Shown here in pieces: positions 1 through 51,764 of a stretch of DNA of 51,764 bases (positions are counted from its first letter, which is position 1; the number at the start of each line of letters is the position of its first letter). The position numbers were made by a program, and so were the translations under genes. The stretch lies in NCBI GenBank assembly GCA_947473125.1, contig CANJDH010000024.1:1-51764 (forward strand), written 5' to 3'. The notes below the pieces were generated by a model. The model had not been told where the DNA came from and did not search any database. It saw only the letters and a list, made by a program, of their open reading frames with translations. This DNA comes from Burkholderiales bacterium (GTDB lineage Bacteria > Pseudomonadota > Gammaproteobacteria > Burkholderiales > JAEUOS01).

Positions 1-1679
1 AGCGCCGGGCTGTCCTTGGGCAGGTTCACCGGCTCGCGCCCGTCGGCAAAGACCAGGGTCTCAAGCCCGGCACGACGTTCCTCACCCTTGGCAACGCCGA
101 CGATCAAGGGGTCGGTCAGCCCGACCTCGGCCAGCACCTGGCGCGCGATCTCCACCTGGCCCTTGCCACCGTCAATCAGCACCAGGTCCGGTTTGACCGC
201 CGTGCTGTCATTGATCGCCGCCGCCACTTTCTCGTAGCGCCGCGTCAACACCTGGCGCATCGCCGCATAGTCATCGCCCGGGGTGATGCCGGTGATGTTG
301 TAGCGCCGGTAGTCGCCGCTTTGCATCTTGTGGTGGTGGTAGACCACGCACGACGCCTGGGTCGCCTCGCCCATGGTGTGGCTGATGTCGAAGCATTCGA
401 TGCGCAGGGTTTCGAAGCCCTTCTCGGGCTCGTCCAGCGCCAGCAGTTCGGCCAGCAGCCGGGTGCGCGCCTGCGCCGTGCCGCGCTCGGCCAGCACCCG
501 CTCGAGCGCGATCTGTGCGTTCTTTTCAGCCATGGTGAGCCAGAGGCGGCGCTGCTCCTGAGGAAAGCGGATCACGTTGACGCGCCGCCGGGCATCTCCC
601 GAGAGGGCTTCGGCAAGTTCCTCGACGTCGGGCAGGTCGTGGTTGATCACGATCGCCGGTGGCGTGAAACGCCCCGGGTAGTGCTGCACCATGAAGGCGG
701 CGAGCACGTCGGCTGCGGAGGCATCTTCGACGTGCTGCGGGAACAGCTGTTTGTCACCCAGGTGGCGTCCACCACGCACCATCGCCAGGCTGACGCAGGC
801 CATGCCCTGGCCGACCACGCAGGCCACGATATCGACATCGGTCTCATTGACCGATTCGGCGCCCTGCGCCTGCAGCACGTGGGAAAGTGCGCTGATGCGG
901 TCGCGGATCTGCGCCGCCTCTTCAAACGCCAGCGCCTCGGACTTGCGCATCATCTCGCCTTGCAGTTCTTCGAGAAGCTCCTGCGAGTGGCCCGAAAGAA
1001 AGCGCGTCGCGTCGCGCACGTCGCGCGCGTAGTCCTGTTTGGAAATGAACTGGACGCAGGGTGCGGTGCAACGCTCGATCTGGTGCAGCAAGCAGGGCCG
1101 CGAACGGTTGGAAAATACGCCGTCGTCGCAGGTGCGCAGGCGGAACACCTTTTGCAGGATGTGCAAGCTCTCGCGCACCGCGTTGGAATTCGGAAACGGC
1201 CCGAAATACTGGTGGCGCTTGTCAGTGGCGCCGCGGTAAAAGCGGATCTGCGGCGACGCATGGCCGGTGATCATCAAATACGGATAACTCTTGTCGTCGC
1301 GAAACAGGATGTTGTAGCGCGGCGCCAGATCCTTGATGAGGTTGTTCTCGAGCAGCAGTGCCTCGGATTCGGAGCGCGTCACCGTCACCTCGACGCGCGT
1401 CACCTGGCTAATCATGTGGGCGATACGTGGCCCGTTGTGGCCTTTCTGAAAGTAGGTCGAGACGCGCTTTTTCAGGTCGCGCGCCTTGCCGACGTAAAGC
1501 ACGTCGCCGGCGGCGTTCATGTGCCGGTATACCCCGGGCAGGTTCGGACAATTCTTCAGGAACTCGGCAACATCGAACGCTGTCGCGGCCACAGTGCCGG
1601 GAGCGCCGCGCACACCAACGGTTTTAGCGGCATCTTCTGAAGAAGCGCTTCCACCAAGGGTTTGGGGGGCATTACCCAT
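1..1679 (-). CDS. uvrC: UvrABC nuclease subunit C (partial, 3' end beyond left edge)
   Basis: UvrC makes both incisions around DNA lesions marked by UvrAB in nucleotide excision repair. About 559 codons are present of a usual length near 610; the C-terminal HhH end lies outside the window. The GIY-YIG core is clear: [20 protein letters not shown] at about residues 48-67, followed by [12 protein letters not shown]. The ATG at 1679 lies 14 bases after the stop of the uracil-DNA glycosylase gene, so the two are probably co-transcribed. The first 35 or so residues precede the conserved start of the family, and part of this extension is encoded by a dispersed repeat (CCAAACCCTTGGTGGAAGCG on the coding strand), so the true start may be further downstream. 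The family assignment is certain; the start is not. Confidence 0.95.
1645..1665. repeat. REP-like repeat copy inside the uvrC N-terminal codons
   Basis: The plus strand reads GCTTCCACCAAGGGTTTGGG, matching the core of the repeat copies at 42749-42777 and 21691-21719. Here the repeat is translated as part of the predicted UvrC N-terminus (residues about 4-12). Confidence 0.55.
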
Positions 1680-1693
1680 GGCAGGCGCGCGGT

Positions 1694-2347
1694 TCAGGCA
1701 TCCGGCAACGCGCGCGCATCGAGCAACGCGCGGGCACGTGCAAACACCTCTTCGAACATCTCCGGCGTAAGCCGCCCGGTGTTGGTGTTGTAGCGGCTGC
1801 AGTGGTAGCTGTCGATCATGGTCAGGTCGCCGGGCAACGTGTGCTCGGCGCCATGGGCAAACTTGCAGTGCGATTTTTTCAGGCCGCGCGCGGTCAGCAA
1901 TGCGCCATGCGCGATCAGCCCCAAGGCCACGACAACGCGTGCACCGGGCTGCTGCAGGTCGGCGGCGAGAAACCGGTTGCAGCGCTTGATTTCGTCGGTC
2001 TCGGGCTTGTTGAAGGGCGGCAGGCACTTGACCGCGTTGCTGATGCGGCAACCTTGCAAGGTCAGGTCGTCACTGCCATCCGGCGAAAACGTGCCGGTAG
2101 CAAAGCCGAATTTTTTCAGCGTGGCGTAGAGCAGGTAACCGGCATGGTCGCCAGTGAAGGGCCGCCCGGTGCGGTTGGCGCCGTGCATGCCGGGTGCGAG
2201 CCCGACGATCACCAGGCTAGCATCCGCGGCGCCAAACGGCGGTACCGGTTTGCAAAAGTAGCTCGGGTACTCGTATTTGGTGCGATCGAGGAATTTTGCA
2301 AGGCGCGGACAAGCGCGGCAATCAACGTCATAGACAGGTTGGGACAT
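1694..2347 (-). CDS. Uracil-DNA glycosylase, family 5 (UDGb)-like
   Basis: Removes uracil, and probably other deaminated bases, from DNA to start base excision repair. The 217-residue protein has the family-5 form of motif [17 protein letters not shown] (about residues 50-65), and a C-terminal motif with [15 protein letters not shown] in place of the usual HPSxxN. Cysteines for a 4Fe-4S cluster are visible: CRAC near residue 10, and a spaced pair around [10 protein letters not shown]. The motif A Asp/Asn that activates water in families 1 and 4 is not at the expected place, as is normal for family 5. It lies directly upstream of uvrC on the same strand, giving a two-gene DNA-repair unit. Confidence 0.85.
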
Positions 2348-2416
2348 GACCTGATTTTAACCGCCAGCCCTGCTTGGCCCCCTGCTGCGCCTGCGGCAAC
2401 GAAGGGTGCAACGCCC

Positions 2417-3064
2417 TCACACAAACGGTGGCGGCAGCTGCTCGCTGGCCAGCACGCGCTGCACCGCAGGGCGTGCCAGCATGCGCGCGAGGTAGGGCCC
2501 GAGGTGCGGCAGGCTGCGCGCCGGCCTGGCAAAGCCGCGGGTCCAGCGGCACAGCACCAGCGCGTAGGGATCGAGCGCGCTGTACCGTTCGCCGAGAAAC
2601 CAGTCCTTAGCGTGCGCGGCGAGGTGCGCATCGATTTGGTGGAGCATGCCGCCAACCTTGGCTTCGGCATGCAATCGCACCTGCCCCGCCGCCACACCGT
2701 TGCCTGCATCGACCCAGCGTTCGGCGTAGAAGTACAGCAGCAGCGTGGCCTGTACGGTGTTGGTCAACCACATCAGCCATTTGTAGAAGTGCGCGCGTTC
2801 CGGCGTGCCCGGCGGCGGCGCCAGACCCGCTGTCGGGTGGGTGTCAACCAGGTGCAGGCAGATCGCCGCTGTTTCATACAGAACCAGATTGCCATTGACC
2901 AGCACCGGGATCAGCCCGTTCGGGTTGAGCTGCAGGTAGGCAGCCGACTTGTGCTCGCTCGCCGTGCGGTCGACGTGGCGCAACTCGAATTCGCCGCCCA
3001 GCTCTTCGAGCAGGATGTGCGGGATCATGCTCGCGTTGCCGGGGAAGTAATGCAGCTGCATCAT
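2417..3064 (-). CDS. Glutathione S-transferase family protein
   Basis: A 215-residue cytosolic GST-fold protein. The N-terminal thioredoxin-like domain (residues 1-80) contains NPNGLIPVL with the cis-proline and LYETAAICLHLVD, where the ET pair follows the usual glutathione gamma-Glu contact pattern. An all-helical C-terminal domain follows (about 90-205). The adjacent Met codons at 3064/3061 are the start; an in-frame extension upstream would run into the neighbouring gene. The start lies 13 bases after the dienelactone hydrolase stop, suggesting coupled expression and perhaps a shared detoxification role. The substrate cannot be told from sequence. Confidence 0.85.
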   Translation of the reverse strand: MMQLHYFPGNASMIPHILLEELGGEFELRHVDRTASEHKSAAYLQLNPNGLIPVLVNGNLVLYETAAICLHLVDTHPTAGLAPPPGTPERAHFYKWLMWLTNTVQATLLLYFYAERWVDAGNGVAAGQVRLHAEAKVGGMLHQIDAHLAAHAKDWFLGERYSALDPYALVLCRWTRGFARPARSLPHLGPYLARMLARPAVQRVLASEQLPPPFV

Positions 3065-3077
3065 GCCGCACGCCTGC

Positions 3078-4001
3078 TCAGGCGAGGTATTTCTTGAAGT
3101 GCGCCACGGTGCGTTCCCACGACAGCTTGGCGGCGGCCTCACTGTAGCGCGGCGTCGAGTTGTTGTGGAACCCGTGCTGTGTACCCGGGTAGGTGTGCAC
3201 CTCGTGCGCCACGCCGGCCGACTTGAGTGCTGCGGTGAACGCCGGGTAGGTGGCATTGATGCGCTCGTCGTTCTCGGCCAGGTGGCACACCAGCGGCGCC
3301 TTGATGTTAGCGACGCTTGCGGTATCGGCCGCCACGCCGTAATACGGCGCGCCGGCATGCATGTCTGTCCCCATGGTGGCAGCCAGGTAGTTGACGATGC
3401 CGCCGCCGTAGCAAAAACCGGTAACGCCGAGTTTGCCGGTGGAAAGCTTGTGCGTCTTCAGAAAGCGCGCGCTGTTGAGCAGATCGACGCGCAGCTTGGG
3501 CTGGTCCAGGCCAGCCTGCAAGTTGCGGCCGTCATCATCGTTGCCCGGGTAGCCGCCCACCGGAAACAGGCCATCCGGCGCCAGTGCCACAAACCCGGCC
3601 ACGGCGGCGCGGCGCGCCACGTCTTCAATGTAGGGATTGAGGCCGCGGTTCTCGTGCACCACCAGCACTGCGGGGAACGGGCCGGCGCCAGCCGGCTGCA
3701 CCAGGTAGCCGCGCATCGTGCCCGAGTTTCCGCCTGGCGAAGGGTAGGTGACGTAATTGGCCTTGATGCGCTGGTCGGTGAACGAAATCGTCTGCGCCTG
3801 CGCATAGCGCGGCAGCAGCGCCTGCGCCATGGCTAGCCCGGTGCCGCCCACCACCACGATCGACGCCGCCCGCGACAGAAACTCGCGCCGGTCGATGCGC
3901 CCGTGGCAATACTCGTCGTACAGGTCGTAGACGCGCTGGTCGATTTCCAGCTGGGTGATGCCTTGTTGTGCGGGGTGTTCCAGCAACTCCTGTTCACTCA
4001 T
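3078..4001 (-). CDS. Dienelactone hydrolase family protein, Tat-exported
   Basis: An alpha/beta hydrolase of the dienelactone hydrolase family with a cysteine nucleophile: GFCYGG (Cys about 197), Asp about 245 in ENDERI, and His about 276 in TQHGFH. The N-terminus carries a twin-arginine signal, DRREFLSRAASIVVVGG (RR at 38-39), ending near YAQAQ, so the enzyme is probably exported folded to the periplasm. The start at 4001 was chosen over an in-frame ATG further upstream because GAGGAG lies about 8 bases before it and the protein then matches usual lengths (307 aa). It is closest in type to YghX-like exported hydrolases. The substrate is unknown. The GST gene follows after 13 bases. Confidence 0.85.
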   Translation of the reverse strand: MSEQELLEHPAQQGITQLEIDQRVYDLYDEYCHGRIDRREFLSRAASIVVVGGTGLAMAQALLPRYAQAQTISFTDQRIKANYVTYPSPGGNSGTMRGYLVQPAGAGPFPAVLVVHENRGLNPYIEDVARRAAVAGFVALAPDGLFPVGGYPGNDDDGRNLQAGLDQPKLRVDLLNSARFLKTHKLSTGKLGVTGFCYGGGIVNYLAATMGTDMHAGAPYYGVAADTASVANIKAPLVCHLAENDERINATYPAFTAALKSAGVAHEVHTYPGTQHGFHNNSTPRYSEAAAKLSWERTVAHFKKYLA

Positions 4002-4179
4002 GGCGGCTCTCCTCGGTGGCGATTCGGAAGCGCAAGCGTAACGCAAACCCGGGCCGGCCGTTGGCACCCATCGACCAGTTGTAACCACCTGTAATCGTCG
4101 TCCACCCGTACACGCGAGCGTCGTTATATCCACACCAGCCCCTGACCGCAAAACGGGGCTTTTCATCAAGGAGATTCAA

Positions 4180-4608
4180 ATGAACTTGTTCAAACACCTC
4201 GCTATCGTCACTGTAGTGGCCCTGACCCCGGCGTTTGCCCTGGCCCAGACCGCACCCGCCGCCGGCACCGGCGCAACCGCAACGACTCCCCCGGCAGCGC
4301 AAGCCAAGGGCGAGCGCCAAGGCCGCAAAGGCGGCGAACGCGGTGAACGCTTCAAGAAAGCCGACACCAACGGCGACGGTGCCCTCAGCAAAGCCGAAGT
4401 GGATGCAGCCGGCATGAAAGGCCTGTCAGCCAACTTCGACAAGATCGACGCCAACAAAGACGGCAAGATCACCCGCGAAGAAATGAAGGCCGCGCGCGAC
4501 GCCCGCAAAGGCTCGCATCGCGGCCACCGTGACGGCAAAGGCGCACCGGCAGCAACCCCGGCCACGCCGGCCGCACCGGCCGCACCGGCCGCACCTGCGA
4601 CCAAGTAA
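4180..4608 (+). CDS. Secreted EF-hand calcium-binding protein
   Basis: A 142-residue exported protein. Residues 1-23 form a Sec signal peptide ending ALAQ. Two EF-hand loops follow, DTNGDGALSKAE (about 65-76) and DANKDGKITREE (about 88-99), both with Asp and Glu at calcium-ligating positions. A Lys/Arg-rich linker precedes them, and the C-terminus is a low-complexity Ala/Pro tail. AAGGAG precedes the ATG. The gene is monocistronic, divergent from the dienelactone hydrolase, and ends at a strong terminator. The partner or process is unknown. Confidence 0.85.
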   Translation: MNLFKHLAIVTVVALTPAFALAQTAPAAGTGATATTPPAAQAKGERQGRKGGERGERFKKADTNGDGALSKAEVDAAGMKGLSANFDKIDANKDGKITREEMKAARDARKGSHRGHRDGKGAPAATPATPAAPAAPAAPATK

Positions 4609-4629
4609 TCCGGCTTCACCGTAACGAGA

Positions 4630-4660
4630 AATGCCCGCCTGATGGCGGGCATTTTCTTTT
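4630..4660 (+). terminator. Rho-independent terminator after the EF-hand gene
   Basis: A perfect stem ATGCCCGCC / GGCGGGCAT with a TGAT loop, followed by TTTTCTTTT, 21 bases past the stop codon. Confidence 0.92.
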
Positions 4661-4690
4661 AGGCCGGTGGTTTTCAACTCTGGGGAGACT

Positions 4691-4766
4691 GGAAACCTTT
4701 GGTGGACAAGACTTCTGGCGGCAAGCCGTGGAAACTGGCTTCCACCAAGGACTTCAGCCATGCTCA
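4691..4766. repeat. REP-like repeat with two inverted arms in a 349-bp gene-free gap
   Basis: GGAAACCTTTGGTGGACAAG faces CTGGCTTCCACCAAGGACTT about 35 bases later, so TTGGTGGA and TCCACCAA form inverted arms. Both arms match the repeat family seen at 33233, 42749 and 21691. The rest of the gap 4609-4957 holds the terminator and an AT-richer stretch before the GFA gene; no gene was seen in it. Confidence 0.55.
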
Positions 4767-4957
4767 ATATTCCATTTTGGCTATAGCTCGCTAGGCATTC
4801 ACTCAAATTAATGATGCAATGATTAGGCCGGCAGGCTAGACTTTGCAGCTTTCCTGGCCACGTTCACATCACGAATAGAATTCACCAAAGGCATTGGAAA
4901 CAGGCCAATCCAAATAGCTAAGCTACACAGCAAACTTCAACCTTCACGAGAACCACT

Positions 4958-5359
4958 ATGCACAAAGGAAGCTGCCTCTGCGGCAAAGTCCAATACGAAC
5001 TGCGCGGCGAACTCGGCACCGGCTATTACTGCCATTGCAAACGCTGCCGCAAGGCGAGCGGCTCGGCGTTCGGGTCCAACGCCATGGCCAGCGCGAAGGA
5101 CTTTGTCGTCACCGCCGGTAAGGAATCGTTCAAGGCCTACAAGGCCGAGACCGGCCTCGCGCGGTATTTTTGTGCCGAGTGCGGCTCGCCGATCATGAGC
5201 GTGCGGGATAGCGCGCCCGACGTGCTGCGGATTCGGCTCGGCACGCTCGATACGCCGTTGGAGCACAAGCCGCAAGGGCATATCTTTGTCGGGTCAATGG
5301 CCGAGTGGGACACGATCCACGACGACTTGCCGCAGGATCCGGAGCGGCCACCCACCTGA
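4958..5359 (+). CDS. GFA/CENP-V domain zinc protein
   Basis: A 133-residue single-domain protein of the GFA (glutathione-dependent formaldehyde-activating enzyme-like) family. Zinc-binding cysteines appear in the usual order: CLC at 6-8, CHCKRC near 25-30, and FCAECG near 71-76. Later hydrophobic segments (RIRLGTLD) complete the beta-fold. Many family members have no proven formaldehyde-related activity, so the reaction is left open. A SnoaL-like gene follows after 15 bases and is probably in the same transcript. Confidence 0.85.
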   Translation: MHKGSCLCGKVQYELRGELGTGYYCHCKRCRKASGSAFGSNAMASAKDFVVTAGKESFKAYKAETGLARYFCAECGSPIMSVRDSAPDVLRIRLGTLDTPLEHKPQGHIFVGSMAEWDTIHDDLPQDPERPPT

Positions 5360-5374
5360 ACCAGGGCATCAACC

Positions 5375-5710
5375 ATGACACCACTGAAACTGGCGCAACG
5401 CCAGCTCGAAGCCTACAACGCTCGCGACCTAGCGCGCTTTGTGGCGTGTTACAGCGAGACGGTTCGCGTGTTCCGCCCGCCTGCTCCGGGACCGGCGATT
5501 GTCGGCATGGCGGCATTCTCCGAGTTCTACGCGACGCAGCGCTTCAACCGCCCTGCCCTGCATGCCGAGCTGGTGAACCGGATCGCCTTTGGCAATAAGG
5601 TGATCGACCACGAGCGCATTAGCGGCGTGGCGGCCGAGCCTTACGACATTGCCGTGGTGTACGAGGTCGTAGACGGTTTGATCCAATCCACCTGGGCTTA
5701 CGCTGCCTGA
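5375..5710 (+). CDS. SnoaL-like / NTF2-fold small protein
   Basis: A 111-residue protein with the cone-shaped alpha+beta barrel pattern of the NTF2/SnoaL superfamily: an N-terminal LEAYNARDLARFVACYSETVRVF segment, a central strand-rich part, and IAVVYEVVDGLIQSTWAY at the C-terminus. Such proteins are isomerases, hydrolases or binding proteins; nothing here identifies the ligand. It probably forms a two-gene operon with the GFA protein. The stop codon TGA is immediately followed by the stop of the convergent MaoC remnant. Confidence 0.7.
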   Translation: MTPLKLAQRQLEAYNARDLARFVACYSETVRVFRPPAPGPAIVGMAAFSEFYATQRFNRPALHAELVNRIAFGNKVIDHERISGVAAEPYDIAVVYEVVDGLIQSTWAYAA

Positions 5711-5827
5711 TCAGGCGTTGCCGACCAGCATGGCGCCGAGCGAAAGGTGGTGTGCGGTGATGGTGAGGGTCTCGGTGAAGATGTTGCCGATGCTAGCTTC
5801 GCCGTAGCGCCTGCCGGTGACGCTCAT
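5711..5827 (-). pseudogene. Truncated MaoC-like hydratase N-terminus (gene remnant)
   Basis: Thirty-eight codons beginning at an ATG at 5827 with an excellent ribosome site (GAGGAG about 8 bases before). The peptide RRYGEASIGNIFTETLTITA resembles the N-terminal strand and first helix of MaoC-type hydratases (compare FYEDFKVGETVEIGRHTVTQ in the intact gene at 6552-7004). It then stops, directly abutting the SnoaL stop codon, before the conserved Asp/His catalytic segment. Such a short product would be inactive. I read it as the surviving 5' end of a gene whose rest was deleted, though a small functional peptide cannot be excluded. Confidence 0.5.
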
Positions 5828-5907
5828 GCTGCTCTCCTCAGTTTGGTCCCTGATTTGGCAGGATACCCGGCTGCTAATATAGCGGCATTCATTTTCGACT
5901 GATTGCC

Positions 5908-6504
5908 ATGCCCGTTTACTCCCTCGGCGCGCGCACACCGGTGTTCAAAAGTGCGAATCATTTCATCGCCCCCACCGCCAGCGTGATCGGCAGCGTCACC
6001 ATCGGCGACAACGTGTCGATCTGGTTCAGCGCGGTGGTGCGCTCCGACAATGAAGTCATCGAACTCGGTGACAACGTCAACGTACAAGACGGCGCGGTGC
6101 TGCACGCTGACCCGGGCTTTCCGTTGAAGCTTGCCAAGGACGTATCGGTCGGCCACCTCGCCATGGTGCACGGTGCGACCGTGGGCGAGAACACGCTGAT
6201 CGGCATCAACGCCGTGGTGCTCAACGGCTGCGTGATCGGCAAGAACTGCATCATCGGCGCCAACGCGCTGCTGCCCGAAGGCAAGGTGATTCCCGACAAT
6301 TCGCTGGTGGTCGGCTCGCCCGGCAAGGTGGTGCGGCAGTTGTCGGACGACGATGCCGCCAACCTGCGGCGCATTGCCGACAGCTATGTGGAGCGTTCGG
6401 CGCTGTATCGGCGTGATTTGAAGCTGATGGGCACGGCGCAGGCGAATCCGGATGAGCAGGCGTTTCTCGCGCAGCTCACCGCGGGTGGTACGGCGAATCC
6501 TTAG
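5908..6504 (+). CDS. Gamma-class carbonic anhydrase-like protein
   Basis: A left-handed beta-helix hexapeptide-repeat protein of 198 residues (YrdA/CaiE/gamma-CA family). Repeats such as ASVIGSVTIGDNVSIW and CVIGKNCIIGANALL build the helix. The metal-binding histidines lie in VLHADPGFP and VGHLAMVHG, as in gamma-CAs. Enzymes of this group interconvert CO2 and bicarbonate, but many bacterial homologues have no measured activity. The gene stands alone, convergent with the MaoC operon. A link with the SbtA-type bicarbonate transporter at 43-44 kb is possible but only inferred. Confidence 0.82.
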   Translation: MPVYSLGARTPVFKSANHFIAPTASVIGSVTIGDNVSIWFSAVVRSDNEVIELGDNVNVQDGAVLHADPGFPLKLAKDVSVGHLAMVHGATVGENTLIGINAVVLNGCVIGKNCIIGANALLPEGKVIPDNSLVVGSPGKVVRQLSDDDAANLRRIADSYVERSALYRRDLKLMGTAQANPDEQAFLAQLTAGGTANP

Positions 6505-6548
6505 TTAGTACGGGCGTCCACCAGGCCGAAGGCCGCGTGTTCCTGTGT

Positions 6549-6584
6549 GGTTTATTTGGACGCCATTCGGCGTCCAAATAAACC
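6549..6584. terminator. Perfect 16-bp hairpin between convergent genes
   Basis: GGTTTATTTGGACGCC, loop ATTC, then GGCGTCCAAATAAACC. The left arm contains the stop codon and last codons of the MaoC gene. There is no T tract on either side, so it is an atypical terminator or a 3'-end stabilising structure for one or both convergent transcripts. Confidence 0.6.
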
Positions 6585-7004
6585 GTAACCGCGCATCATC
6601 ATCACGTGCTCGTCGCGCGTGTTGTAGACATCCCAACGTGTCAGCACCAGGCCGCGGTCCGGTTTGCTGGTGACGCGCGCCTCTTCGACGGTGCGCTTGA
6701 TGATCAGGGTGTCGCCAGGGCGCACCGGTTTCAACCAGCGGATTTCCTCCATGCCCGGCGAGCCCATGCTGGCGGCTTTCGACACATAGGCGTCGACCAT
6801 GATGCGCATGACGATGCTGCAGGTGTGCCAGCCGCTCGCGATCAGCCCGCCATAGATCGAGTCCTTGGCCGCCTCCGGGTTGGTGTGGAAGGGCTGCGGG
6901 TCATACTTGGTGGCGAAGTCGACGATCTCTTCCTGGGTCACGGTGTGGCGGCCGATTTCGACGGTCTCGCCGACCTTGAAGTCTTCATAGAAATGCTGGA
7001 ACAC
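6552..7004 (-). CDS. MaoC-like (R)-enoyl-CoA hydratase
   Basis: A 150-residue hot-dog-fold hydratase that probably adds water to an enoyl-CoA. The catalytic region DPQPFHTNPEAAKDSIYGG (about 35-53) has the expected Asp and His, followed by IASGWHT. It is the last gene of an operon transcribed from the large acyl-CoA dehydrogenase gene (8236-9432) through the small one (7021-8226). A dehydrogenase pair plus hydratase fits two successive steps of beta-oxidation of an unusual acyl-CoA. Its 3' end is part of a 36-base perfect hairpin. Confidence 0.88.
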   Translation of the reverse strand: MFQHFYEDFKVGETVEIGRHTVTQEEIVDFATKYDPQPFHTNPEAAKDSIYGGLIASGWHTCSIVMRIMVDAYVSKAASMGSPGMEEIRWLKPVRPGDTLIIKRTVEEARVTSKPDRGLVLTRWDVYNTRDEHVMMMRGYGLFGRRMASK

Positions 7005-7020
7005 GAACAGGGTCTCCGGG

Positions 7021-8226
7021 TCAGGCCGTCAGGGCCGCGGCCTGCGCCGTTGTGTTCTCTTGCACCGAACCCAAGGCTGCAAACGCCGCCAGGTGGTGGT
7101 CGGTGTCACCGAGCGTAGCCTCGATCATGCTGATGCGCTTGAAGAAATGCGACACCGCCAGCTCGTCGGTCATACCCATGCCGCCGTGCATCTGGATCGC
7201 CGACTGCCCGACAAAGCGGATCGCGCGCCCGGCACGCACCTTGGCAGCGTGGATCGCGCGCGCACGCTCGCCAGCATCGGCCGAATCGACCTTGACCGAG
7301 GCGAGATACGCGAGAGAGCGCGCCTGTTCGAATTCCATGAACATTTCGGCGGCGCGGTGCTGCAACGACTGGAACTTGCCGATCACCACGCCGAACTGCT
7401 TGCGCGTCTTGAGGTATTCGATGGTCTGCTCGTTGATTGCGGCCATGCAGCCCACCGCTTCGGCGCACAGCGCGGCCACACCGACCTGGGCGACGCGCTC
7501 GATCAGCGCATAGCCTTCATCGACCTTGCCGAGCACGGCGTCCCTGCCGACGCCGACATTCACCAGCGTCACATCGGCAGCGCGCATACCGTCTATGGTG
7601 CGGTAGTCGTGCACGGTAACGCCGGCAGCGGCCTTGTCGACGACAAACACGGTAATGCCGCTCTTGTCGCGCGCCGCACCCGAGGTGCGTGCGGAAACGA
7701 TCAGCTTGTCGGCCTGCGCACCATGCAGCACAACGGTTTTCGACCCATTGAGACTGAAACCGTTGTCGGGAGCCGCAGAGCGGCGAGCGTCGTTTCCTTG
7801 TGCGGTTCCTGAGAGCATGACGTTATGGAGTTCGTGGCGCGACTGCTTTTCGGTGAGCGCGCAGGCGAGCTTCAGGGAGCCGTCGGCCACGTTCGGCAGC
7901 AAGGCAGTCTTGTGCGCATCGCTGCCGCCATGCTTGATGAAAGCGGCCCCCATCACGGCCGTCGCGAAATACGGCTCGACTACCAGGCCGCGACCCAGCT
8001 CTTCCATCACGACCAGCATGTCGACGCCGGTACCGGAGAACCCGCCGTAGGGCTCGGGCACGGGAACGCCCATCAGGCCGAGCTCGGCCAGGCCGGTCCA
8101 GGCCGCATCGCTCGTGCCGCTGCCATGGATGATCTTCTTGCGCGCTTCAAAGGTGTATTGCTGCGAAAGATAGCGGCGCAGCGCGTCGCGTAGCTGTGTC
8201 TGCTCTTCTGAAAAGGCAAAGTCCAT
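7021..8226 (-). CDS. Acyl-CoA dehydrogenase, small (PimD-like) subunit
   Basis: A 401-residue flavoenzyme of the acyl-CoA dehydrogenase family. The N-terminal helical domain starts MDFAFSEEQTQLRDALRR. The middle beta-domain (about 125-230) holds the FAD and substrate contacts, and the C-terminal helical domain contains QMHGGMGMTDELAVSHFFKR. The middle domain is diverged compared with the partner subunit and lacks an obvious YSEPGSGSD-type motif. In two-subunit acyl-CoA dehydrogenases of the PimC/PimD and steroid-degrading types, one subunit is commonly diverged in this way. Nine bases separate it from the larger subunit gene. The substrate is unknown; a long-chain dicarboxyl- or ring-derived acyl-CoA is an inference only. 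Confidence 0.85.
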   Translation of the reverse strand: MDFAFSEEQTQLRDALRRYLSQQYTFEARKKIIHGSGTSDAAWTGLAELGLMGVPVPEPYGGFSGTGVDMLVVMEELGRGLVVEPYFATAVMGAAFIKHGGSDAHKTALLPNVADGSLKLACALTEKQSRHELHNVMLSGTAQGNDARRSAAPDNGFSLNGSKTVVLHGAQADKLIVSARTSGAARDKSGITVFVVDKAAAGVTVHDYRTIDGMRAADVTLVNVGVGRDAVLGKVDEGYALIERVAQVGVAALCAEAVGCMAAINEQTIEYLKTRKQFGVVIGKFQSLQHRAAEMFMEFEQARSLAYLASVKVDSADAGERARAIHAAKVRAGRAIRFVGQSAIQMHGGMGMTDELAVSHFFKRISMIEATLGDTDHHLAAFAALGSVQENTTAQAAALTA

Positions 8227-8235
8227 GTTTGTCTC

Positions 8236-9432
8236 CTACAAGCCCAGAATCATCTGGGTCATGATGTTTTTCTGGATTTCGTTCGAGCCGCCGTAGATCG
8301 AGGTCTTGCGGTAATTGAAGTAGTACGCGGCCAGCGGGTCAATCGCTTCGCCCTTCGCCGGGTCATCGAATCGATCCACATGGAACGGCAATGCGCGCGG
8401 ACCAATCGCCTCCACCATCAACTCGGTGAGGCGCTGCTGCACTTCGGTGCCCTTCACCTTGAGCAGCGACGCTTCCGGGCCGGGGCCGCCTTTACCCTGT
8501 GCTGCGGCGTGCGACTCGGCCGAGACGACACGCAATACGGTCATCTCGAGAGCCATCAGCTCGATTTCGAGGTCGGCCACCTTGCTCGCAAAGCGCATGT
8601 CCTGCATCAGCGACTTGCCGTCCACCTGCTGTTCGGCGGCGACACTTTTCAAGAACGCGAGCTCGCGCTTCGACCCGCCCACCCGCGCGATGCCGGTGCG
8701 TTCGTGGCCGAGCAGGTATTTGGCGTAGGTCCAGCCCTTGTTTTCCTCGCCGATCAGGTTCTCGACCGGGACTTCGACGTTGTCGAAAAACACCTCGTTG
8801 ACTTCGGCATCTTCGTCCATGGTGACGATCGGGCGTACCGTAATGCCGGGAGACTTCATGTTGATCAGCAGAAACGAGATGCCTTCCTGCTTCTTGACCT
8901 CGGGGTCGGTGCGCACCAGGCAGAAGATCATGTCGGCATGCTGGGCCAGCGTGGTCCAGGTCTTCTGGCCGTTGACGATGTACTTGTCGCCCCGGCGCTC
9001 GGCACGGGTTTTCAGGGAGGCCAGGTCGGAGCCCGATCCGGGTTCGGAATAGCCCTGGCACCACCAGTCGGTGCCGTCGAGAATGCGCGGCAGGTAGTGG
9101 CGCTTTTGCCCTTCGTTGCCAAAGCGCATGATCACCGGCCCTACCATGGCAATGCCGAACGGCATGATCTGCGGCGTACCGGCGCCGGCGCACTCTTCGT
9201 CAAAAATGTGTTTTTGGGTCGGCGTCCATCCGGTGCCGCCCCATTCGACCGGCCAACCGGGTGCGACCCAACCCTTGGCTGCCACCGTCTTGTGCCAGGA
9301 CAGAAACTCCTGCTTGCTCAGGCGCCGATGTCCAAGCACCTTGGCTTGCAGGTCGGCGGGCAAATGGGCGTTGAGCCAGGTGCGAATCTCTGCGCGAAAG
9401 GCCTCGTCTGCGGCCGTGTAATTGAGTTCCAT
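8236..9432 (-). CDS. Acyl-CoA dehydrogenase, large (PimC-like) subunit
   Basis: A 398-residue acyl-CoA dehydrogenase with canonical elements: WPVEWGGTGWTPTQ in the N-terminal domain, CQGYSEPGSGSDLASLKTRA for FAD binding, a middle beta-domain, and a C-terminal IYGGSNEIQKNIMTQ. The start at 9432 was preferred to an upstream in-frame codon because GGAG is well spaced before it and MELNYTAADEAFRAEIRTWL matches the family start. It is the first gene of the operon with the small subunit and MaoC hydratase. The products probably form an alpha2beta2-type enzyme. Confidence 0.9.
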   Translation of the reverse strand: MELNYTAADEAFRAEIRTWLNAHLPADLQAKVLGHRRLSKQEFLSWHKTVAAKGWVAPGWPVEWGGTGWTPTQKHIFDEECAGAGTPQIMPFGIAMVGPVIMRFGNEGQKRHYLPRILDGTDWWCQGYSEPGSGSDLASLKTRAERRGDKYIVNGQKTWTTLAQHADMIFCLVRTDPEVKKQEGISFLLINMKSPGITVRPIVTMDEDAEVNEVFFDNVEVPVENLIGEENKGWTYAKYLLGHERTGIARVGGSKRELAFLKSVAAEQQVDGKSLMQDMRFASKVADLEIELMALEMTVLRVVSAESHAAAQGKGGPGPEASLLKVKGTEVQQRLTELMVEAIGPRALPFHVDRFDDPAKGEAIDPLAAYYFNYRKTSIYGGSNEIQKNIMTQMILGL

Positions 9433-9543
9433 GAATCGTCTCCGTTGCGTGGAATCTCGCCCTACTTGATCCGACAGGAGGGCGAACAACGGATGATAAG
9501 CGAATTCCCGACGCCCTCATTCGGGATAACGAGCGCGGGACGG

Positions 9544-9996
9544 CTAATTGAGTTCGCTTTGGTCAATCACCGGGAACGGCAGGCGCGCAACCTCGATGCC
9601 TTCATCGGCCAGGGCCTCGGCTTCCTGGCGGGATGCAACGCCGCGTATCGATCTTGCCGGCGCCTCCTTGTAATGGATCCGGCGCGCCTCCTCCGGAAAG
9701 CGTTGTCCTACATTTTCTGTCGCGGCCAGTACCTGGCGCATCATGTCGATCAACTGCGCCTGTTCCGGCGCCATGATTGCATGGGTTTGGGTAGCGTCGC
9801 GCGGCGCGGCGCCCGACCCGGAATTCGACGGCAGCAGGTTCAGGCGCGGCGCGGATAGCTGCTTTTCGATGTTCGACGAGCCGCACACCGGGCATGCCAG
9901 CAACCCGCGCTCCTGCTGCGCAGCCATGTCGGCTGCCGAGCCGAACCAGCCCTCAAAGGCATGGCGCTGTTCGCAAGCGAGGTTGAATACGATCAC
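9544..9996 (-). CDS. DUF1178 family protein
   Basis: A 150-residue protein of the DUF1178 family, common in alpha- and betaproteobacteria and of unknown function. The start is GTG at 9996, giving VIVFNLACEQRHAFEGWF, which matches the usual MIVFDLxCxxGHxFEGWF beginning. A CPVCG zinc-ribbon-like knuckle follows near residue 37, a low-complexity linker, then a helical segment with LIDMMRQVLAATENVGQRF, EARRIHYKEAPARSIRG and LPFPV near the end. It lies just downstream of the tRNA cluster on the same strand. Confidence 0.85.
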   Translation of the reverse strand: MIVFNLACEQRHAFEGWFGSAADMAAQQERGLLACPVCGSSNIEKQLSAPRLNLLPSNSGSGAAPRDATQTHAIMAPEQAQLIDMMRQVLAATENVGQRFPEEARRIHYKEAPARSIRGVASRQEAEALADEGIEVARLPFPVIDQSELN

Positions 9997-10017
9997 AGAG
10001 ATATGCCTTGGGTTAGG

Positions 10018-10109
10018 TGGTACCCGGAGCGGGGCTTGAACCCGCATGCCCCTTTGCAGGAAGCGAGGGATTTTAAGTCCCTTGTGTATACCAGTTTCAC
10101 CATCCGGGC
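10018..10109 (-). tRNA. tRNA-Leu (anticodon UAA)
   Basis: Acceptor GCCCGGA pairs with TCCGGGT and CCA is encoded. The anticodon stem-loop GGGACTTAAAATCCC shows TAA. A long variable arm (CGCTTCCTGCAAAGGGGCATGC region) and the T arm GGGTTCAAGCCC are typical of leucine tRNAs. It is the last of three tandem tRNAs. Confidence 0.96.
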
Positions 10110-10255
10110 CGGTTACCGGAGTGTACTAGGGATTCCCCGGACAACGCCGCAAATCGATGCGCGCCGGTGCAATGTGCGACACCTTGAAGCCCCCCCGGCA
10201 GTCTGCCGCATCAATGTCTTGCCGGGCAGCAATGGAGGTAGGCATTGGCGGTATT

Positions 10256-10329
10256 TGGAGGCGCGGGCCGGAGTCGAACCGACCTACATGGATTTGCAAT
10301 CCAGTGCATAACCGCTTTGCTACCGCGCC
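10256..10329 (-). tRNA. tRNA-Cys (anticodon GCA)
   Basis: Acceptor GGCGCGG pairs with CCGCGCC, discriminator U, CCA encoded. The anticodon loop ATTGCAAAT shows GCA. The T arm has GGTTCGACTCC. It is the middle member of the Gly-Cys-Leu cluster. Confidence 0.97.
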
Positions 10330-10379
10330 GGGTCCGGAAACGAAAAAGAGGAACTATGCATTCCCCTTTTTTGTAATTC

Positions 10380-10455
10380 TGGAGCGGGAGAAGAGTCTCG
10401 AACTCTCGACCTCAACCTTGGCAAGGTTGCGCTCTACCAACTGAGCTACTCCCGC
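10380..10455 (-). tRNA. tRNA-Gly (anticodon GCC)
   Basis: Acceptor GCGGGAG pairs with CTCCCGC, CCA encoded. The anticodon stem-loop CAACCTTGCCAAGGTTG shows GCC. D arm AGCTCAGTTGGTAGAGC and T arm GAGTTCGAGACTC are standard. It is the first of the cluster, downstream of pgsA. Confidence 0.97.
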
Positions 10456-10470
10456 GTTGTAGAGCTTCGC

Positions 10471-10500
10471 ATTATAGCAAATGTCGGCAAACAATTGCAA
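10471..10500 (-). promoter_or_regulatory. Sigma-70-type promoter of the tRNA cluster
   Basis: Minus strand: TTGCAA (10495-10500), 18-base spacer, perfect TATAAT (10471-10476), 15 bases before the tRNA-Gly 5' end. Confidence 0.7.
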
Positions 10501-10528
10501 CCGCCCGTTAGCCCGCAATGCGGGGGCG

Positions 10529-11092
10529 TCAAATCCGCGAAGCGGCGCGTATGTAGACGGCCATTGACGCCAGCGTCAGCAACGCCGCCGCGTAAATGAA
10601 CCACTCGCCCAGCACCCGTGCTTCAAACAAACCGAGAAAATTGTCGTGGAACAGGAGCAGCGGGATCGCAATCATTTGCACGATGGTCTTGATCTTGCCC
10701 ATCGCGTTGACCGCTACCAGTTTGGCCGAACCGACCTGCGCCATCCATTCGCGCAAGGCGGAAATGGCGATCTCGCGCCCGATGATGATGAGTGCGATCA
10801 GGGCGTCCACGCGCAGCAATTGCACCAGCACGATCAGGGCCGCCGCAACCATGAGCTTGTCGGCTACCGGGTCAAGAAAGGCGCCGAACGCCGATTGCTG
10901 GTCGAGCTTGCGTGCCAGCCAGCCGTCGAGCCAGTCGGTGATGGCCGCGAGTACAAACATGAAAGTCGCGGCCTGGTTTTTTTCGTGCGCGGCCAACCAT
11001 GCGTCCGGCAGATAGAACACGCCTACCACCAGCGGGATCAGGACAATGCGCAGCCAGGTCAGCAGGTTGGGGATATTGAGCGGTTTGCCCAT
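10529..11092 (-). CDS. pgsA: CDP-diacylglycerol-glycerol-3-phosphate 3-phosphatidyltransferase
   Basis: Makes phosphatidylglycerophosphate, the precursor of phosphatidylglycerol and cardiolipin, in the inner membrane. The 187-residue protein has the complete CDP-alcohol phosphotransferase motif DGWLARKLDQQSAFGAFLDP plus VADK (DG-x2-AR-x8-G-x3-D-x3-D) and about five membrane segments. The start at 11092 (MGKPLNIPNLLTWLR) matches the family and lies four bases after the stop of the preceding gene, so translation is probably coupled. The tRNA-Gly-Cys-Leu cluster follows downstream, a common proteobacterial order. Confidence 0.95.
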   Translation of the reverse strand: MGKPLNIPNLLTWLRIVLIPLVVGVFYLPDAWLAAHEKNQAATFMFVLAAITDWLDGWLARKLDQQSAFGAFLDPVADKLMVAAALIVLVQLLRVDALIALIIIGREIAISALREWMAQVGSAKLVAVNAMGKIKTIVQMIAIPLLLFHDNFLGLFEARVLGEWFIYAAALLTLASMAVYIRAASRI

Positions 11093-11096
11093 GCGC

Positions 11097-11888
11097 CTAT
11101 CTGACTTCCTCGACGCGCAGGTAGATGCGATTGTCGAGCGCACCGGCCTCCGAAGAACGCGCCAGAATGCCGCTCGATTCGGACGCACGCGTCTGGTTGC
11201 TGCCGCCGACCTCGATCCACTGCCCGAGCTTGCCGCTGACGGTGGTCATGGCCCGGCTCACGTTGGCACTGCCCGGGCCCAGGTTGGCCGGTGTGTCGCG
11301 CTGGGTAAAAATATCGAGGAACACGGTATCGCCGTTCACGCGCGGCGTGGCATAAAACCCGGACATGATGTCGCGCGGCGTTACCGTCTCCTGGACCACC
11401 ACGCCGTTGACGGTGCGCGTGACGGTACGCGATGGCACCAACTGCGAGGTGCCGGTGCGAATGTACGCGGCCGAGCCTTCCTGGGTACGGATCTGCTGAG
11501 ACAGGTTGTCGCGTCCCTGCGCCGTGCTGTCAACAACGCTGCCGGCGGCACGGCTGTTGCCGGGTTCGAGCACCACCCCGGCGCTTGCGGCAAACCGGCT
11601 GTCGCGCGATTCGGCGTCCTGCCGCACGTGAATCACCAGTTGGCGCGCTGCCCGATCCAGGCTCGCCAACATCTGCCGGATCTGCGCAAGGTTGGCAGGC
11701 GTAGTGCGTACAATCAACTGAAATCCGCTGCCGCTCACGGCGCCACCGCGTTCAAGCATGGGCTGCACGATCGGGATGAGCTGCTCCGCAGGGCGATTGC
11801 GCAGCTGGATGATTTCGAGCGTCTGCGCGAACACCGGAGCGGTGACGACCGCCAGCAGCAGCAACATGAGGAGGAGGCGTTTCAACAT
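11097..11888 (-). CDS. Exported secretin N-domain-like protein
   Basis: A 263-residue exported protein. Residues 1-21 are a signal peptide (LLLMLLLLAVVTAPVFAQ). Residues about 22-90 read LEIIQLRNRPAEQLIPIVQPMLERGG ... FQLIVRTTPANLAQIRQMLASLD, which is the N1/NolW-type ring-building domain of type II/III secretins. There is no secretin pore domain. The rest is a beta-rich region (about 90-263) with a TVTRTVNGVVVQ segment. It may be a secretin-like periplasmic ring protein or an envelope adaptor; no secretion genes are nearby. It lies four bases before pgsA. The ATG at 11888 was chosen over a TTG further upstream that lacks a ribosome site. Confidence 0.65.
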   Translation of the reverse strand: MLKRLLLMLLLLAVVTAPVFAQTLEIIQLRNRPAEQLIPIVQPMLERGGAVSGSGFQLIVRTTPANLAQIRQMLASLDRAARQLVIHVRQDAESRDSRFAASAGVVLEPGNSRAAGSVVDSTAQGRDNLSQQIRTQEGSAAYIRTGTSQLVPSRTVTRTVNGVVVQETVTPRDIMSGFYATPRVNGDTVFLDIFTQRDTPANLGPGSANVSRAMTTVSGKLGQWIEVGGSNQTRASESSGILARSSEAGALDNRIYLRVEEVR

Positions 11889-11907
11889 AGGGTCGCGGCG
11901 CAATCGC

Positions 11908-12117
11908 TCAGGCTGGGATATCCGGGATCAGACGCATCTCGAGCAGCGTGATGGTATCTTTGAGCTGGAGCTTGCGCTTCTTGAGCCGGCGCATCTGCAG
12001 TTGGTCGTAATCCGGCGTCGTGGTCAATTTGTCGATCACCTGGTCAAGGTCGCGATGCTCGATCTGCAACTCCACAATTCGCTGTTGAATCGCCTCGATG
12101 TCTTCTGCCGTCAGCAT
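11908..12117 (-). CDS. DUF465 / YdcH family small coiled-coil protein
   Basis: A 69-residue, highly charged helical protein of the YdcH family (DUF465). The typical core is EHRDLDQVIDK ... DYDQLQMRRLKKRKLQLKDTI. Family members are short coiled coils of unknown function. The start at 12117 (MLTAEDIEAIQQRI) matches family length; an in-frame extension to 12753 is only a shadow of the opposite-strand gene. It is the first of a likely operon with the secretin-like gene and pgsA. Confidence 0.85.
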   Translation of the reverse strand: MLTAEDIEAIQQRIVELQIEHRDLDQVIDKLTTTPDYDQLQMRRLKKRKLQLKDTITLLEMRLIPDIPA

Positions 12118-12142
12118 AAAACCGGTCCACCGCGCTCTCACA

Positions 12143-12799
12143 ATGATGGGATGCATGATACACGCCTCGTTGGCGCTGTTTGCGGGCTCGGCAATTTGTG
12201 CTGTGGGCAGCAGCATCACGGTGCAGTCACGCACCGACATGCCTCTGCCCAGACTTGCGCAACTGGTGACCCGCGCCTTGATGCCGCAGCTGACTGCCGT
12301 CGTGATTGAGGATACCGCGTGGACCGAAGGCGAGGTCCTGCGCGGCATCACCGGTGCGTTGACGATCCTGGGCCAGTGCGGGCTTGGTGCAAACCGGCTC
12401 ACCCTGCTGCGCATCAGGGCGCCGGTGGCATTCCATGACCTGTCCACCAGGGAGTCGCGGAGGCTCGCTGCCGCACTTGACGCACCCCGACCCACCTTGT
12501 TTTTCGTGCGTGACACACGTAATCGTCCCGCGTTTGACGCCGAGGCATTCGGCAGCCAAAACACGCGCCTGCGCCCCGAACTGACACACACGGTGTGGAT
12601 CACCCGGCAGGCGCCGGAGCTCGCCGAAGCGATTGCCCATGAGCTGTTCCACATTCTGGCTGACGACGGCAGCCATTCAGATGACACCGCCAACCTGATG
12701 CACGACCGTACCGCCCCCGGCCGACGCGTGCTCAACTCGCAGCAGTGCGCCAAAATGCTCGAAGCCGGGCGAAATGCGGGTCTGCTGAGCGAACAATAG
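12143..12799 (+). CDS. Putative exported zinc-metalloprotease-like protein (HExxH)
   Basis: A protein of about 218 residues with an N-terminal hydrophobic segment (IHASLALFAGSAICAVGSS) that looks like a signal peptide, and AIAHELFHILADDGSHSDD near residue 170. The HELFH motif with a downstream His in GSHSDDTANLMHD resembles a minimal gluzincin/metzincin zinc site. The middle shows WITRQAPELAEAIAHE. I do not recognise a named family. Start choice is uncertain (ATG at 12143, 12146 or 12155; no good ribosome site). It is divergent from the DUF465 gene with only about 25 bases between them. Confidence 0.6.
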   Translation: MMGCMIHASLALFAGSAICAVGSSITVQSRTDMPLPRLAQLVTRALMPQLTAVVIEDTAWTEGEVLRGITGALTILGQCGLGANRLTLLRIRAPVAFHDLSTRESRRLAAALDAPRPTLFFVRDTRNRPAFDAEAFGSQNTRLRPELTHTVWITRQAPELAEAIAHELFHILADDGSHSDDTANLMHDRTAPGRRVLNSQQCAKMLEAGRNAGLLSEQ

Positions 12800-12803
12800 T
12801 CGC

Positions 12804-12809
12804 TATAAT
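12804..12809 (+). promoter_or_regulatory. Perfect -10 element just before the PP2C start codon
   Basis: TATAAT ends eight bases before the ATG at 12818. If it is used, transcription would start at or very near the start codon, giving a leaderless mRNA. No convincing -35 is visible 17 bases upstream. Confidence 0.5.
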
Positions 12810-12817
12810 CAAAGGCT

Positions 12818-13708
12818 ATGCCGATTCGTATTGAAGCTGGAACCGGTCAGCACATCGGTGACCGGACGGAGCAACAGGACCGCCTCATCATCATCCCGAG
12901 CAAAAAAGAGCCCGGGGTGATCCTCATCGTCGTCGCAGACGGCATGGGCGGCCACACCGGCGGAGCGATGGCGGCCCAGCAGGTCGTCTCGACTGCGCAG
13001 CAGATTTTTGCAAATTTCCATTCGGGTGAAGACTCCCCCAAGAAGCTCTTGACGAGCATCGTCCACGAATCGCACCTGATCATTACCCTGTCGAGCTATA
13101 CCAGCGAGCAGGAGCCGCACAGCACGGTCGTTGCCATGCTCCTGCAAAAGGAGCGTGCCGATTGGGCGCACGTCGGAGACAGCCGGCTCTACCACTTCCG
13201 CGGCGCGAACCTGGTGCAACGCACACGTGACCACTCTTACGTCGAGCAGTTGTTTCGTGAAGGCAAGATCACCGAAGAGGACATGGAGAAGCACCCGAAC
13301 AAGAACATTTTGGTGCATTGCCTGGGAGCCGCGAACCCGCCCCTGATCGACTTTGGCGGTACCGACAAGCTTGAGGCCGACGATACCTTCATCCTGTGCA
13401 GCGACGGCCTGTGGGCCTATTTCACCGACGCCCAGATGGGCGCGCTGCTCGCAGCCTCTCCGCCGCGCGTTGCCAGCGAGCGCCTGATCGCGGTGGCGCG
13501 TTCGCAAGGCAACGGAAGGGGCGACAACGTGTCGCTGGCCGTCGTGAAGCTGACTTACTTCGAGGACGAAGCCGCGAAACCTCCCCCGCCGCCGCCGCCG
13601 CCCCGCCCGAAGCCGGTTGCGCCGCCGCCAGTGGCGAAAAAGCCGGAACCACCGCCCGAGCCGGAAAAGAAAAAAGGCGTTTTCGGGAAGCTTTTCGGGA
13701 AAAAATAA
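12818..13708 (+). CDS. PP2C-type serine/threonine protein phosphatase
   Basis: A 296-residue metal-dependent phosphatase. PPM/PP2C motifs are in order: DRTEQQDR near 15-22, VVADGMGGHTGG near 39-50, HVGDSRLYHF near 116-125, LCSDGLW near 194-200, and GNGRGDNVSLAVV near 230-242, supplying the metal-binding Asp residues. After the catalytic domain comes a Pro-rich stretch with eight consecutive prolines, then a basic end KKKGVFGKLFGKK that could contact membrane or nucleic acid. No Ser/Thr kinase gene adjoins it, so its target pathway is unknown. The gene has no Shine-Dalgarno sequence but a perfect -10 element just upstream. Confidence 0.88.
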   Translation: MPIRIEAGTGQHIGDRTEQQDRLIIIPSKKEPGVILIVVADGMGGHTGGAMAAQQVVSTAQQIFANFHSGEDSPKKLLTSIVHESHLIITLSSYTSEQEPHSTVVAMLLQKERADWAHVGDSRLYHFRGANLVQRTRDHSYVEQLFREGKITEEDMEKHPNKNILVHCLGAANPPLIDFGGTDKLEADDTFILCSDGLWAYFTDAQMGALLAASPPRVASERLIAVARSQGNGRGDNVSLAVVKLTYFEDEAAKPPPPPPPPRPKPVAPPPVAKKPEPPPEPEKKKGVFGKLFGKK

Positions 13709-13729
13709 TACAGGTACAATGGGTTGGGT

Positions 13730-13749
13730 GACTTACCTAAAGGTAAGTC
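13730..13749. promoter_or_regulatory. 20-bp perfect inverted repeat (putative operator)
   Basis: GACTTACC-TAAA-GGTAAGTC, about 120 bases before the start of the exported Ala/Pro-rich protein gene. A possible -10 (TACAAT at 13715-13720) lies just upstream, which would place the palindrome near the transcription start. Confidence 0.4.
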
Positions 13750-13867
13750 TGACGTGCTCAATCCGTCGTAACCGCGATGGATCGTGCGACGGTTTGTCCG
13801 ACAGGACAACCCGGCTGGCAAACATGACCGCGAGTACGCACGATCGCGGCTCACTTGGGAGGCGAAA

Positions 13868-14377
13868 ATGACACGTATGCATACCCTGGGAATGGCACTG
13901 CTTCTGGCAGTGTCGGCATCCGCTCTCGCGCAGGACAAAGCAGCCCCTGCCGCACCGGCCGCAAAGCCCGCGATCGCGCCCCCCGCGCCAGCCGCTACGG
14001 CCGCCCCTGCGCAAAAGCCTGTGGTTGCCCCGGTAGCACCTGCGGCCGCATCATCAGTGGTAGCCGGCCCCGCAGCAGGTGCAAAACCAGCCGCTGCGCC
14101 GACGCCGGCAATGAATACAGCCGTCGCGCCTGCCGCTGACAAGGTCGATGCCCCGAAGAAAAAACGCGTAGTGAAGCGCAAGCCGAAGAGCGCGTGCACG
14201 AAACTGGATGACCCTTGGGATAACATCTGTCAGGTCCAAAAAAATGCGGAGCTTGCCTGCAAAGACTTGCCAACAGGAAAAAAAGCGGCAAAACCATCGA
14301 AAAAGGGCAAGGATGCTGCTGCGCCGACTGAAAATCGACGCCAGCAATGTGTCGACAACTACATGCGCAACGTCTGA
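13868..14377 (+). CDS. Exported Ala/Pro-rich basic protein
   Basis: A 169-residue exported protein of unknown function. Residues 1-22 are a signal peptide (MALLLAVSASALAQ). The next 75 or so residues are low-complexity Ala/Pro/Lys. The KKKRVVKRKPK stretch precedes a C-terminal part with four cysteines (SACTKLDD, NICQVQ, ELACKDL, QQCVDNY) that could form two disulphides. GGGAGG precedes the ATG with good spacing, which decides the start against an in-frame upstream codon. It is monocistronic and ends at a strong terminator. Confidence 0.65.
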   Translation: MTRMHTLGMALLLAVSASALAQDKAAPAAPAAKPAIAPPAPAATAAPAQKPVVAPVAPAAASSVVAGPAAGAKPAAAPTPAMNTAVAPAADKVDAPKKKRVVKRKPKSACTKLDDPWDNICQVQKNAELACKDLPTGKKAAKPSKKGKDAAAPTENRRQQCVDNYMRNV

Positions 14378-14397
14378 CGACCGGTCATTGATGCATC

Positions 14398-14429
14398 AAA
14401 AACGCCCGCATTTACGCGGGCGTTTTTTT
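14398..14429. terminator. Bidirectional Rho-independent terminator
   Basis: AAAAACGCCCGC-ATTTAC-GCGGGCGTTTTTTT. The A and T flanks make it work for the plus-strand gene ending at 14377 and for the minus-strand gene ending at 14472. Confidence 0.92.
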
Positions 14430-14471
14430 GCAGCACGGCTTTTTGTCGTGCCACCTTTCGGGCCATCGGCT

Positions 14472-15233
14472 CTAGGATTTCCCCGGCCCTGCAGCCGGGC
14501 TGTCCGGCGTTGAAGCCGCCGGCGATTTCGGGATCGCCTTGGCGGGAAGTCCGGAAGGCGCTGCGGCATCTTGTTGCCGCGCCCGCGCTTCCTTCTCTTG
14601 CGCGCGCTGCAGTACCGCGCTCACTTTTTCCTCATGCGCGCGGACGCGCTCGGCACGTTCCGCCACCGAGGCACGTTCCTGCGCCGCCTTGCGCACGCGC
14701 GCATCCTGTTTTTGGTCCAGCCTGCGCTTTTCTGCAGCCGCGCGCTGCCTGCGTTCTTCTGCTCCGGCCTCAAATTCACGCTCGGCTCTGGCCTTGCGGT
14801 CTACATGCTCTTTCTGGTTTTTGCTGGTGCGCTCGCGCTCTGCCCGTCTTTGCGGCGCATCAGCAGCCTCGAGTTCGCGCTTCGCCGCACGCAATGCCTG
14901 GGCTTCGCGCTCCGCGTCGCGGCGCTTGAATTCGCGCGCCTCCACCTGGATTGCACGAATGCGTCGCTCGGCCTTGACGTTGTCCTCTGTCGCATCGATC
15001 AAGCAGGATTCGGCGACCAGCTTCGCATAACAGGCTTGCCGGCGCCCTAGAAAAGCCTTTTCCTGCGCAAGTTGCGCTGCCCTGACGTCGAGGAGCGCGC
15101 GGTCTGCCTGCACAATCGAGCGAATCGAGCCCGGCGGATACTGCGGCAACGGCAGGCCCGCCAGCTGACTCGACTGCGCAGCTGCGGTTCCTGCCAGGAG
15201 TGCCCAACAAAGAGGCAGAAAATGCCGCAGCAC
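14472..15233 (-). CDS. Exported coiled-coil protein, unknown function
   Basis: A 253-residue protein with a signal peptide (LPLCWALLAGTAAAQ) and a GTG start at 15233. Residues about 40-215 are an almost continuous Glu/Arg/Lys/Ala-rich coiled coil with two cysteines (RRQACYAKLVAESCLID near 65-80). The tail is Pro/Ala/Ser-rich. Similar conserved exported proteins occur in betaproteobacteria without a known role. It lies 15 bases after the gene at 15249-15863 and shares its transcript. Confidence 0.65.
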   Translation of the reverse strand: MLRHFLPLCWALLAGTAAAQSSQLAGLPLPQYPPGSIRSIVQADRALLDVRAAQLAQEKAFLGRRQACYAKLVAESCLIDATEDNVKAERRIRAIQVEAREFKRRDAEREAQALRAAKRELEAADAPQRRAERERTSKNQKEHVDRKARAEREFEAGAEERRQRAAAEKRRLDQKQDARVRKAAQERASVAERAERVRAHEEKVSAVLQRAQEKEARARQQDAAAPSGLPAKAIPKSPAASTPDSPAAGPGKS

Positions 15234-15248
15234 GAGATCGCGCTATGC

Positions 15249-15863
15249 CTATTTTTTTGCCGGGGCCGGTTTTTTGCAGCCCAGGGACGAGCCTTTGGGT
15301 GTAGCGAAATACTCGGTGTCGACCGGGCACGCCATGGCCTTCTCGGGCTTGTTTGCGCCCTTCTTGGCGGAACACGCAAACGCGCCCGACTTGGCATCAA
15401 CGGTCTTTTTGTTCAGCACATAGCCTTCCGGGCAAGCCGGCGCGGCTGTCGAACCTGCGCCCGCCGCGGCTGCGGCGGGGGCTGCGGCGGCGACCGGCTT
15501 GGGCGCTTCGGCAATCGTCACGGTGGTCTTGGTCTCACCCACGCAGCCGAATGTCGAGCCTTCCCTGCCTCCTTTGGCGATGATGGTATAGGTTCCGGCC
15601 TTGTTGTACGCCTTCGAAAAACTGCGCGGAAAATCGTCCTTGCCGGCGTTCATCTTGGTGACGTCAACGTCGCCGTTGCCGTATTCGACGCGCAAGGCGC
15701 AGATGCCTTCATTGTCACCGGCTACCGTCACTTTTACCGCAGCGCCAACGACCGCATTCGCCGGCTCGACCTTCACGCCGGTGATGGTACCGGCGAACGA
15801 CAGCGCCGACAGGCCTATTGCCGTGATGGCTGCCGTCATGCGGGTTGCTGATTGGATATTCAT
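15249..15863 (-). CDS. Exported PKD/Ig-like-domain protein, unknown function
   Basis: A 204-residue exported protein. GAGGAG precedes the ATG at 15863, and a signal peptide ends near LSFAG. Residues about 26-120 form an Ig/PKD-like beta-sandwich (GVKVEPANAVVGAAVKVTVAGD, with AGTYTIIAKG). Three pairs of cysteines are present. After an Ala-rich linker the C-terminal part (ACPEGYVLNKK ... FACSAKK ... ACPVDTEYF) is a small Cys-rich unit. It heads a two-gene operon. Four 10-bp direct repeats lie immediately upstream of its ribosome site. Confidence 0.65.
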   Translation of the reverse strand: MNIQSATRMTAAITAIGLSALSFAGTITGVKVEPANAVVGAAVKVTVAGDNEGICALRVEYGNGDVDVTKMNAGKDDFPRSFSKAYNKAGTYTIIAKGGREGSTFGCVGETKTTVTIAEAPKPVAAAAPAAAAAGAGSTAAPACPEGYVLNKKTVDAKSGAFACSAKKGANKPEKAMACPVDTEYFATPKGSSLGCKKPAPAKK

Positions 15864-15880
15864 GTTGGGTCTCCTCAAGG

Positions 15881-15920
15881 TAACTGTGGATAACTGCGAG
15901 TAAGTGCAGGCAACTGCACC
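15881..15920. repeat. Four helically phased 10-bp direct repeats
   Basis: The plus strand reads TAACTGTGGA, TAACTGCGAG, TAAGTGCAGG, CAACTGCACC, four consecutive 10-mers with shared YAACTG/TAAGTG cores. They lie in the 5' leader or promoter of the exported protein gene at 15249-15863, ending 10 bases before its GAGGAG. The first repeat overlaps a DnaA-box match (TGTGGATAA, 15885-15893). Confidence 0.6.
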
Positions 15921-16017
15921 CTGTCGCCGCCGAGGCGGAAAACTCGTGCTTGGCAATGCGATGTCGGACAAATTATCCCCCGAATCGCGTTAGATGAATG
16001 TCAACTTGTGCAAATCC

Positions 16018-16713
16018 TCAGGCGGATCCCCACACGGCCGGCTTGCGTGCTTCCTTGGCAATGCTTGCCAAGACGGTGGTGTGCGCGGCCGATTCGTCAT
16101 CGGAGGCGCGATGCACGAAGGTCTCGAGCGGGCCGGAAAGTTCCTCGCCTGCGGACTGCAGCGAGTCGTCATCGCGTTCATCCATCATGAGCCCGTTCTG
16201 GCCGCGCGTCATCGCCAGATAGACTTCGGCGAGCAACTGCCCGTCAAGCAGTGCGCCGTGCAGCGTGCGGTGCGCGTTCGAGACGCCGTAACGATCACAG
16301 AGGGCATCGAGGTTGTTGCGTTTTCCGGGGTGCGCCTCCTTCGCCATGACCAGCGAATCGATCACCCCATCAACATGCGAGCGAAACGCCGGCACGCCCA
16401 AACGCGCCAATTCGGCATCCAGAAACGCGAGGTCAAACGGAGCGTTATGGATGATGATCTGTGCGCCCTTGACGAAATCGAGCAGTTCGTCAGACACCTC
16501 GGCGAATTTTTTCTTGCCTGCCAGAAATTCACGGGTCAGCCCGTGCACTTCCAGCGCTGCTTCGTCGCTGTCCCGCCCCGGATCCAGATAGTGGTGAAAG
16601 TTGTTGCCGGTAAAACGGCGATTGACCAGCTCGACGCAGCCGATCTCGATGATGCGGTGCCCGCTGGCAGGGTCAAGGCCGGTGGTTTCGGTATCGAGTA
16701 CGATCTGGCGCAT
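16018..16713 (-). CDS. dnaQ: DNA polymerase III epsilon subunit (3'-5' exonuclease)
   Basis: The proofreading exonuclease of the replicative polymerase. DEDDh motifs are present: LDTETTGL at 6-13 (Asp/Glu), IIIHNAPFDLAFLDAEL near 86-102, and the C-terminal HRTLHGALLDGQLLAEVY with catalytic His and Asp. Length 231 is normal, and the C-terminal tail should contact the polymerase alpha subunit. In many proteobacteria dnaQ sits beside rnhA; here about 5 kb of transporter and catabolic genes lie between them. Confidence 0.95.
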   Translation of the reverse strand: MRQIVLDTETTGLDPASGHRIIEIGCVELVNRRFTGNNFHHYLDPGRDSDEAALEVHGLTREFLAGKKKFAEVSDELLDFVKGAQIIIHNAPFDLAFLDAELARLGVPAFRSHVDGVIDSLVMAKEAHPGKRNNLDALCDRYGVSNAHRTLHGALLDGQLLAEVYLAMTRGQNGLMMDERDDDSLQSAGEELSGPLETFVHRASDDESAAHTTVLASIAKEARKPAVWGSA

Positions 16714-16847
16714 GGCAATGGTTCAGTGAAATCAGGTCAAACAGGTGTTCCGCCCGCAGCGCGGCGCGAGCGCGTCATGCACTCACTTTGTGTGTGCTCA
16801 CAGCCGCGCGCCACGATAGCATAGCGCCGCTCAATATATACCCGTAT

Positions 16848-18062
16848 TCAGGCAGGCACTGCCTGCGGCGTCAGGCGCGCCAGCGGGCGTTCATCGATTG
16901 GCAGGTGCACCAGCGCCGCAAAAATTCCGAAGCCCGCCGCCAGCAGCCAGGCAAGGGTGTAGTTTCCCGTCGAGTCGAACAGCACCCCTCCCATCCACGC
17001 ACCCAGAAAACTGCCAATCTGGTGCCCGAAGAACACCATGCCCGCCAGCATCGACAGGTATTTGACGCCAAAAATCTGCGCGACCAACCCATTGGTCAGC
17101 GGCACCGTGGACAACCAAAGTGAGCCGATCACCAACGCAAACACGTAGACGCTCGACGGTGACAACGGCACGGCGAGAAACACCAGAATTGCGATCGCAC
17201 GCAAGGTGTAGATGATTGAAAGCAGGTAACGTTTGGGCCGCTTTGCGCCCTGCATGCCCCACCAATAGGTGCCGACGATGTTGCCGATCGCAATCAGCGC
17301 CAGGGCGGTCACCCCAACGTTGGCGCTCATGCCCTGGTCGCGCAAATAGGCCGGTAAATGGACGCCGATAAAGACCACCTGCAGCCCGCACACGAAGTAG
17401 CCCACGCACAGCAGCTTGAAACTGCGCTCCCCCCAGGCCTCGCGAATTGCCGCGCCGACCGATTGCTGCGGGCCGGACGTGTTGACCACCTTGCCCGGCT
17501 CGGTCAACGCCATCGCCATTGGAATGATCATGATCATGAGCAGTGCTGCCACGATCAGCGAACTGCGCCAGCCGTAGGCGCTGATCACCCACTGCAACAG
17601 CGGCGTCAGGTAAAACTGGCCCGCCGCCCCCAAGGCGCCGGAAATTGCCAGCGCCTGCTGGCGCCGCGACACGTCCACCGCGCGCCCCACCACGCCCGAG
17701 ATCACGCCCACCGTGCAGCCACCCTGCGCGATGCCGATGATGACGCCACCGGTCAGAGCGAGCATGAGGGGCGTAGTCGACCACTCCATTCCCCACAATC
17801 CCAGTGCGTACAACACGCAGGTAGCGGCAACCACCCGCCCGGCGCCGTATTTGTCGGCGAGCATGCCGAGAACCGGCGCACTGATTCCCCACATGATGTT
17901 TTGCATGGCGATCGCGAACCCGTAGGCTTCACGCGTCAGGCCCAGATCACCCGTCATCGGCTTGAGGAACAATCCCATACCATGGCGGATGCCCATAGAG
18001 AAATTGACAATCAAGGCACCGGCCAGCAACACGATGATAGGGGTACGCCAGTTCTTATCCAT
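16848..18062 (-). CDS. MFS transporter (OFA-like), copy 1
   Basis: A 12-helix major facilitator carrier of 404 residues in the inner membrane. The loop motif after TM2 reads GMLADKYGAGRV, and the N-terminal GIRHGMGLFLKPMTGDLG resembles the oxalate:formate/monocarboxylate type carriers. It is the last gene of the minus-strand MarR-MFS-MFS unit and shares architecture with the next carrier upstream (GALADKYGAARV at the same place), suggesting an ancient tandem duplication. The substrate is unknown; an organic anion is inferred. Confidence 0.85.
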   Translation of the reverse strand: MDKNWRTPIIVLLAGALIVNFSMGIRHGMGLFLKPMTGDLGLTREAYGFAIAMQNIMWGISAPVLGMLADKYGAGRVVAATCVLYALGLWGMEWSTTPLMLALTGGVIIGIAQGGCTVGVISGVVGRAVDVSRRQQALAISGALGAAGQFYLTPLLQWVISAYGWRSSLIVAALLMIMIIPMAMALTEPGKVVNTSGPQQSVGAAIREAWGERSFKLLCVGYFVCGLQVVFIGVHLPAYLRDQGMSANVGVTALALIAIGNIVGTYWWGMQGAKRPKRYLLSIIYTLRAIAILVFLAVPLSPSSVYVFALVIGSLWLSTVPLTNGLVAQIFGVKYLSMLAGMVFFGHQIGSFLGAWMGGVLFDSTGNYTLAWLLAAGFGIFAALVHLPIDERPLARLTPQAVPA

Positions 18063-18098
18063 GAGGGTTCCAGTCTTGTCCGTGTCTGTGCAGCATCG

Positions 18099-19316
18099 TT
18101 ACGCCGCTGCAAGGGTCGATGCCCTTGGCGCTTCCCGTATCGGTAAATGGATCAGCGCGGCGCCGATCGCCAGGAGAATGTCGATGTACCACATCCAGTC
18201 GTAGCTGCCGGTGGCTTCAAACAGTTTGCCGCCAAGCCACGCTCCCAGGAACCCGCCAATTTGATGCGACAGCATCACGATCCCAAATAGCGTTGCCATG
18301 AAGCGCATGCCGTGCAGCTTGACCACCAGGCCGACCGTAGGTGGCACCGTGGCGAGATATGTAAAACCGATGATCACCGCAAAAATCACGAAGGTCGTGC
18401 TGGTCTTTGGTGCCATGAGAAACGCCAGCACCGCTACCGCCCGGGCTGCATACAGCAGCGACAGCACCGTTTTCATGCGCCAACGGCCGATTGCCCAGCC
18501 GGCCGCGAAGCTGCCGGCGATGTTGAACAACCCGATCAACGACAGCGACCAGGCGCCGACCTCAGGCGGCAACTGGCACGCTGCGACAACGCCCGGCAAA
18601 TGCGTGGCGATGAACGCCACATGAAAACCACACACGAAAAATCCGGCGGTCAGATACAAAAAACTTGGATCGCGCGACGCATCGCGCACCGCCTGCTTGA
18701 TGTTTTTCTCGGCCGCCGCGCCCGACCCGGCGACCTCAGGCGCTGCGGATTTGCCTTTCAATACCCATGCCAGCGGCAAGACCGCCAAGGCCATCACGCC
18801 GAGCGACGTGAGCGCCGCAACCCAGCCGATGGCGCCGGACAGGAACTGCGCCAGCGGCACCACCGCAAATTGACCGAACGAGCCTCCCGCATTGACGATG
18901 CCGCTCGCCATGCCGCGCTTCTCCGCAGGCAGCGCACGGCCCACGGCCGACATGAGCACGCCGAGGCCCGCCATGCCGGCGCCACCGGCGCCAATGATGC
19001 CAATGAGCAGGATCAGCATCCAGGTGGTGTTGGCATAGGGCGTAAGAACCGTTCCGATCATCACCAGAACCGCCCCCCCCGCTATCACCCGTGCGGCACC
19101 GTACTTGTCGGCCAGCGCACCGGCAAACGGCTGGGTGATGCCCCACATCAGCTGTGCGCAGGCAAACGCCAGGCTGATTGCCGCGATACCCAGACCGGTC
19201 GCGGTATTGAGCGGGCTGATGAACAGCGCGCGCGATTGCTGAATGCCGAACAGCAGAGCGAACACCAGCGCCGCCGCGAAGATCACACCCAACTGTTTTC
19301 GCTCAAACCTGATCAT
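18099..19316 (-). CDS. MFS transporter (OFA-like), copy 2
   Basis: A 405-residue, 12-helix MFS carrier. N-terminal GIQQSRALFISPLNTATGLG and GALADKYGAARVIAGG parallel the neighbouring carrier, which starts 36 bases after this gene stops. It lies 12 bases downstream of the MarR gene, so MarR probably controls both carriers. Keeping two related carriers in one unit suggests related substrates or an import/export pair. Confidence 0.85.
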   Translation of the reverse strand: MIRFERKQLGVIFAAALVFALLFGIQQSRALFISPLNTATGLGIAAISLAFACAQLMWGITQPFAGALADKYGAARVIAGGAVLVMIGTVLTPYANTTWMLILLIGIIGAGGAGMAGLGVLMSAVGRALPAEKRGMASGIVNAGGSFGQFAVVPLAQFLSGAIGWVAALTSLGVMALAVLPLAWVLKGKSAAPEVAGSGAAAEKNIKQAVRDASRDPSFLYLTAGFFVCGFHVAFIATHLPGVVAACQLPPEVGAWSLSLIGLFNIAGSFAAGWAIGRWRMKTVLSLLYAARAVAVLAFLMAPKTSTTFVIFAVIIGFTYLATVPPTVGLVVKLHGMRFMATLFGIVMLSHQIGGFLGAWLGGKLFEATGSYDWMWYIDILLAIGAALIHLPIREAPRASTLAAA

Positions 19317-19328
19317 GCGCGCGGTGGT

Positions 19329-19805
19329 TCAATGCTCGCTATCGCCGGCGGCGTCGAGTTGCGGCAGCATCGCCTCGATCAGCCCATGCAATGCATCGAG
19401 ATGCCCGTCACCGGCAAGGTCGCGCATGCGTGCCTGCGCCAGTTTCCACAAGGGTCGCGCCGCTTGAAACGCCATCTCCCCCTTCGGCGTGACGCACACG
19501 GCCTTGCTGCGTGCGTCAGCGCCATTGCCGACCTGGACCAGACCGGCATCGACCAGGGGCTTGAGGTTACGGGTCAAGGTGGTGCGATCGGTAAACAGCG
19601 CCTGCGCCAGATCGCTGACGGTCGGTGCGCCGCCTGCTTCACGTCGCCGCGCATGGGCAAGCAGCGAATATTGCGTGACCTTGAGCCCGCTGGGGCTGAG
19701 CGTCTGGTCATAGAGTTGGGTGACGCGACGCGAAAGGCTGCGTAACTTGAAACAGGTGCATGCCGACGCGACGTGGGTTCGACCTGCAACGTTGACCGGA
19801 TTCAT
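19329..19805 (-). CDS. MarR-family transcriptional regulator
   Basis: A winged-helix dimeric repressor of about 158 residues. The DNA-binding region reads PTVSDLAQALFTDRTTLTRNLKPLVDAG followed by the wing GNGADARSKAVCVTPKG. Cys residues in the N-terminal part (SACTCFK) could sense oxidants or ligands. The start at 19805 is preferred because AAGG is six bases upstream; a longer in-frame reading overlaps the divergent gene. It is first in an operon with two MFS carriers and divergent from a thioesterase/amidohydrolase operon, so it probably controls both. Confidence 0.85.
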   Translation of the reverse strand: MNPVNVAGRTHVASACTCFKLRSLSRRVTQLYDQTLSPSGLKVTQYSLLAHARRREAGGAPTVSDLAQALFTDRTTLTRNLKPLVDAGLVQVGNGADARSKAVCVTPKGEMAFQAARPLWKLAQARMRDLAGDGHLDALHGLIEAMLPQLDAAGDSEH

Positions 19806-19819
19806 CGACATCCTTATAC

Positions 19820-19839
19820 TTGCATCTACACATGTGCAA
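19820..19839. promoter_or_regulatory. Putative MarR operator in the divergent promoter region
   Basis: TTGCA-N10-TGCAA inverted repeat between the MarR gene and the thioesterase gene. On the minus strand TTGCAC (19834-19839) and TATAAG (19813-19818) form a short-spaced promoter candidate covered by the palindrome. Confidence 0.5.
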
Positions 19840-19872
19840 TTACACGCTTTTAGCTTGCGGGAGTCAAGGAGC

Positions 19873-20376
19873 ATGAATACGTCGAACAGAGTCACCAAGG
19901 TCACCGGCCCCCTGTTGCCGCATGACACCATCGATCCGCGCGATGTGGCGCATTTGTCCGGCCTGGAATTTTTCGAGGCGATTGCCCTTGGCAAGCTGCC
20001 GCCGCCGCCGATCGGCAAGGCCCTGAACTTCGGCCTTGCGGAATTCGAGCACGGCCGCGCGGTGTTCGAAGGCGAACCGCTGCGCGACTTCTACAATCCG
20101 ATCGGTTCGGTACACGGCAGCTATGCGGCGGCCTTGCTTGACTCTTGCATGGGCTGCGCCGTCCACACGACAATGGCCGTCGGCCAGAGTTACACCACCC
20201 TCGAATACAAGATCAGCCTGGTGCGCGGCATGAGCGACAAGACCGGCAAGGTACGCGCAGAGGGCAAGGTGCTGCAGGTGGGGCGGCGCGTGGCCACCGC
20301 CGAAGGCTGGCTCACCGATTCTGCCGGGAAACTGCTCGCCCATGGGACCAGCACCTGCCTGGTTTTTGAGGTTTGA
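19873..20376 (+). CDS. PaaI-type hot-dog thioesterase
   Basis: A 167-residue acyl-CoA thioesterase-like protein. The hot-dog core starts with NFGLAEFEHGRAVFEGEP, then GSVHGSYAAALLDSCMGCAVHTTM (the helix with catalytic HG...D in PaaI-type enzymes) and KISLVRGMSDKTGKVRAEGKVLQVGRR. AAGGAG precedes the ATG at 19873, deciding the start. It would hydrolyse a small, perhaps aromatic, acyl-CoA. It lies 49 bases before the M20 amidohydrolase gene in the MarR-controlled divergent unit. Confidence 0.82.
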   Translation: MNTSNRVTKVTGPLLPHDTIDPRDVAHLSGLEFFEAIALGKLPPPPIGKALNFGLAEFEHGRAVFEGEPLRDFYNPIGSVHGSYAAALLDSCMGCAVHTTMAVGQSYTTLEYKISLVRGMSDKTGKVRAEGKVLQVGRRVATAEGWLTDSAGKLLAHGTSTCLVFEV

Positions 20377-20425
20377 GCCCCGCGGCGGCGTACAATCTTT
20401 GCTGTCGTAGCACCAAGGAACAAAC

Positions 20426-21694
20426 ATGAATGCGCCCGCCGAACCCTCCCTTTCCCGCCTGGAAGCCCGGGCTGCTGCATTGGAACAAAAAGTCATCGCC
20501 TGGCGGCGCGATTTCCACGCCCACCCCGAACTGGGCAACGAAGAAGTGCGTACCTCGGGGATCGTGGCAGAGCATCTGCGCAAGCTGGGGCTCGACGATG
20601 TGCGTGTCGGCGTCGCCAAAACAGGGGTGGTCGCCACCCTGAAGGGCGGCAAACCGGGCCCGTGCATTGCCTTGCGTGCCGACATGGACGGACTCCCGGT
20701 CACCGAGTTGGCAGACGTTCCGTTCAAGTCGCAGCGCCGCACGCAGTGGGGCGGCCAGGAGGTCGGTACCATGCACGCCTGCGGCCACGACTGCCACACC
20801 TCGATCCTGATGGGCGTTGCCGAACTGTTCGCCGGCATGCGCGAGGAAGTGTGCGGCACCATCAAGTTTATTTTCCAGCCGGCCGAAGAGGGCTTGCCCA
20901 ACTACGAAAACGGTGGCGCGAAACTGATGATCGAAGAACTGGCGCTGGAGAATCCACGTCCGGATGCGATCTTCGGGCTGCATGTGATTTCGCACCTCAA
21001 CACCGGGCAGATCGGCTATCGGCCCGGCGCAATGATGGCCTCCACCGACAATTTTTTCATCCGCATCAAAGGCCGCCAGACCCATGGCGCCATGCCATGG
21101 CTGGGCGTCGACCCGATCGTCACCGCAGCCCAGGTGGTGCTGGGCACGCAAACCCTGGTGTCGCGCCAGGTGGACATCATGCACGAGCCCGCGGTCGTCA
21201 CCTTCGGCACCATCAACGGCGGTCTGCGTGAAAACATTATCCCCGATGAAGTCACCCTCAGCGGCACCTTTCGCACCTTCGACGAAGGACAGCGCGAATT
21301 CATCCGCGAGCGTATCGCCGACACTGCGGTGAACATCGCCTGCGCATGCCGGGCCAGCGCCGACGTCACCACCTACAAGGGCTACCCGGTCACGGTCAAC
21401 GACACCAAACTGACGCTGTGGAGCCTGCCCACACTGTGCCGGGTCGCGGGCGATGCGCATGTGGTGCACGTGCCCAAGACCGGCGGCGGCGAGGATTTTT
21501 CCTACTTCCAGAAAGAGATCCCCGGCGTGTTTTTCTTCATCGGCATCACGCCGCATGGCCATGATGCCGGCAAGGCGCCGTCAAACCACTCACCCCACTT
21601 TTATGTGGACGAACCCGGATTGCTGCTCGGTTTGCGCCTGCTGGCCCATCTAGTGATCGATTACCAGGCGGCACATCCTTCAAAAGCGGCCTGA
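20426..21694 (+). CDS. M20 family amidohydrolase (hippurate hydrolase-like)
   Basis: A 422-residue zinc amidohydrolase of the HipO/IAA-amino-acid hydrolase type, which cleaves N-acyl amino acids. Signature elements: RRDFHAHPELGNEE (27-40), MHACGHDCHTS (116-126, metal-binding Cys/His), FQPAEEG (about 150-156, catalytic and metal Glu), a dimerisation lid domain around KGRQTHGAMPWLGVDP, and a C-terminal NHSPHFYVDEPGL with metal His. Together with a thioesterase, two carriers and MarR, it suggests uptake and hydrolysis of an acyl-amino-acid conjugate; that is inference. The stop codon lies inside a REP-like repeat. Confidence 0.87.
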   Translation: MNAPAEPSLSRLEARAAALEQKVIAWRRDFHAHPELGNEEVRTSGIVAEHLRKLGLDDVRVGVAKTGVVATLKGGKPGPCIALRADMDGLPVTELADVPFKSQRRTQWGGQEVGTMHACGHDCHTSILMGVAELFAGMREEVCGTIKFIFQPAEEGLPNYENGGAKLMIEELALENPRPDAIFGLHVISHLNTGQIGYRPGAMMASTDNFFIRIKGRQTHGAMPWLGVDPIVTAAQVVLGTQTLVSRQVDIMHEPAVVTFGTINGGLRENIIPDEVTLSGTFRTFDEGQREFIRERIADTAVNIACACRASADVTTYKGYPVTVNDTKLTLWSLPTLCRVAGDAHVVHVPKTGGGEDFSYFQKEIPGVFFFIGITPHGHDAGKAPSNHSPHFYVDEPGLLLGLRLLAHLVIDYQAAHPSKAA

Positions 21695-21719
21695 AATCCG
21701 CTCCCACCAACGGTTTCAG
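21686..21719. repeat. REP-like hairpin containing the M20 gene stop codon
   Basis: CTGAAATCCG-CTCCCACCAA-CGGTTTCAG (21691-21719), an imperfect stem preceded by GCGGC, nearly identical to the copy at 42744-42777. The TGA stop of the amidohydrolase gene is the TGA of the left arm. It lies between convergent genes and may act as a terminator-like structure. Confidence 0.7.
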
Positions 21720-21730
21720 CTCGCCCCCGG

Positions 21731-22192
21731 TTAGCGCACCGATTCCACGCCGCGATTGGCCAGCGCGTCGGCACGTTCGTTGCCGGGGTCGCCGGAATGC
21801 CCCTTGACCCAGCGCCACTCGATCGTGTGCCCGGCCACGAGCGCATCGAGCTGGCGCCACAGGTCTTCATTCTTGACCGGCTTTTTGCCGGCGGTTTTCC
21901 AGCCCTTGGCTTTCCAGCCGTGGATCCATTCCATCATGCCTTTCATGACGTAGGATGAATCGGTAAAGATCGTGACATGACAATGCCGCTTGAGCGCCCC
22001 GAGCGCCTCGATCACGGCCGTCAGTTCCATACGGTTGTTGGTGGTCGCCGGCGCACCACCGAACAGCTCTCGCTCACGCATGGCTGCACCCGTACCGGTC
22101 TGCAGGAATGCCCCCCAGCCCCCCACCCCCGGGTTGCCCTTGCATGCGCCATCGGTATACACCACCACTTGCGTAACCGGCTTACTGTTCAT
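21731..22192 (-). CDS. rnhA: Ribonuclease HI
   Basis: Degrades RNA in RNA-DNA hybrids. The 153-residue protein has all catalytic acids: Asp in [18 protein letters not shown], Glu in [13 protein letters not shown], Asp in [11 protein letters not shown], and Asp in [14 protein letters not shown], plus the basic handle [20 protein letters not shown]. The start at 22192 overlaps the stop of the upstream methyltransferase by 11 bases, so translation is probably coupled. In related genomes dnaQ usually follows; here it lies 5 kb away. Confidence 0.95.
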
Positions 22193-22970
22193 CGATTGAT
22201 CCCTGATACCGGTTGGTGATTTTTGACGAGGCCGCCGACAAGCCACTGGCGCGCTGCGGCTGGCGACGCCAGCGCGGCGTGATGACGCGCATGCCGGCCA
22301 CCCGCTTCTTGGCCTGCATCACATAGACGGCCCCTGCCACCGGCCACCAATGGTTGCCGGCGTTTTCCAGAAAATCGAATCGGCACAGCCACTTTTCCGA
22401 TTCAAACGGCGGCTTGTAACAACCGAAGCGGCCTCCGCGCATTTCAAAATTGAGCAGTTTGAGCCAGTCCTTGACGCGCAATACGCTGACGAATTCGGCA
22501 TTCCATGGCGCACGCCGTGCACGCAGGAATAGCTTGCGCAACCCCCACAGGCTGATTGGGTTGAAGCCGGTTACGATCAATTCGCCCTCGGGTCTCAGTA
22601 CGCGCTCTGCCTCGCGCAAAATCTGGTGCGGCTCATCGGAAAACTCGAGCAAGTGCGGCATCAGCAGCAGGTCCAGCGATTCGGCGGCAAACGGCAACTC
22701 GTGTGCATCTGCGACGACTGCACATTTGCCATACAGGCCGGCACAAAACCGCGACGTAGCCCGATTCGCCTGGAGGAAATCCACCCCGGGGACGCCGACC
22801 TGCACTGCAAAATAGCCGAACACGTCAGCTACGATGCGATCCAGTTGCGCACGCTCCCAAGCGAGCACATAAGCACCCTGCGGCGTTGCGAACCATTGCT
22901 CCAGCGCCCCCGGAGGCAATGGCCCGTCCGAAGCGGCGATGGGACTATCTTTGTGGATGTGGTGTTGCAC
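22182..22970 (-). CDS. Class I SAM-dependent methyltransferase (rnhA-linked)
   Basis: A 262-residue methyltransferase of type 11. The region [28 protein letters not shown] (about 85-115) holds the acidic loop and post-motif, and [27 protein letters not shown] is the conserved second half. The first Gly-rich motif is weak ([12 protein letters not shown]). It belongs to the conserved group encoded between gloB and rnhA in many proteobacteria (E. coli YafS type), whose substrate is unknown. It overlaps rnhA by 11 bases. Confidence 0.82.
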
Positions 22971-23319
22971 GGGCTATCGCATAGTGAAATGACTGGTCGC
23001 CCCGGCTTCCTCATGTCGAAGCCATGGTCGATTGTTGGTGCCAGACGGCAGACTCACCGGTACCGCCGACCCGGGGCAAGCGCCGTACCCGTATTCGCGA
23101 TCGATTATCTCACGCGCAATTCATGCGCTATCGGTCGCTCTTGTCATATACCAACGAGCCATCAGCATGGTCGCACAGGGAGCCTCAGTGGGCCGGCGAC
23201 CTGCCGCAGCTATAACAGAAAAAGTCATTGGTAATCAATCGCTTGGCATATTTTTTCACTTGACGACTTCAATTGCGCCACGCTACCATTTGCCCTGTCG
23301 TTTCTCTAAGGGCAAGCCC
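22971..23319. other. 349-bp gap between divergent methyltransferase and mltD
   Basis: No convincing gene. It contains the mltD promoter near its right end. In many proteobacteria gloB occupies this position; no clear glyoxalase II sequence (THxHxDH) was seen on either strand. Confidence 0.6.
23260..23289 (+). promoter_or_regulatory. Predicted sigma-70 promoter of mltD
   Basis: TTGACG (23260-23265), 18-base spacer, TACCAT (23284-23289), 30 bases before the ATG at 23320. Confidence 0.5.
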
Positions 23320-24804
23320 ATGCATCGCTTCGCCAGCGCGCCCAAGCTAGTTCTCAGCACCGTACTCGTCGTTCTGCTTGGCGCCTGCGCCAGCGCGCCG
23401 CCCGCTACCCCGGTCAAGCAGCTGACCGAATCGCCGCTTCTGGCGCCACTGGCGCGTGCCGACGTCAGCATTGACATCCAGAATCAGGACATCGCCAACG
23501 TCGATTTGACCCAGAACCGTGAAGACGACCTGTGGCAGCGTATGCGCGCCGGGTTTGCCATGCCGGATCTGACCACCGCCGCCGCACAGGAAAAAACCAC
23601 CTGGTACGCGGTCCGCGGGGAATACGTCAAACGCAGCTTCGAGCGCGCCAAGCCTTTTCTGTTCCACATCGTCGAGGAGCTCGAAAAACGCGGCATGCCC
23701 ACCGAGCTGGCGCTGCTGCCCCTGGTCGAATCCGCGTATAACCCGAGGGCGATTTCTTCCGCCCAGGCGGCCGGCATGTGGCAGTTCATCCCGTCGACGG
23801 GCAAGAAATACAAACTCACCCAGGACTGGTGGCGCGACGAACGGCGCGACATCATCGCCTCGACCAGCGCCGCCCTCGACTACCTGCAGTTTTTGCACGG
23901 CATGTTCAACGACTGGCACCTGGCCCTCGCAGCCTACAACTGGGGCGAAGGCGCCGTCGGGCGAGCCGTCGAGCGCGCCCGCGCCAAGGGCGAGCCGACC
24001 GACTATGCCAGCCTGCGCATGCCGGCCGAAACCGCAGGGTACGTCCCCAAGCTGCAGGCCATCAAGAACATCGTGATGAACCCCGGGATCTACAACGTGG
24101 CCTTGCCGAGCGTCCCCAACGCACCCTATTTCGCCACCATCACCAAGACGCGCGACATCGACGTCAAGACCGCCGCCAGGTTTGCCGACATGCCGGTCGA
24201 AGAGTTTGTCGCGCTCAATCCCGCACACAACCGCCTGGTGATTCCCGGCGCCAACCGCCCCACCCTCGTGCTGCCGGCCGACAAACTCGACACCTTCAAG
24301 CAAAACCTGGAGAACAGCCAGGGCAAGTCGATTTCGTCGTGGCAGGCCTACCTCCTCAAGGCCGGTGAAAAACTCGAGGCCGTGGCGGCGAAATTCGGCA
24401 TCGAGCTGGGCACGCTGCGCACCATCAACGGCATCGGTGCCCATTCCAAGCTCAAGGCAGGCCACACGCTGATCGTACCCAAGGACGGCAAGGCGCAGGA
24501 CATCCTGCTGCCGGTCAACCTCGACCAGCCGGCCGTCGCGGCCCAGGAGCGCCTGATCAAAACCTCGCATGTGGTCAAAAAGGGCGATACGCTGGCCGCG
24601 ATTGCCAAAAAGTACAAGGTCAGCGCGGACGATGTAAAAAAATGGAACAAGCTGTCCGGTGCAGGCGTCTCGCCCGGTCAAAAGCTCGCGATCGAACAAG
24701 TCGTATTCGACAAGCCGGGCAAGCGCCGTATTGCCTCAAAAGGCGCGAAAAAGGGCAAGGCCGGTCACAAGGGAAAACGTTCGCTCAAGGTCGCTGCGCG
24801 CTAG
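23320..24804 (+). CDS. mltD: Membrane-bound lytic murein transglycosylase D with LysM repeats
   Basis: Cleaves peptidoglycan glycan strands to 1,6-anhydro ends. The 494-residue lipoprotein has a signal ending LLGAC (Cys 23 lipidated), an SLT domain with catalytic Glu at about 137 (LLPLVESAYNPRAISSAQAAG), then MWQFIPSTGKKY, DIIASTSAALDYLQ and LALAAYNWGEGAV. Two LysM-type repeats follow (about 345-390 and 413-457, the second SHVVKKGDTLAAIAKKYKVS). The end is a Lys-rich tail that may add affinity for the cell wall. The ATG at 23320 was chosen because it starts the lipoprotein signal; upstream in-frame sequence is intergenic. Confidence 0.93.
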   Translation: MHRFASAPKLVLSTVLVVLLGACASAPPATPVKQLTESPLLAPLARADVSIDIQNQDIANVDLTQNREDDLWQRMRAGFAMPDLTTAAAQEKTTWYAVRGEYVKRSFERAKPFLFHIVEELEKRGMPTELALLPLVESAYNPRAISSAQAAGMWQFIPSTGKKYKLTQDWWRDERRDIIASTSAALDYLQFLHGMFNDWHLALAAYNWGEGAVGRAVERARAKGEPTDYASLRMPAETAGYVPKLQAIKNIVMNPGIYNVALPSVPNAPYFATITKTRDIDVKTAARFADMPVEEFVALNPAHNRLVIPGANRPTLVLPADKLDTFKQNLENSQGKSISSWQAYLLKAGEKLEAVAAKFGIELGTLRTINGIGAHSKLKAGHTLIVPKDGKAQDILLPVNLDQPAVAAQERLIKTSHVVKKGDTLAAIAKKYKVSADDVKKWNKLSGAGVSPGQKLAIEQVVFDKPGKRRIASKGAKKGKAGHKGKRSLKVAAR

Positions 24805-24823
24805 CACCCCGCGAAGCTGCAGG

Positions 24824-25834
24824 TCAGGTCGGCATCGGTTGCAGCGGCGCCAGATGCCCTGCAAACAGCCGTGCCACGCGCTGCCATGAATACTGCAATG
24901 CATGCGCGCGTGGCGCATCCGCGCCAATCTCCAGAGCAGTGATCGCGGCGCGCCATAAATCACGATCCAGCACGCCTGCGCCGCTCTGACCCACCACATC
25001 CTGCGGCCCGGGTACCGGAAAAGCGGCGACCGGTACTCCACAAGCCATGGCCTCAAGCAACACCAGGCCGAATGTGTCGGTACGGCTCGGAAATACGAAT
25101 ACATCGGCACTTCGGTACCAGGGCGCAAGTTCGGCATGTGCTTTTGGGCCGGCAAAGTGCACGTCGGGGTAGGCACGTCTGAGCAGTTCGAGTTGGGGGC
25201 CACCACCCACCACCCATTTTTCTCCCGGAAGGTCCAGATCGAGGAACGCCCTGAGGTTTTTCTCGATCGCGACGCGCCCGACGTACATGAACACCGGGCT
25301 TCTCCGTTCGATGGCACGTTCACCGTATGGCTCGAAACGTGCGATGTCAACTCCCCTGGGCCAGATCACCGTGTGACCGATGCCTCGCGCCAAAAGCTCA
25401 TGTTTCATCGACAGTGTCGGCACCATCACGCGCACGGCCCGGGAGTGGAATCGCCTGAGCCAGGCATACGTCAAACCGACAGGAACCGGCACTCGAGCGC
25501 GCACGTACTCGGGAAAACGCGTGTGATAGGCCGTTGTAAAACACAAGCCCCGCTCCAGACATACGCGCCGCGCCGCCATGCCGAGCGGTCCTTCGGTCGC
25601 GATATGCACCGCATCCGGAGCAGCATGGGCGATGGCATCACGCACCCCGCGATACGCAAACAGCGCAAGGCGAATTTCCGGATAGGTCGGGCACGGCAGA
25701 GTACGAAACATCATCGGCGTGATGGTGCGCACGTCATGGCCAAGATGCACCAGTTCCTGGGTCAGAGTCGACAAGGTGATGACCACGCCGTTGACCTGCG
25801 GCGGCGCGGCGTCGGTTACCAGTACGATCCTCAC
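24824..25834 (-). CDS. GT4 family glycosyltransferase, Agt-like (glycolipid synthesis)
   Basis: A 336-residue GT-B enzyme. VRIVLVTDAAPPQVNGVV opens the N-terminal domain. The C-terminal domain has VGRVAIEKNLRAFLDLDLPG, VVGGGPQLELL and the donor-binding DTFGLVLLEAMACGVPVAA, where the first acid of the EX7E motif is Asp, as in several diacylglycerol and mannosyl transferases. The start is GTG at 25834, overlapping the TGA of the upstream PlcP-like gene as GTGA, so the two are translationally coupled. By this linkage I infer that it glycosylates the diacylglycerol released by PlcP, like Agt in phosphate-starved marine bacteria. The sugar is unknown. Confidence 0.75.
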   Translation of the reverse strand: MRIVLVTDAAPPQVNGVVITLSTLTQELVHLGHDVRTITPMMFRTLPCPTYPEIRLALFAYRGVRDAIAHAAPDAVHIATEGPLGMAARRVCLERGLCFTTAYHTRFPEYVRARVPVPVGLTYAWLRRFHSRAVRVMVPTLSMKHELLARGIGHTVIWPRGVDIARFEPYGERAIERRSPVFMYVGRVAIEKNLRAFLDLDLPGEKWVVGGGPQLELLRRAYPDVHFAGPKAHAELAPWYRSADVFVFPSRTDTFGLVLLEAMACGVPVAAFPVPGPQDVVGQSGAGVLDRDLWRAAITALEIGADAPRAHALQYSWQRVARLFAGHLAPLQPMPT

Positions 25835-26652
25835 GAAACCACTGCCTCGCGATCGGCCGTTGCCGTGGCCAGCGTGGCCGCCTGCCCGCCAATCCGGTTC
25901 CATTCGATGATGTGCAGCGCCCCGTCAAAGGTTTCCGCCAGGGCCGTCAGGCTTTCCACCCAGTCGCCATCATTGCAATACACGATTCCGTCAATGTCGC
26001 GAATTTCCGCCTTGTGGATATGCCCGCACACCACCCCGTCGAGTCCGCGGCGTCGCGCCTCGTTGGCCAGGGCGGCTTCGAAATTGCTGATGAAGTTGAC
26101 CGCGTTCTTCACCTTGTGCTTGAGGTATTGCGACAGCGACCAATAGGGAAATCCCAGGCGCACCCGCAGATGGTTGTACCAGTGGTTCAGTTTCAGGATC
26201 AGGGTGTAGAGGGTATCGCCCAGGTAGGCGAACCATTTGGCGTGCTGAATCACCCCGTCAAACAGGTCCCCGTGGATCACCAGAAGTTTGCGTCCGTCGG
26301 CCGTGATGTGGACCGCCTCGCCCGCCACCTCGATGCCGCCGAAGGTGACTTCAAGGTAGTCGCGCAGCGGTTCGTCATGATTGCCGGGGATGTAGATCAC
26401 CCGCGTGCCCTTGCGTGCCTTGCGCAACAGCTTCTGCACCACGTCGTTATGCGATTGCCGCCAATACCAGCTTTTTTTCAGCTGCCACGCGTCAACGATG
26501 TCACCGACAAGATAGAGCGTGTCCGATTCATTGTGCTTCAGGAAATCGATCAGGTACTCCGCCTTGCAACCGGCGGTTCCGAGATGGACATCCGATATCC
26601 ACAGGGTCCGGTAATGGCAGTTCGCGTCAGGCGGCAGGTCGGAAGGTCGCAC
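25831..26652 (-). CDS. PlcP-like metallophosphoesterase (phospholipase C, LpxH-like fold)
   Basis: A 273-residue calcineurin-like phosphoesterase. Metal-site motifs: WISDVHLGT (19-27), LVGDIVDAW, IPGNHDE, VIHGDLFD and CGHIHKAE. Segments such as KKSWYWRQSHNDVVQKLLRKARKG, HWYN, LSQYLKHKVKNAVNFISNFE and YCNDGDWVES fit the PlcP group, often annotated as UDP-2,3-diacylglucosamine pyrophosphatase. In Sinorhizobium and marine bacteria PlcP degrades phospholipids to diacylglycerol under phosphate limitation. Here it overlaps an Agt-like gene and has a Pho box with a spaced -10 upstream, supporting PlcP over LpxH. The start is GTG at 26652 with a weak ribosome site. Confidence 0.78.
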   Translation of the reverse strand: MRPSDLPPDANCHYRTLWISDVHLGTAGCKAEYLIDFLKHNESDTLYLVGDIVDAWQLKKSWYWRQSHNDVVQKLLRKARKGTRVIYIPGNHDEPLRDYLEVTFGGIEVAGEAVHITADGRKLLVIHGDLFDGVIQHAKWFAYLGDTLYTLILKLNHWYNHLRVRLGFPYWSLSQYLKHKVKNAVNFISNFEAALANEARRRGLDGVVCGHIHKAEIRDIDGIVYCNDGDWVESLTALAETFDGALHIIEWNRIGGQAATLATATADREAVVS

Positions 26653-26679
26653 GTTTCATTTCTGGAGTGCACATTTCCG

Positions 26680-26713
26680 ATTGTGACCAGCCGCAATGAC
26701 GCAGCCGTGACAA
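26680..26713 (-). promoter_or_regulatory. Pho box and -10 element upstream of the plcP-like gene
   Basis: Minus strand TTGTCAC-GGCT-GCGTCAT (26696-26713): two 7-bp units at the 11-bp period of PhoB sites. Ten bases later comes CACAAT (26680-26685), a fair -10, the spacing found in PhoB-activated promoters. It lies between the ppk stop and the plcP-like start. Confidence 0.65.
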
Positions 26714-26714
26714 A

Positions 26715-28892
26715 CTACTTGCGTCGCAGCTTGAGCGCGGAGCGAATGCCCTTTAGCCGCAGACGCGGCGGCTCGACCGTCTTGACCAGCGTGGACAGCA
26801 GGCCTTCCTGCGCACTTGCATCGCCACGCGACTGGCGGTTGTACACCCCGCTGGCGTCGAGTTCCCAGACACCTGCGTCACGCCGCAAATAGGGCGCGAG
26901 GCCTTCCGTATAAATGCGCTTCTTGAATTTGGCGTCAAGAATCGGAAAACAGATTTCCACACGCCGGAAGAAATTGCGATCCATCCAGTCCGCGCTGGAC
27001 AGGCGAACGTCGTGGTCGCCGCCGTTTTCAAACCAGAAAATCCGGCTGTGCTCGAGGAACCGTCCTATCGCCGACACCACGCGGATATTCTCCGACAGGC
27101 CCGCACGACCCGGCACCAGGGCGCACGCGCCACGTACGATCAGATCCACCTTGACGCCCGCGGCGCTGGCCGCATAGAGTGCGTTGATGACGCGGGGCTC
27201 TTGCAGCGCATTCATCTTGGCGATGATGCGCGCCTTCCTGCCCTCCTTGGCCGATTTGATCTCGCGGGCAATGGCGGCAAGCACGTTGTCGTGCAGGGTG
27301 AACGGGGACTGCCAGATGTGGTTGAGCTTGAGTACCTTCGAGAGCCCGGTGAGCTGGCGAAACACCTCGTTGGCATCGTCGCACAGGGCTTCGTTGGCGG
27401 TAATCAGGCCGAAATCGGTATAAAAGCGCGCCGTGCGCGGGTGGTAATTCCCTGTGCCCAAATGCACGTAACGCCGCAGGCGCCCGCCCTCGCGCCGCAC
27501 CACCAGGCACATCTTGGCGTGGGTCTTGTGCCCTACCACCCCGTAGACCACGTGCGCGCCGACTGCCTCAAGGCGCCCGGCCCAGTTGATATTGGTTTCT
27601 TCATCGAAGCGGGCCATCAACTCGACCACCGCCGTCACTTCCTTGCCGCTCTTGGCCGCCGTGATCAGAAGTTCCATCAATTCGGACTCCGACCCGGTGC
27701 GATAAATGGTTTGCTTGATGGCAACCACGTGCGGGTCATGGGCTGCCGCACGCAAATAGTCGATCACCGGCTCGAATGACTCGAACGGGTGGTGCAGCAA
27801 GATGTCGCCCTGCCGGATCATCTCGAACACATCGCCCGATTCCCCCAGCAGTGCGGAATGACTGGGCTGGAATGGCAGGAATTTGAGGTCGGCGCGCTCG
27901 CACATGTCTGCCACCTGCATCAGCCGCGCCAAATTGACCGGGCCGTCGACCCGAAACAGGTCGCCCTCTTCAATCTCAAATTGCTTCAGCAAAAAGCGCA
28001 CCACCGCATCGGGGCATTCCTGCGCCACTTCAAGACGCACCGCGTCGCCAAAATGCCGCTGCGTCAATTCGCCCTGCAGCGCCTGGCGCAGGTTGGTCAT
28101 TTCCTCTTCATCGACGAACAGGTCGCTGTTGCGGGTGGCGCGAAACGCGTGGGCGCCGCGCACTTCGATGCCGGGAAACAGCTCACCGACAAAGCGCATC
28201 AGTACCGACGACAGCAAAATGAATTTGTCACGGCCAAATTTGTCCGCTGGCAGCGCAATCACGCGCGGCAGCACGCGCGGTGCCTGAACAATGGCCAGCT
28301 CCGCCATGCGGCCAAACGCATCCGTGCCGGACAGCTCGACCACGATATTCAGGCTTTTGTTGAGAACCCGCGGAAACGGGTGCGCAGGGTCCAGCCCGAT
28401 CGGCGTCAACACCGGCAGGATCTGTTCTTCAAAATACCGTCGCGCCCAGGCTTCGAGCTCGCCGTTCCAGTCGGGACGCGGGTAGATCGATACGCCCGCC
28501 TTCGCCAGGGCCGGCATGATCGTGTCATTGAGCAGGGCGTACTGGCGCGCGACCAGGGCGTTTGCACGGAGCCTGACCTCCGACATGACTTCGGACGCGG
28601 CCATGCCATCCACATCCCGATGCGAGGGGTCGCTGCGCATCTGCTCGCGCAAGCCGGCTACCCGCACTTCAAAAAACTCGTCCAGGTTCGAGCTGACGAT
28701 GCAAAGGAAGCGCAGGCGTTCCAACAGTGGCATCGACGCATCTGCCGCCTGTGCGAGAACCCGTTCGTTGAACGCGAGCACACCCAATTCCCGGTTGAGC
28801 AGCGGCAACTCTCCTGGCGGCTTTGCTGCAGCGCTCCGGGCGACGGGTTGTTTTCGTTTTGGTTCCACTGGCTTATCTTGGCTTGCCGGCAT
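26715..28892 (-). CDS. ppk: Polyphosphate kinase 1
   Basis: Makes polyphosphate reversibly from ATP. About 725 residues, near the usual 690. The N-terminal domain begins LLNRELGVLAFNERVLAQAAD. The catalytic half has the phospho-accepting His segment VVGHKTHAKMCLVVRREGG and RRYVHLGTGNYHPRTARFYTD, then a conserved C-terminal domain (CFPILDAKFKKRIYTEGL). The first 30 residues are a Lys/Pro/Ala-rich extension. The ATG at 28892 lies inside a near-perfect Pho box and lacks a ribosome site, so translation may start further in, for example at the GTG at 28868. It is divergent from ppx. Confidence 0.95.
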   Translation of the reverse strand: MPASQDKPVEPKRKQPVARSAAAKPPGELPLLNRELGVLAFNERVLAQAADASMPLLERLRFLCIVSSNLDEFFEVRVAGLREQMRSDPSHRDVDGMAASEVMSEVRLRANALVARQYALLNDTIMPALAKAGVSIYPRPDWNGELEAWARRYFEEQILPVLTPIGLDPAHPFPRVLNKSLNIVVELSGTDAFGRMAELAIVQAPRVLPRVIALPADKFGRDKFILLSSVLMRFVGELFPGIEVRGAHAFRATRNSDLFVDEEEMTNLRQALQGELTQRHFGDAVRLEVAQECPDAVVRFLLKQFEIEEGDLFRVDGPVNLARLMQVADMCERADLKFLPFQPSHSALLGESGDVFEMIRQGDILLHHPFESFEPVIDYLRAAAHDPHVVAIKQTIYRTGSESELMELLITAAKSGKEVTAVVELMARFDEETNINWAGRLEAVGAHVVYGVVGHKTHAKMCLVVRREGGRLRRYVHLGTGNYHPRTARFYTDFGLITANEALCDDANEVFRQLTGLSKVLKLNHIWQSPFTLHDNVLAAIAREIKSAKEGRKARIIAKMNALQEPRVINALYAASAAGVKVDLIVRGACALVPGRAGLSENIRVVSAIGRFLEHSRIFWFENGGDHDVRLSSADWMDRNFFRRVEICFPILDAKFKKRIYTEGLAPYLRRDAGVWELDASGVYNRQSRGDASAQEGLLSTLVKTVEPPRLRLKGIRSALKLRRK

Positions 28893-28908
28893 GACAGATT
28901 GATGACAA
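28891..28908 (-). promoter_or_regulatory. Pho box overlapping the predicted ppk start codon
   Basis: Minus strand TTGTCAT-CAAT-CTGTCAT, 13 of 14 positions of the doubled CTGTCAT consensus with a 4-base spacer. Its last two bases are the AT of the ppk ATG. Confidence 0.7.
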
Positions 28909-28927
28909 CGCACGATTAAAGGAGACC

Positions 28928-28945
28928 GTGACACACCATTGTCAC
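28928..28945. promoter_or_regulatory. GTGACA-N6-TGTCAC palindrome between ppk and ppx
   Basis: GTGACA-CACCAT-TGTCAC, a perfect 6-bp inverted repeat in the divergent ppk/ppx promoter region. The same architecture occurs at 34905-34922. Each half resembles half a Pho unit but in opposed orientation. Confidence 0.45.
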
Positions 28946-28991
28946 ACCGCGTAAGCACAATCTGGGATCGCTGCCTGGTTTTTCAACCCCC

Positions 28992-30557
28992 ATGAACACA
29001 GCTTTGCAACTGGCCGCCGTAGACCTTGGCTCCAACAGCTTCCGGCTTGAAATCGGCAGGGTGGAGGATGACCACATCTACATTCTAGACTCCCTGCGCA
29101 GCAACACGCGGCTTGGCGCCGGCCTCAACGCCGCCAAACACCTGACCGATGAAGCCCAGGCCGGAGCGCTCGACGCGCTCGGCCAGTTCGAACAGCGTCT
29201 GCGCGGCTTCGATTCGCATCATGTGCGCGTGGTGGCCACCAATGCCCTACGGGTCGCAAAAAACGCCACTGCGTTCATCCACAAAGCCGAAAAGGTGCTC
29301 GGCCATCCGATCGAAGTGATCTCCGGGCGCGAAGAAGCCAGGCTCGTGTTCTCGGGGGTGGCGCACAGCGCGCCGCCGCCGCGCGTGAAGCAGCTGGTGG
29401 TCGACATCGGCGGCGGCTCGACCGAATTTTCGGTCGGCCACGGCTTCGAGCCGGAGTTGATGGAGAGCCTCTACATGGGCTCGATCAGTTCCACGCTGCT
29501 GCATTTTCCAGGCGGTTTCATCGACGACTACACGATCAAGCAGGCGGAGCTGGCGGCCCGGCGCGAAGTGCAGGTGATCTCCAAGGCGATCCGCGCCAGC
29601 GGCTGGGAAGTGGCGGTCGGTTCGAGCGGCACCGCACGCTCGATCGAGCGGGTCCTGTCGGAAAACCGCATCGGCAACGGCAGCATCACCACCGAGGGGC
29701 TCGCCTGGATTCGCAAGGCCATGCTCTGCGCGGGAAGCATCGACCAGATCAGCATTACCGGCCTCAAACCGGATCGTGCCCTCAACCTGCCGGGCGGATT
29801 TGCGATTCTTTCGGCAGTGTTTTCAGAGCTCGGCATCAGCTCGATGCGCGTATCCGACAATTCGCTGCGGCTCGGGGTGCTCTACGACCTGCTCGGCCGT
29901 GTCACCGAATCATTGAGCCCCCATGACAAGCGCGAAAATACCGTGGCCCAGTTCGAGCGCCGCTACCACATCGATGCCGACCAGGCCCAGCGCGTCGCGA
30001 AACTCGCCGAACAGTTCATGCGCGACCTGCCCGACCCGATGGCCGACCAATTCGAAGAGACCGCGCGCTATGTCAACTGGGCGGCGCGCCTGCACGAATG
30101 CGGGTTGACCATCGCCCACAACGGTTACCACAAGCATTCGGCCTACATTGCTGCCAATGCCGATATGCCCGGCTTCTCGCGTGACGAGCAAAAGCGCCTG
30201 GCGTTCCTGATCCTCGGCCATGCCGGCAAGCTGCCCAAACTCGCGCGTGCCGACCCGGCGCCCTTGCACGACTGGCTCGCAGTATTGTGCCTGCGGCTGG
30301 CGGCGCTGTTTCACCGCAGCCGCCAATTGCTGCCGCCGCCTGACGCCCGCCTGTCCATCAGGGGCCACAAACTGACGCTGAGCGTGGACGCCGCTTGGCT
30401 GCAAAGCCAACCCCTGACTGAATATTCGCTTGCCCAGGAGATCGAGCAATGGCAGGCCCTCGGGGGCGAACGGCCTTTCAAGATCGAGCTGGCGAGCGGC
30501 ATAACGGCGCCAGCGGATTCCCAGCGACCCGCGCCTGCGGCGCGCAGCCCGTCGTGA
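28992..30557 (+). CDS. ppx: Exopolyphosphatase (Ppx/GppA family)
   Basis: Releases phosphate from polyphosphate ends (or hydrolyses pppGpp). The 521-residue protein has the ASKHA fold: AAVDLGSNSFRLEIGRVEDD (first phosphate loop), VVATNALRVAKNATAFI, VISGREEARLVFSGVAHS, and VVDIGGGSTEFSVG (second phosphate loop). An HD-like C-terminal helical domain follows from about 310. The ATG at 28992 is 99 bases from the divergent ppk start. Pairing with ppk gives a synthesis/degradation switch for polyphosphate. The acyltransferase, M14 and hydrolase genes follow on the same strand. Confidence 0.92.
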   Translation: MNTALQLAAVDLGSNSFRLEIGRVEDDHIYILDSLRSNTRLGAGLNAAKHLTDEAQAGALDALGQFEQRLRGFDSHHVRVVATNALRVAKNATAFIHKAEKVLGHPIEVISGREEARLVFSGVAHSAPPPRVKQLVVDIGGGSTEFSVGHGFEPELMESLYMGSISSTLLHFPGGFIDDYTIKQAELAARREVQVISKAIRASGWEVAVGSSGTARSIERVLSENRIGNGSITTEGLAWIRKAMLCAGSIDQISITGLKPDRALNLPGGFAILSAVFSELGISSMRVSDNSLRLGVLYDLLGRVTESLSPHDKRENTVAQFERRYHIDADQAQRVAKLAEQFMRDLPDPMADQFEETARYVNWAARLHECGLTIAHNGYHKHSAYIAANADMPGFSRDEQKRLAFLILGHAGKLPKLARADPAPLHDWLAVLCLRLAALFHRSRQLLPPPDARLSIRGHKLTLSVDAAWLQSQPLTEYSLAQEIEQWQALGGERPFKIELASGITAPADSQRPAPAARSPS

Positions 30558-30617
30558 AAGCCTTCTCTCATTAGACGCATTACGGCCCTGTTTCGCGCTG
30601 CCCGGGTTGCGATCCAT

Positions 30618-31313
30618 TTGAGCAACGGTCTCGTCTTCGCCACGTTCCGCTTTCATCGCTTGAGCCCCGCGCAACGCAGCTTTCATGTGCAACGCTGGTC
30701 GGCGCGGCTGCTGCAGATTCTGGCAATTCGCCTCAAGGTCGCCGGCCTGCCGCCGCATGCCGGCGGGCCCGCCATGATCGTCGCCAATCATGTCTCCTGG
30801 CTCGACGTGTATGCCCTCAACGCAATGTGCCCGGCGTATTTCGTCGCCAAATCGGAAATCGAGCGCTGGCCGCTGCTCGGGCTGTTCGCGCGCAAATCGG
30901 GCACGGTGTTCATCGAACGTGCGCGCAAACGCGACATCCTGCGCGTCAATGCGCAGATTGCCTCACTGTTGCGTGCCGGCGCGATGATGGCGGTGTTTCC
31001 GGAGGGCACTACGACAGAAGGTGATGTCGTGCTGCCGTTCCGCCCACCACTGCTGCAACCGGCAGTAGACTGCAATGCGCTGCTGCAACCGGTGGCGATC
31101 CGTTACGAGCGCGCCGACGGCAGCCTGTGCAGCGCCGCCTGCTTTATCGGCGACACCAGCTTCGCGGCCACGTTGTGGCTAGTCCTCAAGCAACCGCGTA
31201 TTCATGCCCGCCTGCAATTCCTGCCTGCCCTCAGTTGCGGCGGCAGGCACCGCAAGACCTTGGCGCGTGAAACCGAATCGTGCATCGCCGGCGCGCTTGG
31301 CCTGCAGGCCTAA
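30618..31313 (+). CDS. PlsC/OlsA-like lysophospholipid acyltransferase (start unsettled)
   Basis: An O-acyltransferase with HX4D motif NHVSWLD, then AKSEIERWPLLGLFARKSGTVFIER and FPEGTTTEGD. It acylates lysophosphatidic acid or, as OlsA, lyso-ornithine lipid. An OlsB-like gene lies 2 kb away, so the OlsA role is a reasonable inference. The coordinates start at the first usable codon, TTG at 30618. The in-frame sequence just upstream (RRITALFRAARVAIH from 30573) matches the usual N-terminus of the family and is open back to the ppx stop, but no ATG, GTG or TTG occurs there; only an ATT at 30570 sits where Met is expected. Confidence 0.8.
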   Translation: MSNGLVFATFRFHRLSPAQRSFHVQRWSARLLQILAIRLKVAGLPPHAGGPAMIVANHVSWLDVYALNAMCPAYFVAKSEIERWPLLGLFARKSGTVFIERARKRDILRVNAQIASLLRAGAMMAVFPEGTTTEGDVVLPFRPPLLQPAVDCNALLQPVAIRYERADGSLCSAACFIGDTSFAATLWLVLKQPRIHARLQFLPALSCGGRHRKTLARETESCIAGALGLQA

Positions 31314-31318
31314 CGGCC

Positions 31319-32362
31319 ATGCAGTTTGCCTCCTTCGCAGCCCGCGCTGGGCAGCGCCTGCCCGAGCTCGACTGGCTCGAACGCCTGATCGATGCTGCAC
31401 CGCGCGGCGTGGTGACGCGTACGCTCTGCGAAGTGCAAGCCGGCGGACAGAGCATGCCGGTGTACGCGCTGTGCCTCGGCAACCCCGACCGCAAACTGCC
31501 CGCCATCGGCTTTTTTGGTGGTGTGCATGGGCTGGAGCGCATCGGTACGCAAGTGCTGCTGCACTTTCTCGAAGACCTGTTCGCGCAACTCACGACCGAC
31601 CTCGCCCTCAACTACAGGCTCGAACACCTGCGCCTGGTGTTCATGCCGCTGGTCAACCCCGGCGGTATGCTCGGCACTACACGCAGCAACCCGCAAGGCG
31701 TAGACCTGATGCGCAACGGGCCGGTCGAGGCAACCTCCAAAGTGCCGTTCCTGATCGGCGGCCAGCGCCTGACGCCGCGCCTGCCCTGGTATCGCGGCGC
31801 CGACCCCGACACCATGGAACCGGAAAGCCAGGCGCTGTGCCGCCTGGTGGAGGACGAGTTGCTTGGGCGAAAGTTCGCTGTCGCGCTCGATTGCCATTCG
31901 GGTTTCGGCTTTCGTGACCGCATCTGGTTTCCCTATGCGCACACCGCCACGCCGATCCACCACCTGCCGGAGATCCATGCACTCACCGCGCTGTTCGAGC
32001 AGCGCCACCCCGAACACAATTACGTGATCGAACCGCAAAGCCACCAATATCTGGCGCACGGCGACCTGTGGGATCACCTGTACCGCAGCTCGCTCGCGCA
32101 GGAGGGAAGCGTGTTCCTGCCTCTGACGCTGGAGATGGGCTCGTGGCGCTGGGTCAGCAAATATCCGCGCCAGGTGTTGTCGAAGCTCGGCATGTTCAAT
32201 CCCCTGCCCGCGGCCCGGCGCAACCGCGTGCTGCGCAATCACCTGCCGTGGCTCGACTTCCTGATCCGCATGGGCAGCGACAGCGCGCGCTGGCTGCCGA
32301 CCGGCGCTGCACGGGCGGCGCACGCAAACGGCGCGTCCGCCCGCTGGTACCGGCCGATTTGA
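31319..32362 (+). CDS. M14-type zinc carboxypeptidase/AstE-like hydrolase
   Basis: A 347-residue protein with the M14 zinc site: GVHGLERIG (His and Glu), a later CHSGFGFRD (His), and a catalytic Glu in LTLEMGSWRW. LVNPGGMLGTTRSNPQGVDLMRN matches the substrate-binding NPxG...RxNxxGvDLNRN pattern of carboxypeptidases with Met for Asn. There is no signal peptide, so it is cytosolic. The substrate may be a peptide or N-acyl amino acid. It starts five bases after the acyltransferase stop and ends four bases before the hydrolase gene. Confidence 0.8.
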   Translation: MQFASFAARAGQRLPELDWLERLIDAAPRGVVTRTLCEVQAGGQSMPVYALCLGNPDRKLPAIGFFGGVHGLERIGTQVLLHFLEDLFAQLTTDLALNYRLEHLRLVFMPLVNPGGMLGTTRSNPQGVDLMRNGPVEATSKVPFLIGGQRLTPRLPWYRGADPDTMEPESQALCRLVEDELLGRKFAVALDCHSGFGFRDRIWFPYAHTATPIHHLPEIHALTALFEQRHPEHNYVIEPQSHQYLAHGDLWDHLYRSSLAQEGSVFLPLTLEMGSWRWVSKYPRQVLSKLGMFNPLPAARRNRVLRNHLPWLDFLIRMGSDSARWLPTGAARAAHANGASARWYRPI

Positions 32363-32366
32363 ATCC

Positions 32367-33158
32367 ATGAACTGGGTCTTGCTGCGCGGCCTGATGCGCG
32401 AAGCGCGCCACTGGGGTGCATTCCCCGCGCAACTGCAACAAGCCTTCCCCGACGCCGCCATCATCACCCCTGACCTGCCCGGCAACGGCCGCCTGTGGCG
32501 CGAACGCAGCCCAACCCGCATCGAAGACATGGTTGAACACTGCCGCGCCACCTTGCGCAAACTGGGCCACACCCCGCCCTATCACCTGCTCGCCCTCTCA
32601 CTCGGCGGCATGGTCGCCACATGCTGGAGCGAACGCCACCCGGAAGAAGTGCCGGCGATGGTGCTCATCAACACCAGCATGCGGCCCTACAACCCCTTCC
32701 ACCAGCGCCTGCGCCCTGCCAACTACGGCGCGCTGATCCGCATGGCGCTGGCGGGCGATCCGGCGCGCCGGGAAGAGACGATCCTGCGGCTCACCAGCGC
32801 GCGCGGCGCGGCGCCCGATATGCTCGCCGCGTGGAGCGGCTATGCGCGCGAGTATCCGGTGTCGCGGGCCAATGCATTGCGGCAGTTGCTTGCGGCCGCG
32901 CGGTTTCGTGCGGATGGAGCCTCGCATGCAACGAAGGTTCTAGTGCTCGCCAGCGACAACGATCAATTGGTGGACGCCGAGTGTTCGCATGCGCTCGCAC
33001 GCGCCTGGCGCGTCAAGCCATCCTTCCATTCACGAGCGGGACATGACCTGCCGCTCGATGATCCTGCCTGGGTAACTCGGCAAACACAAGACTGGATCGG
33101 GAGCAATGCAGTAGAAATCGAAGCAGATTTGGCCAAAGGGTCGCATCGTCTTATCTGA
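32367..33158 (+). CDS. Alpha/beta hydrolase
   Basis: A 263-residue hydrolase with nucleophile elbow ALSLGGM (Ser about 78), DLPGNGRLW after the third strand, acidic residue in LASDNDQLVDAEC and catalytic His in AGHDLPLDDP. It resembles small esterases/lipases of the MenH/BioH type. It ends the ppx-acyltransferase-M14-hydrolase unit, so a role in lipid turnover is possible but not shown. Downstream are repeats and the convergent OlsB-like gene. Confidence 0.8.
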   Translation: MNWVLLRGLMREARHWGAFPAQLQQAFPDAAIITPDLPGNGRLWRERSPTRIEDMVEHCRATLRKLGHTPPYHLLALSLGGMVATCWSERHPEEVPAMVLINTSMRPYNPFHQRLRPANYGALIRMALAGDPARREETILRLTSARGAAPDMLAAWSGYAREYPVSRANALRQLLAAARFRADGASHATKVLVLASDNDQLVDAECSHALARAWRVKPSFHSRAGHDLPLDDPAWVTRQTQDWIGSNAVEIEADLAKGSHRLI

Positions 33159-33232
33159 GCTGCACGCTACATCGCGCCGGGTGCAGAAGAAGTCATACCT
33201 TCCCGTTGTTTCGGAAACGGCAATCTGCGAAA

Positions 33233-33295
33233 ACCGTTGGTAGACAAGGGCTTCCGCCAGACGACTCCTTTAGATCGTTGGTGGAAGCCATTCTC
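33233..33295. repeat. REP-like repeat, two arms, between convergent genes
   Basis: ACCGTTGGTAGACAAGGGCTT and, about 40 bases on, GATCGTTGGTGGAAGCCATT. Both arms carry the TTGGTRGAMARG pattern of the repeat family. The gap 33159-33380 otherwise holds a terminator and a hairpin. Confidence 0.55.
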
Positions 33296-33323
33296 AAGGA
33301 AGTCCCTGAATAGGAATCTGCCA

Positions 33324-33348
33324 GAAAAAAAGCCCGGCATAACCGGGC
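33324..33348 (-). terminator. Rho-independent terminator for the OlsB-like gene
   Basis: Minus strand: GCCCGG-TTATG-CCGGGC followed by eight T residues, 33 bases after the stop codon. Confidence 0.9.
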
Positions 33349-33361
33349 GTTCCGCTAAGCC

Positions 33362-33386
33362 GGGTAGACGGACCAACCGTCTACCC
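33362..33386. other. Hairpin embracing the OlsB-like stop codon
   Basis: GGGTAGACGG-ACCAA-CCGTCTACCC, a perfect 10-bp stem. The stop TAG (33381-33383) lies in the right arm, the same arrangement as at 6549-6584. Confidence 0.55.
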
Positions 33387-34274
33387 AAAATGCCGCGCAT
33401 AACGCGGATTGAGCTGGCTCATCGACAGCAGCATGAAGAAATCCGCGGTGTTGAAGTCCGGGTCCCACGCGGGTTGGCCGCCGACCTTGGCGCCCGCGCG
33501 CAGGTAGCCCTTGACCAGCGGCGGCATCTCGACCGGGTCCTGGTTGCGCAGTTTTTCCACCGGCAGCGGCAGCTTGGGGAAAACGCGGTATTCGGCGTCG
33601 GTAAACTGGCTATCTTTCAAGCCGGCGAACAGGTTGGCTGCGCCGTGGCCGCCGTCGCGCAGGGAGATGCTGGCACAGCCGATCAGGTATTCGTATCCGT
33701 AGCGCTTCATGTATTGCGCGATGCCGCTCCACAGCAGCATGATCACCGCGCCGTTGCGGTGCTCCCAATGCACGCAGGAGCGGCCGGCTTCAACCGCGCG
33801 TTCGCGCAGGTGCGTGAGGCGCGAGAGGTCAAATTCGCTTTCCGAATAAAAGCGGCCGATCTTGCGTGCATTCTCGGGCGGCAGCAGGCGGTAGGCGCCG
33901 ACCACGCGGCCGGTGTCGGTTTCGCGCACCAGCAGGTGCTCGCAGTGTTCGTCGAATTCGTCGATGTCATGCCCGGAGTCGGCGCTGACCAGCTTGGCGC
34001 CCATTTCTTCGGCGAACACCTTGTAGCGCAGGCGCTGCGCTTCGACGATGTCCGAGGGGCTGTTCGCAAACGAGAGCGCGTAGCCCGCTTCAGGCTTCTT
34101 CTCGACGGCGCGTTCGGTGGCGGCCGGGGTGCGTACCTGGCCCAGCGACGGCGCCAGCTGGAAGGCTTCGCCCTGTCCCAACCATCCGAGTGACTTGAAG
34201 CCACGCGGCTTCATTTTGTCGAGCCAGCCAAAGGGTTTGAAACCAAGGGGTTTGAAACCAAGGGGCTTGATCAT
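33381..34274 (-). CDS. OlsB-like N-acyltransferase (GNAT fold, ornithine-lipid synthesis type)
   Basis: A 297-residue GNAT-fold acyltransferase of the OlsB/hemolysin-like group. After residue 65: YALSFANSPSDIVEAQRLRYKVFAEEMG, DEFDEHCEHLLVRETDTGRVVGAYRLLPP, and EAGRSCVHWEHRNGAVIMLLWSGIAQYM, with a C-terminal PPLVKGYLRAGAKVGGQPAWD as in OlsB, which N-acylates ornithine from acyl-ACP. Ornithine lipids replace phospholipids at low phosphate, fitting the neighbourhood. The first 32 residues are odd: a degenerate GFKPL repeat encoded by 15-bp tandem repeats. CAGGA at 34274 supports that start. Other N-acyl amino acid synthases are possible. Confidence 0.68.
   Translation of the reverse strand: MIKPLGFKPLGFKPFGWLDKMKPRGFKSLGWLGQGEAFQLAPSLGQVRTPAATERAVEKKPEAGYALSFANSPSDIVEAQRLRYKVFAEEMGAKLVSADSGHDIDEFDEHCEHLLVRETDTGRVVGAYRLLPPENARKIGRFYSESEFDLSRLTHLRERAVEAGRSCVHWEHRNGAVIMLLWSGIAQYMKRYGYEYLIGCASISLRDGGHGAANLFAGLKDSQFTDAEYRVFPKLPLPVEKLRNQDPVEMPPLVKGYLRAGAKVGGQPAWDPDFNTADFFMLLSMSQLNPRYARHFG
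34231..34267. repeat. 15-bp tandem repeat coding the OlsB-like N-terminus
   Basis: AGGGTTTGAAACCAA, GGGGTTTGAAACCAA and a partial GGGGCTT in series on the plus strand, translated on the minus strand as KPLGFKPLGFKPF. The unit shares CCAAGGGGTTT with the dispersed repeat family. Confidence 0.7.
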
Positions 34275-34400
34275 GTTTGTGTCCTGACGGTAATTGGCAC
34301 ATGCCAGGACTACAAGTTAGATGGCAGCCGTTACCGTGCGGTGACACGAAAATGAAGATTGGATTACACGCTGCCTGCTTGAATTACATGCGGCGATCGT

Positions 34401-34862
34401 TCACCCGAGGCGGTCCGGGCTCATCACCACCCGCAACACCGCCTGTGCCTCTTCACCGCGCACCCGGTTTGAAATCCACCACACCGCGCCCTTCTTGACG
34501 CTCCACGGTGCTTCTGCGCCGCCGATCAACAGCGCAGCAGTTTGGCCCAGCGTTGGCTGGTGCCCCACCACCAATACAGTATGGTCGTTACCGGCCTCGG
34601 GCCAATCTACCGCAGCGAGGAGATCCTCGACCCCTTTGCCGGGGCTCAGGCCTTTGACGATCTCGAAATCCAGTGTCAACGCCTGTGCCGTCTGGCGCGC
34701 GCGATCCGCCGGGCTGGAAATGACCCGCACGTCGGGCGGCAGCTGTTCGCGCAGCCAGTCGGCCATCAGCGCAGCTTCCTTGACGCCGCGTTTGGTCAGC
34801 ACGCGCTTCATGTCGGGGGTGGTGTCTTCGGCTTCGGCGTGACGCCAGAGAATCAGGTTCAT
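34401..34862 (-). CDS. sixA: Phosphohistidine phosphatase SixA
   Basis: A 153-residue histidine-phosphatase-superfamily enzyme. The catalytic LWRHAEAEDTT (RHG-type motif, residues 5-15), SSPADRARQTAQAL with Arg, a Glu region, and VVGHQPTLGQ with the second catalytic His are all present. SixA removes phosphate from histidine in phosphotransfer domains. Its place near phoBR raises the question of crosstalk with phosphorelay signalling, but no direct evidence exists here. It is divergent from the LivJ-like gene, with a palindrome between. Confidence 0.9.
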   Translation of the reverse strand: MNLILWRHAEAEDTTPDMKRVLTKRGVKEAALMADWLREQLPPDVRVISSPADRARQTAQALTLDFEIVKGLSPGKGVEDLLAAVDWPEAGNDHTVLVVGHQPTLGQTAALLIGGAEAPWSVKKGAVWWISNRVRGEEAQAVLRVVMSPDRLG

Positions 34863-34904
34863 GATCTATGCCTTGAAAAAATCAGCGAAGCTTATCTTCC
34901 TTGG

Positions 34905-34922
34905 GTGACACGCGCATGTCAC
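34905..34922. promoter_or_regulatory. GTGACA-N6-TGTCAC palindrome between sixA and the binding-protein gene
   Basis: GTGACA-CGCGCA-TGTCAC, a perfect 6-bp inverted repeat in a divergent promoter region, with the same halves and spacing as 28928-28945. Confidence 0.45.
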
Positions 34923-34966
34923 ACGCCGGCCCTACATTCGCTTCCTTTGTTTGAGGCGGGTGTGCA

Positions 34967-36112
34967 GTGTCGATGAAATCGCTCATGTTTGGTAGTGCCC
35001 GTTGGCTTGGCATGATGGTAACCGTGCTTGGTATTCACGCCAACGCTGTTGCGGCAGGAAACGACATTGTCGTCGGGCAACTCCTGGATCAATCGCCGGC
35101 ATGGCTGGAGGCCGGGCGCGACTACGCGGCAGGCGCCAAGACCTATTTCGACGTGGTCAACAGTACCGGCGGCGTCAACGGGCGCCGGATCGTATACCTG
35201 ACGCGCGACACCAATGGCACCGCCGCCGAGCTAAAGCAGGCTGCGGCCGCCCTCCTGGTCGATTCGAGGGCAGATCTGTTCGGGCCGATAGGTGACACGG
35301 CGGCAGGCGCTCTGATCGACCTTGGCAGCCCGGAACTCAACGCAGCCATCGTCTTTGCGCCGCTAACCGGCCTCAAATCCCCAAAGGCATCGGTATTGAC
35401 CCTGCGGGCCGGCTATGAAGACGAGGCGCTTGAACTGGTGCGCCACTTCAAGGGGCTGGGATTGACATCCTTCTGCCTCGTTACCGCCGCCGGTGAAACC
35501 CAGTCTGCAGCTGCGCGCGCCGTGCGTGGAGCCGTTGCTTCGACCAATCGCACTCTCGCCTACGAAACCAGCATCGCTGCAGGGGGTGGCGACGCCAAAG
35601 CCGCTGCGTCCCTGGTCTCAAGCCGTCGGCCGCAGGCCGTGATTGTCCTGGGCGACACCTCGGTTCTCGGCAGTTTCGCGCGCGAATTCCCGTTCAAGCA
35701 GTTGGGCATTTTGCTCGGCAGCCTGTCGCTGGTCAATCACACCGCGTTGATGGAGATATCCGGCCCGCAAGTGGCGAAGGGAATCGTATTGACCCAGGTC
35801 GTACCCTCGCCGCAGCGCCTCGGTGTGCCGATTGTTCTGGAACACGTCAAGGCCATGACAAAATTTCGCGACGAGCCGCCATCGCACCTGACCCTCGAAG
35901 GCTACATGGCGGCCAAGGCCCTGGTCGAATCGCTGCGCGGCGCGCTGCCGGGGCGAGCACTGCGCCGCGAAGACGTCGCCGCCGCGTTGATCCGCAACCA
36001 TTCCCGCACTGCCGTCAACCCCGCCGCAACCGACATGGGAATGGCCAACGCCGCCGGAACCCGTCTGGTGGACCTCACCATGGTGCGTGGCGACGGCACC
36101 CTGATGCGTTGA
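34967..36112 (+). CDS. Periplasmic LivJ-like substrate-binding protein (orphan)
   Basis: A 381-residue binding protein of the branched-chain amino-acid/amide type (Peripla_BP_6). A signal peptide (MVTVLGIHANAVAAG) precedes DIVVGQLLDQSPAWLEAGRDYAAGAKTYFDVVNSTGGVNGRRIVYLTRDT; the second lobe contains PQAVIVLGDTSVLGSFAREF and the third part LEGYMAAKALVESLRGA. No permease or ATPase of this type adjoins. It sits between sixA and pstS, so it may feed a distant permease or act as a sensor ligand protein. The GTG at 34967 has GAGG ten bases upstream; ATG at 34973 is the alternative. Confidence 0.8.
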   Translation: MSMKSLMFGSARWLGMMVTVLGIHANAVAAGNDIVVGQLLDQSPAWLEAGRDYAAGAKTYFDVVNSTGGVNGRRIVYLTRDTNGTAAELKQAAAALLVDSRADLFGPIGDTAAGALIDLGSPELNAAIVFAPLTGLKSPKASVLTLRAGYEDEALELVRHFKGLGLTSFCLVTAAGETQSAAARAVRGAVASTNRTLAYETSIAAGGGDAKAAASLVSSRRPQAVIVLGDTSVLGSFAREFPFKQLGILLGSLSLVNHTALMEISGPQVAKGIVLTQVVPSPQRLGVPIVLEHVKAMTKFRDEPPSHLTLEGYMAAKALVESLRGALPGRALRREDVAAALIRNHSRTAVNPAATDMGMANAAGTRLVDLTMVRGDGTLMR

Positions 36113-36123
36113 CACTGTTCCCA

Positions 36124-36148
36124 AAACCCTTGTCTGCCAAGGCTTTGC
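36124..36148. repeat. REP-like repeat arm upstream of the pstS promoter
   Basis: AACCCTTGTCTGCCAAGGCT followed by TTGCG matches the reverse complement of the first arm at 33233 (CCCTTGTCTACCAACGG). Confidence 0.45.
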
Positions 36149-36161
36149 GACCGCCTGCGGT

Positions 36162-36201
36162 TTGTCATATGGCTGAAATATTGCTGTCATAAAGTGCCAT
36201 C
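36162..36201 (+). promoter_or_regulatory. Tandem Pho boxes upstream of pstS
   Basis: TTGTCAT-ATGG-CTGAAAT-ATTG-CTGTCAT-AAAG-TGCCATC: 7-bp units at 11-bp steps, three good and the last degenerate. They lie 38-77 bases before the pstS ATG. PhoB binds such arrays as tandem dimers. Confidence 0.85.
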
Positions 36202-36238
36202 CCATGAACTACTTCACATGCAAAGAAAGGACCTCTTC

Positions 36239-37276
36239 ATGAAGATACTTCCCCTGAAAGCTGCCTCGGCACTCGCTGCCGCCCTGTTGTCGGTGTCCGC
36301 GCATTCGGTTGACATTACGGGCGCAGGCGCAACCTTCCCCTACCCGATCTACGCCAAATGGGCCGACGGCTACAAGAAGGCTACCAATACCGGCATGAAC
36401 TACCAGTCGATCGGTTCCGGCGGCGGCATCAAGCAGATCACGGCCAAGACCGTCGATTTCGGTGCGTCCGACATGCCGATGAAGGCGGAAGACTTGCAAA
36501 AAGAGGGATTGGTCCAGTTTCCTGCGGTGATGGGCGGCGTGGTGCCGGTCATGAACCTGAAAGAAGTCGGGCAAGGCGAGCTCAAGCTCACCGGCGAAGT
36601 GCTGGCGTCCATTTATCTGGGCAAGATCAAGAAGTGGAATGACCCGGCGATCGTCGCCCTCAACGCCGGCATCAAGATGTCGGATACCGACATCACCGTG
36701 GTGCATCGCTCGGATGGCTCGGGAACGACCTTCCTCTTTACCAACTATCTGTCGAAAGTCAGCCCGGACTGGAAAAGCACGGTCGGCGAAGGCACCTCGG
36801 TGAAATGGGCCACAGGCGTCGGCGGCAAGGGCAACGAAGGTGTTGCATCCTATGTGCAAAAGCTGCTTGGCGCGATCGGTTATGTCGAATATGCCTACGC
36901 CAAGGGCAACAAGCTCGATTACGCGCAAATGCGCAATCGCGACGGCCAGTTCGTGCGCCCCGATGACGAAACCTTCAAATCTGCGGCAGCCGGTGCTGAC
37001 TGGGCCAAGACCCCGGGCATGGGCGTGGTCCTGACTGACCAGCCGGGCAAGGCCAGCTGGCCGATGACCGGTGCCTCATTCATTCTCATGCACGCCAAGC
37101 AGGACAAGCCCGAATCGGGCCGCGAAGTGCTGAAGTTTTTCGACTGGTCTTTCAAGAATGGCGCCAAAATGGCGACCGAGCTTGAGTACGTGCCGATGCC
37201 TGAAGCGGTGATCAAGCTGATCCAGGCAGAATGGAAAGCCAAGATCAAAGACGCTTCCGGCAAAGCCCTGTACTAA
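36239..37276 (+). CDS. pstS: Phosphate ABC transporter, periplasmic phosphate-binding protein
   Basis: High-affinity phosphate-binding protein of 345 residues. The signal peptide runs to about residue 22 (LLSVSAHS). Phosphate contacts are visible in GAGATFPYPIYAKW (about 26-39), SIGSGGGIKQI, DFGASDMPM, and VVHRSDGSGTTFLFTNYLSK. It is first in pstSCAB-phoU-phoBR. The ATG at 36239 follows AAAGGA and yields the normal signal peptide. The tandem Pho boxes upstream show PhoB control. Confidence 0.96.
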   Translation: MKILPLKAASALAAALLSVSAHSVDITGAGATFPYPIYAKWADGYKKATNTGMNYQSIGSGGGIKQITAKTVDFGASDMPMKAEDLQKEGLVQFPAVMGGVVPVMNLKEVGQGELKLTGEVLASIYLGKIKKWNDPAIVALNAGIKMSDTDITVVHRSDGSGTTFLFTNYLSKVSPDWKSTVGEGTSVKWATGVGGKGNEGVASYVQKLLGAIGYVEYAYAKGNKLDYAQMRNRDGQFVRPDDETFKSAAAGADWAKTPGMGVVLTDQPGKASWPMTGASFILMHAKQDKPESGREVLKFFDWSFKNGAKMATELEYVPMPEAVIKLIQAEWKAKIKDASGKALY

Positions 37277-37288
37277 TCCCAAACCTTC

Positions 37289-38308
37289 ATGAGTTCCATT
37301 TTGGCCACTAACCTGCCGTCCGTTCTGCAAGAAGAAAGCAGCGCCAAGGGTGAACCGCCACCCGGGCGCCCGGCGGGCGGCAGCGCGCTGGTCGATGCCC
37401 TGTTTCGCCACGTAACGCGTCTGGCGGCATTGCTGGTGTTCAGCGTGCTCGCCGCCATACTCTTCTCCTTGTTGGTGGGCAGCGGCCAGTCAATTACCAG
37501 GTTCGGATTGGCATTTCTGTTCAACCCCGAGTGGGATCCGGTCAAGGAGGAGTTTGGCGCGCTGGTGCCGATCGTCGGCACGCTGGCCACTGCCGCCATC
37601 GCCATGATCATCGCCGTGCCGGTGAGCTTCGGCATCGCCCTGTTTCTCACCGAGCTCTCGCCGCCCTGGCTCAAGCGCCCACTGGGTACTGCCATCGAAT
37701 TGCTCGCGGCGATTCCGTCGATCATTTACGGCATGTGGGGCTTGTTTGTATTTGCCCCCTTGTTCATGGAACACGTGCAGCCGCTGTTTGTAGCTACGCT
37801 GGGCAAGCTTCCCCTGATCGGCGTGCTGTTCGCCGGGCCGCCGATCGGCATTGGCATCTTCACGGCAGGCCTGATTCTTTCGATCATGGTGATTCCGTTC
37901 ATCGCGTCGGTGATGCGCGACGTATTCGACCTGGTTCCGCCGATGCTCAAGGAATCGGCGTACGCCCTGGGCGGCACCACCTGGGAAGTGATGTGGAAAG
38001 TGGTCTTGCCCTATACCAAGGTGGGCGTGATCGGCGGCATCATGCTGGGCCTGGGCCGCGCACTGGGAGAAACCATGGCAGTGACTTTCGTGATCGGCAA
38101 CGCCCACAGGCTGTCGGGCTCGCTGTTTGCGCCGGGCAACAGCATCGCCTCGGCCCTTGCCAACGAATTTACCGAAGCGGTAGGTGAGTTGTACAGTTCT
38201 GCGCTCATTGAACTGGGCCTGGTCTTGTTCCTGATCACGTCGATCGTGCTGGCGCTCTCGAAGATCATGCTGATGCAACTGGCCAAGCAGGAAGGCACCC
38301 GGAGCTGA
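37289..38308 (+). CDS. pstC: Phosphate ABC transporter permease PstC
   Basis: Inner-membrane permease of 339 residues with six predicted helices. An N-terminal cytoplasmic stretch (about 45 residues) precedes the first helix. The ABC permease loop reads [45 protein letters not shown], and [11 protein letters not shown] is typical of PstC. It starts 12 bases after pstS. Partner of PstA in the channel. Confidence 0.96.
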
Positions 38309-38309
38309 C

Positions 38310-39182
38310 ATGGAAGCCAATCTGCACCACGAAGCCATCTCGGAACACAACCCGATCTACAAGCGCCGGCGCCTGCTCAACCGGCTGCTGATGGTGGTAT
38401 CGCTGTCGATGCTGCTGTACGGCCTGGCATGGCTGGCGTGGATCCTGGTCACTCTCCTCATCGAAGGCGGCAGCGCCCTCAAGCCTTCGCTGTTTACCGA
38501 GATGACGCCGCCACCAGGCGGCAACGGCGGCCTGGCCAACGCCATCTGGGGCAGCCTGTTGATGGTGTCGACAGCAACCCTGCTGGGCACGCCCGTCGGC
38601 ATCCTGGCGGGCACCTACCTCGCCGAGTACGGACGCGATACCTGGCTCGCACCGGCGACGCGTTTTCTCAACGACATGCTGCTGTCGGCCCCGTCGATCA
38701 TCATCGGCCTGTTCATCTACACCATCTACGTTGCCAAGGTGAAACATTTTTCCGGCTGGGGCGGCACCCTGGCACTGGCGCTGATCGTGATTCCGGTGGT
38801 GGTGCGCACCACCGACGACATGCTCAAACTGGTACCCAATTCATTGCGCGAAGCGGCGGTGGCACTGGGGTGCCCGATGTGGAAAATGGTCACGATGGTG
38901 TGCTATCGCGCCGCCCGCGCCGGGATCCTCACCGGGGTGCTGCTCGCCGTGGCGCGCATCGCCGGCGAGACGGCGCCGCTGCTGTTCACCGCCCTCAACA
39001 ACCAGTTCTGGTCATCCGACATGAATGCGCCGATGGCCAACCTGCCGGTGGTGATCTTCCAGTTTGCCATGAGTCCTTATGCGGATTGGCAACGCCTGGC
39101 ATGGGGCGGCGCGGCACTCATCACCATCGGTGTGTTGGGCCTCAACATTGCCGCCCGTCTGATTCTTTCCAAGAAAAACTGA
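38310..39182 (+). CDS. pstA: Phosphate ABC transporter permease PstA
   Basis: Inner-membrane permease of 290 residues, six helices. [19 protein letters not shown] matches PstA, as do the coupling loop [50 protein letters not shown] and the C-terminal LNIAARLIL helix. It starts one base after the pstC stop codon. Confidence 0.96.
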
Positions 39183-39184
39183 TC

Positions 39185-39961
39185 ATGGCTGAACTCAATC
39201 TCGACATTGCACCAAAGATCAAGGTCAACGACCTGAACTTCTACTACGGCGCCTTCAAGGCCCTGAAAAGCGTTTCACTCGACATCCCGGAGAAAAAGGT
39301 CACCGCTTTCATCGGCCCCTCGGGTTGCGGCAAATCGACCCTGCTGCGCACCTTCAACCGCATGTTCGAGCTCTACCCGGACCAGCGCGCCGAAGGTGAA
39401 ATCATCATGGATGGCGAAAACCTTCTCACCTCGAAGCGTGATGTCGGCCTGATTCGCGCGGAGATCGGCATGGTGTTCCAGAAGCCCACACCGTTCCCGA
39501 TGTCGATCTACGACAACATCGCCTTCGGCGTGCGCCTGTTTGAAAACCTGTCGCGCTCGGCGATGGAAGACCGGGTCGAATCGGCCCTGACCAAATCGGC
39601 CCTCTGGAAGGAAGTCAAGGACAAGCTGCACCAATCGGGCAACGGCCTCTCGGGCGGCCAGCAACAGCGCCTGTGCATCGCCCGCGCGATCGCCATCAAA
39701 CCCAAGGTGCTGCTGATGGACGAGCCCTGCTCTGCCCTCGACCCGATCTCGACCGGCTTCATCGAAGAGCTGATCGGCGAACTCAAGAAGGACTACACGG
39801 TGGTGATCGTCACGCACAACATGCAGCAGGCTGCGCGCGCGTCCGACTTCACCGCCTACATGTACTTGGGCGACCTGATTGAACTGGGCAAGACCGACGA
39901 CATCTTCTTCCGCCCCAAAGACAAGCGCACTGAAGACTACATCACGGGACGATTCGGCTGA
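39185..39961 (+). CDS. pstB: Phosphate ABC transporter ATP-binding protein PstB
   Basis: ATPase of the Pst system, 258 residues. Walker [10 protein letters not shown] at 44-52, Q-loop [15 protein letters not shown], signature [15 protein letters not shown], Walker [14 protein letters not shown], and switch His in [15 protein letters not shown]. The start at 39185 ([22 protein letters not shown]) follows the pstA stop by two bases; an in-frame open stretch further upstream is a shadow of pstA. Confidence 0.97.
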
Positions 39962-39977
39962 GCCGGGAAAGCACATC

Positions 39978-40682
39978 ATGGACCAAACCCACATTTCATC
40001 CCAGTTCGACGCCGACCTCGAAGACATCCGCACGCGCATGCTGCAAATGGGCGGACTGGTCGAGCAACAGGTGCGCGCCGCCATCGCGATCTACGCCGAT
40101 TCGAACCTGGGCCACCAGGAAACGATCAAGGCCACCGAGGTCCGCATCAACCAGATGGAAATCGAACTCGACGACCGCTGCACCCATCTGATCGTGCGGC
40201 GCCAGCCTGCGGCGGGCGACCTGCGGCTGGTGATGGCCATTGTCAAGACCATCACCGACCTCGAACGCATCGGCGACGAGGCCGACAAGATCGCGCGCTA
40301 CGCGATTTCGATGCAGGAGCGCGGGCAGGTGCACCTGCCCGGCTTTTCCGACATCCACATCGCCGCGAGCACGGCGGTGTCGATGCTCAAGGACGCGCTG
40401 GACGCCTTCGCGCGGCTTGATGTGAGCATGGCCGGGAACATCGTGCTGCAGGACAAGCATATCGACAACGAGTTTCGCAGCGTGCTGCGCCAGCTCATCA
40501 CCTTCATGATGGAAGACCCGCGCACCATCTCAACGGCGCTCGACATCATCTGGATAGCCAAGGCAATCGAACGCATCGGCGACCATGCCCAGAACATTGC
40601 CGAGTACGTGATCTTTGTCGCCAAGGGCACCGACGTGCGCCATGCCTCCAAAGAGACGCTTGAGCAGGCAGTGGCGAGCTAG
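39978..40682 (+). CDS. phoU: Phosphate signalling regulator PhoU
   Basis: Helical negative regulator of 234 residues linking Pst to PhoR. Two three-helix repeats carry the family metal-binding motifs: DLERIGDEADKIAR (about 87-100) and KAIERIGDHAQNIAEYV (about 196-212). It starts 16 bases after pstB and ends nine bases before phoB. Loss of PhoU usually gives constitutive Pho activation and polyphosphate overaccumulation, tying it to ppk in this window. Confidence 0.96.
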   Translation: MDQTHISSQFDADLEDIRTRMLQMGGLVEQQVRAAIAIYADSNLGHQETIKATEVRINQMEIELDDRCTHLIVRRQPAAGDLRLVMAIVKTITDLERIGDEADKIARYAISMQERGQVHLPGFSDIHIAASTAVSMLKDALDAFARLDVSMAGNIVLQDKHIDNEFRSVLRQLITFMMEDPRTISTALDIIWIAKAIERIGDHAQNIAEYVIFVAKGTDVRHASKETLEQAVAS

Positions 40683-40691
40683 AATCGACCC

Positions 40692-41384
40692 ATGGCGCTT
40701 GACACCACCATCCTCCTGGTCGAAGACGAACCTGCCATCCTGGAGTTGCTTGAGTTCACGCTGAGCCCCAAGGGCTACAAGCTGCAACGTGCGCTCGACG
40801 CCAACGAGGCACGAGCCGCGATTCGCAGCGCCCTGCCGGATCTGATCATCCTCGACTGGATGATGCCGGGCGAATCCGGCGTGCAGCTGGCCAAATCGCT
40901 GCGTGCCGACCCGCGCACCAAAGGCCTGCCGATCATCATGCTCACCGCCAAGGCGGACGAGACCGACAAAATAGCCGGTCTCGACGCCGGCGCCGACGAC
41001 TACGTGACCAAGCCGTTTTCGCCGCGCGAGCTCATCTCCCGGGTCAATGCACTGTTGCGGCGGCGCGCCCCCGAGCACGCCGAGGCACCGCTCGAATACG
41101 GACCGCTGATGGTCGACCCGTCGCGGCACGAGGCGCGCGCCCACGGCAAGCTGCTCGAAATCGGTGCGACCGAGTTCAAGCTGCTGCGTTTTTTTGTAGC
41201 CCATCCGGAACGGGTGTTTTCAAGGGCGCAACTGCTCGACCAGGTCTGGGGCGACCATACCTTCATCGAGGAGCGCACGGTGGACGTGCATATCCTGCGG
41301 CTGCGCAAGGCCTTGTCGGTGTCCCGGGCGCAAGAGCTGGTGCAGACCGTGCGTGGAGCCGGCTACCGCCTCGCCCACACCTAG
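40692..41384 (+). CDS. phoB: Phosphate regulon response regulator PhoB
   Basis: OmpR-type regulator of 230 residues. The receiver has acidic pair EDE at 11-13, phospho-acceptor Asp 55 in LIILDWMMPGESG, Thr in MLTAKAD, and Lys in VTKPFSPRE. The C-terminal winged helix has FVAHPERVFSRAQLLDQVWGDHTFIEERTVDVHILRLRKAL and VRGAGYRL. The CTGTCAT-type direct repeats at 36162, 26696 and 28891 are its expected targets. Confidence 0.95.
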   Translation: MALDTTILLVEDEPAILELLEFTLSPKGYKLQRALDANEARAAIRSALPDLIILDWMMPGESGVQLAKSLRADPRTKGLPIIMLTAKADETDKIAGLDAGADDYVTKPFSPRELISRVNALLRRRAPEHAEAPLEYGPLMVDPSRHEARAHGKLLEIGATEFKLLRFFVAHPERVFSRAQLLDQVWGDHTFIEERTVDVHILRLRKALSVSRAQELVQTVRGAGYRLAHT

Positions 41385-41399
41385 CATGCGTGGAGGATA

Positions 41400-42752
41400 A
41401 TGGGGCGCATTGCATTTCACCCGGCCTCCTTTTTGCGCAGCTTCTGGATCCCGATCTGGTTTCGCTTCGGCGTCATTGCGTTTTTCGCGACGATGTCCGG
41501 TTTCATACTGGGCGAGCGCTGGGGCTATGTGACGGCCATCCTCGGGCTGTCGCTGTTGATCGGCTTCCATTTGTACTATCTCAAGCGCGTCAACTCGTGG
41601 CTGATCAACTCGTCTCTAGACGAGTCCCCCCCCGAGCTGCCTACCGGTTTCGGCGCATGGGAGACGGTCTTTTTCGAGTTGCGCCGCGCGCGCAAGCGCG
41701 ACCAGCGCCGCAGCGCCGAGGTCGAGGAAACCCTGAACCGCTTCATTGAAGCGTCCAGCGCCCTTCCGGACGGCATCATCATCCTCGACCTGGCCGACCG
41801 CATCGAATGGTGTAACCCGTCGGCCTGCACCCATTTCGGCCTGGACCTTGCCCGTGACCGGGGTTTCCTGATAGCCAACCTGGTGCGCCAGCCGGCCTTC
41901 ACCGAATACCTGGTGCGCGCCGACTTCAGCGAGCCGCTGCACATTCCGGACCCGTCCAGCACGCTGTCGCTCACCGTGCAGTTCCTGCCGTTTCAGCAAA
42001 ACCGGCGCATCATCCTGTCACGCGATGTGACGCGCTTCATGCGCGTCGAAGCCATGCGCCGGGACTTCATCGCCAACGTGTCCCATGAGTTACGCACCCC
42101 GCTCACGGTGGTCGGCGGGTTTCTTGAACAAATGGTCGACCAGCCGGACATTTCCAACCAGCAGCGCGCGCGAATTCATGCGCTGATGCTCGACCAGTCG
42201 CAGCGTATGCAGCGCCTGATAGAAGACCTGATCACGTTGTCGCGCCTCGAGAGCCAGAGCGCACCGTCGATGGAGGAAAGCATTTCCGCGCGCATTCTGG
42301 TGAGTCAGTTGCTCGATGAAGCCGGTGCCCTGTCCGCCGGCCGGCACATTATCGAAAGCCATATCGACCAAAGCCTGACATTCCTGGGCGCCGGCGAGGA
42401 ACTGCGCAGCGCGTTCGGCAACTTGCTGTCGAACGCGGTGCGCTACACCCCGGCCGGTGGCCGCATCAGCGTGGCATTGAGCGCTTCAGATGCGGGCGCG
42501 GTCTTCAGCGTCACCGACAGCGGCCCGGGGATTGCGCCGGAACACCTGCCGCGCCTCACCGAACGCTTTTACCGGGTCGACAAGTCACGCTCGCGCGAAA
42601 CCGGCGGCACCGGGCTCGGGCTGGCGATTGTCAAACATATCCTGGCCCGCCATGGCGGCCGGTTAGACATTGAAAGTACCGTCGGCAAAGGCAGCACGTT
42701 CAAGGCGCTGCTGCCCGCGGCACGCGTCGCGCGGGCCGCACTGGCGGCCTGA
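41400..42752 (+). CDS. phoR: Phosphate regulon sensor histidine kinase PhoR
   Basis: Membrane-associated kinase of 450 residues. Two N-terminal helices (about 13-37 and 43-62) have almost no periplasmic loop, as in PhoR. A PAS domain (about 115-210) follows, then DHp with His 229 in FIANVSHELRTPLTVVGGF. The ATPase core has N box FGNLLSNAVRYTPAGG, G1 VTDSGPGIAPEHL, F box ERFYRVDKSRSRETGGTGLGLAIVKHI. It starts 15 bases after phoB. The stop codon lies in a REP-like hairpin. Confidence 0.96.
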   Translation: MGRIAFHPASFLRSFWIPIWFRFGVIAFFATMSGFILGERWGYVTAILGLSLLIGFHLYYLKRVNSWLINSSLDESPPELPTGFGAWETVFFELRRARKRDQRRSAEVEETLNRFIEASSALPDGIIILDLADRIEWCNPSACTHFGLDLARDRGFLIANLVRQPAFTEYLVRADFSEPLHIPDPSSTLSLTVQFLPFQQNRRIILSRDVTRFMRVEAMRRDFIANVSHELRTPLTVVGGFLEQMVDQPDISNQQRARIHALMLDQSQRMQRLIEDLITLSRLESQSAPSMEESISARILVSQLLDEAGALSAGRHIIESHIDQSLTFLGAGEELRSAFGNLLSNAVRYTPAGGRISVALSASDAGAVFSVTDSGPGIAPEHLPRLTERFYRVDKSRSRETGGTGLGLAIVKHILARHGGRLDIESTVGKGSTFKALLPAARVARAALAA

Positions 42753-42777
42753 AACCCGCTCCCACCAAGGGTTTCAG
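42744..42777. repeat. REP-like hairpin containing the phoR stop codon
   Basis: CTGAAACCC-GCTCCCACCAA-GGGTTTCAG (42749-42777), a perfect 9-bp stem, preceded by GCGGC as in the copy at 21686. The phoR stop TGA is the TGA of the left arm. Confidence 0.75.
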
Positions 42778-42796
42778 TCTGGTTTCCCAGCGCTTT

Positions 42797-43141
42797 TCAG
42801 GAAAATTTCTCGCTGCGCAACACCCCCACATCGGTGGTGTAAAGCACCAGGGCGAAATGCCTTGAATAACGCTCCATGATGGCACCGGCCAACCGGTCGG
42901 CTGCGTCGGCGTCGCACAGCACCTTGAACTCGATGGAACGCTCGCCCTCCCACTCACCGGCGCGAACTCCATGGGCCCCGCCACCACGCACCTCGGAGAT
43001 GGTGTAGCCACCGATGCCGAGCGCAAGCGACTCTTCGATCAGCTTGCGCTCCAGCGCGGCCTCGGCAATAACGGTGAGCAGTTTGCGTACATGCCAATGC
43101 ATTGCGCCCCCCTGCTTTGTGTCGGTCGACATCGTGTCCAT
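42797..43141 (-). CDS. PII-like protein (SbtB / PII-NG type)
   Basis: A 114-residue trimeric ferredoxin-fold PII-like protein. KLLTVIAEAALERKLIEESLALGIGGYTISEVRGGG is the first half with the T-loop following (HGVRAGEWEGERSIEFKVLC), and YSRHFALVLYTTDVGVLRSEKF the C-terminal part, as in SbtB. The canonical uridylylated T-loop Tyr of GlnB is absent. GGAGGAG precedes the ATG at 43141 with ideal spacing. It follows sbtA by 13 bases. Likely it binds adenine nucleotides and regulates SbtA; PII-NG proteins linked to czcBCA are a second precedent. Confidence 0.75.
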   Translation of the reverse strand: MDTMSTDTKQGGAMHWHVRKLLTVIAEAALERKLIEESLALGIGGYTISEVRGGGAHGVRAGEWEGERSIEFKVLCDADAADRLAGAIMERYSRHFALVLYTTDVGVLRSEKFS

Positions 43142-43154
43142 TTGTTGTCTCCTC

Positions 43155-44093
43155 CTAAGCTTGCAGCCAGGTAACGTAGGCGTGATAGACCGGAAACCCG
43201 AGCAGCAGGTTGAACGGAAATGTCACGCCCAGCACCACCGGCAGCGACAGCCCCGGATTGGCTTCCGGCACCGCCACGCGCATCGCCGCCGGTGCGGCGA
43301 TGTAAGACGCGCTGGCGGCCAGCACGGCGAGGATGGTCGCGCCGCCTGCCGACAAGCCCATCAGCGTGCCCAGCGCAGCGCCGATCAGGCCAAATGCCAG
43401 CGGTGTGGCCACGCCAAACACCACCAGAAACGCGCCGCTGGTACGCAACGCGCCGATTTGCCGCCCCGTCACCAAACCCAGCTCGAGCATGAAGAGCGTC
43501 AACGCCCCTTTGAACAGGTCAAAGAACCAGGGCGCGATCGGCTTCACCCCGGTGGGGCCGAGGGCGGCGCCAATCGCCAGGCCGCCGATAAGCAGAATCA
43601 CGCTTTTGCCGGTGACCACCTCGCGCAGCACGCCGACCCAGCGTGTGGCACCGCCCGAGGCGCCGCGCGCCAGCAACACCCCGACGATGATGCCGGGTGC
43701 TTCCAGCAAGGCCACGAACAGCGGCAGGTAGGCCTCGCTGGGGATGCCGCGCACCTCGATCCAGGTCATGGCCGCCGCAAACGTGACCACGCTGACCGAG
43801 CCGTAATGGGCGGCGATCGATGCCGCATCTGCGCGCTGCAGGCGCCCCACGCCGCGCAACACCATGAACGCCAGAAGCGGCAACACGCAGCCCAGCGCAA
43901 CTACGGCGGCGATCTGTGGCGCCAGCTGGCTCAACGGATAACGCGCGAGCTCGATGCCGCCCTTGAGGCCGAGTGCCAGCAGAAGATAGACCGATAGTGC
44001 CTCGTAGATCGGCTCGGGCAAGCGCAGATCGGACTTGAGCAGCCGCGCGACCAGCCCGAGCAGGAAAAACAGGATGACCGGATCGAGTGTCAC
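43155..44093 (-). CDS. sbtA: SbtA-type sodium-dependent bicarbonate transporter
   Basis: A 312-residue inner-membrane protein of the SbtA (DUF897) family with about ten helices. Family features: LRLPEPIYEALSVYLLLALGLKGGIELA, ADAASIAAHYGSVSVVTFAAAMTWIE, FVALLEAPGIIVGVLLAR, and ASASYIAAPAAMRVAVPEANPGLSLPVVLGVTFPFNLLLGFP. These residues match the inverted-repeat core of SbtA. The GTG start at 44093 overlaps the czcA stop (GTGA), so it is translationally coupled to metal efflux. Function as a bicarbonate importer is inferred from family. Confidence 0.85.
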   Translation of the reverse strand: MTLDPVILFFLLGLVARLLKSDLRLPEPIYEALSVYLLLALGLKGGIELARYPLSQLAPQIAAVVALGCVLPLLAFMVLRGVGRLQRADAASIAAHYGSVSVVTFAAAMTWIEVRGIPSEAYLPLFVALLEAPGIIVGVLLARGASGGATRWVGVLREVVTGKSVILLIGGLAIGAALGPTGVKPIAPWFFDLFKGALTLFMLELGLVTGRQIGALRTSGAFLVVFGVATPLAFGLIGAALGTLMGLSAGGATILAVLAASASYIAAPAAMRVAVPEANPGLSLPVVLGVTFPFNLLLGFPVYHAYVTWLQA

Positions 44094-47000
44094 CCACTCA
44101 CCTTGTCATCGTCGAACCAGTGGTACAGCGCCGGCAGCACCACCAAGGTGAGCAGTGTGCACGTAATCAACCCGCCGATGACGACTATCGCCAGCGGCCG
44201 CTGCACCTCTGACCCCGGGCCGGTTGCAAAGAGGAAGGGAATCAGGCCCAGCATGGCCACGGTGGCAGTCATCATCACGGGGCGAAAGCGCATGCGCGCG
44301 CCTTCGACCACAGCCTCTTGTACGGTCTTGCCCGCATCGCGCAAGCTGCGAATGTAAGAGACCAGCACCACGCCATTGAGCACCGCGATACCCCACAGCG
44401 CAATGAATCCTACCGACGCCGGGACCGAGAGGTACTCGCCTGCCACGAACAACCCCACCACGCCGCCAATCGAAGCGAACGGCAGCACCGTAATGATCAG
44501 CGTGGCAAAGCGCAGCGAGCCAAACAGGAGAAACAGGAGGAAAAAGATCGCCGCCACCGTAATCGGAACAATCACTTTCAGGTGCCCCAGCGCCCGTTCC
44601 ATGTTCTGGAATTGCCCGCCCCATTCGAAGTAATAGCCTTCGGGCAACTTGACTTGTGCGTCCACGCTTTGCTGCAATTCGGCCACAAATCCACCCAGGT
44701 CCCGGCCCTTGACGTTGACGCCGATGACGATGCGGCGCTTGCCCAGCTCGCGCGAAATCTGCGCCGGCCCGTCAATCACCCGGATTTTGGCGACATCCTC
44801 CAGGCGCACCTGCGCGCCTCGTGCCGAGGTAAGCAGGGTGTGGGAGATCGCCTCGACGTTGTTGCGGAATCCCTCGGGCAATCGCACGACAGCCGAGAAG
44901 CGGCGCTCGCCTTCATAGATGTCGGTGGCCTTTTTGCCGCCAATCGCGATGTCGATCATGTCATTGACATCGGCGACATTGAGGCCGAGACGGGCGATCG
45001 CCTGGCGGTCGATCTCGATCTGCAGGTATTGCTGGCCCGATACCCGCTCGATCCGGAAATCCTGGGCGCCGCGAATTCCCTGCGCCACCTTGGCAATCTG
45101 TGCCGCCACGTTCTTGAGCTGCTCCATGTCATCGCCGAACACCTTGACCGCGACATCCGAGCGCACCCCCGTGACCATCTCATCGACACGGTCCGAAATC
45201 GGTTGTGCCATCACGACCTGCACGCCGGGCAGGGTTTCCAGCTTGGCGCGGATCGCATCGGCAATGTCGTCCTGGTTCCAGCCCCTGGGCCATTCGCTGC
45301 GCGGCTTCAGGCTCACAATCGGCGTGGACTCATTCTGGCTCTGCGGGTCTGCCGGGCTCTCGCCGCGCCCCACCCCGGAGATCGCCGATTTCACGCCAGG
45401 CACTTCCATGACCAGCTTCATCGCCTGGTTTTCCATGCGGATCGATTCATCGAGGGAAATGTTGGGCAGGCGGTTGATGCCGGGAACGATCGAGCCTTCG
45501 CGCATTTCGGGAATAAAGGCCGTGCCCAGAAACGGCACCAGCGCAATAGCGGCGACAAAGGTCAAAATGGCGGCCCCTGCGGTCTTCTTCGCATTGCCCA
45601 TTGCCCACTCGAGCATGCGCAAATAGGGTCGTTTGATGGCCCGGATCAAGAACGTGTCATGGTCTCCGTCGTGGGCCGGCGCCTTCAAGAGGTAGCTCGA
45701 CAGAACCGGCGTCAGGGTCAGGGACAATAGCAGTGAGACGGCCAGGGCAATCGAGATGGTGTACGCGAGCGGCGCAAACATCTTTCCTTCCATCCCCTGC
45801 AGGGTCATCAGGGGCAGGAACACCAGAATGATGATGCCGACGCCAAAAATGACCGGCGTCGCCACTTCCCCCACGGCCCGCAGGATCACGGCCGCCTTGT
45901 GCTCGCCGGTTTGCGTACTTCTCCCCAGTTGCCCGAATGCATTTTCGACCACGACCACCGACCCATCCACCATCAGGCCGATGGCGATGGCCAGCCCGCC
46001 CAAAGACATCAGGTTCGCCGACAGGCCGAGCCGGTTCATCGCCATGAAAGTCAGCAGCGGTGTCAGCACGAGGGTGGCCACCACGATCAACGATGAACGC
46101 ACATCACCGAGGAAAAGGAACAGCACGATGACCACGAACAGCACGCCTTCGAGCAACACCTTGGTGACTGTCCAAAGCGCTGCATTGACCAGCTCGGAGC
46201 GGTCGTAATAAGGCACGATCTTGAGGCCGTTGGGCAGCATGCCTTTGGCATTGATCTGGTCGACCCGCAACTTGACCTTGTCGACAATCGCTTTGGCATT
46301 GCCACCGGCCAGCATCAGCACGATGCCGCCGACGGACTCGGTCACCCCGTTCTTGACCAGTGCCCCCTCACGCACGGCGCTTCCCAATGTCACTTCTGCG
46401 ACATCGCGTATGTAGACGGGTACACCGTCCTTTTCCTTGAGCACGATGATGCGCAAGTCATTGAGGTCGCGTACCAGGCCGACACCGCGGATCAGGTATT
46501 GCTCGGCGTACTGGGGCAATACCCCGCCGCTGGCATTGGCATTGTTCTGTGCCACTGCCTTGTAGACATCACCGATCGAGAGCTGGTGGTGGCGCAGCCG
46601 GTCCGGATTGACCAGAATCTGGTACTGCTTGACGAAGCCACCCTGGGAATTGATCTCCGCCACCCCGCTGATGGATCGCAGCAACGGCCTCACCACCCAA
46701 TCTTGCGCGATGCGCCGCTGCGTCAGTTCTTCCGCCGTCAGCTGGCGCACCCCATCGTCAGGCCGCTCCAGCGTGTACTGGAACACCTCACCCAAGCCGG
46801 TGGACACAGGACCCAACACCGGTTGCATGCCCACCGGCAGCTTTGAACCGACTTCCAGCAGCCGTTCCATCACCAACTGCCGTGCAAAGTAGACATCGGT
46901 CTTGTCGGTAAACACCAGGGTGATCAACGACAGGCCGGGCTTGTTGAGAGAACGCATCTCCGTCAGTCCCGGCAGGCCCGTCATGGCCACCTCCAGCGGA

Positions 47001-47200
47001 ACTGTCGCAAAGCGCTCGACTTCCTCGGGTGAACGGCCGATTGCCTCGGTGGCGATCTGCACCTGCACATTGGTGACGTCGGGGAATGCATCGACCGACA
47101 ATTTGCGCGCGGCATCGAGCCCGAAAGCGAACAGCATCACCGAGACGACCACTACCACCAGGCGCTGCTTCAAGCAGGCGCGAACCAGGGATTCAATCAT
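44090..47200 (-). CDS. HME-RND heavy-metal efflux pump permease (CzcA/CusA family)
   Basis: Proton-driven inner-membrane pump of 1036 residues. LSVDAFPDVTNVQVQIATEAIGRSPEEVERFATVPLE and the periplasmic pore and docking domains are typical of HME-RND. In TM4 the sequence is SLGGLAIAIGLMVDGSVVVVENAF: it has the conserved Asp but AIG in place of the DFG of CzcA, as in monovalent-metal pumps such as CusA, so the metal cannot be set with confidence. It follows czcB by nine bases and overlaps sbtA. Confidence 0.92.
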   Translation of the reverse strand: MIESLVRACLKQRLVVVVVSVMLFAFGLDAARKLSVDAFPDVTNVQVQIATEAIGRSPEEVERFATVPLEVAMTGLPGLTEMRSLNKPGLSLITLVFTDKTDVYFARQLVMERLLEVGSKLPVGMQPVLGPVSTGLGEVFQYTLERPDDGVRQLTAEELTQRRIAQDWVVRPLLRSISGVAEINSQGGFVKQYQILVNPDRLRHHQLSIGDVYKAVAQNNANASGGVLPQYAEQYLIRGVGLVRDLNDLRIIVLKEKDGVPVYIRDVAEVTLGSAVREGALVKNGVTESVGGIVLMLAGGNAKAIVDKVKLRVDQINAKGMLPNGLKIVPYYDRSELVNAALWTVTKVLLEGVLFVVIVLFLFLGDVRSSLIVVATLVLTPLLTFMAMNRLGLSANLMSLGGLAIAIGLMVDGSVVVVENAFGQLGRSTQTGEHKAAVILRAVGEVATPVIFGVGIIILVFLPLMTLQGMEGKMFAPLAYTISIALAVSLLLSLTLTPVLSSYLLKAPAHDGDHDTFLIRAIKRPYLRMLEWAMGNAKKTAGAAILTFVAAIALVPFLGTAFIPEMREGSIVPGINRLPNISLDESIRMENQAMKLVMEVPGVKSAISGVGRGESPADPQSQNESTPIVSLKPRSEWPRGWNQDDIADAIRAKLETLPGVQVVMAQPISDRVDEMVTGVRSDVAVKVFGDDMEQLKNVAAQIAKVAQGIRGAQDFRIERVSGQQYLQIEIDRQAIARLGLNVADVNDMIDIAIGGKKATDIYEGERRFSAVVRLPEGFRNNVEAISHTLLTSARGAQVRLEDVAKIRVIDGPAQISRELGKRRIVIGVNVKGRDLGGFVAELQQSVDAQVKLPEGYYFEWGGQFQNMERALGHLKVIVPITVAAIFFLLFLLFGSLRFATLIITVLPFASIGGVVGLFVAGEYLSVPASVGFIALWGIAVLNGVVLVSYIRSLRDAGKTVQEAVVEGARMRFRPVMMTATVAMLGLIPFLFATGPGSEVQRPLAIVVIGGLITCTLLTLVVLPALYHWFDDDKVSG

Positions 47201-47209
47201 GCGCGTGGC

Positions 47210-48427
47210 TCAACCGGCTTTGTCTTGGAGGCGCTTGAGGCGCTCGTTGTTGAGGTGAAACGCGCCGTGCGTCACCACGCGGTTTCCGGGCAACTTGTCG
47301 AGCACTGCGCGCACGCCATTCTTGTCGGCTCCCAGGGCAACGCGCGTCAGTCGCACCATGCCAGGCGCGGTTTCGACAAACAGATGGTCGGCGTCGTTCT
47401 CGCGTACCACGGCGGCGGCCGGTACGACCTGCCTTGGGCTGGCGCGCCCTTCGATCAGCATGGTGGTCAGCATTGCCGGCTTGAGCGTCTTGCCGGGATT
47501 TTCAAGATCGACCCCGACCCGCACCGTGCGCGTTTCCGGGTTGACCACATCGGCGACGTACACGATCTGCCCGGTGCGGCGCTCGTTGCCCAACGCGGGA
47601 ATCTCGATTTCGACACGCTGGTTGCGCCGCACCGCACCCGCTTCCTGCTCGGGAATGTCGGCCGTTGCCCAGATCGAGCGCAGGTCTGACACCACAAACA
47701 GCACATCGGAAGGCTGCACCACCTGCCCTTGGGTAATCTTGCGTTCGATGACGGTACCCACCTGGGTGGCCGTGATCGGAGCGGATGCGATCAGCTTGCC
47801 GGTAGCCTCCAGTTGTTCCACCGAACGCGGGTTGAGCCCCAGCACCCGCAGCTGGTCGGCAGCGGCGCGCTTCTCTGCACGCGCCACCGTCTGCTCGCTC
47901 TGGCGCCGCTGCAATTCGGCTGAACCGATTACATCGGCCTTGAGCAGCAAATCGGCGCGCTCGACTGCGCGTGTCGTCAATTGTTCGGCCGAGTGCGCCT
48001 TGAGAAAACCGAGCTGTGCGGCCGTCAGTTCCTGGCTGTTGATGTCCGCCAGAGCCTCTCCCGGCTTCACTTCCTGCCCCAGGACAGCGCGAATATCGAC
48101 AATGCGCCCGGTCACAGGTGCGCCGATGCGGGCGGTCTTGTAGCCATTGACTTCGAGGCGGCCGGCAATCCGCACCGTGTCGCCGACCTCGGCACTTTCA
48201 ATCGTGCCCACCTCGACGAGCGCTCCGAGTTCCGGTGTCAGCCTTATCGTCAGCGGGTCCACTGGCACCACGGCCGGATTGCCGGACCCGCCAGCCGTCT
48301 GGGAAGCGCCAGTGCCCGATGAGGGCACACCGGCCTGGGTGGAAGAGCCAGCTCTATCACTGCACCCCTCCAGCAAAACCGCCAAAAGCAGCAAGCTTGT
48401 GATAAACAGAATACGTTCAAGTTTCAT
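47210..48427 (-). CDS. RND efflux periplasmic adaptor (CzcB-like lipoprotein)
   Basis: Periplasmic membrane-fusion protein of 405 residues with lipobox LLEGC (Cys about 22). Beta-barrel and lipoyl halves are recognisable (GAPVTGRIVDIRAVLGQEVKPGEALADI and ASAPITATQVGTVIERKITQGQVVQPSDVLFVV) around a helical hairpin (about 140-200). The C-terminal domain ends HGAFHLNNERLKRL. There is no His-rich metal-binding extension at the N-terminus, unlike classical CzcB. Middle gene of the efflux operon. Confidence 0.9.
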   Translation of the reverse strand: MKLERILFITSLLLLAVLLEGCSDRAGSSTQAGVPSSGTGASQTAGGSGNPAVVPVDPLTIRLTPELGALVEVGTIESAEVGDTVRIAGRLEVNGYKTARIGAPVTGRIVDIRAVLGQEVKPGEALADINSQELTAAQLGFLKAHSAEQLTTRAVERADLLLKADVIGSAELQRRQSEQTVARAEKRAAADQLRVLGLNPRSVEQLEATGKLIASAPITATQVGTVIERKITQGQVVQPSDVLFVVSDLRSIWATADIPEQEAGAVRRNQRVEIEIPALGNERRTGQIVYVADVVNPETRTVRVGVDLENPGKTLKPAMLTTMLIEGRASPRQVVPAAAVVRENDADHLFVETAPGMVRLTRVALGADKNGVRAVLDKLPGNRVVTHGAFHLNNERLKRLQDKAG

Positions 48428-48439
48428 GATGGTCTGTGT

Positions 48440-49732
48440 CTATTCGGGCTGGCCCTGCAGGTCGCGCGCGGCAAGGCGCTCGAGTTCGGTCTTGGCTGCA
48501 TACAGGTCAAAGCGCGCGGTAATCAGATCGTTGCGGGTGAGACGAAACTGCCGGCGTGCGTCGAGGTACTCAAGAATGCCGCGCTCCCCATAACGGTAGG
48601 CAGCCTCGGCAATATCGACAATCGAACGCGCCTGCTGCAGGATGCCGCCTTCCAGAGCCTGCACCGTTTTGGCGGCAGACTGAAACTGGTGCCAGGCGGC
48701 TTCAAATGCCTGCGCCAATTCGAAACGCCGACTTGCCGATTCACTGCGGTTGCGCAGCAGTTGCGCGCGCGCCTCGTCAATCGGGCCGGCGCGCCGATCC
48801 CACAACGGCACCGTCAGAGCGACCCCGGCGCGGGTGGAGCGGCTATCGGGGCTGGTGTCCTGCGTCAGGCGCACACTCAGCGAGGGCACAACTGACTGGC
48901 GCTCCACCTCCACCTGACGCTCGGCGCGCACCACTTCGGATTCGAATCGACGCAAATCGGGGTTCGCCGTGACGACAAGCTCACGCAGCGTGTTGTAGTC
49001 GGCCTGCGGTAGCGAGCGGTAAAAGTCACCCTTTAGGGTGTAATCGTCGGGCAAGGGGCTGCCGACGGCGATTTTCAGCGTCACACGGGATTGCAGTACC
49101 CGCGTGCGCGCACGCTCGAGCTCCTTGGCGGCGATGGACATTTCATTCTCGGCACGCAACTGGTCGAATCGGGCTCCCTCACCAGTGCGTACGCGCACCA
49201 CAATGCGGTCACGAATCTGTTCGGTCAGCAGCAGGTCTTCCTGTGCGGCGGCGACTTCCTCCTGCCGCTGCAGGACTTCAAAAAACTGCGTCTTGATCGC
49301 TGCGATCAGGTTGTTCTCAGCCGTGCGAACGCCAATCTGTGCACCACGGGCGGTGGCTTCTGCCGCACCTGCACGCGCCTCGCGCAGCGCCGGATTCTCC
49401 AGACGCTGGCTTAACGCAATGCCCGAACCGGTTCCCGACAGCGCTCCGGCACTCAATGGGCGCACCGGACCACGCAATAGTTCGACTTCGGGGTTGGGAT
49501 AGGCACGAGAACTGGTGATGCCCGCACGCGCCGCCAGGTATTGTGCACGTACTGCCTGCAGCGCTGCGTTGTCGCGGCGCGCTATGGTGATCAGATCTTC
49601 AAGAGAATAGCTACCACTGCGAGCGGCTTGCGCAAGAGAGGCATCGGCCTGCCCCTGCGCCCGCCCTGGTTCGGGGAGCGCAGCGAAAAAGAGAGCTGCG
49701 CATAAAGCAATAAAGGGATGCATTGTTGTCAT
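48440..49732 (-). CDS. RND efflux outer-membrane factor (CzcC-like, TolC family)
   Basis: Outer-membrane channel of about 430 residues with a signal peptide (FIALCAALFFAALPEPGRAQ). Two OEP repeats of long helices: YSLEDLITIARRDNAALQAVRAQYLAARAGITSSRAYPNPEVELLRG and YNTLRELVVTANPDLRRFESEVVRAERQVEVERQ; the conserved TVPLWDRRAGPIDEA segment follows. It is first in the czcCBA-sbtA-sbtB unit. Start at 49732 or 49723 (adjacent Met codons; neither has a strong ribosome site). Confidence 0.9.
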   Translation of the reverse strand: MTTMHPFIALCAALFFAALPEPGRAQGQADASLAQAARSGSYSLEDLITIARRDNAALQAVRAQYLAARAGITSSRAYPNPEVELLRGPVRPLSAGALSGTGSGIALSQRLENPALREARAGAAEATARGAQIGVRTAENNLIAAIKTQFFEVLQRQEEVAAAQEDLLLTEQIRDRIVVRVRTGEGARFDQLRAENEMSIAAKELERARTRVLQSRVTLKIAVGSPLPDDYTLKGDFYRSLPQADYNTLRELVVTANPDLRRFESEVVRAERQVEVERQSVVPSLSVRLTQDTSPDSRSTRAGVALTVPLWDRRAGPIDEARAQLLRNRSESASRRFELAQAFEAAWHQFQSAAKTVQALEGGILQQARSIVDIAEAAYRYGERGILEYLDARRQFRLTRNDLITARFDLYAAKTELERLAARDLQGQPE

Positions 49733-49847
49733 TGGTTCGGCGCTCTCCAGCCCGGACACGCTGCTGTCGCAGCGCGTCCGGGTATCCGGCAATCCCGTTG
49801 CGGACTGCCTGAGAAGTGAATCGCCTCATGGGTAGGTGCGAAATGAA

Positions 49848-51164
49848 TCAATCGAGCGCCAGCACCGCAATCAAGCCGATAAAACCGGCGGGCAATCCGA
49901 ACCGCACATACCAGGGAGTGCCGCCGTTAATCACCACCTCGACCGGCATTGGCGCCCTTTCAAGCAGGCGTGCGGTAACCGAATGGGTCAGGAAGCGCAC
50001 CAGCCCGCTCTTCTGCGTCGTGCCGATGACAATGCGCTGGGCTCCCACTCTTTCCGCGAGGCGCAGGATCTCCCGGACGCTGTCACGCCCCTTGATGACA
50101 TGCGACTCGGTAGCAAACCCTGCCACGTGCAGCATGTGCAGTGCCGGCTCAATCACGGCGCTGCGTGCGGAGCTGAATCGGCCGGCCGCACCAGCAGGCA
50201 AATGCCAGGTGATATGGCGGTGCATCGCGGGTATCACATGGGCCACGTGCACCCGTACCGGCGTGCCGCGCGGCGTCGAAGAGATGAACCTTGACACTGC
50301 GGCGAGCGCGGCCGGAGAGTCGTTCACCGGGAGCAACACCGCGGGTGCGGCAATCATGGCGTGGGTCGTCGTGTTGGCGGATGCAATCGACTCAGTGACG
50401 GCAACGACGGATTCTGACAATACGGGTGCGATGGTCATGGCAGCAGTCTCCTTCAGTGAAACCGCTGCCGCGGATGCGGCAACGGGTGTTGCAACTTTTT
50501 TGCGCAGGTTGGCGAAGTAGCCCAAGCCGAGGACGGATGCGATGGCGCTCGCTTGAACCAGCCATGCATAGCCTTGATAGGGTGCAAACCATTCTTTGAC
50601 CAGCGGTTCACCAAGCATCATCTGGGCGGCGGTCCACGCCAGCACGCCGGCTCCTGCATAAATGATGATGGGGAAGCGCTCGACCCATTTCAGGATCAGG
50701 GTAGAACCCCACACCACGATCGGAATGCTGATCAGCAGGCCAAGCACCACCAGGAGGAAGCTGCCCTGCGCGGCGCCGGCCACGCCGAGCACATTGTCGA
50801 GCCCCATCACCGCATCGGCGATGACAATGGTTTTCATGGCGCCCCAGAAACTGTCGGCGCCCGAATGGCCCTCTTCAGCCCCCCCCTCCTGCGGTGCCAG
50901 CAGCTTGACGGCGATCCAGAGCAGCAAAGCCCCGCCGACCAGCATCAGGCCGGGAATGTTGAGAAGCCAGACCACCGTCACCGTCATCAGGGAGCGCACA
51001 GCGATCGCCCCCACGGTGCCCCACAGGATGGCGCGTCTTTGCAGATCGGCCGGCAGCTTGCGTGCCGCCAGTGCGATGACGATGGCGTTGTCGCCGGCCA
51101 ACACCAGGTCGATCAGGACGATCGCACCCAATGCATACAGAAATTGCAGAGAAAAGAAATCCAT
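49848..51164 (-). CDS. TerC-family metal exporter fused to a UspA domain
   Basis: A 438-residue fusion. Residues 1-215 are a TerC/YjbE membrane domain with seven helices and the paired acidic motifs LAGDNAIVIALAARKLP (about 22-38) and IADAVMGLDNVLGVAGAA, which fit Mn2+ export. After a linker, residues about 265-415 form a universal stress domain ending IVIGTTQKSGLVRFLTHSVTARLLERAPMPVEVV. A final helix (FGLPAGFIGLIAVLALD) returns to the membrane. The start at 51164 has GGGAGG eight bases upstream; a longer in-frame reading runs through the riboswitch and is not real. Confidence 0.88.
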   Translation of the reverse strand: MDFFSLQFLYALGAIVLIDLVLAGDNAIVIALAARKLPADLQRRAILWGTVGAIAVRSLMTVTVVWLLNIPGLMLVGGALLLWIAVKLLAPQEGGAEEGHSGADSFWGAMKTIVIADAVMGLDNVLGVAGAAQGSFLLVVLGLLISIPIVVWGSTLILKWVERFPIIIYAGAGVLAWTAAQMMLGEPLVKEWFAPYQGYAWLVQASAIASVLGLGYFANLRKKVATPVAASAAAVSLKETAAMTIAPVLSESVVAVTESIASANTTTHAMIAAPAVLLPVNDSPAALAAVSRFISSTPRGTPVRVHVAHVIPAMHRHITWHLPAGAAGRFSSARSAVIEPALHMLHVAGFATESHVIKGRDSVREILRLAERVGAQRIVIGTTQKSGLVRFLTHSVTARLLERAPMPVEVVINGGTPWYVRFGLPAGFIGLIAVLALD

Positions 51165-51215
51165 GTTGAACCTCCCGCGCTCAAGAGTCGGAACAAACCC
51201 AATGAACGGCAGGTG

Positions 51216-51382
51216 GCATGAGGGTGAGCAATACCTCGTGCCGGCGATGCCGGTCATCAAGGTCTTGCCCGCGGCCGTTGGAAGGCCGCCGATCTGCCCG
51301 GCGTTGCGCTTGGCGCACCGCGTATTGACGGACAAACCGCCGGACGAAACTGCGTCGTCCTTGTGAGCTACTCCCCTTGGCG
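51216..51382 (-). promoter_or_regulatory. yybP-ykoY-type (manganese) riboswitch
   Basis: Minus-strand leader RNA of the TerC fusion gene carries the family hallmarks in order: CCAAGGGGAGTAGCTC at the 5' side, CCGTCAATACGCGG in the middle, then GCGGGCAAGACCTTGATGAC and GCACGAGGTATTGCTCACCC closing the aptamer. GGGGAG pairs with CTCACCC to form P1. This class senses Mn2+ and controls exporters such as MntP and TerC-type proteins. The aptamer ends about 50 bases before the ATG, so control may be translational. Exact ends are estimates. Confidence 0.85.
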
Positions 51383-51422
51383 CTGCCCTGATGGATTGGG
51401 CTGCGTGGAGCTGATGGAGAGC

Positions 51423-51451
51423 ACTTTACTAGATGATTATTTGATTGTCAA
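51423..51451 (-). promoter_or_regulatory. Sigma-70 promoter of the riboswitch-terC transcript
   Basis: Minus strand: perfect TTGACA (51446-51451), 17-base spacer, TAAAGT (51423-51428). Transcription would begin near 51416, just before the riboswitch. Confidence 0.75.
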
Positions 51452-51483
51452 CTTGTTTTTATGGATTAACTATTAATCATCTA
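51430..51483. repeat. 10-bp inverted repeat flanking the AT-rich promoter
   Basis: TAGATGATTA (51430-51439) and TAATCATCTA (51474-51483) are perfect inverted copies 34 bases apart, enclosing the -35 element. The second copy contains the LysR stop codon. The stretch 51421-51500 is unusually AT-rich for this window. Confidence 0.55.
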
Positions 51484-51764
51484 TTTTTTTCTATTAATGA
51501 GATTATTACTGATCCGCCCACTTGCCGCCGGCGACTTCGCGTCCGGCGCCGCCGACGCCCGCACATGTGCCAGAAATGCCGCTGCCACCGGGGACAGCCG
51601 GCGCCCGCGCACCACCACAGCAAACCATTCGTCGGGCAGCGGAAAACCCTCCACATCAAGGATCGCCAGGCGGTCAAGCTCTGGCGCGACATCGAGCGCC
51701 TCGCGCGACACAATACTGATGCCGAGGCCAGCCGCGACCACATGCTTGATCGCCTCGTTGCTGC
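51481..51764 (-). CDS. LysR-type regulator, CbbR-like (partial, 5' part beyond right edge)
   Basis: About 94 C-terminal codons of a LysR effector domain. SNEAIKHVVAAGLGISIVSREAL, LAILDVEGFPLPDEWFAVVVRGRRLSPVAAAFLAHVR is the pattern of CbbR and its relatives (compare the common LDVxGFPLxRxWYVVxxxGKxLS...AFLxFL). CbbR activates Calvin-cycle operons and is normally divergent from them, which would place cbb genes to the right of this window. The DNA-binding half is not visible, so other LysR members with similar C-termini remain possible. A short Ser/Ala/Lys tail ends the protein. Confidence 0.7.
   Translation of the reverse strand, partial: SNEAIKHVVAAGLGISIVSREALDVAPELDRLAILDVEGFPLPDEWFAVVVRGRRLSPVAAAFLAHVRASAAPDAKSPAASGRISNNLINRKK

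Follow-up and report, generated by a model that had tools for sequence, protein, structure and literature searches.

The stretch of DNA analysed here (the window, 51,764 nucleotides in length) carries a metallophosphoesterase gene commonly annotated as LpxH-like, preceded by ppk and followed by a glycosyltransferase gene, and it raises the question of whether this gene pair has a PhoB-activated promoter of its own and of which enzyme its first gene encodes. From sequence comparisons, the region 26713–26680 (minus strand) is very probably a PhoB-activated promoter driving plcP-agt, a gene pair predicted to act in lipid remodelling, inside a larger ppk-plcP-agt cluster that shares a pho locus with pstS, pstC, pstA, phoU, and phoBR, with phoB-phoR present within the window. 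The features concerned are the following:

26707..26713, minus strand: Pho box repeat 1, TTGTCAC (sequence; 34-mer matrix score of 19.0)
26696..26702, minus strand: Pho box repeat 2, GCGTCAT (sequence; matrix; register shared with relatives)
26680..26685, minus strand: -10-like element, CACAAT (sequence; 10-nt gap to repeat 2, kept in orthologues)
25831..26652, minus strand: plcP-like metallophosphoesterase gene (273 aa, GTG start)
24824..25834, minus strand: agt-like GT4 glycosyltransferase gene (336 aa; start GTG overlapping the stop of plcP, GTGA)
26715..28892, minus strand: ppk, polyphosphate kinase 1 (start at the ATG usually taken)
28891..28908, minus strand: stronger Pho box at the ppk start, TTGTCATCAATCTGTCAT (possible second promoter feeding plcP-agt)

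Read on the minus strand, ppk closes with the stop codon TAG, which ends at 26715, and after one base the plcP Pho box begins, its two repeats separated by a 4-base spacer (GGCT), with the 7-4-7 spacing exact and 11 of the 14 positions matching CTGTCAY-N4-CTGTCAY. The hexamer CACAAT, with four of six matches as a -10 element, follows after a gap of 10 nt, and 27 bases separate it from the GTG at 26652. The letters and coordinates of the box and the 10-base gap to CACAAT reported in an earlier note on this DNA proved correct on sequence check, whereas the 28 bases counted there between CACAAT and the GTG had to be amended. No sigma-70 -35/-10 pair was found at this promoter by consensus search, and the 18-mer TTGTCAC-GGCT-GCGTCAT occurs a single time in the 4.88-Mb genome. 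A 15-codon out-of-frame ATG reading frame (26627–26674, minus strand) overlaps the plcP GTG start.

Scanning with the bare consensus CTGTCAY-N4-CTGTCAY, with three mismatches allowed, gave 15 matches in the window versus 10.2 expected, and 562 matches genome-wide versus 511 for a reversed-pattern control; by this measure, the plcP box is not outstanding, and the genome scan is too unspecific. A 34-column matrix covering the box, the 10-nt gap, and the -10 element was built from plcP upstream sequences of relatives of the order and of 80 named genomes, trained only on families other than that of the window, and its ranking covered the window and a 400-kb sample of the same genome. The matrix check suggested in the earlier note came out in favour of the site, which ranked fourth among 103,462 window positions, with its score of 19.0 being reached at one of 798,680 positions of the 400-kb sample. 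When this same-genome background was divided into 60-base bins, 1 of 13,280 reached 19.0, the 99.9th percentile being 11.3. Training on dinucleotide-shuffled upstream sequences (20 trials) lowered the score of the plcP site to 7.3–13.2, versus 20.0 with the real sequences, figures to be read with the selection of the training sites by consensus and -10 in mind, a bias towards such sites that the shuffled-training and box-only controls meet only in part. Judging from the window and 400-kb scores, about ten equally good positions would be expected in a genome-wide scan blind to location, so that location and conservation carry the argument; for its location, the plcP site is clearly more than chance. 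A sequence-only covariance model run genome-wide, whose first pass scores only part of the candidates, returned one weak match.

The top seven window positions by matrix score were all located before ppk (22.7), ppx (21.6), the gene at 34967 (20.0 and 13.6, on the two strands), plcP (19.0), and pstS (18.2 and 14.5), and the next position scored 12.3. The ppx promoter (28928–28961, plus strand) reads GTGACAC-ACCA-TTGTCAC-N10-CACAAT and is divergent from ppk. Palindromic Pho half-sites (GTGACA-N6-TGTCAC), matched by the matrix on both strands, were found at 34889–34938 before the gene at 34967, whose 381-aa protein had no NCBIfam match at 1e-20, and three Pho repeats at 11-bp spacing lie upstream of pstS (36162–36190, plus strand). 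The top-scoring Pho box in the window, at 28891–28908 (minus strand), runs into the ATG commonly assigned as the start of ppk (TGTCATG), and the true start of ppk is therefore probably located further downstream, possibly at a GTG around 28868. In addition, a strong Pho-like repeat array with no obvious phosphate gene adjoining was observed elsewhere in the genome, in L165, 7218–7251, minus strand (G000:C42, ~23218–23281).

Across the order, orthologous plcP genes carry Pho repeats at the same place and on the same strand. In 43 non-redundant promoters, the best coding-strand box upstream of plcP matched a mean of 11.1 of 14 positions, versus 9.3 for the opposite strand and 8.9 for shuffled sequences, and boxes of at least 12/14 were present on the coding strand in 15 of them, the corresponding counts being 0 for the opposite strand and 0.1 for shuffled sequences. 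The gap was analysed without circularity in 32 promoters, with boxes picked by their repeats alone and the -10 element ignored: TATAAT likeness peaked only at a gap of 10 (2.66 matches versus a background of 1.27), where a terminal AT was found in 44% versus 6%. The comparison of related species proposed in the earlier note thus showed box, strand, and 10-nt gap to be conserved among plcP orthologues. The plcP promoters of Paraburkholderia and Burkholderia are almost identical to that of the window, as in Paraburkholderia locus L109, where ATGTCACGGCTCCGTCAT-gcagcaatgg-CGCAAT is nearly the same as TTGTCACGGCTGCGTCAT-tgcggctggt-CACAAT in the window. Relatives from the window's own family present three or four repeats, more degenerate, before plcP, with -10-like hexamers recognised by eye 10 nt past the last repeat (TCCAAT, TCAAAT, TTCAAT, and TGAAAT). 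In loci L033–L036, from the same family, the repeats are weaker and differently composed (scores of 7.9–12.4), so that the site is better matched in Burkholderia than within the window's family. Certain plcP orthologues, such as those of L051, L054, and L058, have no box.

Matrix and conservation together support the claim that a local PhoB-type promoter with a 10-nt gap precedes plcP-agt. The accompanying claim, that the pair is a separate operon free of read-through from ppk, is not supported: the Pho box before ppk outscores that of plcP, and a search of the interval between the two genes gave no terminator-like hairpin (RNA fold z-score of -0.27), making read-through into plcP-agt probable. 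A Pho box before ppk was also detected in the same-family loci L066 and L067, which have the same gene order. Only 8 of 80 loci, from the window's family or from Thiobacillus-like genomes, have ppk upstream of plcP, and no ppk was found in the plcP locus of Paraburkholderia L109. As the plcP box occurs both with and without ppk upstream, the local promoter belongs to plcP-agt itself, and the pair is probably transcribed from this promoter and by ppk read-through, both predicted to be PhoB-linked.

A further step would be to regard ppk-plcP-agt in this lineage as one PhoB-controlled unit joining polyphosphate synthesis to lipid remodelling, its PhoB promoters, upstream of ppk and of plcP, being nested, a tentative proposal to which we give somewhat less than an even chance. 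If true, a single switch would govern both the phosphate released from phospholipids and its deposition as polyphosphate. Among the titles listed by a literature search, none was specific to a Pho box before ppk or ppx in Burkholderia. We consider it improbable that the repeats match by chance and that plcP-agt owes its transcription solely to read-through from the Pho-type promoter of ppk, as orthologues without upstream ppk keep the promoter with place and spacing unchanged and the matrix score is reached by only 1 in ~800,000 positions, even if the near-chance result of the bare consensus scan, the stronger box at ppk, and the ppk-plcP interval in which no terminator was found all fit such an explanation.

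The identity of the first gene was approached through its protein family. The best named NCBIfam match of the window protein was UDP-2,3-diacylglucosamine diphosphatase, with 46 bits for a cut-off of 134, and against the LpxH model TIGR01854 it reached 42.9 bits, below the curated cut-off of 190.35. The true lpxH of the same genome is located at G000:C2:70449-71141 (241.6 bits, over that same cut-off), and no Pho box was found upstream of it, the best matrix score within 600 nt being 0.7. A true LpxH was present in 19 of 21 genomes, in which the PlcP-like proteins scored at most 52.4 bits. A 13-protein tree split PlcP and LpxH into separate groups with 100/100 support. In addition, 76 of 80 loci have agt directly downstream of plcP. 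The LpxH identity was rejected on the sub-cut-off scores, the separate true lpxH, and the tree split, and the window gene groups with PlcP on the basis of this exclusion, the agt neighbour, and the published gene order, being thus a putative PlcP. That it could encode an additional LpxH serving lipid A synthesis, with an incidental Pho box, is very unlikely: the NCBIfam match and the fact that sequence search retrieved no solved relatives other than LpxH (E ~3e-4) speak for it, and the much higher score of the true lpxH elsewhere, the separation of the two groups, and the agt neighbour in most loci speak against it. The preference for PlcP over LpxH expressed in the earlier note is therefore backed by the separate true lpxH and the protein tree, whereas the Pho box, invoked there as an argument, bears on it only indirectly.

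Direct repeats of about this size are bound by regulators of the OmpR family, but it is hardly to be expected that a member other than PhoB uses the repeats here in its place: the matrix that detects the plcP site also picks out the promoters of pstS, ppk, and ppx in the window, and the repeat units match CTGTCAY with a period of 11 bp. With PhoB as the putative regulator, its phosphorylated form would activate the promoter at 26713–26680 (minus strand), where the two 7-base repeats, 11 bp apart, would replace the -35 element, and the weak -10 element CACAAT, 10 nt downstream, would make RNA polymerase efficient only with PhoB bound. This promoter would drive the overlapping plcP-agt pair (GTGA), to whose transcription read-through from the ppk Pho promoter would probably add. 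When cells are starved of phosphate, PlcP would release diacylglycerol from membrane phospholipid, and Agt would glycosylate it to a phosphorus-free glycolipid; PhoB binding, start site, induction, and enzyme activities are all predictions from the sequence.

Similar arrangements have been described in other bacteria. In Pseudomonas aeruginosa, a Pho box is predicted in the promoter of plcP-agt (PA3219-PA3218; PMC8528852), with plcP likewise in an operon with a glycosyltransferase gene, whereas the window operon follows a ppk with its own Pho box in a pst-phoU-phoBR locus. Pho boxes are also predicted in plcP clusters of marine bacteria (PMC4796936), the type-2 clusters having plcP and then agt in the same order; the window cluster differs in being betaproteobacterial and in its other neighbours. 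In Pseudomonas putida BIRD-1, PlcP is PhoBR-dependent (PMC5082522). In Methylosinus trichosporium OB3b, deletion showed the same plcP-agt gene pair to be required for the glycolipid GADG (PMC9239053), although this organism belongs to the Alphaproteobacteria and "Pho box" is absent from the text of that paper. Within the literature collection searched, no paper was specific to plcP in Burkholderia.

In conclusion, plcP-agt in the window is an operon of the ordinary Pho type whose PhoB-type promoter is internal, an arrangement already known elsewhere. The common LpxH-like annotation is corrected to PlcP on independent evidence, and the plcP-agt Pho promoter with its 10-nt gap to the -10 element shows conservation over a large part of the order (Burkholderiales and kin), which leads to the testable prediction that many betaproteobacteria remodel their lipids when starved of phosphate.
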